This document shows, one piece after another, positions 1 through 38,480 of a stretch of DNA of 38,480 bases; the stretch's first letter is position 1; the number at the start of each line of letters is the position of its first letter. The notes beneath the pieces are model-generated. The model saw only the letters and a program-made list of their open reading frames with translations, was not told the origin of the DNA and did not search any database. Location: positions 1 through 38,480 of the forward strand of contig JAFCDN010000012.1 in assembly GCA_017609625.1 (NCBI GenBank), written 5' to 3'. Origin of the DNA: Candidatus Iainarchaeum sp. Lineage in GTDB: Archaea > Iainarchaeota > Iainarchaeia > Iainarchaeales > 1-14-0-10-31-34. The position numbers and the translations under genes were made by a program.

Positions 1-699
1 GTTTATTCCGACAAAATTGTTTATCCAGACATCTCTGGTAAAGTTTACTGCCTGGAACACCGGGTTGAATATTATTATTGGCCTGAAAAATTCAGGAATT
101 ATTTCTAAAGGATAAGCAAAACAGCTTGCCAGAGTCCATGCGGCAAAAAAGTATCTGAAAACCGGATCAAAGTTTTCTGAAAACAAAGTTAGTGCACCAT
201 AAATTAATCCTATTCCAAGACAAAAAGCCAAAAGAACAAGCATCATTAAAATTACGAGTAAAATTTCTATTATTGTTACAGAGGTGAAAGTGAATGCAAT
301 TAAAATAAAAATCAAAAGCAAAGGAAGCAAATTTAATGCAAGATTTATTCCTACGCCGATTATCAGGGAAACATAGTTTATAGGTGCTATAAATAATGAT
401 TCAATTGTTTTCCAGTATTTTTCTGCTCTGAACCTTTCTGCAAAACCATAGATTCCGTGATAAAAAAATGCCTGTGCTACAATTCCAAATATAAGAAATA
501 CATGGTAATTATTTATGTTTACGCCTCCAATTCCTTCTGCCTGGCTGTAATGCAAAAATCCGTAATAGATAATTGCCAAAGGAAGTATTGAGAGTATTGG
601 ATTAACAAAAGTGTTCAAAAGATATGCTGTCTTAAACCTTATGCTTAATTTGAATTCTTTTTTTGTTATTGCAATGATTTCTCTGGTTAGCTCATGCAT
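1..699 (-). CDS. ABC-2 type transporter permease (partial, C-terminus outside window)
   Basis: The frame is open from an ATG at 699 to the window edge, giving 233 residues with no stop. The N-terminus is a short polar stretch followed by several hydrophobic segments, with a late motif YPLEIIPEFF...FNPVFQ that is typical of ABC-2 permeases of the antibiotic/polysaccharide export class. It is the membrane half of an exporter; the ATPase gene lies directly upstream on the same strand and the two genes overlap by eight bases, so they are translationally coupled. The substrate cannot be told from sequence. The neighbouring glycosyltransferases are divergently transcribed, so export of a glycan is possible but not shown. 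Confidence 0.85.
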   Translation of the reverse strand, partial: MHELTREIIAITKKEFKLSIRFKTAYLLNTFVNPILSILPLAIIYYGFLHYSQAEGIGGVNINNYHVFLIFGIVAQAFFYHGIYGFAERFRAEKYWKTIESLFIAPINYVSLIIGVGINLALNLLPLLLIFILIAFTFTSVTIIEILLVILMMLVLLAFCLGIGLIYGALTLFSENFDPVFRYFFAAWTLASCFAYPLEIIPEFFRPIIIFNPVFQAVNFTRDVWINNFVGIN

Positions 700-1432
700 G
701 TTTTTCACCCAGTTCAGAAAACTTTTTTATTATTAAATCAAAATTTTTTTTGTCTTCAATTTTAATTATTTTTCCTTCATGCATTAATGCAATTCTATCG
801 CATAATTCTCTTGCTTCTTTTTCATAATGAGATGTAAGGATTACAGTTTTACCCATATTTTCAATATATTTTCTTATTTTTTCTGAAACATTAATGTCTA
901 ATCCTAAAGTTGGTTCGTCCAGAATAATAATTTCCGGGTCATGGATTAATGCTCTTGCCAAAGCCAGTTTGGATTTTGTTCCCAAAGAATAGTTTTCTAC
1001 ATAATCATACAAGTAGTCCCTGAAATTTAATAGTTCAGCCAAATCCATTATCCTGTTGTGAAAATCTTTTACTCTGTAAATCCTTGCAAAATACTTTAAG
1101 TTATCATAACCTGTCATTCTGTAATAAATTAATTCATATCCAAGCATTACTCCTATATGCATTTTTTGCTGTTCTGGGGGCTTTCCCAAAATTTTTATTT
1201 CTCCTAAAGTCGGGTACAAAACGCTTGAAAGAAGCTTTATCAAAGTTGTTTTTCCTGCTCCATTTGGCCCAAGCAAACCCAGTGTTTCTCCTTTAAATAC
1301 ATCCAAATCAACTGAATTAACTGCAATAGTTGTCCTGTGCTTTGGGAAAAAAAATTCAGTTAGGTTTTGCGGATTCAGGCTTGTTTTAAACTCTTTTCTC
1401 AGATTGTTTATTTCAATTACTTTTTCAAGCAT
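692..1432 (-). CDS. ABC transporter ATP-binding protein
   Basis: This 246-residue protein is the ATPase of an ABC-2 exporter. Walker A is GPNGAGKT at about residues 55-62, the signature is a degenerate SLGTK at about 149-153 in place of LSGGQ, Walker B with catalytic Glu is IIILDEP at about 168-174, and the switch His is in TSHY near 202. An insert around residues 20-35 before the first strand is common in exporters of the polysaccharide or drug type. It overlaps the permease gene downstream. Upstream is a 68-base divergent promoter region shared with the glycosyltransferase gene at 1501. Confidence 0.92.
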   Translation of the reverse strand: MLEKVIEINNLRKEFKTSLNPQNLTEFFFPKHRTTIAVNSVDLDVFKGETLGLLGPNGAGKTTLIKLLSSVLYPTLGEIKILGKPPEQQKMHIGVMLGYELIYYRMTGYDNLKYFARIYRVKDFHNRIMDLAELLNFRDYLYDYVENYSLGTKSKLALARALIHDPEIIILDEPTLGLDINVSEKIRKYIENMGKTVILTSHYEKEARELCDRIALMHEGKIIKIEDKKNFDLIIKKFSELGEKHA

Positions 1433-1500
1433 AAGGTAACCTTTTTATTTGAGTAATCATAATAGTATTTTAATCTATTAAAATATTATGTTTTGATAAT

Positions 1501-2637
1501 ATGAGACTTTCAATAATAATTCCTGCATTTAATGAAGAAAAAGCTATTGAATCAACAATTCACAATACTCTGAAAGAAAAAAACAGAATTCTTAATCAGA
1601 CAGAAATAAATGAAGTGGAAATAATAATAGTAAACGATGGTTCAACAGACAAAACAAAAGAATTAATTGAAAAATTTGGCTCTCAAATCAAATTGATTTC
1701 CCATGAAAAAAACAAAGGATACGGCGTAGCGCTAAAAACAGGATTCAAAAATTCAAACGGAGAATTGCTTGCTTTTTATGATGCAGATGGAACTTATCCA
1801 ATAAACAAAATGCAGGAACTTGTTTCTTCACTGGTTTTTACAAATGCAGATATTGTAATCGGCTCCAGATTAGGAAAAGGAACAAAAATGCCTGCACAAA
1901 GATGGATTGGAAACAAGTTTTTTGTTTTGCTGTTAAATTTTTTTTCAAGTGCAAAAATAAAAGACACTGCCTCTGGAATGCGTGTATTCAAAAAAAAATT
2001 AACAGAAAATTTTGATTCACTTCCAGATGACCTTTCTTTTACTCCTGCAATGACTACAATGGCTGCACACGAAAAATGGAAAATAGTTTTTGTTCCAATT
2101 CATTACGCTGAAAGAACCGGAAGCTCAAAATTAAGCAGTTTTGAACAGGGATTTAGTTTTTTAATGTCAATCTTAAGAATAGTTTCAATGCATAATCCAT
2201 TGAAACTGTTTGGTTTAATTGGCGTATTTTTTCTTTTGCTTGGAACAATACTTTTTTATCCGCTAATAGGAGGAGTAAACTTTCTGGATTTTGGCTTAAG
2301 AAGAACTTTTCTGATAACTTCACTTATCTTAATAGGAGTTTCTCTTGTATTCTTTGGTTTTCTTTTAAACTTTTCAGTAAAACTTTTTCACAGAAAATTA
2401 AATACTGCAATAGTTTATGGATGGGCATACAACAGGTTTTTGCTTTCAAGATACAATATTATCGGAGTGTTTCTTTCAGTTTTAGGTTTTGCAATGATTT
2501 CTTTTAGCTCAAACTCCTCTCAGTTATTAATTCCTTTGATTGGAATCACAGTACTTTTTGTCGGCATACAGTTAATCACAAGCTCTGTTTTAGTTAAAAC
2601 AATAAAAGAGCTTTATGAAGAAAAGATGAGAAAATGA
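1501..2637 (+). CDS. Family 2 glycosyltransferase with C-terminal membrane segments
   Basis: This 378-residue protein starts with the GT-A fold signature SIIIPAFNEE, then VNDGSTDKT and the metal-binding YDADGTYP (DxD-like). This pattern matches dolichyl-phosphate mannosyltransferase / undecaprenyl-phosphate sugar transferases. After about residue 235 come four hydrophobic segments, so it is probably an integral membrane enzyme that loads a sugar from a nucleotide donor onto a polyprenyl phosphate on the cytoplasmic face. Its stop overlaps the ATG of the next glycosyltransferase in ATGA, so the two are coupled. There is an AT-rich TATA-like stretch around 1478-1487. The exact sugar is unknown. 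Confidence 0.88.
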   Translation: MRLSIIIPAFNEEKAIESTIHNTLKEKNRILNQTEINEVEIIIVNDGSTDKTKELIEKFGSQIKLISHEKNKGYGVALKTGFKNSNGELLAFYDADGTYPINKMQELVSSLVFTNADIVIGSRLGKGTKMPAQRWIGNKFFVLLLNFFSSAKIKDTASGMRVFKKKLTENFDSLPDDLSFTPAMTTMAAHEKWKIVFVPIHYAERTGSSKLSSFEQGFSFLMSILRIVSMHNPLKLFGLIGVFFLLLGTILFYPLIGGVNFLDFGLRRTFLITSLILIGVSLVFFGFLLNFSVKLFHRKLNTAIVYGWAYNRFLLSRYNIIGVFLSVLGFAMISFSSNSSQLLIPLIGITVLFVGIQLITSSVLVKTIKELYEEKMRK

Positions 2638-3722
2638 AAATCACTTTTATTAGCGCTGGTTCAAGGATAGATTATTTTCCTCCGGTAAAAGGAGGAATAG
2701 AAATACTGGAATACGATTTAATCAGAGAATTGAAAAGTAAAGGTCATGAAATTCAATTGTATGCGTCAAAATCTGTGCTGGAAAATTCAGTTGAAATCGG
2801 TTCAGATATTTCTTTTGACAGGCTGCATAATTTTTTTTCAATACTTAACTGCTATAGAAAAAAGAATCTCCTGAAAGGGGAAATTCTGCATGCGCATTAT
2901 CCTTTAACAGCTTTTCCTTTTTTAGGCAAACCTTTAGTTTACACTGAACACAACTGGTATAACCTTCCGGAATCAAATCTGCATAAAACTTTTTTCACTC
3001 CAATATTCAGTTTTTTTCAAAACAAAGTCTATAGAAAAGCAGACAGGATAATTGCTTTAAGCTCTGAAATAAAAGAAATCATCCAGAAAAAAGTTCCTGA
3101 AAGAAAAGAAAAAGTAGTTTTTATTCCAAACTTTGTAAACAGTTTAGTTTTTGTTCCGCAAAAAAAAGAAAAAAACCATATTCTTTTTGTAGGCCGTTTA
3201 GACAAAGAAAAAAACCTTGGGCTGTTGATTGAAGTTTTAGGAGAATTAAAAGAAAAATTTGATTTTGAACTGAAAATAGTTGGAGACGGCCCTCTGAAAA
3301 AAAAACTTGAATTACAGGCAAAAAAAGCCGGAATTAAATTCAATTTTTTTGGCCAGGTAAAACACTCTGAACTGCCTTTCTTTTTTGGAAGCGCTTTAAT
3401 TTTTGTTTTGCCTTCTTTTTTTGAGGTAATGCCTGTAGTAGTGTTGGAGGCAATGTCTTCTGAATGTGCTGTAATAGCTTCAGATGCTTTTGGAATAAAA
3501 GATCAGATTGATTCAGGAAAAAACGGTTTTGTTTTTGAAAAAGGAAACAAACAACAGCTCAAAGAACGCCTTTTAGAACTTCTTTCAAATCCTTCTCTAT
3601 GCAGCGAATTTGGAAAAAAAGCAAGAGAAAAAGTATTAAATGAATTTGACTCAAAAGTCATTGCCAGGAAGCTTGAAAAAGTTTATGCAGAAGTTTTAGA
3701 GGAAAGAAAAAATGGAAAATGA
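2634..3722 (+). CDS. Family 4 glycosyltransferase (GT-B fold)
   Basis: This 362-residue protein has the GT-B layout: an N-terminal acceptor domain beginning with KITFISAG and a PPVKGGIE loop, and a C-terminal donor domain starting near ILFVGRLDKEKNLG. The E-x7-E motif of family GT4 is visible in FFEVMPVVVLEAMS. It transfers a sugar from a nucleotide donor, probably in surface glycan or protein glycosylation, in line with the GT2 gene that overlaps its start and the exporter nearby. Its last 11 bases overlap the start of the small zinc-ribbon gene at 3712. Confidence 0.88.
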   Translation: MKITFISAGSRIDYFPPVKGGIEILEYDLIRELKSKGHEIQLYASKSVLENSVEIGSDISFDRLHNFFSILNCYRKKNLLKGEILHAHYPLTAFPFLGKPLVYTEHNWYNLPESNLHKTFFTPIFSFFQNKVYRKADRIIALSSEIKEIIQKKVPERKEKVVFIPNFVNSLVFVPQKKEKNHILFVGRLDKEKNLGLLIEVLGELKEKFDFELKIVGDGPLKKKLELQAKKAGIKFNFFGQVKHSELPFFFGSALIFVLPSFFEVMPVVVLEAMSSECAVIASDAFGIKDQIDSGKNGFVFEKGNKQQLKERLLELLSNPSLCSEFGKKAREKVLNEFDSKVIARKLEKVYAEVLEERKNGK

Positions 3723-3873
3723 ATTATCAATAGAAATATTAGATGCATTAGCCTGTCCTGCATGCAACGCAGAACTGAAATACAAGAAAGAGAATTCAAG
3801 ATTGATTTGTTCTAAATGCAAGAAAGAATTCAGAATAGAAAACGGGATTCCAAATATGCTGGTGAAAGAATGA
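3712..3873 (+). CDS. Trm112/UPF0434-like small zinc-ribbon protein
   Basis: This 53-residue frame starts with ATG at 3712 inside the end of the preceding gene and ends in a TGA that overlaps the next ATG. It holds two CxxC pairs: CPAC near residues 15-18 and CSKC near 33-36, followed by a GIPNML ending. LACPxC...L.C..C...F.I..GIP.ML is the signature of the YcaR/Trm112 family, small zinc proteins that act as partners of methyltransferases or other enzymes. The overlaps on both sides make it a genuine member of the glycosyltransferase operon. Its partner here is unknown. Confidence 0.85.
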   Translation: MENELSIEILDALACPACNAELKYKKENSRLICSKCKKEFRIENGIPNMLVKE

Positions 3874-4283
3874 TTTTTTCTTCTTCAATTTCTTTTGAGT
3901 CAAAAAAAGAAAACAATTTAATAAACATTTCAAGTGAAGTTGAAAGAGAGTTAAGAAAAAGCAAATTAAAAGAAGGAATAGTTTTTTTGTTTGGAGTCGG
4001 CTCAACCTGTGCTTTAACAACAATAGAATTTGAATCAGGTTTGCAGAAAGATTTTCCAGAGTTTTTGGACAGGATTATTCCAAAAGGAAAATATGAACAC
4101 GATTTAACCTGGCATGACGGAAACGGGCATTCTCATGTTCGCGCTTCTCTTCTGAAACCAGATTTGTTTATTCCTTTTTCTAAAGGCGAACTATTAAACG
4201 GAACCTGGCAGCAGATTGTTTTTGTTGAATTGGACAACAAGCCCAAAAACAGAAGAGTTGAAATTAAAATAATCGGGGAATAA
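3870..4283 (+). CDS. YjbQ/UPF0047 family protein
   Basis: The ATG at 3870 overlaps the previous stop (ATGA) and gives a 137-residue protein starting MIFSSSISF, about the family's usual length. An earlier ATG in frame at 3816 would lie inside the zinc-ribbon gene and is less likely. Conserved family features are the Gly/Ser-rich strand near FGVGSTCALTTIE, the histidine cluster HDLTWHDGNGHSH, and LLNGTWQQIVFVELD. Members of this family have been linked to a secondary thiamine-phosphate synthase activity, but their main role is unclear. The stop codon directly abuts the stop of the convergent pyrG gene. Confidence 0.88.
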   Translation: MIFSSSISFESKKENNLINISSEVERELRKSKLKEGIVFLFGVGSTCALTTIEFESGLQKDFPEFLDRIIPKGKYEHDLTWHDGNGHSHVRASLLKPDLFIPFSKGELLNGTWQQIVFVELDNKPKNRRVEIKIIGE

Positions 4284-5975
4284 TTACAAACAGCTTTTAA
4301 TTAATCCCTTAAAACAAGGGCTTGGCTTTAATGGGCGGGAAGTGAATTCTGGATGAAATTGTGTTCCCAAGAAAAATTTGTGTTTTGGCAGCTCTAAAAT
4401 CTGCATGATTTCTGCTTTTGGAGACCTTCCACTAAAAACCATGTCTTTTTCTTCAAATTCTTTGACGTATTCTGGATTGAATTCATACCTGTGCCTGAAC
4501 CTTTCCCTGATTTTTTCTTTTCCATAAAGTCTGAAAGCAATAGTGTCTTTTTTAACTGAAATATCATATCCTCCAAGCCTGTTATTGCCTCCTAACCCTT
4601 CAATTTTTTTCTGGTCTGGCAGCAGGCAAACAACAGGATAATCTGTTTTTGATTCAATTTCTGTTGTATGCGCATTTTTCTTTCTTAAAACATTTCTTGC
4701 ATATTCAATTACAGCCATCTGGAACCCATAACAGATTCCCAAAAAAGGAATATTTTTTTCCCTGCAGTATTTAATGCATTCAATTTTTCCTTCTGCGCCT
4801 CTTTTTCCATAGCCTCCGGGGACAATTAAGCCGTCAATTCCTTTTATTACTTCTGTAACCTTTTTTCTTTTGGTTTCAATTTCTGTTGCTTCAATCCATT
4901 TTATTTCTATTTTAACATTAAATTCTGCTTCACAGTGCTCTAAAGCTTTTATTATACTGATATAAGAATCTTTTAACCCAGTGTATTTTCCTGCAATTCC
5001 TATTGTGATTTTTTTCTTTGGATTCTTTACACTCATTGATTCAGTCCATTTCTCCAGACTGCCATTTTTTCCTAATTTTTTTTCATCAATTTTTAATACA
5101 TCAAAAATTGCTTTATCCAATTCTTCGTCCCTTAACATTAAAGGAATTTTATAGAATTCATCTGAATCATGCAGACTAATCACTCTGTTCATTGGAACAT
5201 TAGAAAACACGCTAATCTTTTCTCTTATAGATTTATTCACCGGAGCTTCACTTCTGCAGATAACTATATCCGGCATTAACCCAAGTTCAATCATTTTTTT
5301 TATTCCTAATTGGGCTGCCTTGCTTTTTTGTTCCCCTAAAGTTTTTGGTTCAAAAATATATGTAAGATTAATTAAGCAGATATTTTCTTTTCCTTCCTCG
5401 TAGATTAACTGCCTTACTGCTTCCAGCAGATACATGTTTTCATAGTCTCCAACTGTTCCTCCAATTTCAATTAAAACAACATCTGCTTTTGAATCTACAG
5501 CCAGTTTCCTGAAATATTTTTTTGTTTCTCCTGTCACATGCGGAATTAATTGCACGTCTCTTCCCAAATATTTTCCTGCTCTTTCTTTTTCTATTACTTC
5601 ACTTAAAATTTTTCCTGTAGTAAGATAATTGTCTGTAGTAAGATTTTTGTCAATAAATCTTTCATAAGAGCCTAAATCCAAATCTGTTTCTGTTCCGTCA
5701 TCTAAAACAAAAACTTCTCCGTGCCTGAAAGGATTTAATGTTCCTGCGTCGACATTATAATATGCTTCTGCTTTCATTGGAGAAGTTTTTAATCCTCTTT
5801 CTTCAAGCAGTTTTGAAATAGAACTGGAAACTGTTCCTTTTCCTATTCCGCTCATAACAGAACCGGTAATAATTACATATTTTACTTTTCCTTTTTTGTA
5901 TCCTTCAGGAATCAAAGTAAAAAACTCTGAATCAACAGATTTTTTTCCTAATTCTTTTAACTGTTCTTCTCCCAC
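4284..5975 (-). CDS. pyrG: CTP synthase
   Basis: This enzyme makes CTP from UTP, ATP and glutamine. The 563-residue protein has the synthase domain at about 31-300, with the P-loop SGIGKGTVS and the Mg-binding DDGTETDLDLG and IEIGGTVGD. The class I glutaminase domain is at about 325-555, with nucleophile Cys415 in FLGICYGFQ and QFHPEF near the end. The start is GTG at 5975, preceded by GGTGA four bases upstream. About 28 residues precede the usual N-terminus. The usual K-x-D-P-Y before NVDAGT is K-A-E-A-Y here, a deviation in an otherwise strongly conserved segment. Confidence 0.96.
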   Translation of the reverse strand: MGEEQLKELGKKSVDSEFFTLIPEGYKKGKVKYVIITGSVMSGIGKGTVSSSISKLLEERGLKTSPMKAEAYYNVDAGTLNPFRHGEVFVLDDGTETDLDLGSYERFIDKNLTTDNYLTTGKILSEVIEKERAGKYLGRDVQLIPHVTGETKKYFRKLAVDSKADVVLIEIGGTVGDYENMYLLEAVRQLIYEEGKENICLINLTYIFEPKTLGEQKSKAAQLGIKKMIELGLMPDIVICRSEAPVNKSIREKISVFSNVPMNRVISLHDSDEFYKIPLMLRDEELDKAIFDVLKIDEKKLGKNGSLEKWTESMSVKNPKKKITIGIAGKYTGLKDSYISIIKALEHCEAEFNVKIEIKWIEATEIETKRKKVTEVIKGIDGLIVPGGYGKRGAEGKIECIKYCREKNIPFLGICYGFQMAVIEYARNVLRKKNAHTTEIESKTDYPVVCLLPDQKKIEGLGGNNRLGGYDISVKKDTIAFRLYGKEKIRERFRHRYEFNPEYVKEFEEKDMVFSGRSPKAEIMQILELPKHKFFLGTQFHPEFTSRPLKPSPCFKGLIKSCL

Positions 5976-6040
5976 TTGCTCACCAGTTTCAACTTAAATA
6001 ATAAATAAACTAAGGTATTTAAGGCTAACTCTGCACAAGT

Positions 6041-6110
6041 GTTTTAGGTAAATGCTTTTACCCAAAACTTTTCCAAAAGTTTTATCAAAATGTATGGGAT
6101 AAACCCATAC
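6041..6110. repeat. Three adjacent hairpins, composite element copy 1
   Basis: Hairpin one pairs GTTTT-a-GGTAAA (6041-6052) with TTTACC-c-AAAAC (6057-6068) around TGCT. Hairpin two pairs AAAACTTTT (6064-6072) with AAAAGTTTT (6075-6083) around CC; it shares bases 6064-6068 with the first, so the two exclude each other. After a linker ATCAAAAT, hairpin three pairs GTATGGG (6092-6098) with CCCATAC (6104-6110) around ATAAA. The order CTTTT-CC-AAAAG hairpin, ATCAAAA or ACCAAA linker, seven-base stem with ATAAA loop, recurs at 6379-6427, 6469-6512 and 34286-34337. Confidence 0.8.
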
Positions 6111-6165
6111 TGCCTAACTTTCTTTTCTGTTTTTGCATTACTTTTTCTTTTTTTTGACACAAAAT

Positions 6166-6187
6166 TTTAACGGTTTCGCCCGTTAAA
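6166..6187. repeat. Hairpin with TTTCGC loop
   Basis: TTTAACGG (6166-6173) is perfectly complementary to CCGTTAAA (6180-6187) around the loop TTTCGC. Read on the other strand the loop is GCGAAA, which matches the NCGAAA loops at 6264-6281, 6290-6305, 6541-6558 and 21764-21781. It could also contain a TATA-like element for the tRNA transcript further on. Confidence 0.7.
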
Positions 6188-6191
6188 GACA

Positions 6192-6257
6192 AAGCACTAT
6201 CTTCGCTTTGCTCGATAGAGCTGAGAAGCGGAGCATGCTCGACTGAAAGTCGTGCTT
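6192..6257. other. GC-rich, self-complementary segment, possible structured RNA or leader
   Basis: Outer bases AAGCAC (6192-6197) pair with GTGCTT (6252-6257). Inside are CTATC/GATAG, the perfect ten-base palindrome GAGCATGCTC (6231-6240), and GCTCGAC-TGAAA-GTCGTGC (6237-6255, one mismatch). In an AT-rich archaeal genome, GC-rich intergenic DNA often marks RNA genes. It lies upstream of and in the same direction as tRNA-Pro, so it may be part of a long pre-tRNA leader. No known RNA family is recognised. Confidence 0.35.
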
Positions 6258-6263
6258 AAGTGC

Positions 6264-6305
6264 AACCGCTCGAAAGCGGTTTCGTGCTCAAACGGCGAAA
6301 CGTTT
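6264..6305. repeat. Two NCGAAA-loop hairpins, the second flush with tRNA 5' end
   Basis: AACCGC-TCGAAA-GCGGTT spans 6264-6281 and AAACG-GCGAAA-CGTTT spans 6290-6305. Stems differ but remain complementary, while the six-base loop keeps CGAAA. The second hairpin ends exactly one base before the first base of the tRNA. Confidence 0.78.
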
Positions 6306-6378
6306 GGGGACGTGGTGTAGCTTGGTAGCATTGGTGCTTCGGGGGCATCTGACGGGAGTTCAAATCTCCCCGTTCCCA
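6306..6378 (+). tRNA. tRNA-Pro, anticodon CGG
   Basis: A full cloverleaf is visible. The acceptor GGGGACG (6306-6312) pairs with CGTTCCC (6371-6377) with one G-U pair, and the discriminator is A6378. The anticodon stem GGTGC/GCATC encloses the loop TTCGGGG, giving anticodon CGG, which reads the proline codon CCG. The T arm is GGGAG-TTCAAAT-CTCCC. CCA is not encoded. There is no intron. Hairpins abut both ends directly: 6290-6305 on the 5' side and 6379-6400 on the 3' side. It converges with the PRPP synthetase gene. Confidence 0.95.
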
Positions 6379-6573
6379 TAAACCCTTTCCAAAGGGTTTA
6401 ACCAAAAGTACGGCGTAAAGCCGTACTGTCAAAAGGTGTAACAAAATGCAGGGCATAAAGCCCAGCTGTCTTTCCAAAGAGTTTAACCAAAGGTCCAGCA
6501 TAAAGCTGGACCAGCACGACTTTATGTCGTGCCTCGTACTTAACTGCCGAAACAGTTACGGGATAAACCCGTA
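6379..6573. repeat. Array of conserved-loop hairpins downstream of tRNA-Pro
   Basis: Almost the whole gap to the next gene is hairpins. In order: TAAACCCTTT-CC-AAAGGGTTTA (6379-6400); linker ACCAAA; AGTACGGC-GTAAA-GCCGTACT (6407-6427); GCAGGGC-ATAAA-GCCCAGC with one mismatch (6448-6466); TCTTT-CC-AAAGA (6469-6480); linker GTTTAACCAAA; GGTCCAGC-ATAAA-GCTGGACC (6492-6512); GCACGAC-TTTAT-GTCGTGC (6514-6532); TAACTG-CCGAAA-CAGTTA (6541-6558); TACGGG-ATAAA-CCCGTA (6557-6573). Loops are conserved and stems vary with pairing kept. Confidence 0.85.
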
Positions 6574-6595
6574 CAGTCAAAAGTTGTTTTTTAAA

Positions 6596-7570
6596 TCAAA
6601 CAAGTTTAACTTGCTTGTCTGCTTCAAATAATTCTGAAACAGATTGCGAAGTATGAATATTATTAATCGCTTTTGAAAGCAGTTCTGCAACAGAAAAAAC
6701 TCTTATTTTTTTGCATTTTTTTGCTTTGCCGTTTAATGGAGTTGAATCTGAAACTACAACTTCTTTTAATGGAGATTCTTCAATTCTTTTAATTGCTTTT
6801 CCTGATAAAATTGCATGAGAAGCATAAGCTCTGACAGACAAAGCTCTTTTCTTTTTTAGTTCTTTTGCTGCAGCACACATTGTGCCTGCAGTGTCAATTA
6901 TATCATCAACCAAAACACAGTGTTTTCCGTCAACTTTTCCTATAATATTCATTACCTGAGACTTGTTTGGCTCTGTTCTTAATTTATCCACTACAGCCAG
7001 TTTTGCTCCAAGAAGTTTAGATAAATCCCTTGCTCTTCTGATTCCTCCAATGTCAGGAGAAACAATACATAAGTTTGGAAGCTTTTTTTCTGCAATATCT
7101 TCTGCAATCAACAATTTTGCGCTTAAATTATCCAGCTGAATATTAAAGAATCCCTGAATTTGTGCTGCATGCAAATCTACAGCCAAAATTCTGTTTGCTC
7201 CTGCAACAGTAATCAAATCAGCCACTAATTTTGCGCTGATTGGAGTTCTTGGAGCGCTTTTTCTGTCTTGTCTTGCATAACCATAATATGGAATCACTGC
7301 AGTGATTCTTTTAGCTGAAGCTCTTTTTGCTGCATCTAAAAATAACAACAGTTCCATTAAAGTTTCGTTTGTAGGGTCGCATGTCGGCTGAATAAAAAAG
7401 AGATCATGGCCTCTGACAGATTCCTGTATTTCCAGATTAACTTCTCCGTCGCTGAACCTAGAAATAGAAATTTTTCCTAAATTTTCCCCTAAAAAACCAG
7501 CAATTTCTTCTGCAAGCTTGGGGTTTGCTGTCCCAGAAAAAATCTTTAATTGAAATTCTTTTTCCTGCAT
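6596..7570 (-). CDS. prs: Ribose-phosphate pyrophosphokinase (PRPP synthetase)
   Basis: This enzyme makes PRPP from ribose 5-phosphate and ATP, feeding the purine genes that fill this window. The catalytic flexible loop is YYGYARQDRKSAPRTPISAK and the PRPP-binding loop is VLVDDIIDTAGT. The ATG at 7570 is preferred (about 324 residues); a TATA-like TAAATAAT at 7591-7598 lies 24-28 bases upstream, suggesting a leaderless mRNA. A GTG six codons upstream at 7588 is the alternative. The family usually starts a few residues before KIFSGxAN, which fits the ATG. It converges with tRNA-Pro across the hairpin array. Confidence 0.95.
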   Translation of the reverse strand: MQEKEFQLKIFSGTANPKLAEEIAGFLGENLGKISISRFSDGEVNLEIQESVRGHDLFFIQPTCDPTNETLMELLLFLDAAKRASAKRITAVIPYYGYARQDRKSAPRTPISAKLVADLITVAGANRILAVDLHAAQIQGFFNIQLDNLSAKLLIAEDIAEKKLPNLCIVSPDIGGIRRARDLSKLLGAKLAVVDKLRTEPNKSQVMNIIGKVDGKHCVLVDDIIDTAGTMCAAAKELKKKRALSVRAYASHAILSGKAIKRIEESPLKEVVVSDSTPLNGKAKKCKKIRVFSVAELLSKAINNIHTSQSVSELFEADKQVKLV

Positions 7571-7590
7571 TGCATCACGCGCTTGCACAT

Positions 7591-7598
7591 ATTATTTA
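7591..7598 (-). promoter_or_regulatory. TATA box of prs
   Basis: TAAATAAT on the minus strand is centred about 25 bases upstream of the ATG at 7570. No ribosome binding site precedes that ATG, which fits a leaderless archaeal transcript. Confidence 0.5.
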
Positions 7599-7639
7599 GC
7601 CAACAAAATCTTTAAAAACAAAGTTAAACCTGTTTCAAG

Positions 7640-7861
7640 CTAGACTTTGGTAAAAGAAATTACTATTCCTTTATCTGTTTTATTGACTTTTTTTATTGCA
7701 ACTTTTCCTTGTTTTGCCTGAGCTAAAGGCACAACTTTTTTTTGCGGCATAACTTTTGAAGGTTCAACTTTCTTTTGCTGCATAACTTTCTGCGGTTCAA
7801 CATTCTGATTAGCCTGCATCCTTGCTTGTTGCCTTGCCTTAAACCTTTCCTGTGGATTCAT
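7640..7861 (-). CDS. Small basic protein with short internal repeats, function unknown
   Basis: I do not recognise this 73-residue protein. It begins MNPQERFKARQQARMQ, then has a repeated VEPxKVMxQKK unit, and ends in a more ordered stretch GKVAIKKVNKTDKGIVISFTKV. The tail could be the folded part and the Gln/Lys-rich front a disordered tether. Support for its being real comes from a TATA-like CTATTTAAA at 7884-7892 (minus strand), centred 27 bases before the ATG, and the absence of any other use for this stretch. It is divergent from eno. Confidence 0.6.
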   Translation of the reverse strand: MNPQERFKARQQARMQANQNVEPQKVMQQKKVEPSKVMPQKKVVPLAQAKQGKVAIKKVNKTDKGIVISFTKV

Positions 7862-7883
7862 GCATAAATAAAAGGCTTTTTTC

Positions 7884-7892
7884 TTTAAATAG
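7884..7892 (-). promoter_or_regulatory. TATA box of the small gene at 7640-7861
   Basis: CTATTTAAA on the minus strand is centred 27 bases upstream of the ATG at 7861, the usual distance for a leaderless archaeal gene. Confidence 0.5.
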
Positions 7893-7915
7893 TTTTTGGA
7901 TTATTTTTGGAACCT

Positions 7916-7976
7916 TTTTGATACAACTTTTTCTTAAAAAGTTGTTTTCAATAGATTTTAAACCATTTTGTGGTTT
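7916..7976. repeat. Hairpin element upstream of eno
   Basis: ACAACTTTTT (7923-7932) pairs with AAAAAGTTGT (7936-7945) around CTT, and AAACCA (7960-7965) pairs with TGGTTT (7971-7976) around TTTTG. The 19 bases TTTTGATACAACTTTTTCT (7916-7934) recur identically upstream of purD at 11575-11593, in the same orientation to the downstream gene. The first hairpin is the CTTTT/AAAAG class of the composite element, in inverted orientation. The eno TATA-like TTTTTATAAT follows at 7974-7983. Confidence 0.7.
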
Positions 7977-8014
7977 TTATAATAAGAGAAAATCAATGAA
8001 AAAAGGTGCATTAA

Positions 8015-9271
8015 ATGAAAATAGATTATGTTAAAGCAAGGCAGGTTTTTGATTCAAGAGGAAACCCAACAGTTGAAGCAGAAATAAAAGCAGGCAAAAT
8101 AATTGAAAGAGCAATTGTAGCTTCAGGCGCTTCAACTGGCTCAAATGAAGCAATTGAACTGCGCGACAAAGAAACCGCTTTCAAAGGAAAAGGAGTTTTA
8201 AAAGCAGTTTCAAACATCAACAAGAAAATCAATTCAAAATTAAAAGGAATGGGAATTTCAGCACAAAAAGAAATTGATTCAGCAATGTTAGAGCTGGACG
8301 GAACAGAAAACAAATCAGTTTTAGGCGCAAATGCAGTTGTTTCTGTCAGCATGGCTGCTGCACGCGCAGGAGCAAAAGCAAAAGAAATTCCTTTGTATCA
8401 GTATTTAGGAGAACTAGCTGGAAACAAAAAATTTGTTCTGCCGGTTCCGCAAATGAATGTTTTAAACGGAGGAAAACACGCTGGCTTGGAAAATGATATT
8501 CAGGAAAGAATGATCTGCCCTATAGGTGCAAAAACTTTCAATGAAGCAATGCAGATTTCAACAGAAATCTATCACATCTTAAAATCTCTGATGAAAAAAA
8601 AGTTTGGTTCTGTTGCCGGATTAATTGGAGATGAAGGCGGGTTTGTTGCACAGATTAAAAACGAAGAAGAAAAACTTGAACTCATTTTAAAGGCTGTAGA
8701 GGAAGCAGGCTATTTAGATAAAGTTTCTCTTGCAATAGACTGTGCTTCAAGTGAATTCTTTAAAGATGGAAATTATTTTATCGGAGAAAAAAAGTTTTCT
8801 GCAGGCGAACTGACAGACTTTTACAGCGAGCTGACAGAAAAATTCAATATTTATTCAATTGAAGATGGAATGGCTGAAGAAGACTGGATTGGCTGGAAAC
8901 AGCTTACAGCAAAACTGGGAAACAAAATCCAGATTGTTGGAGATGATTTGCTTGTAACAAATATTAAATTCATTGAAAAAGCAATAAAAGAAAAATCATG
9001 CAATGCCTTGCTTTTGAAAGTAAACCAGATTGGCTCTGTAACTGAATCAATAGAATCTGCAAACCTTTCATTCAAATCAAATTGGAATGTTGTTGTATCC
9101 CATAGAAGCGGGGAAACAGAAGATTCTTTTATTGCAGATTTGGCTGTAGGATTAGGAGCAGGCCAAAGCAAATTCGGCGCTCCAGTCAGAAGCGACAGAA
9201 ACGCAAAATACAATCAGCTTTTACGCATTGAAGAAGCTCTGGGAAAAAACGCAGTTTTTGGAAAAAAATAA
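8015..9271 (+). CDS. eno: Enolase
   Basis: This enzyme interconverts 2-phosphoglycerate and phosphoenolpyruvate in glycolysis/gluconeogenesis. The 418 residues match the family length. Visible sites are the loop GASTGSNEAIELRD, the substrate His in NVLNGGKHAG, QERMICP, the catalytic Glu in GDEGGF, metal ligands in AIDCASSEFF, YSIEDGMAEEDW and VGDDLLVTN, the catalytic Lys in LLLKVNQIGS, and SHRSGETED. The ATG at 8015 is preceded by AAGGTG with about six bases spacing. The gene is monocistronic, with a TATA-like TTTTTATAAT around 7974-7983 and the hairpin element further upstream. Confidence 0.97.
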   Translation: MKIDYVKARQVFDSRGNPTVEAEIKAGKIIERAIVASGASTGSNEAIELRDKETAFKGKGVLKAVSNINKKINSKLKGMGISAQKEIDSAMLELDGTENKSVLGANAVVSVSMAAARAGAKAKEIPLYQYLGELAGNKKFVLPVPQMNVLNGGKHAGLENDIQERMICPIGAKTFNEAMQISTEIYHILKSLMKKKFGSVAGLIGDEGGFVAQIKNEEEKLELILKAVEEAGYLDKVSLAIDCASSEFFKDGNYFIGEKKFSAGELTDFYSELTEKFNIYSIEDGMAEEDWIGWKQLTAKLGNKIQIVGDDLLVTNIKFIEKAIKEKSCNALLLKVNQIGSVTESIESANLSFKSNWNVVVSHRSGETEDSFIADLAVGLGAGQSKFGAPVRSDRNAKYNQLLRIEEALGKNAVFGKK

Positions 9272-9279
9272 AGGAATCA

Positions 9280-9774
9280 TTAATCTGAATCAAAATCATA
9301 ATCAAAGTCCCTGTCTTTTGTTTCAAATTCATCTGGCAGGGAAAAAAATTCGTCTTTTTCTTCTAATTCTGATTCTTCTTCAAAGAACTGGATTTTTCCG
9401 TCTTTTTTCTTGAAAATCTTTTTTTCTTCTTTTTTTGGCTCAGGAACTTTTTTTGCTTCAGCTTTTGTTTCTTTTTTCTTAGTTTTGTCAACCTGCTTTT
9501 TTTTAAAAGGCGGTTTTTTTGTTTTTTTCTTAACAGGATTTTTAGTTTTCTTTTTAACATTCTTTTTTTTCTTTAAAGGTTTCTTATTTTTTGATTTTTT
9601 TAAGGGTTTTTTTTTGAGCTTTAATTTCTTGCTTTTTGCAGGAACACTCTTTGTTTTTTTCACTGGCTTTTTCTTTTTTACAGTCTTCTTCTTGGCTTTT
9701 TTTGTTTTTGTCAACCTGCTTTTTTTTAAAAGGTGGTTTTTCTTGATTTTTGCTGTTTTTTTCTTTTTTTTCAT
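9280..9774 (-). CDS. Lys-rich protein with acidic C-terminal tail, function unknown
   Basis: This 164-residue protein is almost pure Lys/Pro/Thr/Val for its first 110 residues, then switches to Glu/Asp (EEESELEEKDEF ... DYDFDSD). Such bipartite composition suggests a disordered nucleic-acid-binding or chromatin-type protein, but that is inference. The DNA carries two copies of a 34-base palindromic repeat (9483-9516 and 9706-9739) that differ at one base but are read in different frames, as PPFKKKQVDK and NHLLKKSRLTK. Because the gene is so repetitive, a frameshift cannot be excluded. A TATA-like TTTAAATATT lies at about 9804-9813. Confidence 0.65.
   Translation of the reverse strand: MKKKKKTAKIKKNHLLKKSRLTKTKKAKKKTVKKKKPVKKTKSVPAKSKKLKLKKKPLKKSKNKKPLKKKKNVKKKTKNPVKKKTKKPPFKKKQVDKTKKKETKAEAKKVPEPKKEEKKIFKKKDGKIQFFEEESELEEKDEFFSLPDEFETKDRDFDYDFDSD
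9483..9516 (-). repeat. Intragenic palindromic element, copy R1
   Basis: This 34-base unit, read on the minus strand as AAACCGCCTTTT-AAA-AAAAAGC then AGGTTGACAAAA, encodes PPFKKKQVDK in the Lys-rich gene. It differs at one base from copy R2 (9706-9739) and at five from copy R3 (16061-16094) in a different gene. Confidence 0.75.
9706..9739 (-). repeat. Intragenic palindromic element, copy R2
   Basis: This copy is 33 of 34 bases identical to R1 but lies 223 bases away, which is not a multiple of three. It is therefore translated in another frame, giving NHLLKKSRLTK. Confidence 0.75.
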
Positions 9775-9888
9775 TTAAATCATACCAATACTTTTCAAAA
9801 AAATATTTAAACCTTTGCAAAAACACAGAAAAAGCTTTTAATACCAGTTTAAAATGATTTCACTTTATAACTATATGGGGGGAATTTC

Positions 9889-10026
9889 ATGCCTGTTGGA
9901 ATTGTTAAAAAACAAGTTATTCTTGATGAAAAATTAGACCATTTAGACAAAAAAATCAGAGACTTACAAAACGAGCAAATAAGCCTCAATGTAAGGTTAA
10001 GCTGTCTGGAGAACGGAAAGCGCTAG
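9889..10026 (+). CDS. Small coiled-coil protein, function unknown
   Basis: A 45-residue frame begins MPVGIVKKQVILDEKLDHLD and continues as a charged heptad-like helix to ENGKR. Hydrophobic I/L residues spaced three and four apart suggest a short coiled coil. GGGGGG at 9877-9882 lies six bases before the ATG and serves as a ribosome binding site, with a TATA-like TTTATAA near 9865-9871. The TAG stop shares the palindrome CTAG (10023-10026) with the stop of the convergent zinc-ribbon gene, a tight arrangement that supports both genes. I cannot assign a function. Confidence 0.6.
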   Translation: MPVGIVKKQVILDEKLDHLDKKIRDLQNEQISLNVRLSCLENGKR

Positions 10027-10211
10027 AAGTTTGTCCAAAACTTCTTGTCTCTTCTTTTTTCTGCTATTTCTTTTTCCATTTCTTCTTTTGATAGTTTTTC
10101 TCTTTTTGTTTCTATAGGGACTCTTTTTGCTTCTTCTTCTTCAACACAGTCCTCGCATAAACCGCCTCTTAATTCATCTCTTTTATCACATTTTCTGCAT
10201 TTTCCCATCAT
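10023..10211 (-). CDS. Small zinc-ribbon-like protein
   Basis: This 62-residue protein starts MMGKCRKCDKRDELRGGLCEDCVEEEE. The two CxxC pairs (CRKC and CEDC) within 20 residues form a plausible zinc ribbon, followed by a highly charged helix and KFWTNF at the end. I do not recognise a named family. The stop overlaps the convergent stop of the 45-residue gene by the bases CTAG. Two ATGs are adjacent at the start (10211 and 10208). Confidence 0.65.
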   Translation of the reverse strand: MMGKCRKCDKRDELRGGLCEDCVEEEEAKRVPIETKREKLSKEEMEKEIAEKRRDKKFWTNF

Positions 10212-10255
10212 TTTAATCAGATAGATTTAAGTGCAAACAGCTTTAAATAACTTTT

Positions 10256-11554
10256 TTATTCAAGCAGTTTTTTCATATGCTTGACTCTTTTCTGAATCAA
10301 TTGTTCTGTTCCAATGTCTTTTCTGTAAAAGATTTTTCCTTTAACTCCTTCAAGAGCTTTCTGCGCAATCTTTTCAGCTTCAGAAAGTGAAGAACCAGTA
10401 CCAACAAAAGCTATTGCTCTGGAGCCGGTCATTAAATAATGCCTGTTTTTCTCGTCTATTGCGCCAAAATAGTGTTTTGCTTGTCCTGCTGTAAATTCAA
10501 TAAACTCGTTTTTAACTGAATTAATTGGATAGCCTTCTGGAACAGCATATTTGCATACAGTAGCCTTAGGTTCAAATTCAAGTGAAATCTCATTTAGAGT
10601 TCCATTAATTGAAGCTTGACAGATTTCAACAAAATCTGTTTTTAGGATTGGTAAAACATTCATTGCTTCTGGGTCGCCAAACCTTGCATTATATTCAATC
10701 AGCTTAACGCCTTTTTTTGTAAGCATAAATCCCCCATAAAGGATTCCAACAAACTCTGTTTTAGTTTCTTTTTTCAATGCATCAGCAATCTTTTCACTGA
10801 TTTTGTGTGCTTGTTTCAAATGCTTTTCTTCCAAAAAAGGCAGTAAACCGTCTTCACAGGAATAAGAGCCCATTCCTCCGGTGTTTGGCCCTGCATCATT
10901 TTCAAAAGCTCTTTTATGGTCTTGAGCCGGAACACAATCCAACACAGTTTTTCCATCACAAATACTCTGTAAAGAAAATTCTTCCCCTTCAAGTCTTTCT
11001 TCTATTATTACTTTTCCTTTCTGCAGAATTTCATCTGCATAAGATAAGCCTGCTTCAATTGAATCAAAATGGTCTCCCTGCACTTTAACTCCTTTTCCTC
11101 CGGTTAAGCCGTCTGGTTTAACTACAATCTCTTTCAAAGAGTTTGCATAATCCTGCATTCCTTGTTTTTCTGAAAACACTTTAAAATCCGGCAATCCTTC
11201 AATTTCATGTTTTTGCATCAGCTCGCGGGCAAAGCTTTTGCTTGATTCAATTCTTGCAACAGTTTTTTTCGGGCCAAAAGATTTTATTCCAATCTTTTCT
11301 AATTCATCTGTAAGGCCTTCTGCTATTGGGTCATCTGGTCCTAAAACTGCAAAATCCGGCTGGACTTTTTTTGCATAATCAGTTATAAAATCAAAATCCA
11401 TTACATTATGTGCAGTTAATTCTTTTGCTTTTTGTTTTACCCCTGGATTTATTAAACCCATTACTGCATATAATTCAGGCTTTGATTTGCTTTTCACAAT
11501 TGCTTCTGCAATACAGTCTGCCCTTGCAGTTGAACCAACCAATAAAATTTTCAT
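10256..11554 (-). CDS. purD: Phosphoribosylamine-glycine ligase (GARS)
   Basis: This is the second step of purine synthesis: phosphoribosylamine + glycine + ATP to GAR. The 432-residue ATP-grasp enzyme begins MKILLVGSTARA (a variation on the usual VGSGGREHA), with VLGPDDPIAEGLTDEL, the ATP loop VVKPDGLTGGKGV, NTGGMGSYS and the metal/ATP site EYNARFGDPEAMNVLP. The ribosome binding site is GGGGG at 11560-11564, five bases before the ATG. Just upstream lies a hairpin that shares 19 bases with the region upstream of eno. The product feeds PurN encoded at 20274. Confidence 0.96.
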   Translation of the reverse strand: MKILLVGSTARADCIAEAIVKSKSKPELYAVMGLINPGVKQKAKELTAHNVMDFDFITDYAKKVQPDFAVLGPDDPIAEGLTDELEKIGIKSFGPKKTVARIESSKSFARELMQKHEIEGLPDFKVFSEKQGMQDYANSLKEIVVKPDGLTGGKGVKVQGDHFDSIEAGLSYADEILQKGKVIIEERLEGEEFSLQSICDGKTVLDCVPAQDHKRAFENDAGPNTGGMGSYSCEDGLLPFLEEKHLKQAHKISEKIADALKKETKTEFVGILYGGFMLTKKGVKLIEYNARFGDPEAMNVLPILKTDFVEICQASINGTLNEISLEFEPKATVCKYAVPEGYPINSVKNEFIEFTAGQAKHYFGAIDEKNRHYLMTGSRAIAFVGTGSSLSEAEKIAQKALEGVKGKIFYRKDIGTEQLIQKRVKHMKKLLE

Positions 11555-11566
11555 CTAAGCCCCCTA

Positions 11567-11593
11567 CACCTTTTAGAAAAAGTTGTATCAAAA
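11567..11593. repeat. Hairpin element upstream of purD
   Basis: CACCTTTT (11567-11574) pairs with AAAAGTTG (11578-11585) with one mismatch, followed by the linker TATCAAAA. Bases 11575-11593 are the exact reverse complement of 7916-7934 upstream of eno. Relative to purD it lies just before the GGGGG ribosome binding site. Confidence 0.65.
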
Positions 11594-11626
11594 CCAATTA
11601 AATAATAACTGAATAAAATAAACCTA

Positions 11627-12397
11627 TTATCTTTTTTTATATAATTCAGTTAAAGTGCTCTGCTTTTTCTGCAGTCCTTTAATTTCTTCTTTTGGATTGT
11701 AAATCTCATAATCTAATCTGCAGAATTCTAAACCGTATTTTTCAAGCAATTCCATTGGAGGTTTTCCAATTAAAGGCGCACAAATTATTCCCCGCGTTTT
11801 TTTTCCTTTTATTGTTTCCACTTGCTTTACATAGCTGTATAACTGCCTTACAGCATTTAAATCAGCTTTTCTTCTTTTAACTTCCACTACAACCAGATTC
11901 TTGTCTTTGTCTTCTGCAATAATATCAATTATTCCTTTTCTTAAAGGCTGTTCTTTTTTTAATGCAGTCAAACCTTTTTCTAAAACTGAAAGATCCTGCA
12001 TTAATAAATCGCTTAATTCTCTTTCAGAGCCAAACAAACGCAGTTCTTTTTCTCTTTCAATCTCAAAAGCCTGAACAAAATCAATCTGATTAAAAAATAC
12101 TTCCAGCTTTTCTTTTGGTTTTCTTTTAAAAGCAGAAATTACCAGACAGTTTTTTTCTGAATCAATTTTTGTTGAAGACTGTGCATTCATCATATAATTT
12201 ATCGGACGAAGTTTAGTATTCTGGTGTATTGCAAAACTGTTGTCTGCTTTTATTAAAAGCATTCTGTTTCCTTCTGCTAGTTTACTTCCAGCTCTGCCTT
12301 GGTAATGCACAAAACAGTTTCCTATTACTACAATCATTTTTCCTGAATTCAAAAAAGAGTCAAGCTTTTCTTTTGCTTTAGCTAAACGGAAGGCCAT
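11627..12397 (-). CDS. nucS: NucS/EndoMS mismatch-specific endonuclease
   Basis: NucS cuts both strands at mismatches in archaea and actinobacteria and interacts with PCNA. The N-terminal domain carries HYQGRAGSKLAEGNRMLLIKAD and LRPINYM; the C-terminal RecB-like nuclease core is IDIIAEDKDKNLVVVEVKRRKAD, containing the D and E-x-K metal ligands, then the conserved QLYSYV helix. I place the start at the ATG at 12397 (MAFRLAKAKEK, 256 residues) because a TATA box CTATTTAAAT (12419-12428) lies about 26 bases upstream. The earlier ATG at 12439 lies upstream of that box. Divergent from the small gene at 12461. Confidence 0.93.
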   Translation of the reverse strand: MAFRLAKAKEKLDSFLNSGKMIVVIGNCFVHYQGRAGSKLAEGNRMLLIKADNSFAIHQNTKLRPINYMMNAQSSTKIDSEKNCLVISAFKRKPKEKLEVFFNQIDFVQAFEIEREKELRLFGSERELSDLLMQDLSVLEKGLTALKKEQPLRKGIIDIIAEDKDKNLVVVEVKRRKADLNAVRQLYSYVKQVETIKGKKTRGIICAPLIGKPPMELLEKYGLEFCRLDYEIYNPKEEIKGLQKKQSTLTELYKKR

Positions 12398-12418
12398 AAA
12401 AAGAAAGTTATTAGAAAG

Positions 12419-12428
12419 ATTTAAATAG
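12419..12428 (-). promoter_or_regulatory. TATA box of nucS
   Basis: CTATTTAAAT on the minus strand is centred 26-27 bases from the ATG at 12397. It decides the start, since the longer frame would begin upstream of this box. Confidence 0.6.
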
Positions 12429-12460
12429 TTAAAAAACATAAATTTTTTAGGTGATTTTTA

Positions 12461-12640
12461 ATGAAAAAAAAACCAAGACAACCTCCAAGTGGAAAAATGC
12501 AAAGAAATCGTGTTTCTCGTTTTGATGTTTTAAGTGCAAAATCAAATAATAAGGCAAGTTTAAGGCAGAAGCTCGTTTTCATACACAGAGAACAAGCAAA
12601 AATCAGACCAAATCTCCCTGATAAAAAAGTAAAAAAATAA
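12461..12640 (+). CDS. Small basic protein, function unknown
   Basis: This 59-residue frame begins MKKKPRQPPSGKMQRNRVSR and ends PNLPDKKVKK. AGGTGA lies six bases upstream of the ATG, a strong ribosome binding site, so the gene is likely real. It is strongly basic with a Pro/Arg-rich front and could bind RNA or the ribosome, but no family is recognised. It converges with the basic protein at 12656. Confidence 0.65.
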   Translation: MKKKPRQPPSGKMQRNRVSRFDVLSAKSNNKASLRQKLVFIHREQAKIRPNLPDKKVKK

Positions 12641-12655
12641 AAAACAGAGGTTTAA

Positions 12656-12994
12656 TTATTTTTTTCTATTTTTGAGTCCTTTGTTTGGGTATAATTTTAT
12701 AGCAGTGTTACTAGCTAAAAAAGTTCCTTTTGGAACTCTTTTCAAGGTTTCACGATCTAAAGTATGGTGTGTTTTTACGTCTGGTCTTAATTCTCTTCTT
12801 TCTGGCCCAGTAAAAATTACTTTGTGGCCGCCGCCTTTTTTAACAGTCCTTTGATAATGAGGCCCTCTTTTATTAAGTCGTCTTTTGTTAACAGGCATGT
12901 CTCCTACTTTTAATGTATATCTAGCCCTTAGATTTCTTTTATCGCCATATACTTTATTTGCTGGATTTGTTTTTCTTTTTGGTTTTGTCATCAT
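12656..12994 (-). CDS. Basic protein, function unknown
   Basis: Starting at the ATG at 12994 the protein has 112 residues, MMTKPKRKTNPAN onward. A TATA-like TTTATTAAG at 13020-13028 lies about 30 bases upstream; an in-frame ATG eight codons earlier (13018) sits too close to that box. The protein is Lys/Arg/Gly-rich throughout, with ordered-looking pieces such as GGGHKVIFTGPERRELRPD and GTFLASNTAIKLYPN. The composition resembles a ribosome-associated or nucleic-acid-binding protein. I do not recognise the family. Confidence 0.7.
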   Translation of the reverse strand: MMTKPKRKTNPANKVYGDKRNLRARYTLKVGDMPVNKRRLNKRGPHYQRTVKKGGGHKVIFTGPERRELRPDVKTHHTLDRETLKRVPKGTFLASNTAIKLYPNKGLKNRKK

Positions 12995-13036
12995 ACCACT
13001 TAAAAAATAAGAGTCCAAACTTAATAAACCTTACTG

Positions 13037-14116
13037 TCAAAGAATTTCAGCAATCTTTTTCGGCGCGTTTGAAAGCTTTCTAAAACCTTTTTTTGTAATC
13101 AGATAATCATCTTCAATTCTTATTCCGCCGATTTTCTTATTGTAATAGCCCGGCTCTATTGTAAGAACCATTCCAGCTTTTAAGGGCATTTTTTTTCCAA
13201 AATTCTTTTTAGGAAAATCATGAACCTCTAATCCTAATCCATGGCCGATGTCATGCATTAATTTCTGCTTTAAGTTTTTCTGCAGAAAATAATCTGCTTT
13301 TTCAAAAGCTTTTGCATAATCTTTTCCTTGTCCAAGCTCTTTTTCTGCCAATGTTTTTGCTTCTAAAACCTGAGAGTAAAGCTTGTCTAATTTTACAGGG
13401 GTTTTTCCAGTAAAAAAGATTCTTGTGAGGTCAGAACAATAGCCTTTATACTTTATTCCAAAATCAATCAGAATCAATTCGTTTTTGCGGATTTTTTTAT
13501 CTGAAGTGTTGTGGTGGGGCACAGCAGAGTTTTTCCCTGAAGCAACAATCAAAGGAAAAGCCAAATCCTCTGCACCGAATTTTTTTGCCTGAAACTCCAA
13601 GGCAGTTGCAAGCTCTAATTCTGTCATCCCGACTTTAAAGAGTTTTTTTATTTTAGAAAAAGTTTTTTCTGTAATCTCACAGGCCTGTCTGATTTTTTTG
13701 ATTTCTTTTTCTGTTTTAACTGCCCTTGTTTTCTGAAGGACAAGTGAAACATCAATGAATTTTTTTCTTTTAAATAGTTTTTTCAGTTTTTTCAGCGAGT
13801 TTACAGGTGTAAGATCTAAATTCAAGCCAATGATTTTTCCTTTAACTTCTTTTTTTAAAATTTTTTCAAACTCCTTCCTGCTTTTTGCTATTCTAACTAA
13901 ATAGTTTTTTGAAAAAGGAATGCCTGCTCCTTCTAATGCAGAGCAGATAATCAGTGCTTTTTTGTTTTTTCTCAGCAAAAGAAAATTGTTTTCATATTTT
14001 TCTCTATACAACTGCGTAAAATAGAAAAAATTTGGGTCAGAAAAGTTACTGTAATTTCTAATAATAATTGTTTCTGCTTTGATTTCAGAAAAAAGTTCTT
14101 TTATTTTGTTTTTCAT
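13037..14116 (-). CDS. M24 family metallopeptidase (Xaa-Pro dipeptidase/aminopeptidase-like)
   Basis: This 359-residue protein has the N-terminal creatinase-like domain (to about 125) and the pita-bread catalytic domain. Metal and substrate sites are HHNTSDKKI, LIDFGIKYKGYCSDLTR (two Asp ligands), MHDIGHGLGLEVHD (His ligand), LTIEPGYY (Glu) and GIRIEDDYLI (Glu). It removes N-terminal residues or cleaves dipeptides next to proline in the cytoplasm. The start is three bases after the stop of the small gene upstream, so they form one operon, followed by the basic protein gene at 12656. Confidence 0.93.
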   Translation of the reverse strand: MKNKIKELFSEIKAETIIIRNYSNFSDPNFFYFTQLYREKYENNFLLLRKNKKALIICSALEGAGIPFSKNYLVRIAKSRKEFEKILKKEVKGKIIGLNLDLTPVNSLKKLKKLFKRKKFIDVSLVLQKTRAVKTEKEIKKIRQACEITEKTFSKIKKLFKVGMTELELATALEFQAKKFGAEDLAFPLIVASGKNSAVPHHNTSDKKIRKNELILIDFGIKYKGYCSDLTRIFFTGKTPVKLDKLYSQVLEAKTLAEKELGQGKDYAKAFEKADYFLQKNLKQKLMHDIGHGLGLEVHDFPKKNFGKKMPLKAGMVLTIEPGYYNKKIGGIRIEDDYLITKKGFRKLSNAPKKIAEIL

Positions 14117-14119
14117 GAA

Positions 14120-14287
14120 CTATCCTTTTTTCTTTACCATTGGAAGCCCTGTTCTCTGGTTTTCCACTACCTGAAATTGTTCAGGCAAATCAATAGAATC
14201 CTCTGCTTTTTTAGAGAAAAAATAAAGTTTTCCTTTTGAATGCAGAAAATAATCTACTCCTCTGCTGTTAACATGCTTATATCCCAT
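14120..14287 (-). CDS. Conserved small protein, function unknown
   Basis: With the ATG at 14287, which has AGGTGA five bases upstream, the protein has 55 residues: MGYKHVNSRGVDYFLHSKGK, then LYFFSKK, IDLPEQFQVVENQRTGLP and a Lys-rich end. I recall similar small proteins with YYLHSK..., YFF and LPEGYEVVENxRTGLP motifs in bacteria and archaea, but no function is known to me. An ATG seven codons upstream has no ribosome binding site. It heads the operon with the M24 peptidase. Confidence 0.75.
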   Translation of the reverse strand: MGYKHVNSRGVDYFLHSKGKLYFFSKKAEDSIDLPEQFQVVENQRTGLPMVKKKG

Positions 14288-14356
14288 TAGATCACCTTTA
14301 GTATTCAATTACCTTAGAGCTTTTTTTAAAGCTTTCTTTGGCTTTCTTTTAAAAGC

Positions 14357-15424
14357 ATGAAGCAAGAAATTGAAAGATTTAAGCAGCTTATTCTAAAAAA
14401 TAAAGAGAAAAAAACAGCAGTATTGCATCACACTGATCCAGACGGCATCTGTTCTGGAGTAATAACTGCAACTGCATTAGAGAGAATTTCAGGAAAAAAG
14501 CCTTTAATGTTTCACCAAAATCCAGGAAAAGTTACAGTAAAGCCAAGTACAGTAAAAAAATTAAAAGAAGAAGAAATAGAATTTCTTATTACAACTGATT
14601 TAAGTGTAGACCAATTTCCTGAAACAATAAAAGACACAGAAGAGTTTGCAGAAATCCTTGTGTTAGACCATCATAAAACATACAATGACCTTAATTCAAG
14701 CAGAACTTTGATGATTAAAAGCCAGGATTTAACAGGAGAGGAAGGAAGCCAGTATCCTGCCTCAAAATTATGTTTTGACCTGTTTTCTGAGCTGACAGAT
14801 TTAAAGGATTTGGACTGGATTGCCTGCATTGGATTATTAGGAGACAATGCCTACAATTCCTGGATGGATTTTGTTGACGGCACAATGGAAAAATACTATA
14901 TAAAAGAAAAGCCTGAAAAAAGCGTTTTGTTTGAAGTGAAAAAACTGATTGAATCAATTGAGGTAATGGATTTAAGCAAAATGGATGATTTGATTAAAAT
15001 GTTTCTTTCAGCTAAAAAACCTGAAGATTTGCTGAAAAAAGATCTCCTTTCAGAACTGGATGAAATGGAAAAAGAAGTTGCATACTGGAGAATGGAATTC
15101 GAGCAGAAAAAAGAAGTTTTCCCAGAAAAAGAACTTATTTATTTTGAAATAAAGCCAGAGCATTCAATCAAATCTGTTTTGATTAACAGGGTTTCAGATA
15201 GATACAAAAACAAGACTGTAATAATAGTGCAGGATTTCGGAGACAGCCATGTTTATTTCAGCGCAAGAAGACAAGACTTTAAAGTTAAAGTAAATGATTT
15301 ATTAGAGAAAAGCATTGAAGGAATTCCTGATTCAACTGCAGGAGGGCACATCCCTGCTGCAGCAGGAAAAATTCCAAGAGAATATTTAGATAAATTCAAA
15401 AAACAGTTAATAGAAAAAGCTTGA
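14357..15424 (+). CDS. DHH/DHHA1 family phosphoesterase (RecJ-like)
   Basis: This 355-residue protein has the DHH domain with HHTDPDG near residues 24-30, TTDLSVDQ near 79-86 and LDHHK near 103-107, then a C-terminal DHHA1 domain with STAGGHIPAAAG near 327-340. The family hydrolyses phosphodiester bonds; archaeal members include RecJ-like single-strand nucleases (GAN) tied to the replisome and oligoribonucleases. Which applies here cannot be told. A TATA-like TTTTTAAA around 14323-14330 lies about 30 bases upstream, suggesting a leaderless or very short leader. Confidence 0.9.
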   Translation: MKQEIERFKQLILKNKEKKTAVLHHTDPDGICSGVITATALERISGKKPLMFHQNPGKVTVKPSTVKKLKEEEIEFLITTDLSVDQFPETIKDTEEFAEILVLDHHKTYNDLNSSRTLMIKSQDLTGEEGSQYPASKLCFDLFSELTDLKDLDWIACIGLLGDNAYNSWMDFVDGTMEKYYIKEKPEKSVLFEVKKLIESIEVMDLSKMDDLIKMFLSAKKPEDLLKKDLLSELDEMEKEVAYWRMEFEQKKEVFPEKELIYFEIKPEHSIKSVLINRVSDRYKNKTVIIVQDFGDSHVYFSARRQDFKVKVNDLLEKSIEGIPDSTAGGHIPAAAGKIPREYLDKFKKQLIEKA

Positions 15425-15431
15425 AAGGATT

Positions 15432-15827
15432 TTATTCCATTCCTTTCATTTCTGCATTTATTCTTGTTACTTTGTTTATTTTTTCCTGCAATGACTGCAC
15501 ATTTGTTTTAATTTTTGTTTTTCTTGTATTTAAGTGAGCTTCTTTTTGTACAAGCTTTGAAATTTTATCTCTTAAAACATTTTCTTCATTTTGAGTGTCA
15601 TTGAAATCTAATGCAAGCAAATATAATTCTCTTTCCATTTTTTTCTTGTTAATATGCAGTGCTTCTAACTGCTGTTCTATTTCTTTTAAAGCAGAAGAAA
15701 GAAAATTTGAACCGGCTTTTTTTGGAACTACAACTATTTTTTTTACAGATTTTTTTCTTACAACTTTTTTCTTTTTTGCTTTACTTTTATTGGAAGATTT
15801 TTTTCCTGCTTTCTTTTTTTTTGCCAT
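15432..15827 (-). CDS. Basic coiled-coil protein, function unknown
   Basis: This 131-residue protein has about 38 Lys-rich residues (MAKKKKAGKKSSNKSKAKKK), then a long coiled coil from about residue 44 to the end with heptad-spaced Leu/Ile (ALKEIEQQLEALHINKKKME...). GGTGA lies upstream of the ATG. It lies 72 bases downstream of the RecA-fold gene on the same strand and may belong with it. The basic tail could bind nucleic acid or membrane. No family recognised. Confidence 0.7.
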   Translation of the reverse strand: MAKKKKAGKKSSNKSKAKKKKVVRKKSVKKIVVVPKKAGSNFLSSALKEIEQQLEALHINKKKMERELYLLALDFNDTQNEENVLRDKISKLVQKEAHLNTRKTKIKTNVQSLQEKINKVTRINAEMKGME

Positions 15828-15899
15828 TAATTCACCTGCACTTATTATTTATTATCATAGAATATATTTATTCTCTTTTATAAATGTTTCTTTTTTGCT

Positions 15900-16826
15900 C
15901 TACAATCTCTTCATTTTAGCCTTTATTTGAGCTTTTCCTTCATCTAAAGCTTTCTCACTTATAACTTTTAACTCAAAAGACCTTTCCAGCAGTTCAAGTT
16001 TTTTCATTAACTTTCTTTTCTCATTTTCTTTCTCTAATTTATGCACTTCTTGTTTCTTATTTTTGGCAGCCTGCCTTTTCTCAAAAGGCGGTTTTCCTTC
16101 TTCTTTCATTTCCAGATTTTTTCTTGTTTCTTCTGCAATCTTTTTTGCTTCTTCTTTAATCATCTGCGACAGGTTTTTCTTCAAATCTTTTACATTTACT
16201 TCCTGTTTTGCTGCAGGAGGTTTTATTGCAGGGGTTTTTACAGGTTTTTTGACTTTTTTCACTGCTTTTTTTCCAAGGAATTTTTCCAATAAAATTCTTT
16301 CATCCATTAACCCTTCTGCTGCAACTGCAGTTTCTTCTGGAATTTCGTTTGAGATATTCAAAAACACTGCTTTAATCTGCCTTTCTTTTAGAATGTTAAT
16401 AAACTTTTCAAGGAACTCTGTTGTTTCTTCTTTTCTCAAAAACAGTGAAAGAAAAGTGACTGAATCAAAAACAAAAACTTCTGGAGAGAAATTTTTTATT
16501 GCATAGCTTATGCTTTGCTTTACTGCATTTATTTCCCATTGAGGAGTAAAGCTTTTAATGTTTGCAAGGTTTGAGTTAGTTTTTATCCCGCTCAAAAAAA
16601 GAATTTTTTTTGAGTCAACTTTTTCTTTTTTAAACTCAGCAAGAAGATTTGAAACCTCTCTTGAAGAGTTTATTACACAGATTTTGCTGAAAGTTTTCTG
16701 CAAATGCTCTGCAACATGCGGCAAAGCAGAAGAATAATCTGCTGCTTTAATGTCTATCATCTGGAAGTCTGTAGAATTACTTACAGGAAAATCCGAATCC
16801 AGTTTTTTCAGCAGTTTTTTATCCAT
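15900..16826 (-). CDS. RecA/KaiC-fold-like protein without Walker A, with basic coiled-coil C-terminus
   Basis: The first 185 residues read like a KaiC/FlaH-type core (IKAADYSSALPHVAEHLQKTF, KICVINSSREVSNLLAEF, VFVFDSVTFLSLFL as a Walker B-like strand, IKAVFLNIS), but no GxxxxGKT loop is present, so it is probably not an ATPase. After residue 190 a Lys/Pro-rich linker leads to a coiled coil. The 34-base palindromic element R3 sits in that linker and encodes KPPFEKRQAAK. The ATG directly follows the stop of the CheC-like gene (TAAATG), so they work together. A signalling scaffold is an inference. Confidence 0.65.
   Translation of the reverse strand: MDKKLLKKLDSDFPVSNSTDFQMIDIKAADYSSALPHVAEHLQKTFSKICVINSSREVSNLLAEFKKEKVDSKKILFLSGIKTNSNLANIKSFTPQWEINAVKQSISYAIKNFSPEVFVFDSVTFLSLFLRKEETTEFLEKFINILKERQIKAVFLNISNEIPEETAVAAEGLMDERILLEKFLGKKAVKKVKKPVKTPAIKPPAAKQEVNVKDLKKNLSQMIKEEAKKIAEETRKNLEMKEEGKPPFEKRQAAKNKKQEVHKLEKENEKRKLMKKLELLERSFELKVISEKALDEGKAQIKAKMKRL
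16061..16094 (-). repeat. Intragenic palindromic element, copy R3
   Basis: The copy is 29 of 34 bases identical to R1, 6.5 kb away, in frame within the RecA-fold gene as KPPFEKRQAAK. Its core is a perfect hairpin GCCTTTT-GAG-AAAAGGC on the minus strand. Two of the five differences from R1 improve the pairing of the stem ends or lie in the loop. Confidence 0.75.
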
Positions 16827-17369
16827 TTATTTCACCATTGCTTCTGGAACAAAAAATTTCATTTCTCCTTTAATGTCTGTTCCTCCGACACTTAAAGTTA
16901 ATTCAAAAAACATTCCTTTTCCTGAAAGTGTTCCTTTAACAAATTCATTTTCAAAAGAACTAAAAGAAAAAACAACTTCTGGTTCTAGTGTCTGGCCTTT
17001 AATACCTGTAACTGACTCTATTGAATTAACACAGGCTTTGCATAAATTTGAAGAAACACTTTTTAATGCTTCAACTTCTTTTTCAGAAAAAAGCTTTGTT
17101 GCCCCAAAATCTGCTCCTTTAATCAAGTCAACCATTTTTAATGCGTTTTGTTTATTGAAAGAAATCACTGTAGTTATTTTTCCATTTGTTGATTTGAATT
17201 CTGATAAAATCAGAATCTTTGTTTCAGGTTTTGCCGGAAGCATTACAGCAACTTGTTCTGCTTTTGCATGAGTAATCTTTTTTACTTTCAGATCTATTTC
17301 GTTGAATATTTGTGCAAGGTTAAAGTCCAGTGCTTTTGCTATGCTTTCAGCTAATTGCGCATCATTCAT
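16827..17369 (-). CDS. CheC-like protein
   Basis: This 180-residue protein has the look of the CheC/CheX/FliY phosphatase fold: a helix FSEKEVEALKSVSSNLCKACVNSIESVTG in the place of the E-x2-N-containing helix, preceded by KMVDLIKGADFGATKLF and followed by beta strands with GKGMFFELTLSVGGTDIKGEMKFFVPE. In chemotaxis these proteins dephosphorylate CheY. The clear E-xx-N catalytic pair is present only loosely (SVSSN), so activity is uncertain. No chemotaxis or archaellum genes are visible here. It heads the operon with the RecA-fold gene. Confidence 0.6.
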   Translation of the reverse strand: MNDAQLAESIAKALDFNLAQIFNEIDLKVKKITHAKAEQVAVMLPAKPETKILILSEFKSTNGKITTVISFNKQNALKMVDLIKGADFGATKLFSEKEVEALKSVSSNLCKACVNSIESVTGIKGQTLEPEVVFSFSSFENEFVKGTLSGKGMFFELTLSVGGTDIKGEMKFFVPEAMVK

Positions 17370-17457
17370 GTATCTCTCTTAAATAATGAGTTTTCCACTT
17401 AAAAAAGTTTGCCTCTTCTGGATAGATTTTAATTACTTTCAGGCCAATTTAATATAA

Positions 17458-18027
17458 ATGAAAAAACAGCAAAGAAAGCAGTTTTCAGAGAAAAGAGACT
17501 CTCTTTCAATTGAAGAGATCATGGAAAGAAGCCTGAAAATAAAAGAAAAGCTTTTTTCTTTGAAAGAATTATGGAAAGCAAAAAAAGTTATGGTTTACAT
17601 TTCATTTAAATCAGAAGTCAGGACAAGAGAAATTATTTTGGAACTGCGCTCAAGAAAAAAGAAAGTGATTGTTCCTGTAATTGATTTTAAAAAAAACAAT
17701 CTGCATTTAAGCGAATTAAAAAACTGGAACAAAGAACTGATTCGAAACAAATACGGAATCTTCCAGCCAGCAAAAGAATTTTTGCGGACGTTTAAGCCAA
17801 GCGAACTGGATTTTGTTATTGTTCCAGGGATTGCTTTTGATGTAAAAGGAAACAGAATTGGTTTTGGAAAAGGCTATTATGATAAATTTCTTTTAAAAAT
17901 CCCAAAAAAAGTTCCGGTGGTTGCCTTAGCATTTGAAGAGCAAATTGCAGAAAAAATAAAAAAAGAAAAACACGATATTCCAGTGCATAAAATTATAACA
18001 GAAAAGCAGGTTATAGAATGTAAGTGA
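17458..18027 (+). CDS. 5-formyltetrahydrofolate cyclo-ligase
   Basis: This 189-residue protein converts 5-formyl-THF to 5,10-methenyl-THF, returning a storage folate to the active pool. Family marks are the N-terminal KKQQRKQFSEKRDSLS helix that binds ATP phosphate, YISFKSEVRT, the conserved VPGIAFDVKGNRIGFGKGYYDKFL and the closing VPVVALAFEEQ. It fits the folate genes around it (FolD, GlyA, FolC). A TTTTAATTA box lies about 28 bases upstream, and no ribosome binding site is seen, so it is probably leaderless. Its stop is two bases from the stop of the convergent toxin gene. Confidence 0.92.
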   Translation: MKKQQRKQFSEKRDSLSIEEIMERSLKIKEKLFSLKELWKAKKVMVYISFKSEVRTREIILELRSRKKKVIVPVIDFKKNNLHLSELKNWNKELIRNKYGIFQPAKEFLRTFKPSELDFVIVPGIAFDVKGNRIGFGKGYYDKFLLKIPKKVPVVALAFEEQIAEKIKKEKHDIPVHKIITEKQVIECK

Positions 18028-18029
18028 AT

Positions 18030-18401
18030 TTACAGCAAAATAGTTCCTTCTTCTTCAGAAAAATGTTTATCCCCTGTAACAACAGGCAGACTATAAGCCC
18101 TTGAAGTTGCAAGAATGATTGCATCAATCATTCCAAAGTCTTTTATTTTCTTTTTTTTCTGATAACTAATTCTGCCAGCTGCTTCAAGTAAATCATTGTC
18201 AAGAGAAATCATTGTGGATAATTTTTTCACTGAACTCAAAAATTTTTCTTGATTATGGTTGTATTTTGCAAGCCAATAGCTGATCTCAGCTAAAGAAATT
18301 GCAGAAGTAAAACACTCTCTTTCTCTTATTATTTTTTTAACTATTCTTCCTTTTTCATAACCTATAAAATATTCTATCCATGCATATGTGTCTAACAGCA
18401 T
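18030..18401 (-). CDS. vapC: VapC-family PIN-domain ribonuclease toxin
   Basis: This 123-residue PIN domain has the four acidic residues expected: Asp4 (LLDTYAW), Glu39 (SLAEISYW), Asp93 (MIDAII) and Asp111 (VVTGDKHF). VapC toxins cleave RNA, often initiator tRNA or the sarcin-ricin loop, and are inhibited by VapB. The ATG overlaps the antitoxin stop by one base, the standard coupled arrangement. Confidence 0.93.
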   Translation of the reverse strand: MLLDTYAWIEYFIGYEKGRIVKKIIRERECFTSAISLAEISYWLAKYNHNQEKFLSSVKKLSTMISLDNDLLEAAGRISYQKKKKIKDFGMIDAIILATSRAYSLPVVTGDKHFSEEEGTILL

Positions 18402-18607
18402 TAAATCACTCTGTCAAGATGTTCTCTTTTGAAAGGTTTTCCTTTAGCAGAGCCAAATATTTCTTCAATTAGTTTCAAATTTTTTTTGATTACAACTATC
18501 TTCACTTTAGATCCTTCCTTTAATTTGTTTTTTGTTACGTTTTCTTGAGGAATTAAAACACCTAAAGAAGTGCCAACTTTTCTTACTTTTACTTCAATCA
18601 TATCCAT
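18401..18607 (-). CDS. vapB: VapB-family AbrB/SpoVT-type antitoxin
   Basis: This 68-residue protein has the swapped-hairpin fold pattern VKVRKVGTSLGVLIPQENVTKNKLKEGSKVKI, then a C-terminal toxin-binding tail. It neutralises the VapC nuclease encoded downstream and normally binds its own promoter. Two head-to-tail palindromes at 18616-18635, eight bases upstream of the start, are the likely binding site. An alternative ATG is two codons in (18601). Confidence 0.92.
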   Translation of the reverse strand: MDMIEVKVRKVGTSLGVLIPQENVTKNKLKEGSKVKIVVIKKNLKLIEEIFGSAKGKPFKREHLDRVI

Positions 18608-18615
18608 AACACCAC

Positions 18616-18635
18616 TATTATAATATATTATAATA
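18616..18635. promoter_or_regulatory. Probable vapBC operator
   Basis: Two direct copies of the perfect ten-base palindrome TATTATAATA stand side by side between the TATA-like TTTAAATA (about 18640-18647, minus strand) and the vapB start. The position suits autoregulation by VapB or VapBC. AT-rich background weakens the case slightly. Confidence 0.6.
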
Positions 18636-18704
18636 AAAGTATTTAAACTTATTGAATAACAAAAGAAAAAGCACTTAAAAAGAGTGTTAAGACAATTGAC
18701 GAAT

Positions 18705-20237
18705 TTAGTGTCTAAAATGCCTTGTCCCAGTGAATACTAAAGCAATTCCTTTTTTGTCTGCAGCTGCAATTACTTCTTTGTCTTTGATGCTTCCGCCTGG
18801 TTCAATCACTGCTTTAATCTCTGAAGGCAGTGCTTGGATTGAATCAGCAAAAGGAAAAAAACCATCTGAAGCCAAAACAGAGCCTTCCAGTTTTTCTTTA
18901 GCCTGCCCTAAGGCAATTTTTACTGCTTTAACCCTGCTTGTCTGGCCGATTCCAAGGCCAACAGTTGCATTGTTTCTTGCAATAACTATTCCATTGCTTT
19001 TAACAAACTTCACTACTTTCCAAGCAAACAGCAAATCCTTTAATTTCTGCTCTAAAGGCTTTTTTTTGGAAACAACTTTTAGTTCTTTTTCTTTAACTTG
19101 TTTTGCATCGAACTCTTGTACAAGCAGTCCGCCTTTGATTCTCTTTAAATCAAATCCTTTTTGTTCAGCAGAAAAATTGTTTACTTTAATCACTCTGAGA
19201 TTCTTTTTTGTTTTCAGTTCCTCTAAAGCATTTGAATCAATATCTGGTGCCAAAACAATTTCATTAAAAAAAGCAGTGATTTTTTTTGCTGTCTCTAAAT
19301 TCACTTTTTTGTTTAATGCAATAACGCCCCCAAAAGCTGATTCTTTATCACAATCCAAGGCCTTTTCAAATGCATCTTCCAGTTTTCCTGCTGTTGCAAC
19401 ACCGCAAGGATTAGCGTGTTTTACTATTACTGCACAAGGTTCAGAAAACTCTTTTGCCAGGGAAAGAGCTGAGTCTGCATCAAAATAATTGTTGAAAGAC
19501 ATTTCTTTTCCGTTTAATATTTCAATAGCAGTCAGGTTTCCTTTTGTTTTCAATGCATCAGCATAAACTGCTGCTTTTTGATGGGGATTTTCCCCATATC
19601 TTGCAGAAGAGATTTTTTCAAAACTCAAGGAAAGCTTTTCAGAAAAGACTTCTGAAAATTCTGCAAAATAGTTTGAAATTAATGAATCATAAGAGGCAGT
19701 TAAAGCAAAAGCTTTTGCTGCTAATTCTTCTCTTGTTTTTTCACTAAGCTTCTTGTTTTTTTTCAGTTCTTCCATAACTTTTTTGTATTGAGAAGGTCCT
19801 GTTACTATTCCGACAAACTTAAAGTTTTTTGCTGCAGAGCGGATCATGCTTGGACCGCCAATATCAATGTTTTCAATGCATTCTTCTAAAGAAGAATTTT
19901 TTTGGATTGTTTCTTTGAATGGATAAAGGTTTACTACAACCAAATCAATAAACTCAATCTTGTTTTCTTTTGCTTCTTTTAGGTGTGTTTTGTTGTCTCT
20001 TAAAGCAAGAATTGCTCCATGGATTTTTGGATGCAGTGTTTTGACTCTTCCATTCATTATTTCAGGAAAGCCGGTGAAATCTGAAACCTCTTCAACTTTT
20101 ATTCCTGCTTTTTTTAATGCCTTAAATGTTCCCCCTGTAGAAAGAATTTTTATTCCAAGTTTCTGCAGTTCTTTGACAAAGTTTTCTATTCCAGTTTTGT
20201 CTGAAACAGAAATTAATGCAGTTTTTATTTCATTCAT
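18705..20237 (-). CDS. purH: Bifunctional AICAR transformylase / IMP cyclohydrolase
   Basis: This catalyses the last two steps of purine synthesis, AICAR to FAICAR with 10-formyl-THF, then ring closure to IMP. The 510 residues include the N-terminal MGS-like cyclohydrolase domain (STGGTFKALKKAGI, FTGFPEIMNGRVKTLHPKIHG) and the transformylase domain with ARYGENPHQKAAVY, the catalytic KHANPCGVA and SAFGGVIALNKKV. Last gene of the glyA-folD-purN-purH operon, 36 bases after purN. Many archaea use the unrelated PurP and PurO, so a PurH here is notable. Confidence 0.97.
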   Translation of the reverse strand: MNEIKTALISVSDKTGIENFVKELQKLGIKILSTGGTFKALKKAGIKVEEVSDFTGFPEIMNGRVKTLHPKIHGAILALRDNKTHLKEAKENKIEFIDLVVVNLYPFKETIQKNSSLEECIENIDIGGPSMIRSAAKNFKFVGIVTGPSQYKKVMEELKKNKKLSEKTREELAAKAFALTASYDSLISNYFAEFSEVFSEKLSLSFEKISSARYGENPHQKAAVYADALKTKGNLTAIEILNGKEMSFNNYFDADSALSLAKEFSEPCAVIVKHANPCGVATAGKLEDAFEKALDCDKESAFGGVIALNKKVNLETAKKITAFFNEIVLAPDIDSNALEELKTKKNLRVIKVNNFSAEQKGFDLKRIKGGLLVQEFDAKQVKEKELKVVSKKKPLEQKLKDLLFAWKVVKFVKSNGIVIARNNATVGLGIGQTSRVKAVKIALGQAKEKLEGSVLASDGFFPFADSIQALPSEIKAVIEPGGSIKDKEVIAAADKKGIALVFTGTRHFRH

Positions 20238-20273
20238 TTTTTCACTTCAATCAATTTTTTCCTTCAATTTTTT

Positions 20274-20885
20274 TTATTCCAAGATTTTTACAATTCTTCC
20301 TTCAACTTTCAGTTTTTCCTCGCAGAAAAGTTTGATTGCTTTTGGATAAATTTCCTGCTCTAATTTCTGGACTTTTTCTTTGAGAGATTCAGCTGTTTCA
20401 TTTTCTGAAATTTCAACTGCTTTCTGCATTATTATTGGCCCAGAGTCTTCTCCTTTATCAACAAAAAATATTGTTGCACCGGAAACTTTGCACCCGTGCT
20501 CTAAAACTGCTTTATGCACTGACAAATTCATTCCAGGAAAGGACGGAAGCAAAGATGGGTGAACATTCATTATTTTGTTTTCAAATGCTTCAAGGAAAGG
20601 TTTTGTAATCCATTTCATATAGCCAATCAAAACAACCAATTCAATCTCTCTTTTTTTCAGTTCTTCTAAAATCTTTTTATTATATTCTTCTCTTGAAGAA
20701 AACTCTTTTGGATCAATAAAAACTGCTTCAACTTTTCTTTCTTTTGCTTTTTCTAATATTCCAGAATCTTTTTTATCTGAAACTACTGCAACAATTTCTG
20801 CTTTTTCATAGTTTTTCATTGCCTCAAATACTGCAGGAAAATCTGTTCCCTTTGTAGAACCCATTATAGCAATCTTTACTGTCAT
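20274..20885 (-). CDS. purN: Phosphoribosylglycinamide formyltransferase (10-formyl-THF dependent)
   Basis: PurN moves a formyl group from 10-formyl-THF to GAR. The 203-residue protein has the formyltransferase core: IAIMGSTKGTDFPAV phosphate loop, VVLIGYMKWI, the catalytic NVHPSLLPSFPGM (Asn, His) and HGCKVSGATIFFVDKGEDSGPIIMQ (Asp). Its start overlaps the folD stop by four bases (ATGA), tying the supply of formyl-THF to its use. Many archaea use formate-dependent PurT instead. Confidence 0.95.
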   Translation of the reverse strand: MTVKIAIMGSTKGTDFPAVFEAMKNYEKAEIVAVVSDKKDSGILEKAKERKVEAVFIDPKEFSSREEYNKKILEELKKREIELVVLIGYMKWITKPFLEAFENKIMNVHPSLLPSFPGMNLSVHKAVLEHGCKVSGATIFFVDKGEDSGPIIMQKAVEISENETAESLKEKVQKLEQEIYPKAIKLFCEEKLKVEGRIVKILE

Positions 20886-21733
20886 TCAATCCCTTTCCTT
20901 TGTTTTTCTGCTTTTAAAGTGTTTTCCATCAAACATGCTACAGTCATTGGCCCAACTCCTCCTGGAACAGGAGTAATAGCTAAAGCAATTTTTTTGACTT
21001 CATCAAAATCTACATCCCCAACCAGTTTTCCATCTGGAGTGCGGTTCATTCCAATATCAATCACTATAACGCCTTCTTTTACCATGTCTTTTGTAATGAG
21101 TTTTGGCTTTCCTACTGCTACAATCAAAATATCTGCTTTTTTTGTGTGTTCTTTCAAATTTTTAGTGTATTTGTTGCAGTAAGTTATTGTTGCATTTTGA
21201 TTCAAAAGCATTATCCCCAAAGGTTTTCCTACTATATTGCTTGCCCCAACTAAAACAACATTTTTTCCTTCTATTTCTACTTTAAGTGATTCAAGCATTT
21301 TTAAAATTCCTAATGGAGTGCATGGAAGAAAACCTTCTTTTTGTTTCATAGAGCTTTTTCCTACATTAATTGGATGAAAGCCGTCAACATCTTTTTCTGG
21401 TGCAATAATATTCAAAACTTTTTTTACATCAATCTGTCCAGGCAAAGGCAATTGAACCAGAATTCCTGAAACTGAATCATCTGTATTTAGTTTTCTTATT
21501 TCTTCTAATAGTCTTTGCTCTGAAACTCTTTCATCAAAAAAACGATGATCTGAAAGAATTCCTACTTCTTCACAGGCATTATGTTTTCTTCTAACATAAA
21601 CTTTTGATGCTTCATCTTTGCCTGCTAAAATCAGCGAAAGTTTTGCCCTTAAACCTTTTTCTTCAATCTCTTTTTTAACCTGTTCTTTGATTTTTTTTGC
21701 CAGTTTTTTTCCGTCTATAATCGTTGCAACCAT
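20882..21733 (-). CDS. folD: Methylene-THF dehydrogenase / methenyl-THF cyclohydrolase
   Basis: FolD converts 5,10-methylene-THF to 10-formyl-THF with NAD(P). The 283 residues include YVRRKHNACEEVGI (the Tyr-xxx-Lys catalytic pair), VQLPLPGQID, DVDGFHPINVGK, CTPLGILKML, the NAD(P) loop GASNIVGKPLGIMLL and TPVPGGVGPMTVACLMENT. It lies between glyA, which makes methylene-THF, and purN/purH, which consume formyl-THF. The 142-base gap to glyA is filled by GC-rich hairpins, so expression may be uncoupled or modulated there. Confidence 0.97.
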   Translation of the reverse strand: MVATIIDGKKLAKKIKEQVKKEIEEKGLRAKLSLILAGKDEASKVYVRRKHNACEEVGILSDHRFFDERVSEQRLLEEIRKLNTDDSVSGILVQLPLPGQIDVKKVLNIIAPEKDVDGFHPINVGKSSMKQKEGFLPCTPLGILKMLESLKVEIEGKNVVLVGASNIVGKPLGIMLLNQNATITYCNKYTKNLKEHTKKADILIVAVGKPKLITKDMVKEGVIVIDIGMNRTPDGKLVGDVDFDEVKKIALAITPVPGGVGPMTVACLMENTLKAEKQRKGIE

Positions 21734-21763
21734 AAATATTATGCTGAATAAATTAATTTAAAG

Positions 21764-21875
21764 CAACTGTTTCGGCAGTTGAACAACCGCTCACTCGATT
21801 GACGCGTGTGCACCGCATAAAGCGGTGCTAGCACGACTTTATGTCGTGCCTCGTCACTCGCGGACGGAACCGCGA
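21764..21875. repeat. GC-rich hairpin cluster between glyA and folD
   Basis: By my count 56 of the 95 bases at 21781-21875 are G or C, far above the neighbours. Hairpins: CAACTG-TTTCGG-CAGTTG (21764-21781), GCACCGC-ATAAA-GCGGTGC (21810-21828), GCACGAC-TTTAT-GTCGTGC (21831-21849) and TCGCGG-ACGGAA-CCGCGA (21858-21875), the last ending next to the glyA stop. The 25 bases at 21830-21854 are identical to 6513-6537 near the tRNA. Loops match those of the tRNA cluster. Confidence 0.85.
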
Positions 21876-23105
21876 CTAGTAAATAACAAAGTTTTTGCAC
21901 AATTCTTTTATTTCTTCCTTGACTTTTTTTCGAATGCTTTCGTCTGATTTGTTTTCTATTACTCTGTTAATCCATTCCCCTACTTGTTTCATTTCATCTT
22001 CTTTAAAACCTCTGGAAGTAAGTGCAGGGCTACCTAAACGTATTCCTGAAGGATTAAAAGGGCTTTGAGTGTCAAAAGGAATCATGTTTTTGTTGCAGTA
22101 AATTCCAGATTCATCCAAAATAGTTTCAGCTTCTTTTCCTGGAATATTTTTGTTTGTCAAATCAACTAAAAGCAGGTGGTTGTCTGTCCCTCCAGAAACC
22201 AAGCGAAAGTCAAAGTCCTGCAAAGATTCGCCTAAAGCTTTTGCGTTTTTAATTACCTGTTCTGCATATTTTTTAAAGTCTGGCTTTAATGCTTCTCCAA
22301 AAGCCACTGCTTTTGCTGCATTAATATGGTCATGCGGTCCGCCCTGCAGACAGGGAAAAACTGCTTTATCTATCTTTTGTGCATGCTCTTCTTTGCACAT
22401 TATTATCGCGCCTCTAGGCCCGCGCAGAGTTTTGTGTGTGGTAGTTGAAACAACATCAAAAAACGGAACCGGATTTTCATGGAAGCCGGTGCAACACAAG
22501 CCTGCAATATGTGCTATATCTGCAAAAGATACTGCTTCAATTTCATCTGCAATTTCTTTTAGTTTTTTAAAATCAATTTTTCTTGGATAAGCTGTTGCTC
22601 CTGAAACAATTAGTTTAGGTTTTTCTTTTTGTGCTATTTCTCTGATTTCATCATAATCTATTGTTTCTGTTTCTTTTGACACTCCATAAGGGATTGCATT
22701 ATAATGCATTCCAGAAACGCTTACTTTATGGCCGTGAGTTAAATGGCCCCCCATTGCTAAACTCATTCCCATGAATTTGTCTCCTAAATTCAGAAAAGCA
22801 ATATATACTGCCTGATTGGCAGGACTTCCGGAATATGGTTGCACATTAACATGTTCTGCGTTGAATAATTGTTTTGCTCTTTCTATTGCCAAATCTTCTA
22901 TTATGTCTACAAATTCGTTTCCGCTGTAATATCTTTTATGAGAATATCCTTCGCTGTATTTGTTTGTAAAAACCGAACCCATTGCCTCTAAAACTGCTTT
23001 TGAAACATAATTTTCTGAAGCAATTAATTCTAAGCCTTTATTCTGCCTTTTTGTTTCGTTTTTTATTGCATCTGAAACTGCTGAATCCTGCTTTTCAATA
23101 AACAT
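21876..23105 (-). CDS. glyA: Serine hydroxymethyltransferase
   Basis: GlyA makes glycine and 5,10-methylene-THF from serine and THF. The 409-residue PLP enzyme has [36 protein letters not shown], the PLP lysine at about 225 in [13 protein letters not shown], and a C-terminal domain with [13 protein letters not shown]. It supplies both glycine for PurD and one-carbon units for FolD/PurN/PurH, and is the first gene of that operon. The ribosome binding site is GGGGG at 23113-23117. Confidence 0.97.
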
Positions 23106-23176
23106 TCAAGTTCCCCCTTTTCTGTATAAGAAAAATAAGTAGAAAGAAGTTAATATTTGTTTGCCTGCTTTTGGTT

Positions 23177-23818
23177 TCAACTGGTTTTTAGGATATCACA
23201 TAAAAGTTCTTGCATTTTTCCTCTTTCGCTAGACATAAAAAGATCGCCATTTTTATATTCAGAAGTCATAGGAACAAAAATCACATCAATAATTTCTGAT
23301 TTTTCACATTGATACAGCCAAAGAACAAAAGTTTCTTCAGTATTGTTGGTTATTTTATTTGATTTAATAAAATCACTGCATTCAGGGCCTCCAGAAAAAA
23401 TAATAGGTTCTGGTTTTTCATCAGAATAATCCTCCTCTAAATTAAAAAGAGCATAATAACTAGCACTTATTTTAGTTATTCTATAGGAATCAGGGACCGA
23501 ATCCAACTGTTCATTAGAAATGCAATTAAAAGTGTATTTAGATGACTCAAAGTTTCCGCCTGACTTTAAGATAATTGGTTCTATAAAATGCATTTTTACA
23601 GAAGGGCTTACATATCCACTTTCCACGTGTTCATTGAGAATATCATCAGTCAGATTTTCTCCTGGTCCACAACTGCCAACCTGCCATGCAATAAAAAGGC
23701 CCACTATAAAAAGAAATCCAACAACTAAAAGTAAAACAAGAGATATTTTTGAAAAGCTTTTTACTTTGGGTCCGCCGATATTTAATTTACTTAAAATAGG
23801 CGGCAAAGCTATAATCAA
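23177..23818 (-). CDS. Membrane-anchored protein, function unknown, with non-ATG start
   Basis: This 213-residue protein has one strong membrane segment at about 24-46 (ISLVLLLVVGFLFIVGLFIAW) then a soluble region with several Cys (GSCGPGEN, FNCISNE, GGPECSD, LYQCEK). I recognise no domain. No ATG or GTG is available near the N-terminus; the best start is TTG at 23818, which lies inside a 16-base tandem repeat, so the original start may have been lost or replaced by repeat expansion. It looks like an accessory gene and may be decaying. Confidence 0.5.
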   Translation of the reverse strand: MIIALPPILSKLNIGGPKVKSFSKISLVLLLVVGFLFIVGLFIAWQVGSCGPGENLTDDILNEHVESGYVSPSVKMHFIEPIILKSGGNFESSKYTFNCISNEQLDSVPDSYRITKISASYYALFNLEEDYSDEKPEPIIFSGGPECSDFIKSNKITNNTEETFVLWLYQCEKSEIIDVIFVPMTSEYKNGDLFMSSERGKMQELLCDILKTS

Positions 23819-23906
23819 AATAATTAATAATCAAAATAATTAATAATCAAAATAATTAATAATCAAAATAATTAATAATCAAAATAATTAATAATCAAAA
23901 TAATTA
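23811..23906. repeat. Tandem repeat, six perfect copies of a 16-base unit
   Basis: ATAATCAAAATAATTA is repeated six times without a mismatch, followed by AAATCC. It covers the upstream end of the gene at 23177-23818 and the truncated frame that follows. Perfect identity points to recent slippage expansion. Confidence 0.95.
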
Positions 23907-23908
23907 AA

Positions 23909-24052
23909 ATCCACCAGCCAAACACAGCCAAAAAATTAACAACTGGTTCAAAAGGCATTTCAGGTTTTATTGTGTGCCAAAAGGCTGAAGAAATACATGA
24001 CATATTCAAAAATAATGTTTTCAGACTTAATAAAGTTTTCTTTGAGGTTTAA
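23909..24052 (+). pseudogene. C-terminal remnant of an unidentified gene
   Basis: An open frame ending in TAA at 24050-24052 reads as a credible protein tail (HQPNTAKKLTTGSKGISG, then FIVCQKAEEIHDIF and VFRLNKVFFEV). It has no start codon and is cut off upstream by the tandem repeat. It may be the end of a gene disrupted there. The family is not recognised. Confidence 0.35.
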
Positions 24053-24079
24053 AAGAAAAAAAATTAGAAAGTTAAGCCA

Positions 24080-24787
24080 TTACCGGCTTAACATATTCTG
24101 CAGTGCATATCTTTTATCGACTGAAAGGACTTTGTCTGGAATATAGTTTTCTAACCTTGCCAGAACTGTGTTAAAGCCGATAAATGATGCACTGATTCCT
24201 AAAGCAAATGCAAGCCTTTCAGCTGCAACAATTGGAATTAAAGCTAACCATAATTCCGGGACGGTTGGAATAGTGTAAAGAAATACAACTGAACCAATTG
24301 CATGTGCAGTAAAAGTTGCTCCAAGGCTTCTGAAAAACAGTCTTTTAGTAAAAACTGCTGCAAGAATTGGAATTAACCAGTATAAACTGTAAAACCAGAC
24401 CTGCTGTCCAACTGGATGTAACATAAATAAAGCCATTGCAATTAATGGAACTATTGCAGTAAAATTGAATTTTTTCTTTGCATAAAATCCAAAATATACT
24501 GCTGCTAAAAGCATTGGAGTTAATCTAAAAAGTGAAATAAAATCAAATGCTTTTCCAAACAAGAACATTTCACTTGTCTGTGCAATTAAAACTGCCCCTG
24601 CTCCAATAAAAGGGCCTAAAAAGCTTCCAGCAATCGGTGCAAAAAACTGAAATAAAGTAAAAAACTGATTGTCAGCTCCAACCAAAGCAGAGAAATTAAT
24701 TTGTTTTGCAATCAAAACCAATGCTGCAAACAGCACTAAAAAAATCATTCTTTTTTTTGTAACCAGCTCTTTGAAATTCAATTCCAT
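24080..24787 (-). CDS. Multi-pass membrane protein, possible ECF-type substrate-binding (S) component
   Basis: Start is the ATG at 24787, preceded by AGGTGG; a TTG six codons upstream is the alternative. The 235-residue protein begins MELNFKELVTKKRMIFL and has about six or seven hydrophobic helices, including FAPIAGSFLGPFIGAGAVLIAQ and LTPMLLAAVYFGFYAKKK, a layout similar to ECF transporter S components and related small-molecule carriers. It follows the methionine-synthesis genes on the same strand (65-base gap), so a methionine, folate or corrinoid-related substrate is a guess from context only. No ECF ATPase is in view. Confidence 0.6.
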   Translation of the reverse strand: MELNFKELVTKKRMIFLVLFAALVLIAKQINFSALVGADNQFFTLFQFFAPIAGSFLGPFIGAGAVLIAQTSEMFLFGKAFDFISLFRLTPMLLAAVYFGFYAKKKFNFTAIVPLIAMALFMLHPVGQQVWFYSLYWLIPILAAVFTKRLFFRSLGATFTAHAIGSVVFLYTIPTVPELWLALIPIVAAERLAFALGISASFIGFNTVLARLENYIPDKVLSVDKRYALQNMLSR

Positions 24788-24852
24788 TATACCACCTATT
24801 TCCAAATTTTGAAAATAAAATTATATATCATAACCTTTTTAAAACCTAAAAC

Positions 24853-25716
24853 TTAATTCTCCTTTAACTTTGAAGCCAATTCAATGCAGTTTTCTATATT
24901 ATGAAGAAAGATTTCTTCAATATTTAATCCTAAAACAATTGAAAGATTCTTTTCTTTCTTGAATTCTTTTATTTCTCTCCAGACATCCTGCACAACTTCA
25001 ATGGAATTTGAAACAATTTCTTCTTCTGAAGAAATAATCTTTTTTTCTGTTTTTTCAGAAAAATTTATTCCAAGCCATTTCAGAAAATCAATCTGCCCTA
25101 GCCTTGAAAGAGGGCAAAAACTCAAAAAAATTTCTGCAGGCTGAATTCCTTTTTCTTTGCATAAAATGCCGTATTCTAAAAGCACGTTTTTTACTTTAGA
25201 TGATTCAAATAAAATCTGTGAAGTGAAAAAATCTGCTCCTGAAATAGTTTTTTCTAAAAGCCTTTCTGCTTCTTTTTCTCTTGAAGGAATAAAAATATTC
25301 CCCACTCTTACTCCAGAGATTTCTTTTGCTTTTTTGTTTGCTTTAATAACACTTGGCCCTGGATAAGAAAAAACATCTGAATTGCCTCCGACAAAAACAA
25401 AGTTTTTGAAGCCAGATGAAACTGCAGAATCAAGCCATTCAGAAAAATTCGACATTCCATTACAGTGCACTACAACTTTATTCAAAATAACTTCTTTTTT
25501 TGTTAAATCCCTTGTTTTTTCCCCAAATTCTTCTACTGGAACATTCCTGTAATACGGTTGTCCTAATCTGTTTTCATCAATTATTTCCGGAATGTTAATG
25601 AAATCAACTTTTTCAATCTGACTGACTGCTGTTGCAACTCTTTGCAGAACTTTTTCTTTATGTTTATCTGAACTTACTTTGCTTGGGGGAACTATTTCAA
25701 AAAGCAATTGAGTCAT
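24853..25716 (-). CDS. Methylenetetrahydrofolate reductase-like protein
   Basis: This 287-residue protein has the outline of the MTHFR TIM barrel: LLFEIVPPSK in the first strand (compare FEFFPPK), VDFINIPEI, NKVVVHCNGMS, NFVFVGGNSD where the family usually has LTGD, RVGNIFIPSREKEAERLLEKTISGADFFTSQILFE matching the late GADFxxTQ motif. It should reduce methylene-THF to methyl-THF, the methyl donor for methionine. It directly follows the MetE catalytic gene, whose stop abuts its start. The divergence at the LTGD motif leaves cofactor and substrate open. Confidence 0.7.
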   Translation of the reverse strand: MTQLLFEIVPPSKVSSDKHKEKVLQRVATAVSQIEKVDFINIPEIIDENRLGQPYYRNVPVEEFGEKTRDLTKKEVILNKVVVHCNGMSNFSEWLDSAVSSGFKNFVFVGGNSDVFSYPGPSVIKANKKAKEISGVRVGNIFIPSREKEAERLLEKTISGADFFTSQILFESSKVKNVLLEYGILCKEKGIQPAEIFLSFCPLSRLGQIDFLKWLGINFSEKTEKKIISSEEEIVSNSIEVVQDVWREIKEFKKEKNLSIVLGLNIEEIFLHNIENCIELASKLKEN

Positions 25717-26898
25717 TCAGCCGTTCACTTCCTTTCTTGCCAGTTCTGCTCCTTTAACCATATTCTGTAGTTTTGGATAAGCTATTTCCCATCTTCTAGT
25801 TCTTAAGCCGCAGTCAGGATTAACCTGAACTTTTTCCGGGTTTTCCATTAACTTAGTAATATAAAGAATCCTGTCTTTTACTATTTCTGGACTTTCAATC
25901 AAATCAGAGTGAATATCTATTAACCCTGCCCCGATGTTTACATCCATTTTGTATTCTTTAAATAAATTGATTATTTTAAATGCCTCTTTGTTTATCTGAT
26001 CTGCAGTAAAAGAAGTTCCTGCTGTATGGTTAGTGCATTCAATCAGATAACTGTCTGCAGTGCTTTCTGCAAGCGCAGGAAACAAAGAAGAATAATTGCT
26101 GTAACATAAGTGAACTGCTTTTTCAACGTCTTTTGGAACATTCCTAAAAGACTCGTTTATTCCTTCTACAACAAGTTCTGCTTCATTTTCTTTTGTTGAA
26201 GCTGCTGGCTCGTCTATTTGGATTACTTTTGCCCCTGAATTAACATATTCTTTTACTATTGGATTCAAAACTTCTCTTGCAAAATCCAATACTGCATCTC
26301 TTCTTGATTCCTGCACTGCTTTTAATCCGTTTGATTCTTTTTCTCTTTCTTTTCTGTAATATTCTATATAAGACCAGTCAGCCATAGTATAAGGTCCTGT
26401 AAGGCATGGCTTTAATGTTTTTTCAGCAACTTTTTCTGCAAAAGCCAGTTCTTCCTTAAACCAGTTAATCCCTTGCTGCTGAATTGAAACCTTGTCTTCA
26501 AGTATTCCTTTCCTGAAATAGTTTGCATCAAAAGAATTCACAAACCCTGCTGTTTTTATTCCAGAAACTTTTTTTGCTAATGCATCATACATTTCTGTTC
26601 TAGGCTGTTCGCCATTAAACACTCTATCCAGCCCGGCTTTTTCAAGCATTTTTATTACATAAATCGAAGAAATGTCAATTATTCTTTGCTTTTCTTCTTG
26701 AGTTCTTTCTGCACCGTCTTTTTGCAGCAAACCAGTGTTCTTTTCGTTTGCAAGTTCTGTTCTTTCTTTTACTTCAAATTCTTCTCCCCATTTTAATGCA
26801 TCTTTAATCCATTCCTGGTTTTTTTCTGCTTTTAGTTTCTGCCTCCAGATTGGCCTTTGAATGCTTCCGATTTCCTGTGTTATAAAAATTTTTTCCAT
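25717..26898 (-). CDS. metE: Cobalamin-independent methionine synthase, catalytic domain (MetE C-terminal type)
   Basis: This 393-residue protein carries the zinc site of MetE: His263 and Cys265 (VHLCYSN), Glu287 (LIECTNHT) and Cys363 (NPDCGLRTR). It starts at an EIGSIQRP motif, like the family's E(V/I)GS(F/I/L)P...R, and has QIDEPA near 228-232. It transfers a methyl group to homocysteine. The other half of a full-length MetE is represented by the next gene upstream, so the enzyme is split in two. The methyl donor may be methyl-THF or a methyl-corrinoid; this is not decided by sequence. Confidence 0.88.
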   Translation of the reverse strand: MEKIFITQEIGSIQRPIWRQKLKAEKNQEWIKDALKWGEEFEVKERTELANEKNTGLLQKDGAERTQEEKQRIIDISSIYVIKMLEKAGLDRVFNGEQPRTEMYDALAKKVSGIKTAGFVNSFDANYFRKGILEDKVSIQQQGINWFKEELAFAEKVAEKTLKPCLTGPYTMADWSYIEYYRKEREKESNGLKAVQESRRDAVLDFAREVLNPIVKEYVNSGAKVIQIDEPAASTKENEAELVVEGINESFRNVPKDVEKAVHLCYSNYSSLFPALAESTADSYLIECTNHTAGTSFTADQINKEAFKIINLFKEYKMDVNIGAGLIDIHSDLIESPEIVKDRILYITKLMENPEKVQVNPDCGLRTRRWEIAYPKLQNMVKGAELARKEVNG

Positions 26899-27864
26899 TT
26901 AATCCCTCTTTAATTCCTCTGCAGCTTTTGCAAGAGACTTAATTTTTTCAAGACCCTGTTCAAATGGAACATCAAACAATCTGTCATTTGGGCCGATATA
27001 ATAGTTTCCTGTAAAACCAGATTCTTTTCTGAACTTTTCAACAGTGTTTTTTATTGTTTCAGAGGATTCTATTCCAATTCTTGAGCCGTCAACAATTCCT
27101 AAAAGCAAATCTTTCTCTGTTTTAATCCCAGACAAATCAGAATAAATGCAGTCTATTCCGATAAAATCAAATCCTGTGTTTTCAACCAAAGGCAAGGCTT
27201 TTACTGCATCAGCTAAAGGAAAATTTACTCCAACAATCATTCCTTTTTCTTTTATCGGCTCTGCAAAACCATTCCAAAATCCTTCTCCGGAAAACTGTTC
27301 TTTCTGTAAATCAAATCCAAAAGAAGGTTCAGAAAATAATACTGCAGTATATCCTTTTTCTTTTAGTGCACCAGCATTTTCTGCTATGGCTTTTGAATAA
27401 TCCAAAGCAAGCTCTTTTCCTTTATTATAAAAAGAGTTTTTGGTTAACCTGAAAAAAGAATAAGGGCCTAACAAAAACAGTATTCCGTTTTCTGTTTTCG
27501 GAACCGCTTCAGCTAATTCTTTTCCTTGAACAGAAATTTTTTCTGAAATTGTAGGCTTTCTGTAAAAAGTATTTGTTGCATACCATCTGGTTACAGGACC
27601 AATTACATCTTCTCCTTTTGAATCTCTTTTTTCAAACCCCTTAAAAGAAAAAGCAAGTGATCTTAACAAATCAAGCCAGTCTAACTGCCCTGCAGAAACA
27701 AAAGCAAAATGTTTTTGTGCTTTAATAATTTTTTCTGAATCTTTTTTAACCAGATTTAAAAAATTTTCTTTTGTTGAATGCCTGTCTCTTAATAATCTGT
27801 GTTCTTTTATTGTTTCAGGGCTTCTGGAAACAGGTCCTGAAAGAACTGCGCCTTTAAAATTCAT
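26899..27864 (-). CDS. MetE N-terminal-domain-like protein (split MetE partner)
   Basis: With the ATG at 27864 (GGGGG at 27870-27874 five bases upstream) the protein has 321 residues beginning MNFKGAVLSGPVSRSP. It shows the MetE/UROD-like barrel: HFAFVSAGQLDWLDLLR, GPVTRWYATNTFYRKP (like the DDNWFDTNYHY(I/V)P region), GILFLLGPYSFFRLT (like GPxTxL) and VGVNFPLADAVKAL. No zinc ligands are visible, so it probably helps bind folate or substrate. The metE catalytic gene begins directly after its stop. Confidence 0.8.
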   Translation of the reverse strand: MNFKGAVLSGPVSRSPETIKEHRLLRDRHSTKENFLNLVKKDSEKIIKAQKHFAFVSAGQLDWLDLLRSLAFSFKGFEKRDSKGEDVIGPVTRWYATNTFYRKPTISEKISVQGKELAEAVPKTENGILFLLGPYSFFRLTKNSFYNKGKELALDYSKAIAENAGALKEKGYTAVLFSEPSFGFDLQKEQFSGEGFWNGFAEPIKEKGMIVGVNFPLADAVKALPLVENTGFDFIGIDCIYSDLSGIKTEKDLLLGIVDGSRIGIESSETIKNTVEKFRKESGFTGNYYIGPNDRLFDVPFEQGLEKIKSLAKAAEELKRD

Positions 27865-27967
27865 TTTAACCCCCAAAAAAAGTTTTTTGTTTTATTATAA
27901 ACCATATTAAAAGCAATCTTTTTATTGGTGTTGTTTTAATCTTTATTCTAATCAGAATCGTGAGAAA

Positions 27968-28609
27968 ATGAATATAAAAAAAAATGTCAGAAATCTGTTT
28001 TCAGAGATTCCAAAAAAAGTAAAAGTTGTTGCTGCAACAAAAAAACAGCCAACAGAAAACATAAAGCAAGCAGTTGAAGCAGAGATTAAAATAATTGGAG
28101 AAAATATAATACAGGAAGCAGAAAAAAAGTTTTCAGAATTTGATTTTGAAGTGGAAAAACATTTTATAGGCAATTTGCAGTCAAATAAGGCAAAAAAAGC
28201 AGTTGAATTGTTTAACTGCATCCAGTCAGTTGATTCAATAAAGCTTGCAAAAAAAATTGATTCAGCCTGCCTTGATTTTGGAAAAAAAATGCCTGTTTTT
28301 ATTGAACTGAATTTAGGGGAAGAACAAAAATTTGGAGTGAAAAAAGAAAATCTTTTGGAACTGTCAGAAGAAATTAATTCTCTTCATCAGATTCAGCTGA
28401 ATGGATTGATGTTTGTTGCTCCTTTTTTTGAAGAGCCGAAAAAAGCAGCTCCTTTTTTTATTAAAGCAAAAAAAGAATTTGATGAAATGAAAAGACACTT
28501 TCCTTTAGAGTTTCTTTCAATGGGAATGACTCAGGATTATTCTGTTGCAATAGAAAACGGAAGCAATATGATTAGGGTTGGAACAAAAATTTTCGGAGAA
28601 AGAATCTAA
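27968..28609 (+). CDS. YggS/PROSC-family PLP homeostasis protein
   Basis: This 213-residue PLP-binding barrel has the lysine (about 25) in VVAATKKQ, then GENIIQEAEKKF, HFIGNLQSNKAKKAVE, IELNLGEEQKFGV and the C-terminal phosphate-binding LSMGMTQDYSVAIENGSNMIRVGTKIFG. The family manages free PLP rather than acting as a racemase. PLP is needed by GlyA nearby. It overlaps the end of convergent folC by four bases. It is divergent from the MetE operon, with separate TATA-like boxes in the 100-base gap. Confidence 0.93.
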   Translation: MNIKKNVRNLFSEIPKKVKVVAATKKQPTENIKQAVEAEIKIIGENIIQEAEKKFSEFDFEVEKHFIGNLQSNKAKKAVELFNCIQSVDSIKLAKKIDSACLDFGKKMPVFIELNLGEEQKFGVKKENLLELSEEINSLHQIQLNGLMFVAPFFEEPKKAAPFFIKAKKEFDEMKRHFPLEFLSMGMTQDYSVAIENGSNMIRVGTKIFGERI

Positions 28610-29898
28610 AAAGAAGTTTCAATTTCTCCTAAAAAAAAGATTGAGCCGACTACCAGAAGAAAATCTTTTTTTTCAACTTCATTCAAGGCAAAATCAAATG
28701 CTTCCTGCGAGTCATGAAAACCAATATAAGGTTTTTTGTGTTTGTCTGCAAACTTTGCAACTTTTTGGATATCCATTCCCCTGTATCTTGCCCTGGAAAT
28801 TATTATTTCATTTGCTAAAGGGAAAATTATTTTGCTGATTTTTTCAACGTCTTTGTCAGAAGACAAGCCGATTAAAAGCACGAATTTTCTGAAAAGCTTT
28901 TTTTTCTTCATCAGCTGAACTGTTTTTTTTATTTCTTTAAAGCAACTCGGGTTATGGCCTGCATCTAATACAACCAAAGGATTTTTGTTTACGACCTGAA
29001 ACCTTCCTAAAATAAAAACTTTTTTCAATGCTTTCTTTATTTTTTCATTTTTAATTTTTATTCCAAGGTTTTTCACTGCAAGAACAGCTGTTGCAGCATT
29101 AATCAGCTGAAATTCTCCAAACAATGAAAGTTCAATTCCTTTAATTTTTTCTCCTTGCACTTCCAAATCAAATTTCTGTTTTTCCAGTCCAAAAGAATAA
29201 TTTGAAACTCTGGTTTGTTTTTGCACCTGAAGCAGAGGAACCTTGACCATTTTTGCTTTGTCTTTTATTATCTTCAATATTTTTGGATTCTTTTCTGCTG
29301 TTATTGCAATAGAATCTGATTTAATTATTTCCGCTTTTTCTTTTGCAATTTTTTCAACCGTATCTCCTAAATAATCTGTATGCTCTAAAGAAACATTTGT
29401 GATAATAGAAATTTCAGGCTGGATTGTGTTTGTTGCGTCAAGCCTTCCGCCTAATCCTGTTTCAATTACAGCAAAATCAGTTTTTTTTCTTTTAAAAAAA
29501 CTGTAGGCTATTGCAACACCGAATTCAAAAAAAGTCGGCATAAAAGAAGGCTCTGTTTTTTGTCTTTTGTCAATTATCTTTTTCACTTTTTTTATTTCAT
29601 GCACTAAATCATTATCTAAGATTTCTTTTGAATTAAGCCTGATTCTTTCATTAAATTTTTTCATGTGAGGAGAAGTGTACAACCCGACTTTGAACCCGTG
29701 TTCTTCTAATATTTTGCTTATTGTGGTTGCAGTAGATCCTTTGCCGTTTGTTCCTGCAATATGTATTGCCTTAAAAGATTTTTCTGGATTTCCAAGCTTT
29801 TCAAGCAGAAAGCTTATTTTCTCCAAACCAAGGATTATTCCAAGCTTGTGAGATGAAAACAAATAGTTTAAATATTCAAGATCTTTTTCTTTCTTCAT
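28606..29898 (-). CDS. folC: Folylpolyglutamate synthase / dihydrofolate synthase
   Basis: FolC adds glutamate to folates (and to dihydropteroate in bifunctional forms), keeping folates in the cell. The 430-residue Mur-ligase-type enzyme has the P-loop AGTNGKGSTATTI, YTSPHMKKFNERI, ETGLGGRLDATNTI, SLEHTDYLGDTVEKIAKEKAEII and LDAGHNPSCF. Its presence, with FolD, GlyA, PurN and PurH, shows that this organism uses polyglutamylated tetrahydrofolate rather than methanopterin. It shares a 56-base divergent promoter region with tmk. Confidence 0.95.
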   Translation of the reverse strand: MKKEKDLEYLNYLFSSHKLGIILGLEKISFLLEKLGNPEKSFKAIHIAGTNGKGSTATTISKILEEHGFKVGLYTSPHMKKFNERIRLNSKEILDNDLVHEIKKVKKIIDKRQKTEPSFMPTFFEFGVAIAYSFFKRKKTDFAVIETGLGGRLDATNTIQPEISIITNVSLEHTDYLGDTVEKIAKEKAEIIKSDSIAITAEKNPKILKIIKDKAKMVKVPLLQVQKQTRVSNYSFGLEKQKFDLEVQGEKIKGIELSLFGEFQLINAATAVLAVKNLGIKIKNEKIKKALKKVFILGRFQVVNKNPLVVLDAGHNPSCFKEIKKTVQLMKKKKLFRKFVLLIGLSSDKDVEKISKIIFPLANEIIISRARYRGMDIQKVAKFADKHKKPYIGFHDSQEAFDFALNEVEKKDFLLVVGSIFFLGEIETSF

Positions 29899-29954
29899 TA
29901 AAATAAATTTGGTTTCAAAAAAGATTATAAACTCATTCTAATATATTAAAAAAC

Positions 29955-30626
29955 ATGGATAAAGGAAAACTGATAGTATTAGAAGGCCTGGATTCAAGCG
30001 GAAAAGCAACTCAAACAAAACTCCTCTCAGAAAAGCTAGAAAAAAAAGGATTTAAAGTTAAAACTTACTCTTTTCCCCGCTATCAAGAGTTTTTCGGAAA
30101 ACTCATAGCAAAATATTTGAAAGGAGAATTCGGAAAAAAAGAAGAAGTTTCAGAAGAATTTGTTTCCCTTTTATACTCGCTTGACAGATATGAATTAAAA
30201 GAACAGATTGAATCAGAACTAGAACAAGGATTCATTCTTTTGATGGACAGGTATTATACTTCCAACTTTGCTTTTCAGGCTGCAAAGCTCGAAAAAGAGA
30301 AAAGAAAAGATTTTTTGGATTGGCTGGAAAAAATTGAATCAAAAATGCCTGCTCCAGATTTAGTGTTTTTTCTGGACGTGCCAGCGGATTTTTCCCAGGA
30401 ATTAATGGATTCAAGACAGCAAAAATCTTATATGAAAGAAAAAAAAGACGTACATGAAAAAGACTTATCGTACCAGAAAAAAGTCAGAGAAGTTTTTTTA
30501 GAGCTCTGCAAAAACAAGAACTGGATTTTATTTGAATGCATTTCTAAAGGAAAGCTGAAAAGCAAGGAAGAGATTAATGAAATTCTCTGGAGCAAACTGG
30601 AAACAGAATTAGAACAGAGCAAATAA
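29955..30626 (+). CDS. tmk: Thymidylate kinase
   Basis: Tmk phosphorylates dTMP to dTDP. The 223-residue protein has a P-loop in LEGLDSSGKATQ (about 9-20), SFPRYQEFFGKLI, the DR motif in LLMDRYYTSNFAFQAAKL, and a lid region rich in Arg/Lys. The DSSGK loop with Ala-Thr after the Lys is close to the eukaryotic/archaeal type. It may start the operon tmk-purS-purL-purQ. TATA-like TTATAAAC lies around 29924-29931. Confidence 0.92.
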   Translation: MDKGKLIVLEGLDSSGKATQTKLLSEKLEKKGFKVKTYSFPRYQEFFGKLIAKYLKGEFGKKEEVSEEFVSLLYSLDRYELKEQIESELEQGFILLMDRYYTSNFAFQAAKLEKEKRKDFLDWLEKIESKMPAPDLVFFLDVPADFSQELMDSRQQKSYMKEKKDVHEKDLSYQKKVREVFLELCKNKNWILFECISKGKLKSKEEINEILWSKLETELEQSK

Positions 30627-30662
30627 AAAAACATCTGCACTTTAATTTTTTTAGGAGAGAAA

Positions 30663-31133
30663 ATGCACAGAATAGAAGTTTTTTTTGAAGAAGCAAAAAA
30701 CGACGCTGAATCTTTTTCAGTGAAAAAAGACATTTTATCTGAACTTGAAATCCAGACAGATTCAGTTAAAGTGATTAAATGCTATTACTTAAATGCTGAA
30801 CTGAATTTAGAAGAAACAGAAAACCTGGCAAAAAACCTTTTTGCTGATCTGATTGTACAGAATTATTCAATTGACTCTGAAACAAAAACTAAAGCAGACT
30901 GGAAAATAGAAGTAAAACTGCATACAGGAGTAACAGACAATGAAGGAAACACTGCAATGCTTGGCGCAAAAGATTTATTGAAAAGAAACTTTACAGAAAA
31001 CGAAGAAATCAGAACATCAAAAAAATATTTTTTAAAAGGAAATTTAGACGAAGAAAAAATAAAAAGAATCTGCAAAGAGCTTTTGGCAAATGAAGTGGTC
31101 GAATCATTTGAATACAAAAAACTCAGTGATTAA
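30663..31133 (+). CDS. purS: Fused double PurS (FGAM synthetase small subunit)
   Basis: PurS bridges the PurL and PurQ subunits of FGAM synthetase. Normal PurS has about 80 residues and acts as a dimer; this protein has 156 and reads as two PurS-like halves: HRIEVFFEEAKNDAES...LNLEETENLAKNLFADLIVQ (about 1-70) and WKIEVKLHTGVTDNEGNTAMLGAKDLL...GNLDEEKIKRICKELLANEVVESFEY (about 80-152). This resembles the N-terminal domain of single-chain large PurL. AGGAGA precedes the ATG; the stop abuts the purL ATG (TAAATG). Confidence 0.85.
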   Translation: MHRIEVFFEEAKNDAESFSVKKDILSELEIQTDSVKVIKCYYLNAELNLEETENLAKNLFADLIVQNYSIDSETKTKADWKIEVKLHTGVTDNEGNTAMLGAKDLLKRNFTENEEIRTSKKYFLKGNLDEEKIKRICKELLANEVVESFEYKKLSD

Positions 31134-33539
31134 ATGAAAGAAGAAATTGAAATAAAAAATCTTGAAGAAAAAGAGCTGAAAGAGTTAAGCTCGAAAATGC
31201 TTCTTTCATTGAACACAGAAGAAATGAAAACAGTTCAAGACTATTTTAAAGAAAAAAACATTAATCCTTCACAGGCAGAGCTGGAAACTATTGCACAAAC
31301 ATGGAGCGAACACTGCAAACACAAAATATTCAATTCAGGTTTTAACTACAAAGAAATTTCTCTTGATGGAAAAGAAAAAGAAACAAACATTGAAAATCTT
31401 TTTAGAGAAACAATCAAATCTGCCACAAATAAATTAATGCAAGAAAAAAAATGGCTTGTATCAGTTTTTTCTGACAATGCAGGAATAATTTCTTTTAATG
31501 AGAATTTTGATGTTGCGTTTAAAGTTGAAACCCACAATCATCCTTCAGCTTTAGACCCTTATGGCGGGGCAAACACAGGAATAGGAGGAGTAATCAGAGA
31601 CATTTTAGGAGCAGGTTTAGGCGCAAAGCCAATAGCAAACACTGATGTATTCTGTTTTGGCCCGTATGAACTAAAAAAAGAAAAACTTCCTTCTGGTTTA
31701 TTGCATCCAAAAAGAATCTTTAAAGGAGTAAGAGCAGGAGTAAGAGACTATGGAAACAGAATGGGCATTCCCACAATAAACGGCGCAATATTATTTGATG
31801 AAAGATATATTGGAAATCCTTTAGTGTACTGCGGAACAGTTGGATTGATTCCAAAAGACATGCACAAAAAAGAAGCAAAAAAAAGTGATAAAATAATTGC
31901 AATTGGCGGAAGAACCGGAAGAGACGGAATCCATGGCGCAACTTTTTCTTCAATTGAATTAGACGAAGAAACCTCTGCAACAGCCGTTCAGATTGGAAAT
32001 CCAATAGAAGAAAAAAAAGTAATGGATGTTTTACTGCAGGCAAGAGACAAAAAACTTTATTCCTGCATTACAGACTGCGGTGCAGGCGGATTCAGCTCTG
32101 CAATAGGAGAAATGGCAGAAGAAACCGGAGCAATAGTTCACTTAGAAAGAGCCCCGCTCAAATATAAAGGATTAAAGCCCTGGGAAATCTGGATTAGCGA
32201 AGCGCAAGAAAGAATGATTTTGGCTGTTCCAAAAGAAAACAAAAACGAATTTTTAGAGTTATGCGAAAAAGAAGATGTTGAAGCAGTAGTTTTAGGGGAA
32301 TTTACTGATTCAAAAAAACTTGAAGTGTTTTTTGGAGAAGAAAAAATAATTGACTTGGAAATGCAGTTTTTGCATAAAGAAGTTCCAAAAAGAATCCTTG
32401 AAGCAGAATGGAAAGAAAAAAAATTAACAGAAGAATTTGAAGAGCCAAAAGATTTCAATAAAACTTTAATGCAATTGCTTGCAATGCCAAACATTGCTTC
32501 AAAAGAAACAACCATAAGGCAATACGACCACGAAGTTCAGGGCGGTTCAATTATCAAGCCTTTGATGGGAAAAGAAAATGATTCTCCAAGTGATGCTTCA
32601 ATAATAAAGCCTTTGTTTGACTCAAAAGAAGGAGTCGGGGTTTCAAATGGAATAAATCCATTGTATGGAGATATTGATCCTTACTGGATGGCTGCATCTG
32701 CAATAGATGAGGCAATAAGAAACTTGATTTGTGTTGGAGCGCAAATGCACCATATTGCTTTACTGGATAATTTCTGCTGGGGTGCGCCGACAAAAGAAAA
32801 ATTAGCTGAATTAGTGAGAGCAGCAATCTCCTGCAGAGAAACAGCAATTGCTTTTGGAACTCCGTTTATTTCAGGAAAAGATTCTTTTTATAATGAATTC
32901 AAAATAGAAGGAAAAACAATTTCAATTCCTTCTACTTTGCTTATTTCAGGGCTTGGAGTAATGCCTGATGCTGAAAAAAGAATTTCAATGGATTTAAAAG
33001 AAAAAGAAAACCTGATTTATTTGATTGGAGCAACAAAAAACGAATTAGGCGCAAGCCATTTTTTAAAACTGCAGGAAAAACTTGGAAAAAATGTGCCTGA
33101 AGTTGATGCAATAGAGGCAAGAAAAGCTTATGAAAAACTTTCAGAGCTTTCTTTAGTCGGAGAAAAAAACTCTGAAAGAGTAATTCGTTCAATGCATGAC
33201 TGTTCTGAAGGGGGTTTGGCAGTAGCAATAGCAGAAACTGCTTTTGGAGGAATGCTTGGAGCAGAGATTGATTTAAGAAAAGTGTTTTTTGAAGGAAACG
33301 AAAAAGAAAAAACAGATTCAGTGCTTTTGTTTTCTGAAAGTAATTCAAGAGTCCTTGCAGAAGTGCCGTTTAAATTCAAGGATGAATTTGAATCAAAAAT
33401 GCAGGGCGCAGTTTTTTCTGAAATAGGGTTTGTTTCAGGAAACGAAAATTTGAAAGTAATTGACCTTAAAGGAGAAACAATAATCAATTCAAATTTAAAG
33501 GAATTAAAGGAAAACTGGAAAAAAACTTTGAAGTGGTAA
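31134..33539 (+). CDS. purL: Phosphoribosylformylglycinamidine synthase, PurL subunit
   Basis: PurL is the ATP-dependent synthetase part of FGAM synthetase, which turns FGAR into FGAM with ammonia from PurQ. The 801 residues include the active-site TWSEHCKHK, FKVETHNHPSALDPYGGANTGIGGVIRD, GRTGRDGIHGATFSS, CGAGGFSSAIGEMAEE, and in the second half YDHEVQGGSIIKPL, SGKDSFYNE and HDCSEGGLAVAIAET. It sits between purS and purQ, forming the three-subunit type found in archaea and Gram-positive bacteria. Confidence 0.97.
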   Translation: MKEEIEIKNLEEKELKELSSKMLLSLNTEEMKTVQDYFKEKNINPSQAELETIAQTWSEHCKHKIFNSGFNYKEISLDGKEKETNIENLFRETIKSATNKLMQEKKWLVSVFSDNAGIISFNENFDVAFKVETHNHPSALDPYGGANTGIGGVIRDILGAGLGAKPIANTDVFCFGPYELKKEKLPSGLLHPKRIFKGVRAGVRDYGNRMGIPTINGAILFDERYIGNPLVYCGTVGLIPKDMHKKEAKKSDKIIAIGGRTGRDGIHGATFSSIELDEETSATAVQIGNPIEEKKVMDVLLQARDKKLYSCITDCGAGGFSSAIGEMAEETGAIVHLERAPLKYKGLKPWEIWISEAQERMILAVPKENKNEFLELCEKEDVEAVVLGEFTDSKKLEVFFGEEKIIDLEMQFLHKEVPKRILEAEWKEKKLTEEFEEPKDFNKTLMQLLAMPNIASKETTIRQYDHEVQGGSIIKPLMGKENDSPSDASIIKPLFDSKEGVGVSNGINPLYGDIDPYWMAASAIDEAIRNLICVGAQMHHIALLDNFCWGAPTKEKLAELVRAAISCRETAIAFGTPFISGKDSFYNEFKIEGKTISIPSTLLISGLGVMPDAEKRISMDLKEKENLIYLIGATKNELGASHFLKLQEKLGKNVPEVDAIEARKAYEKLSELSLVGEKNSERVIRSMHDCSEGGLAVAIAETAFGGMLGAEIDLRKVFFEGNEKEKTDSVLLFSESNSRVLAEVPFKFKDEFESKMQGAVFSEIGFVSGNENLKVIDLKGETIINSNLKELKENWKKTLKW

Positions 33540-33542
33540 AAA

Positions 33543-34295
33543 ATGAAACCTAAAGTGATTGTTTTAAGAACTGCAGGAACAAACTGTGAATATGAAACAA
33601 TTAATGTTTTAGAACAGGTTGGAGCAGAAGTAAAGCTTGCGCATATTAATTCTTTGCTTAGAAAAGAAGTTTTATTGAAAGACTTTCATGCTTTAGTTAT
33701 TCCTGGAGGCTTTGCTGACGGAGATTATATTGCTGCAGGAAAAATTCTTGCAAATAGACTGGCTTTTAATTTAAAAGAAGAAATCAATGAATTCATTGAA
33801 GAAAAAAAATTGATTTTAGGAATCTGCAACGGCTTTCAGGTTTTAGTTAAAGCAGGTTTGCTTCCTCGTATTGAAAATTCATCAGAGCAAACTCTTTCTT
33901 TAATCTGGAATAACTCTGGACACTTTCAGGATCAATGGGTCAGGATTAGAAATATTGGAGCAGAACATTGTGTCTGGACTAAAGGTATTGAATCAATTTA
34001 TTGCCCGATAAACCATGCAGAAGGAAAACTGGTTGCAACAGAACAGGCGCTGGTAAAGTTATATGAAAAAAATCTGATTGCATTTAAATATGATGAAAAT
34101 CCAAATGGTTCAGTTGATTCTATTGCAGGAATCTGTGATGAAACCGGAAGGATTTTTGGTTTAATGCCTCATCCGGAAAAAAACACTTATTCTTTCTGCA
34201 ATCCGCAAAGCACCAGAACAGAATTGTCTTCAGAAGGAGAAGGCGTGCAGCTTTTTAGAAACGGAATTGAATACATCAAAGCAACCTTTTTTTGA
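33543..34295 (+). CDS. purQ: Phosphoribosylformylglycinamidine synthase, PurQ glutaminase subunit
   Basis: PurQ releases ammonia from glutamine for PurL. The 250-residue class I glutaminase has IVLRTAGTNCEYET, VIPGGFADGDYIAAG, the nucleophile Cys in LGICNGFQVL, INHAEGKLV and the His-Glu pair in LMPHPEKNT. Its last codons (Ala-Thr-Phe-Phe) and TGA stop lie inside a hairpin of the composite repeat element at 34286-34302, so the element forms the C-terminus or was inserted across it. Confidence 0.96.
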   Translation: MKPKVIVLRTAGTNCEYETINVLEQVGAEVKLAHINSLLRKEVLLKDFHALVIPGGFADGDYIAAGKILANRLAFNLKEEINEFIEEKKLILGICNGFQVLVKAGLLPRIENSSEQTLSLIWNNSGHFQDQWVRIRNIGAEHCVWTKGIESIYCPINHAEGKLVATEQALVKLYEKNLIAFKYDENPNGSVDSIAGICDETGRIFGLMPHPEKNTYSFCNPQSTRTELSSEGEGVQLFRNGIEYIKATFF

Positions 34296-34337
34296 AAAAA
34301 AGCCTTGACCAAAAAAGGTTTTTGCTAAAGCAAAAAC
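34286..34337. repeat. Composite hairpin element across the purQ stop
   Basis: CTTTTTTT/AAAAAAAG (34286-34302), linker CCTTGACCAAAAAAG, then GTTTTTGC-TAAA-GCAAAAAC (34318-34337). The order and linker match the copies near tRNA-Pro. It may also end the purQ transcript. Confidence 0.65.
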
Positions 34338-34374
34338 TATTAAAAAAATAAAGAAATAAAATTATTGAGAATAA

Positions 34375-35010
34375 ATGAAAAACATTAATTTAATTTTAAA
34401 GTTGCTGAAAAAAGAAATCGGTTTTCATACACCTGTTGTAGGATTTAATTCCCCTTTTAAGGTTTTGATTTCAACTGTTTTGAGCCAGCGCACTAGAGAC
34501 GAAAACACTGCAAAAGCTTCTGCAATGCTTTTCAAAAAATTGGATTCTTCAAAAAAACTTTCTCGTGCGAAAATAAAAGGAATTGAAAAACTGATTAAGC
34601 CTGCAGGGTTTTATAAAGTAAAAGCCAGAAGAATAAAAGAGATTGCTTTAGAGATTGAAGAAAGGTTTAAAGGAAAAGTTCCAAACAATTTGGAAGAACT
34701 TGTTTCTTTAAAGGGAGTCGGAAGAAAAACCGCTAACTGTGTTTTGGTTTATTCTTTTAAGATTCCTGCTATTCCTGTTGATGTTCATGTGCACAGAATC
34801 TCAAACAGAATCGGCTTGGTTAAAACAAAAACTCCGGAAGAAACTGAAACAGAATTAATGAAACTGATTCCAAAAAACAAATGGATTGAATTAAATGACT
34901 TAATGGTCAAGTTTGGCCAGAGAAAATGCTTTCCAAGGAATCCAAAATGCGAAATCTGTTCTCTGAATAAGGTTTGCGTGTTTGGAATAAAAAAACTCAA
35001 ACAAAAATAG
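34375..35010 (+). CDS. nth: Endonuclease III-type DNA glycosylase
   Basis: Nth excises oxidised pyrimidines and nicks abasic sites. The 211-residue protein has VLISTVLSQRTRDENTAKAS, the helix-hairpin-helix LVSLKGVGRKTANCVL with the catalytic Lys, PVDVHVHRISNRIGLV with the catalytic Asp, and the iron-sulphur cluster cysteines at about 185, 192, 195 and 201 (C-x6-C-x2-C-x5-C). It lies after purQ and the composite repeat, on the same strand, and is likely transcribed separately or by read-through. Confidence 0.96.
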   Translation: MKNINLILKLLKKEIGFHTPVVGFNSPFKVLISTVLSQRTRDENTAKASAMLFKKLDSSKKLSRAKIKGIEKLIKPAGFYKVKARRIKEIALEIEERFKGKVPNNLEELVSLKGVGRKTANCVLVYSFKIPAIPVDVHVHRISNRIGLVKTKTPEETETELMKLIPKNKWIELNDLMVKFGQRKCFPRNPKCEICSLNKVCVFGIKKLKQK

Positions 35011-35017
35011 GTTGTGT

Positions 35018-35680
35018 TTATCCTTTTCTGCCTTTTTGTTTGCTTCTTCTAGGTCGGGAAGGAGAGAAACGATGCCTTACAATTCTTTTATGGCTAGTAT
35101 CTTCCCGCGGTGCTACAAGATTTCCTTTTAATCCCATTCTTTTATAATCCCAAAAATAGTACTTTTCCTTAAGAATTTTTTCCCTAAAATCACTTGCTTT
35201 ATAACTTAAGTTTTTTATTGCCAAAGAATCAAATGATTCATGAACCTTTTTATCATATTTTTGCTCAAGCTGGACTAACATTCTTCTCAATTCCGGAAGC
35301 TTTTCCTGAAAATAAAATAAGAACTGAAAATCTTGATCCTGTTTGTACCTTTTAAAAATGTGTTTGGTTTCTTCATAATGCTTTTCTAATGCATTGAGCT
35401 CTAAAAAAATTTTTTGAAAAATAGTCTCTCTGGAATCACTTGTCCATACTTTTTTTTTAGTTTCTAAGTTTTCTATGTCAGATAGGCCCTTTGACATCAG
35501 CACCAGCCTTGCTCCAACTCCAAAACCATAAACCTCTCTCAAAGCCTCTCTTTTTGCTTCAAAATATTTTCTTTTTCTTGCAGCTATTTTTGCAAGCCTT
35601 CTTTTAGGTTTTGCAGAGCTGACTTTATGCCTTTTCTTTTTCGACAAAACCTTTCCAAGCTTTTTTCTCTTCAAAGGCAT
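35018..35680 (-). CDS. Basic protein of unknown function
   Basis: I start this at the ATG at 35680 (MPLKRKKLGKVLSKKKRH, 220 residues), because a TATA box TTAAAATATT (35701-35710) lies 26 bases upstream; an in-frame codon at 35725 would be inside the preceding gene. Both ends are highly basic (RFSPSRPRRSKQKGRKG at the C-terminus), and the middle is helical with many aromatics. It may bind nucleic acid. I do not recognise a family. It follows the DUF4130/radical SAM pair but seems to have its own promoter. Confidence 0.65.
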   Translation of the reverse strand: MPLKRKKLGKVLSKKKRHKVSSAKPKRRLAKIAARKRKYFEAKREALREVYGFGVGARLVLMSKGLSDIENLETKKKVWTSDSRETIFQKIFLELNALEKHYEETKHIFKRYKQDQDFQFLFYFQEKLPELRRMLVQLEQKYDKKVHESFDSLAIKNLSYKASDFREKILKEKYYFWDYKRMGLKGNLVAPREDTSHKRIVRHRFSPSRPRRSKQKGRKG

Positions 35681-35700
35681 AGCAAAGTAAAGTGTAAAGG

Positions 35701-35710
35701 AATATTTTAA
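35701..35710 (-). promoter_or_regulatory. TATA box of the basic protein gene at 35018-35680
   Basis: TTAAAATATT on the minus strand is centred 26 bases before the ATG at 35680 and sets that start. Confidence 0.5.
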
Positions 35711-35718
35711 GGTTTGCT

Positions 35719-36333
35719 TCAGCAAAATTCAGCCAGAATTTGTTTTGGGATTCCGCGCTCGATTTTTTGGGCTTCGCGCAGGCCAAAGTTTTTCCAGTAT
35801 TTTTTTGGCATCATGCGTAAAGCATAATTTTTGTTTCTTCTGGCTTCAATGTTTTGGGAATCATAAAAAACTCCAAAAAGCTTTTCTAATTCTTTATCTG
35901 AAACTGAATCAGAGATAGAATTATAGAAGTCAGAAAATTTTTCTGCAGCATGCACTTTAATTCTTTTTCCTTCAGAAACAAAAGCTTTCCCTGAATTCTC
36001 ATCTATAATAATGATTTTTTTCTGCGGAAAACGCCTTACAAAGTGTTCTGCAATGTTTTTTGCAACAGGAAAATCAAAAAACGCTTTTCCGATTAAAATT
36101 TCTTTGAACTGCTTTAGTTTTATGAATGATTCTGCTTTGTGGATATACATTCCAACCTGAGAAGAAAAAGAACAAAGCCTTCTTGCTTCCTCTGAAAGAT
36201 TGCTTAAAACAAAATCCAATCCAAAGTTTTTTTCCTGCAACAATACTCTTTGAATTATTCTTTCCTTGCTTCTGTCTGGATGCAGTTTTGCAAGGGAAAG
36301 TCTTTTGTTAAATTCTATTTCTTTTGAATTCAT
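35719..36333 (-). CDS. DUF4130-type DNA metabolism protein (partner of radical SAM)
   Basis: This 204-residue protein resembles the DUF4130 / TIGR03915 family: RLCSFSSQVGMYIHKAESFIKLKQF, FDFPVAKNIAEHFVRRFPQKKIIIID, KIKVHAAEKF-like strand, and RNKNYALRMMPKKYWKNF near the end. In bacteria the domain is often fused to a uracil-DNA glycosylase domain and always neighbours a radical SAM protein; both are thought to act in DNA or nucleic-acid repair or modification. GGTGA precedes the ATG. The radical SAM gene ends eight bases upstream. Confidence 0.8.
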   Translation of the reverse strand: MNSKEIEFNKRLSLAKLHPDRSKERIIQRVLLQEKNFGLDFVLSNLSEEARRLCSFSSQVGMYIHKAESFIKLKQFKEILIGKAFFDFPVAKNIAEHFVRRFPQKKIIIIDENSGKAFVSEGKRIKVHAAEKFSDFYNSISDSVSDKELEKLFGVFYDSQNIEARRNKNYALRMMPKKYWKNFGLREAQKIERGIPKQILAEFC

Positions 36334-36341
36334 TTTATCAC

Positions 36342-37487
36342 CTACGAAAATTCTAAAAGAGTTTTTTGAACTCTTCCGTTTAATTCAATAAAAGGTAAAA
36401 CCTTTTTGAGCGAGACGCCTAAATTTTTTAATTCAGATTCTTTAGAAAACTTAAAGCCTGTTTCCTGCATTTGGCTTATTCTTTTTGCACAGGTCGGCCC
36501 GATTCCAGGAGTTCTTATTAGCTCAGAAAAAGATGCTTCATTTAAATCCAAAGGAAACAAATCTGACTCTAAAGCCATTGCAAATTTTGGGTCAATGCTT
36601 AAATTCAGGTTTCCATTTTCATTAAAAACAAACTCGTCTTTTTTTATTCCATATAATCTCATCATAAAATCCAGTCTATACAAAAAATTTTCTCTGCGCA
36701 AAGGAACTTTTTGTTTTCCTTCAAAAGGAGTTCCCTGAATTGGAGTAAAAGCAGAAAAATATCCTCTCTTTAAATCCATTTCATCATAAAGCTTGTCTGT
36801 TCGAGAAACAATTTCCCTGTCAGTTTCTTCTGCAGGGCCAACCACTAATTGAGTTGTATGCCCTGAAGGCAGATTATTTTTCTTTGCTTTTTCTTTAATC
36901 CAGCGCATTCTCTTTAAAACATCAGTCTTGTATTCTTTTGTGCTTGTTAATTCATTCATCCTGCTTTTGTTTGGAGCTTCAACATTAATTGAAACCCTTG
37001 AAGCAATGGCAGTTGCAACATCAATCTTGTCTTTTGAAACTCCAGGAAGAATTTTTAAGTGAATATAACCATGAAATTTTTCTTTGAAACGCAGATGCTC
37101 TACTGTTTCAAGCATTCTTTCCATTTGAATTTCTTCATCTCTTCCGATTCCAGAACTCAGAAACAATCCTTCAACATAGTTTGCCTGATACAAGTGCATA
37201 AAAGTTTTTGAAAGCTCTTCTTTAGAGAATTCTGTTCTTTGTACTCTTGCAGTACAGTTATTGCTGCAATAAAAACAATCATTAACGCATTTATTGCTCA
37301 ATAAAACTTTGAAAAGTGAAACGCACTGCCCTGATGGAAGATAAGAATGGCAGATTCCTCCTGAAGCAAGGTTTCCAATTCTGTCATTTGGCAAAACCAT
37401 TTTTTTCTTTGGACTGCAGGAAGTGCTTGCACAAATATCGTATTTTCCTGCTGAACTCAAAACCTTAATCTTTTCAGTTATATTCAT
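36342..37487 (-). CDS. Radical SAM protein, putative DNA modification/repair (TIGR03916-like)
   Basis: This 381-residue protein carries the radical SAM cluster CVNDCFYC (Cys67, Cys71, Cys74, C-x3-C-x2-C), extra N-terminal cysteines (DICASTSCS), and a C-terminal helix-hairpin-helix LIRTPGIGPTCAKRISQ that suggests DNA binding. The family is named as linked to UDG-like DUF4130 proteins, and that partner follows directly. Substrate and reaction are unknown. A TTTAAA box at 37511-37516 lies 26 bases upstream of the ATG. Confidence 0.9.
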   Translation of the reverse strand: MNITEKIKVLSSAGKYDICASTSCSPKKKMVLPNDRIGNLASGGICHSYLPSGQCVSLFKVLLSNKCVNDCFYCSNNCTARVQRTEFSKEELSKTFMHLYQANYVEGLFLSSGIGRDEEIQMERMLETVEHLRFKEKFHGYIHLKILPGVSKDKIDVATAIASRVSINVEAPNKSRMNELTSTKEYKTDVLKRMRWIKEKAKKNNLPSGHTTQLVVGPAEETDREIVSRTDKLYDEMDLKRGYFSAFTPIQGTPFEGKQKVPLRRENFLYRLDFMMRLYGIKKDEFVFNENGNLNLSIDPKFAMALESDLFPLDLNEASFSELIRTPGIGPTCAKRISQMQETGFKFSKESELKNLGVSLKKVLPFIELNGRVQKTLLEFS

Positions 37488-37510
37488 AGAAAAAAGAAAT
37501 GTTTTTTGTT

Positions 37511-37516
37511 TTTAAA
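37511..37516 (-). promoter_or_regulatory. TATA box of the radical SAM gene
   Basis: TTTAAA lies 24-29 bases before the ATG at 37487, at the centre of a small inverted repeat TTTTGTTT-TT-AAACAAAA. Confidence 0.45.
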
Positions 37517-37579
37517 CAAAACCAAACCAGACTGCCGGTGAAACAAACTCATTAAAACATTTCAGAACAATTTTTTGTT

Positions 37580-37849
37580 ATGGAAAGAATTGAATTCAAG
37601 GTTTTTGGAAGAGTACAGGGAGTAAACTTTAGATTTTCTGTTGCAGAGGCTTCAAGAAACTTTAAAATAAAAGGTTTTGTGCAGAATCTGCTGACAGGAG
37701 AAGTTCTGGTTGTAGCAGAAGGAGAAAAAACAGAACTTGAAAACTTTTTAGAAACAGTGAAAAACTTTTCTTTTACTGAAATAAAAAAAGTAGAAGTGCA
37801 GTGGAAAAAGTTTCAGAATGAATTTACAGAGTTTGGAATCAAATACTAA
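37580..37849 (+). CDS. Acylphosphatase
   Basis: This 89-residue protein matches the small ferredoxin-like acylphosphatase family, which hydrolyses acyl phosphates such as acetyl phosphate or carbamoyl phosphate. The phosphate loop is FGRVQGVNFRFS with the catalytic Arg18, and the catalytic Asn36 is in GFVQNLLTGEV. ATTAAAACAT about 25 bases upstream is a likely TATA box and no ribosome binding site is seen, so it should be leaderless. Its stop overlaps that of the convergent gene by three bases. Confidence 0.94.
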   Translation: MERIEFKVFGRVQGVNFRFSVAEASRNFKIKGFVQNLLTGEVLVVAEGEKTELENFLETVKNFSFTEIKKVEVQWKKFQNEFTEFGIKY

Positions 37850-38313
37850 TCGTTTTTGATGTAGATTGAAGCCCGTTTAGTAAAAGTTTCTCCGCCGGAA
37901 ACAAATTCTATTTCTATTTCATAGTTTCCTGAAGGAATTCCTTCAAACAAAGGCCTTACATTGAAATCATATTTTCTTGTTTCTCCTTTACCTAAAACAG
38001 GAATTGAAACTTCTTCAGGAAAAACAGAAATTGAATCTTTATCAACAGGAGTAACTGTAATCAATGAATCAACTGCATCTTCTTCTAAAATATTCACTAC
38101 AACAATTTTCATCAGCAAAGACTGTCTTTCACTTAAATCAAAAGAAGGTTTTTCAAAAGAAACCATTAAAGGATCTGGCTTAAATAAAGAAGAAAAAGAA
38201 ACAACTAGAAACGCAATTACTAACACAGCTATAACTGCCAGTAAAGGAAACTTCCATTTAGCATAGCTGAAAGAAAACTTTGGCAGTGATTTTGATCCAT
38301 CGTAAATGCTCAT
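37846..38313 (-). CDS. Membrane-anchored beta-sandwich protein, function unknown
   Basis: This 155-residue protein has a short cytoplasmic front, one membrane segment at about residues 25-48 (FPLLAVIAVLVIAFLVVSF), then an extracellular part that reads like an Ig-like/NEW3-type beta sandwich (SERQSLLMKIVVVNIL, VSIPVLGKGETRKYDFNVRP, IPSGNYEIEIEFVSGGE). Such domains usually bind carbohydrate or other surface partners. The specific role is not known. Confidence 0.7.
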   Translation of the reverse strand: MSIYDGSKSLPKFSFSYAKWKFPLLAVIAVLVIAFLVVSFSSLFKPDPLMVSFEKPSFDLSERQSLLMKIVVVNILEEDAVDSLITVTPVDKDSISVFPEEVSIPVLGKGETRKYDFNVRPLFEGIPSGNYEIEIEFVSGGETFTKRASIYIKND

Positions 38314-38348
38314 GCACTTAAAATAAGGCTCTTGAGATTTAAAAAGAT

Positions 38349-38480
38349 TTACTTGAGCGTAAAAAGCAGGTCGTCGCCTTTTCCATCAAAAATTCCAGCG
38401 CGAACGCCTGCATCAAGCCAGGCATGAGCATAAGATAAAGCAGCCAAAGCATTAAGCAAGTCTTTTTTTTCAGAAAAATG
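38349..38480 (-). CDS. DUF357 family protein (partial, N-terminus outside window)
   Basis: The last 43 codons are visible, ending in LKSPDDLLFTLK-like sequence: KKDLLNALAALSYAHAWLDA, then GVRAGIFDGKGDDLLFTLK and TAA. The SYAHAWLDAGVRxGxF pattern is typical of DUF357, an archaeal helical domain (COG1849) of unknown function. The gene extends beyond the right edge. Confidence 0.8.
   Translation of the reverse strand, partial: HFSEKKDLLNALAALSYAHAWLDAGVRAGIFDGKGDDLLFTLK

Follow-up and report, generated by a model that had tools for sequence, protein, structure and literature searches.

The window analysed here is a stretch of 38,480 nucleotides from Candidatus Iainarchaeum sp. (contig JAFCDN010000012.1, positions 1 to 38,480 of the forward strand). 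It carries a cluster of hairpins at 6041-6573 and further copies beside two other genes (Table 1). An earlier note, made from the sequence of the window, had described the cluster as a composite of three recurring hairpin types. The cluster is real and every hairpin named in that note was found in its place, although the tRNA-Pro (CGG) gene inside the cluster had been missed. In purQ (33543-34295), the stop codon is supplied by the degenerate type-3 head of the module that follows. Hairpins with a stem of at least 7 bp and an RTAAA or TTTAY loop number 6 in the window, versus 0.017 expected from 60 dinucleotide shuffles (maximum 1), and 4 in 6041-6573, versus 0 in 1000 shuffles; shuffled controls, raised in the earlier note as a possible source of equal hairpins, do not give them. 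The predicted single-strand fold of 6488-6573 (minus strand, as DNA) lies 8 standard deviations below shuffled sequences. In tandem modules downstream of tRNAs (6379-6513 in the window and locus L025), the copy nearest the tRNA is intact and later ones have no head 5' arm, as if new copies had been arriving at the tRNA end.

Table 1. Modules and associated features in the window. R1 is the covariance model described in the text.
Feature	Positions	Strand	Remarks
Module: type-3 head AAAACTTTTCCAAAAGTTTT-ATCAAAA (6064-6090), hairpin GTATGGG-ATAAA-CCCATAC (6092-6110), TG	6064-6110	+	
Module: type-2 head TTTAACGG-TTTCGC-CCGTTAAA (6166-6187), long hairpin GCACTATC...GATAGAGC (6194-6221), hairpin GCTCGACTGAAAGTCGTGC (6237-6255)	6166-6260	+	R1 match, 36 bits
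Antisense type-2 stem-loops: AACCGCTCGAAAGCGGTT (6264-6281), linker TCGTGCT (6282-6288), head CAAACG-GCGAAA-CGTTTG (6289-6306)	6264-6306	-	R1 match 6232-6308; head directly abuts tRNA-Pro 5' end
tRNA-Pro (CGG)	6305-6379	+	ARAGORN; Rfam RF00005; modules directly on both ends
Module from tRNA-Pro 3' end: type-3 head TAAACCCTTTCCAAAGGGTTTA-ACCAAA (6379-6406), hairpin AGTACGGC-GTAAA-GCCGTACT (6407-6427), TG	6379-6429	+	
Second tandem module, without 5' arm: CAAAAGGTGTAACAAAA, imperfect hairpin GCAGGGCATAAAGCCCAGC, TG	6430-6468	+	Direct reading
Third tandem module: decayed head (CTTTCCAAAGAGTTTAACCAAA), hairpin GGTCCAGC-ATAAA-GCTGGACC (6492-6512)	6470-6513	+	
Inverted module facing 6470-6513: hairpin GCACGAC-ATAAA-GTCGTGC (6514-6532, read on -), linker (6533-6540), type-2 head TAACTG-TTTCGG-CAGTTA (6541-6558)	6514-6558	-	R1 match 6488-6560 on -, 87.1 bits
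Further hairpin TACGGG-ATAAA-CCCGTA	6557-6573	+	
Full element: hairpins 21831-21849 and 21810-21828, head TCGCGG-TTCCGT-CCGCGA	21805-21877	-	Best R1 match, 89.1 bits; head begins right after serine hydroxymethyltransferase stop codon
Separate type-2 stem CAACTG-TTTCGG-CAGTTG	21764-21781	+	Near the copy at 21805-21877
Module: degenerate type-3 head (AACCTTTTTTTGAAAAAAAG...ACCAAAAAA), hairpin GTTTTTGC-TAAA-GCAAAAAC (34318-34337)	34283-34337	+	

Each module consists of a head, a linker ending in ACGAG, a 7-bp hairpin with a 5-nt loop, and T(A/G). Hairpin loops are RTAAA, ACAAG, TTTCA and others; the loop constancy reported earlier holds for the most part, with ACAAG, TTTCA, TGAAA and CTTGT also present. 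In type-2 heads the loop of the stem pairs with the downstream linker, giving a predicted H-type pseudoknot, while in type-3 heads a stem formed by a T-run and an A-run precedes a further A-run that matches it. Type 1 of the earlier note is the module hairpin, and its type 2 is the pseudoknot head read antisense. Its type 3, CTTTT-nn-AAAAG, is a real hairpin that belongs, with a third A-run matched in length, to a second kind of head. In the full form, two modules stand tail to tail (inverted) around a central TA in a near-palindrome of about 95 nt, with the consensus ACGAG-[hairpin]-TA-[hairpin]-CTCGT around the hairpins. At locus L024, for instance, TCGCGG-TTTCGT-CCGCGA-GTGCCGAG-[GCACAGC-GTAAA-GCTGTGC] is followed by TA and then by [GCACGAC-CTTGT-GTCGTGC]-CTCGTGCT-[CAAACG-GCGAAA-CGTTTG]. 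Many full elements have two dissimilar halves, and some halves recur without change at different loci: L014 and the window copy at 21805-21877 have the first half in common and not the second. At L024:1440-1560, an older head (CAACTGT...ACAGTTG on either side) is apparently interrupted by the full element, that is, a nested insertion in a hairpin loop. The composite design first proposed was without this larger architecture of pseudoknot head, hairpin and inverted partner, nor did it include the covariation of loop with linker, the docking or the mirror-triplex relative described below.

The genome that contains the window (1.35 Mb in 70 contigs, 91.7% complete) was searched and sampled by region, and compared with two species of the same genus, G001 and G002 (median amino-acid identity of sampled genes 75% and 71%), and with G003, from a sister genus of the same family (62%). 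A covariance model, R1, built from 16 copies, gave 94 matches (E<=1) at about 45 sites of the own genome, so the further genomic copies whose absence would have counted against the earlier note are many. There were 54 and 51 matches in G001 and G002 and none in G003. Across the phylum, matches at E<=1e-5 were found in this genus, plus sparse ones in three other genera only. The pattern GCACGACTTTATGTCGTGC had 32 matches (up to 3 mismatches, both strands, the palindrome matching itself) versus 0 for a reversed-pattern control, and the exact element core matches the record Candidatus Diapherotrites archaeon CG10_big_fil_rev_8_21_14_0_10_31_34. Type-2 heads with a TTTCG loop and a CGA linker were also seen in other genera of the order (L071 in G014, L072 in G032, L067 in G023), one apparently in a tRNA intron, one beside a tRNA and one possibly within an ORF. 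Only tRNA and archaeal RNase P matched Rfam 15 at gathering score in the window and 20 loci, by which a known RNA family was rejected, in agreement with the earlier note that no named family has this design. In openly accessible papers, we found no description of such repeats in Diapherotrites or DPANN. Judged from their sequences, the modules are an undescribed family of dispersed repeats in Diapherotrites (Iainarchaeota), defined by a predicted fold and not by sequence.

Stem covariation was measured on 113 R1 matches from three species, a set that leans towards the covariance model to which it was aligned. The score was 0.652, versus 0.160 in shuffled and at most 0.088 in slid controls; 95.3% of cells pair, and 20/20 modelled pairs have changed on both sides. 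The compensatory stem changes noticed earlier, and the selection on secondary structure deduced from them, are both supported. Stems in set A1 and S1 in set A2 had been selected as paired, so that testing them is circular; independent evidence comes from the pairing of loop and linker, from A-run lengths, from the mirror test and from covariance-model set A3, which leans towards the model. Among 34 distinct type-2 heads picked regardless of their linker, 30 have bases 3-5 of the loop complementary to bases 5-7 of the linker, versus a mean of 17.6 and a maximum of 24 when linkers were shuffled among heads (10,000 shuffles). Loop and linker change together (TCG/CGA, CCG/CGG, GCT/AGC, GCG/CGC, CTG/CAG, TTA/TAA, CAA/TTG), with both-side changes in all three pairs of a helix that is merely 3-4 bp long. 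Since this pairing was used by neither search nor model, we take its covariation as the strongest independent sign of the predicted tertiary fold.

In type-3 heads, the T-run of the stem equals the A-run of the linker in length in 40/67 cases, versus 17.9 when shuffled (reached in 0/20,000 shuffles). Which base precedes the A-run in the linker depends on the stem pair: A-T goes with T (33 times), C-G goes with A (21 times) and a third C-G pair adds a C (8 times), with 5 exceptions. G003 has longer relatives, made of a pyrimidine arm, a purine arm, a linker of about 12 nt and a second purine strand. This last strand mirrors the purine arm instead of repeating it directly: the mirror alignment was better in 19 cases, the direct one in 2, and 4 were ties (summed score 244 versus 183 shuffled, 0/5000). 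Copying cannot yield mirror repeats. In the purine-motif triplex, which is known for DNA, a third purine strand lies antiparallel to the purine arm, a geometry that the G003 heads would share. These long heads (L139, L143, L146, L167, L215, L216, L218, L220, L226, L227) are found at the 3' ends of tRNAs and within tRNA introns, and they often form arrays in which the pyrimidine arm is missing from later units. The mirror strands would make natural candidates for intramolecular triplexes of the purine motif that selection maintains at tRNA genes.

We considered whether the hairpins might be replication by-products, made or perfected by quasi-palindrome template switching and with neither function nor mobility. 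Near-perfect Watson-Crick stems would agree with this, as would the upstream copy of the tRNA-Gln 5' part, with its complement, around a module at L100. However, template switching cannot create covarying loop-linker pairing between two helices, nor mirror-image third strands, and it leaves unexplained the loops and linkers common to dozens of loci. We regard it as very improbable. Stems, pseudoknot and third strand covary while sequence is free, which points to shape as the thing selected; selection on shape is rare among dispersed DNA repeats.

The modules dock at tRNAs. Perfect hairpins of 6 bp or more that begin within 3 nt of a tRNA end were found for 24/42 tRNAs in the own genome, 17/29 in G001 and 21/33 in G002, versus 4-6% of control positions in these genomes; in G003, whose heads begin a few bases further out than this rule allows, the figure is 3/37. 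About 40% of tRNAs have no module. Twenty of the 45 model sites lie within 150 bp of a tRNA, versus 0.56 expected. At tRNA 3' ends 40 heads are sense and 7 antisense, and at 5' ends 28 are antisense and 3 sense. Heads are thus turned towards the tRNA at either end, which is what DNA insertions would be expected to show. According to ARAGORN, 19/42 tRNA predictions in the own genome have introns, an unusually high number, several longer than 90 nt; in 8 of the 19, such a hairpin stands at the start of the intron, and a full element lies within the intron of tRNA-Thr(TGT). Eleven modules begin no more than 5 nt from a long ORF's stop codon, and the RNase P RNA starts just 3' of another copy (L015). 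Just upstream of tRNA-Gln, at L100:1340-1481, a type-3 module has on its flanks 16 bp that repeat the 5' part of this tRNA (TAGCCCCGTAGTCTAG) and a piece in reverse complement; tRNA-Glu in G001 (L154, L177) is preceded by similar pieces.

The main rival to mobility is a cis-acting RNA element at tRNA and mRNA 3' ends and in introns, which would protect, terminate or guide processing by RNase P, tRNase Z or the splicing endonuclease. In its favour are modules placed precisely, and mostly in sense, at the 3' ends of mature tRNAs and behind stop codons, the module in the RNase P RNA 5' flank, the pseudoknot covariation and the partial conservation of module presence between orthologous tRNAs. Nevertheless, such an element would not be expected antisense at tRNA 5' ends (28/31), nor missing from so many tRNAs, and both sequence and kind of module change between species. 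The mirror third strand of G003 would also suit a DNA purine triplex better than RNA. RNA under selection usually has a clear preference for G-U, whereas G-T mispairs are scarcely preferred to A-C here: 37 versus 27 in the model-aligned set, 8 versus 14 in hairpins with RTAAA-like loops taken from sequence only, and 13 versus 4 in type-2 heads, so that the preference is weak or absent. Together with the antisense modules at tRNA 5' ends, this leans towards modules acting at the DNA rather than the RNA level. The earlier note had left open RNA or cruciform structure; with G-T overall about as rare as A-C, the balance tilts, tentatively, to DNA. We consider the cis-acting RNA element unlikely.

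Modules at corresponding genes of sister species are usually different or absent. The full element at the serine hydroxymethyltransferase stop codon has no counterpart in G003 or in G002 (83% identical protein), where the gene is located at a contig break. Downstream of the PRPP synthetase gene, the own genome has clustered modules and a tRNA, G001 a single type-3 module at the stop codon, and G002 nothing. Orthologous tRNAs can carry different kinds; tRNA-Ser(GCT), for example, has a type-2 module in the own genome, one of type 3 in G001 and none in G002. Presence of a 3'-end module is correlated between orthologous tRNAs, with 15 pairs having it in both, 15 in neither and 14 in one (Fisher p 0.019). 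Modules are slightly more alike within than between genomes (60/88 with equal numbers; permutation 146/2000, not significant). A first comparison, in which every tRNA module was closest to another from its respective genome (30/30), shrank to this value with equal numbers and is not taken as proof of concerted evolution. The weak likeness within genomes and the partly common 3' modules indicate that many copies are old, and covariation in old copies suggests that the fold would be useful after insertion. No target-site duplication was seen at inspected sites, and one 16-bp direct repeat surrounds the tRNA-Gln module in L100.

Functional sites at the DNA level, such as sites for chromatin or replication proteins or cruciform/H-DNA boundaries, could also spread by gene conversion and not by transposition. 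Both-strand symmetry, the lack of wobble preference, the mirror repeats and the location in spacers would all suit them. However, the same spacers have no module in sister species, and strong docking at tRNAs is unexpected for chromatin sites in general, so we think this explanation quite unlikely.

As for agents, Y1 transposase (PF01797) had no match in the own genome (91.7% complete) or G001, and 4, partly truncated, in G002. G003 has an IS200-like Y1 element in three copies (L246, L247, L248) of about 670 bp, 92-95% identical, with terminal hairpins of its own. When these copies were aligned, their ends proved unrelated to the module hairpins, so modules do not resemble the ends of this resident IS200/IS605 element. 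Mobilisation by Y1/RAYT was rejected on both grounds. Reverse transcriptase (PF00078, RVT_1) was absent from the three same-genus genomes that carry the repeats (one match in G003), which led us to reject SINE-like retroposition, and a viral origin was rejected because the core pattern had no match in viral contigs.

The observed architecture, covariation, dispersal and docking at tRNA ends, introns and stop codons are best read as a structure-defined, non-autonomous mobile repeat family, with fold and mobility both predicted. We hold this to be somewhat probable, in support of the small mobile repeat that the earlier note had listed among its options; the palindromic pairs of unlike halves and the turnover of modules between species also speak for it. 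No transposase is tied to the modules, and the slight likeness within genomes and the 3' modules partly common to orthologous tRNAs also weigh against it. In such a mobile family, units would move or copy as DNA, and a single-stranded folded form might be recognised by an enzyme or by replication/repair machinery. Units would insert beside or within existing hairpins, such as the tRNA acceptor stem or anticodon arm, and would be kept in places from which maturation cuts them out (5' leader, 3' trailer, intron) or in which they are harmless, just after stop codons. A function at RNA ends was possibly retained alongside mobility. How the introns, leaders and trailers of archaeal tRNAs are born is a long-standing question, and modules, if they move, would be one direct way for this to happen. 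It is tempting to go further and propose, tentatively and with some doubt, a new class of mobile or processing element, recognised only through the tertiary fold of a single strand (a hairpin with a pseudoknot or purine-triplex head) and targeting tRNA-gene ends and anticodon loops. Such a class, if true, would have made tRNA introns, leaders and trailers across an entire archaeal lineage.

Known systems offer partial parallels. As in MITEs, the full form has terminal inverted repeats, near-perfect by structure more than by sequence. Rickettsia palindromic elements, palindromes of about 100 nt, are alike by description, and not by sequence, in their size and in entering RNA genes as well; their sequence is conserved, and they often lie in frame within proteins. 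Archaeal tRNA introns have been gained with an integrating element of 1.8 kb bearing a recombinase (PMC3293823), which likewise links tRNA introns to mobile DNA, whereas here the intron is formed by modules of less than 100 nt. The nearest kinds are DHE, sponge RHE and REP/REPIN, each without defining features found here. Fungal mitochondrial double-hairpin elements (DHE; Paquin and Lang) are described, in the available part of PMC10085805, as short, potentially mobile and without a known enzyme. They too have two adjacent hairpins and are dispersed in spacers and also in RNA genes. Sites of the archaeal modules differ when species are compared, a difference that may reflect mobility. Unlike the archaeal modules, conserved only in predicted fold, DHE are GC-rich and mitochondrial, and the DHE descriptions in that part of the source are without a pseudoknot or third-strand head and without tRNA-end docking. 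The repetitive hairpin-forming elements of sponge mtDNA (PMC2800124) are also dispersed hairpin repeats within spacers, but they keep helices and vary loops, while the archaeal modules have mostly constant loops and varying stems; their authors infer no tertiary contact, whereas the archaeal loop is predicted to contact the linker. REP/BIME/REPIN sequences (PMC3733652) are likewise small, extragenic, non-autonomous palindromes in inverted pairs often of unlike halves, and here too the unit is an inverted pair, two modules around TA, many with unlike halves. In contrast to them, the archaeal modules show neither an unpaired GTAG nor an unpaired CGTC tag at the foot of the hairpin and have no RAYT/Y1 in their own genome, and they carry a pseudoknot or triplex head, as predicted, and dock at tRNA ends and introns.
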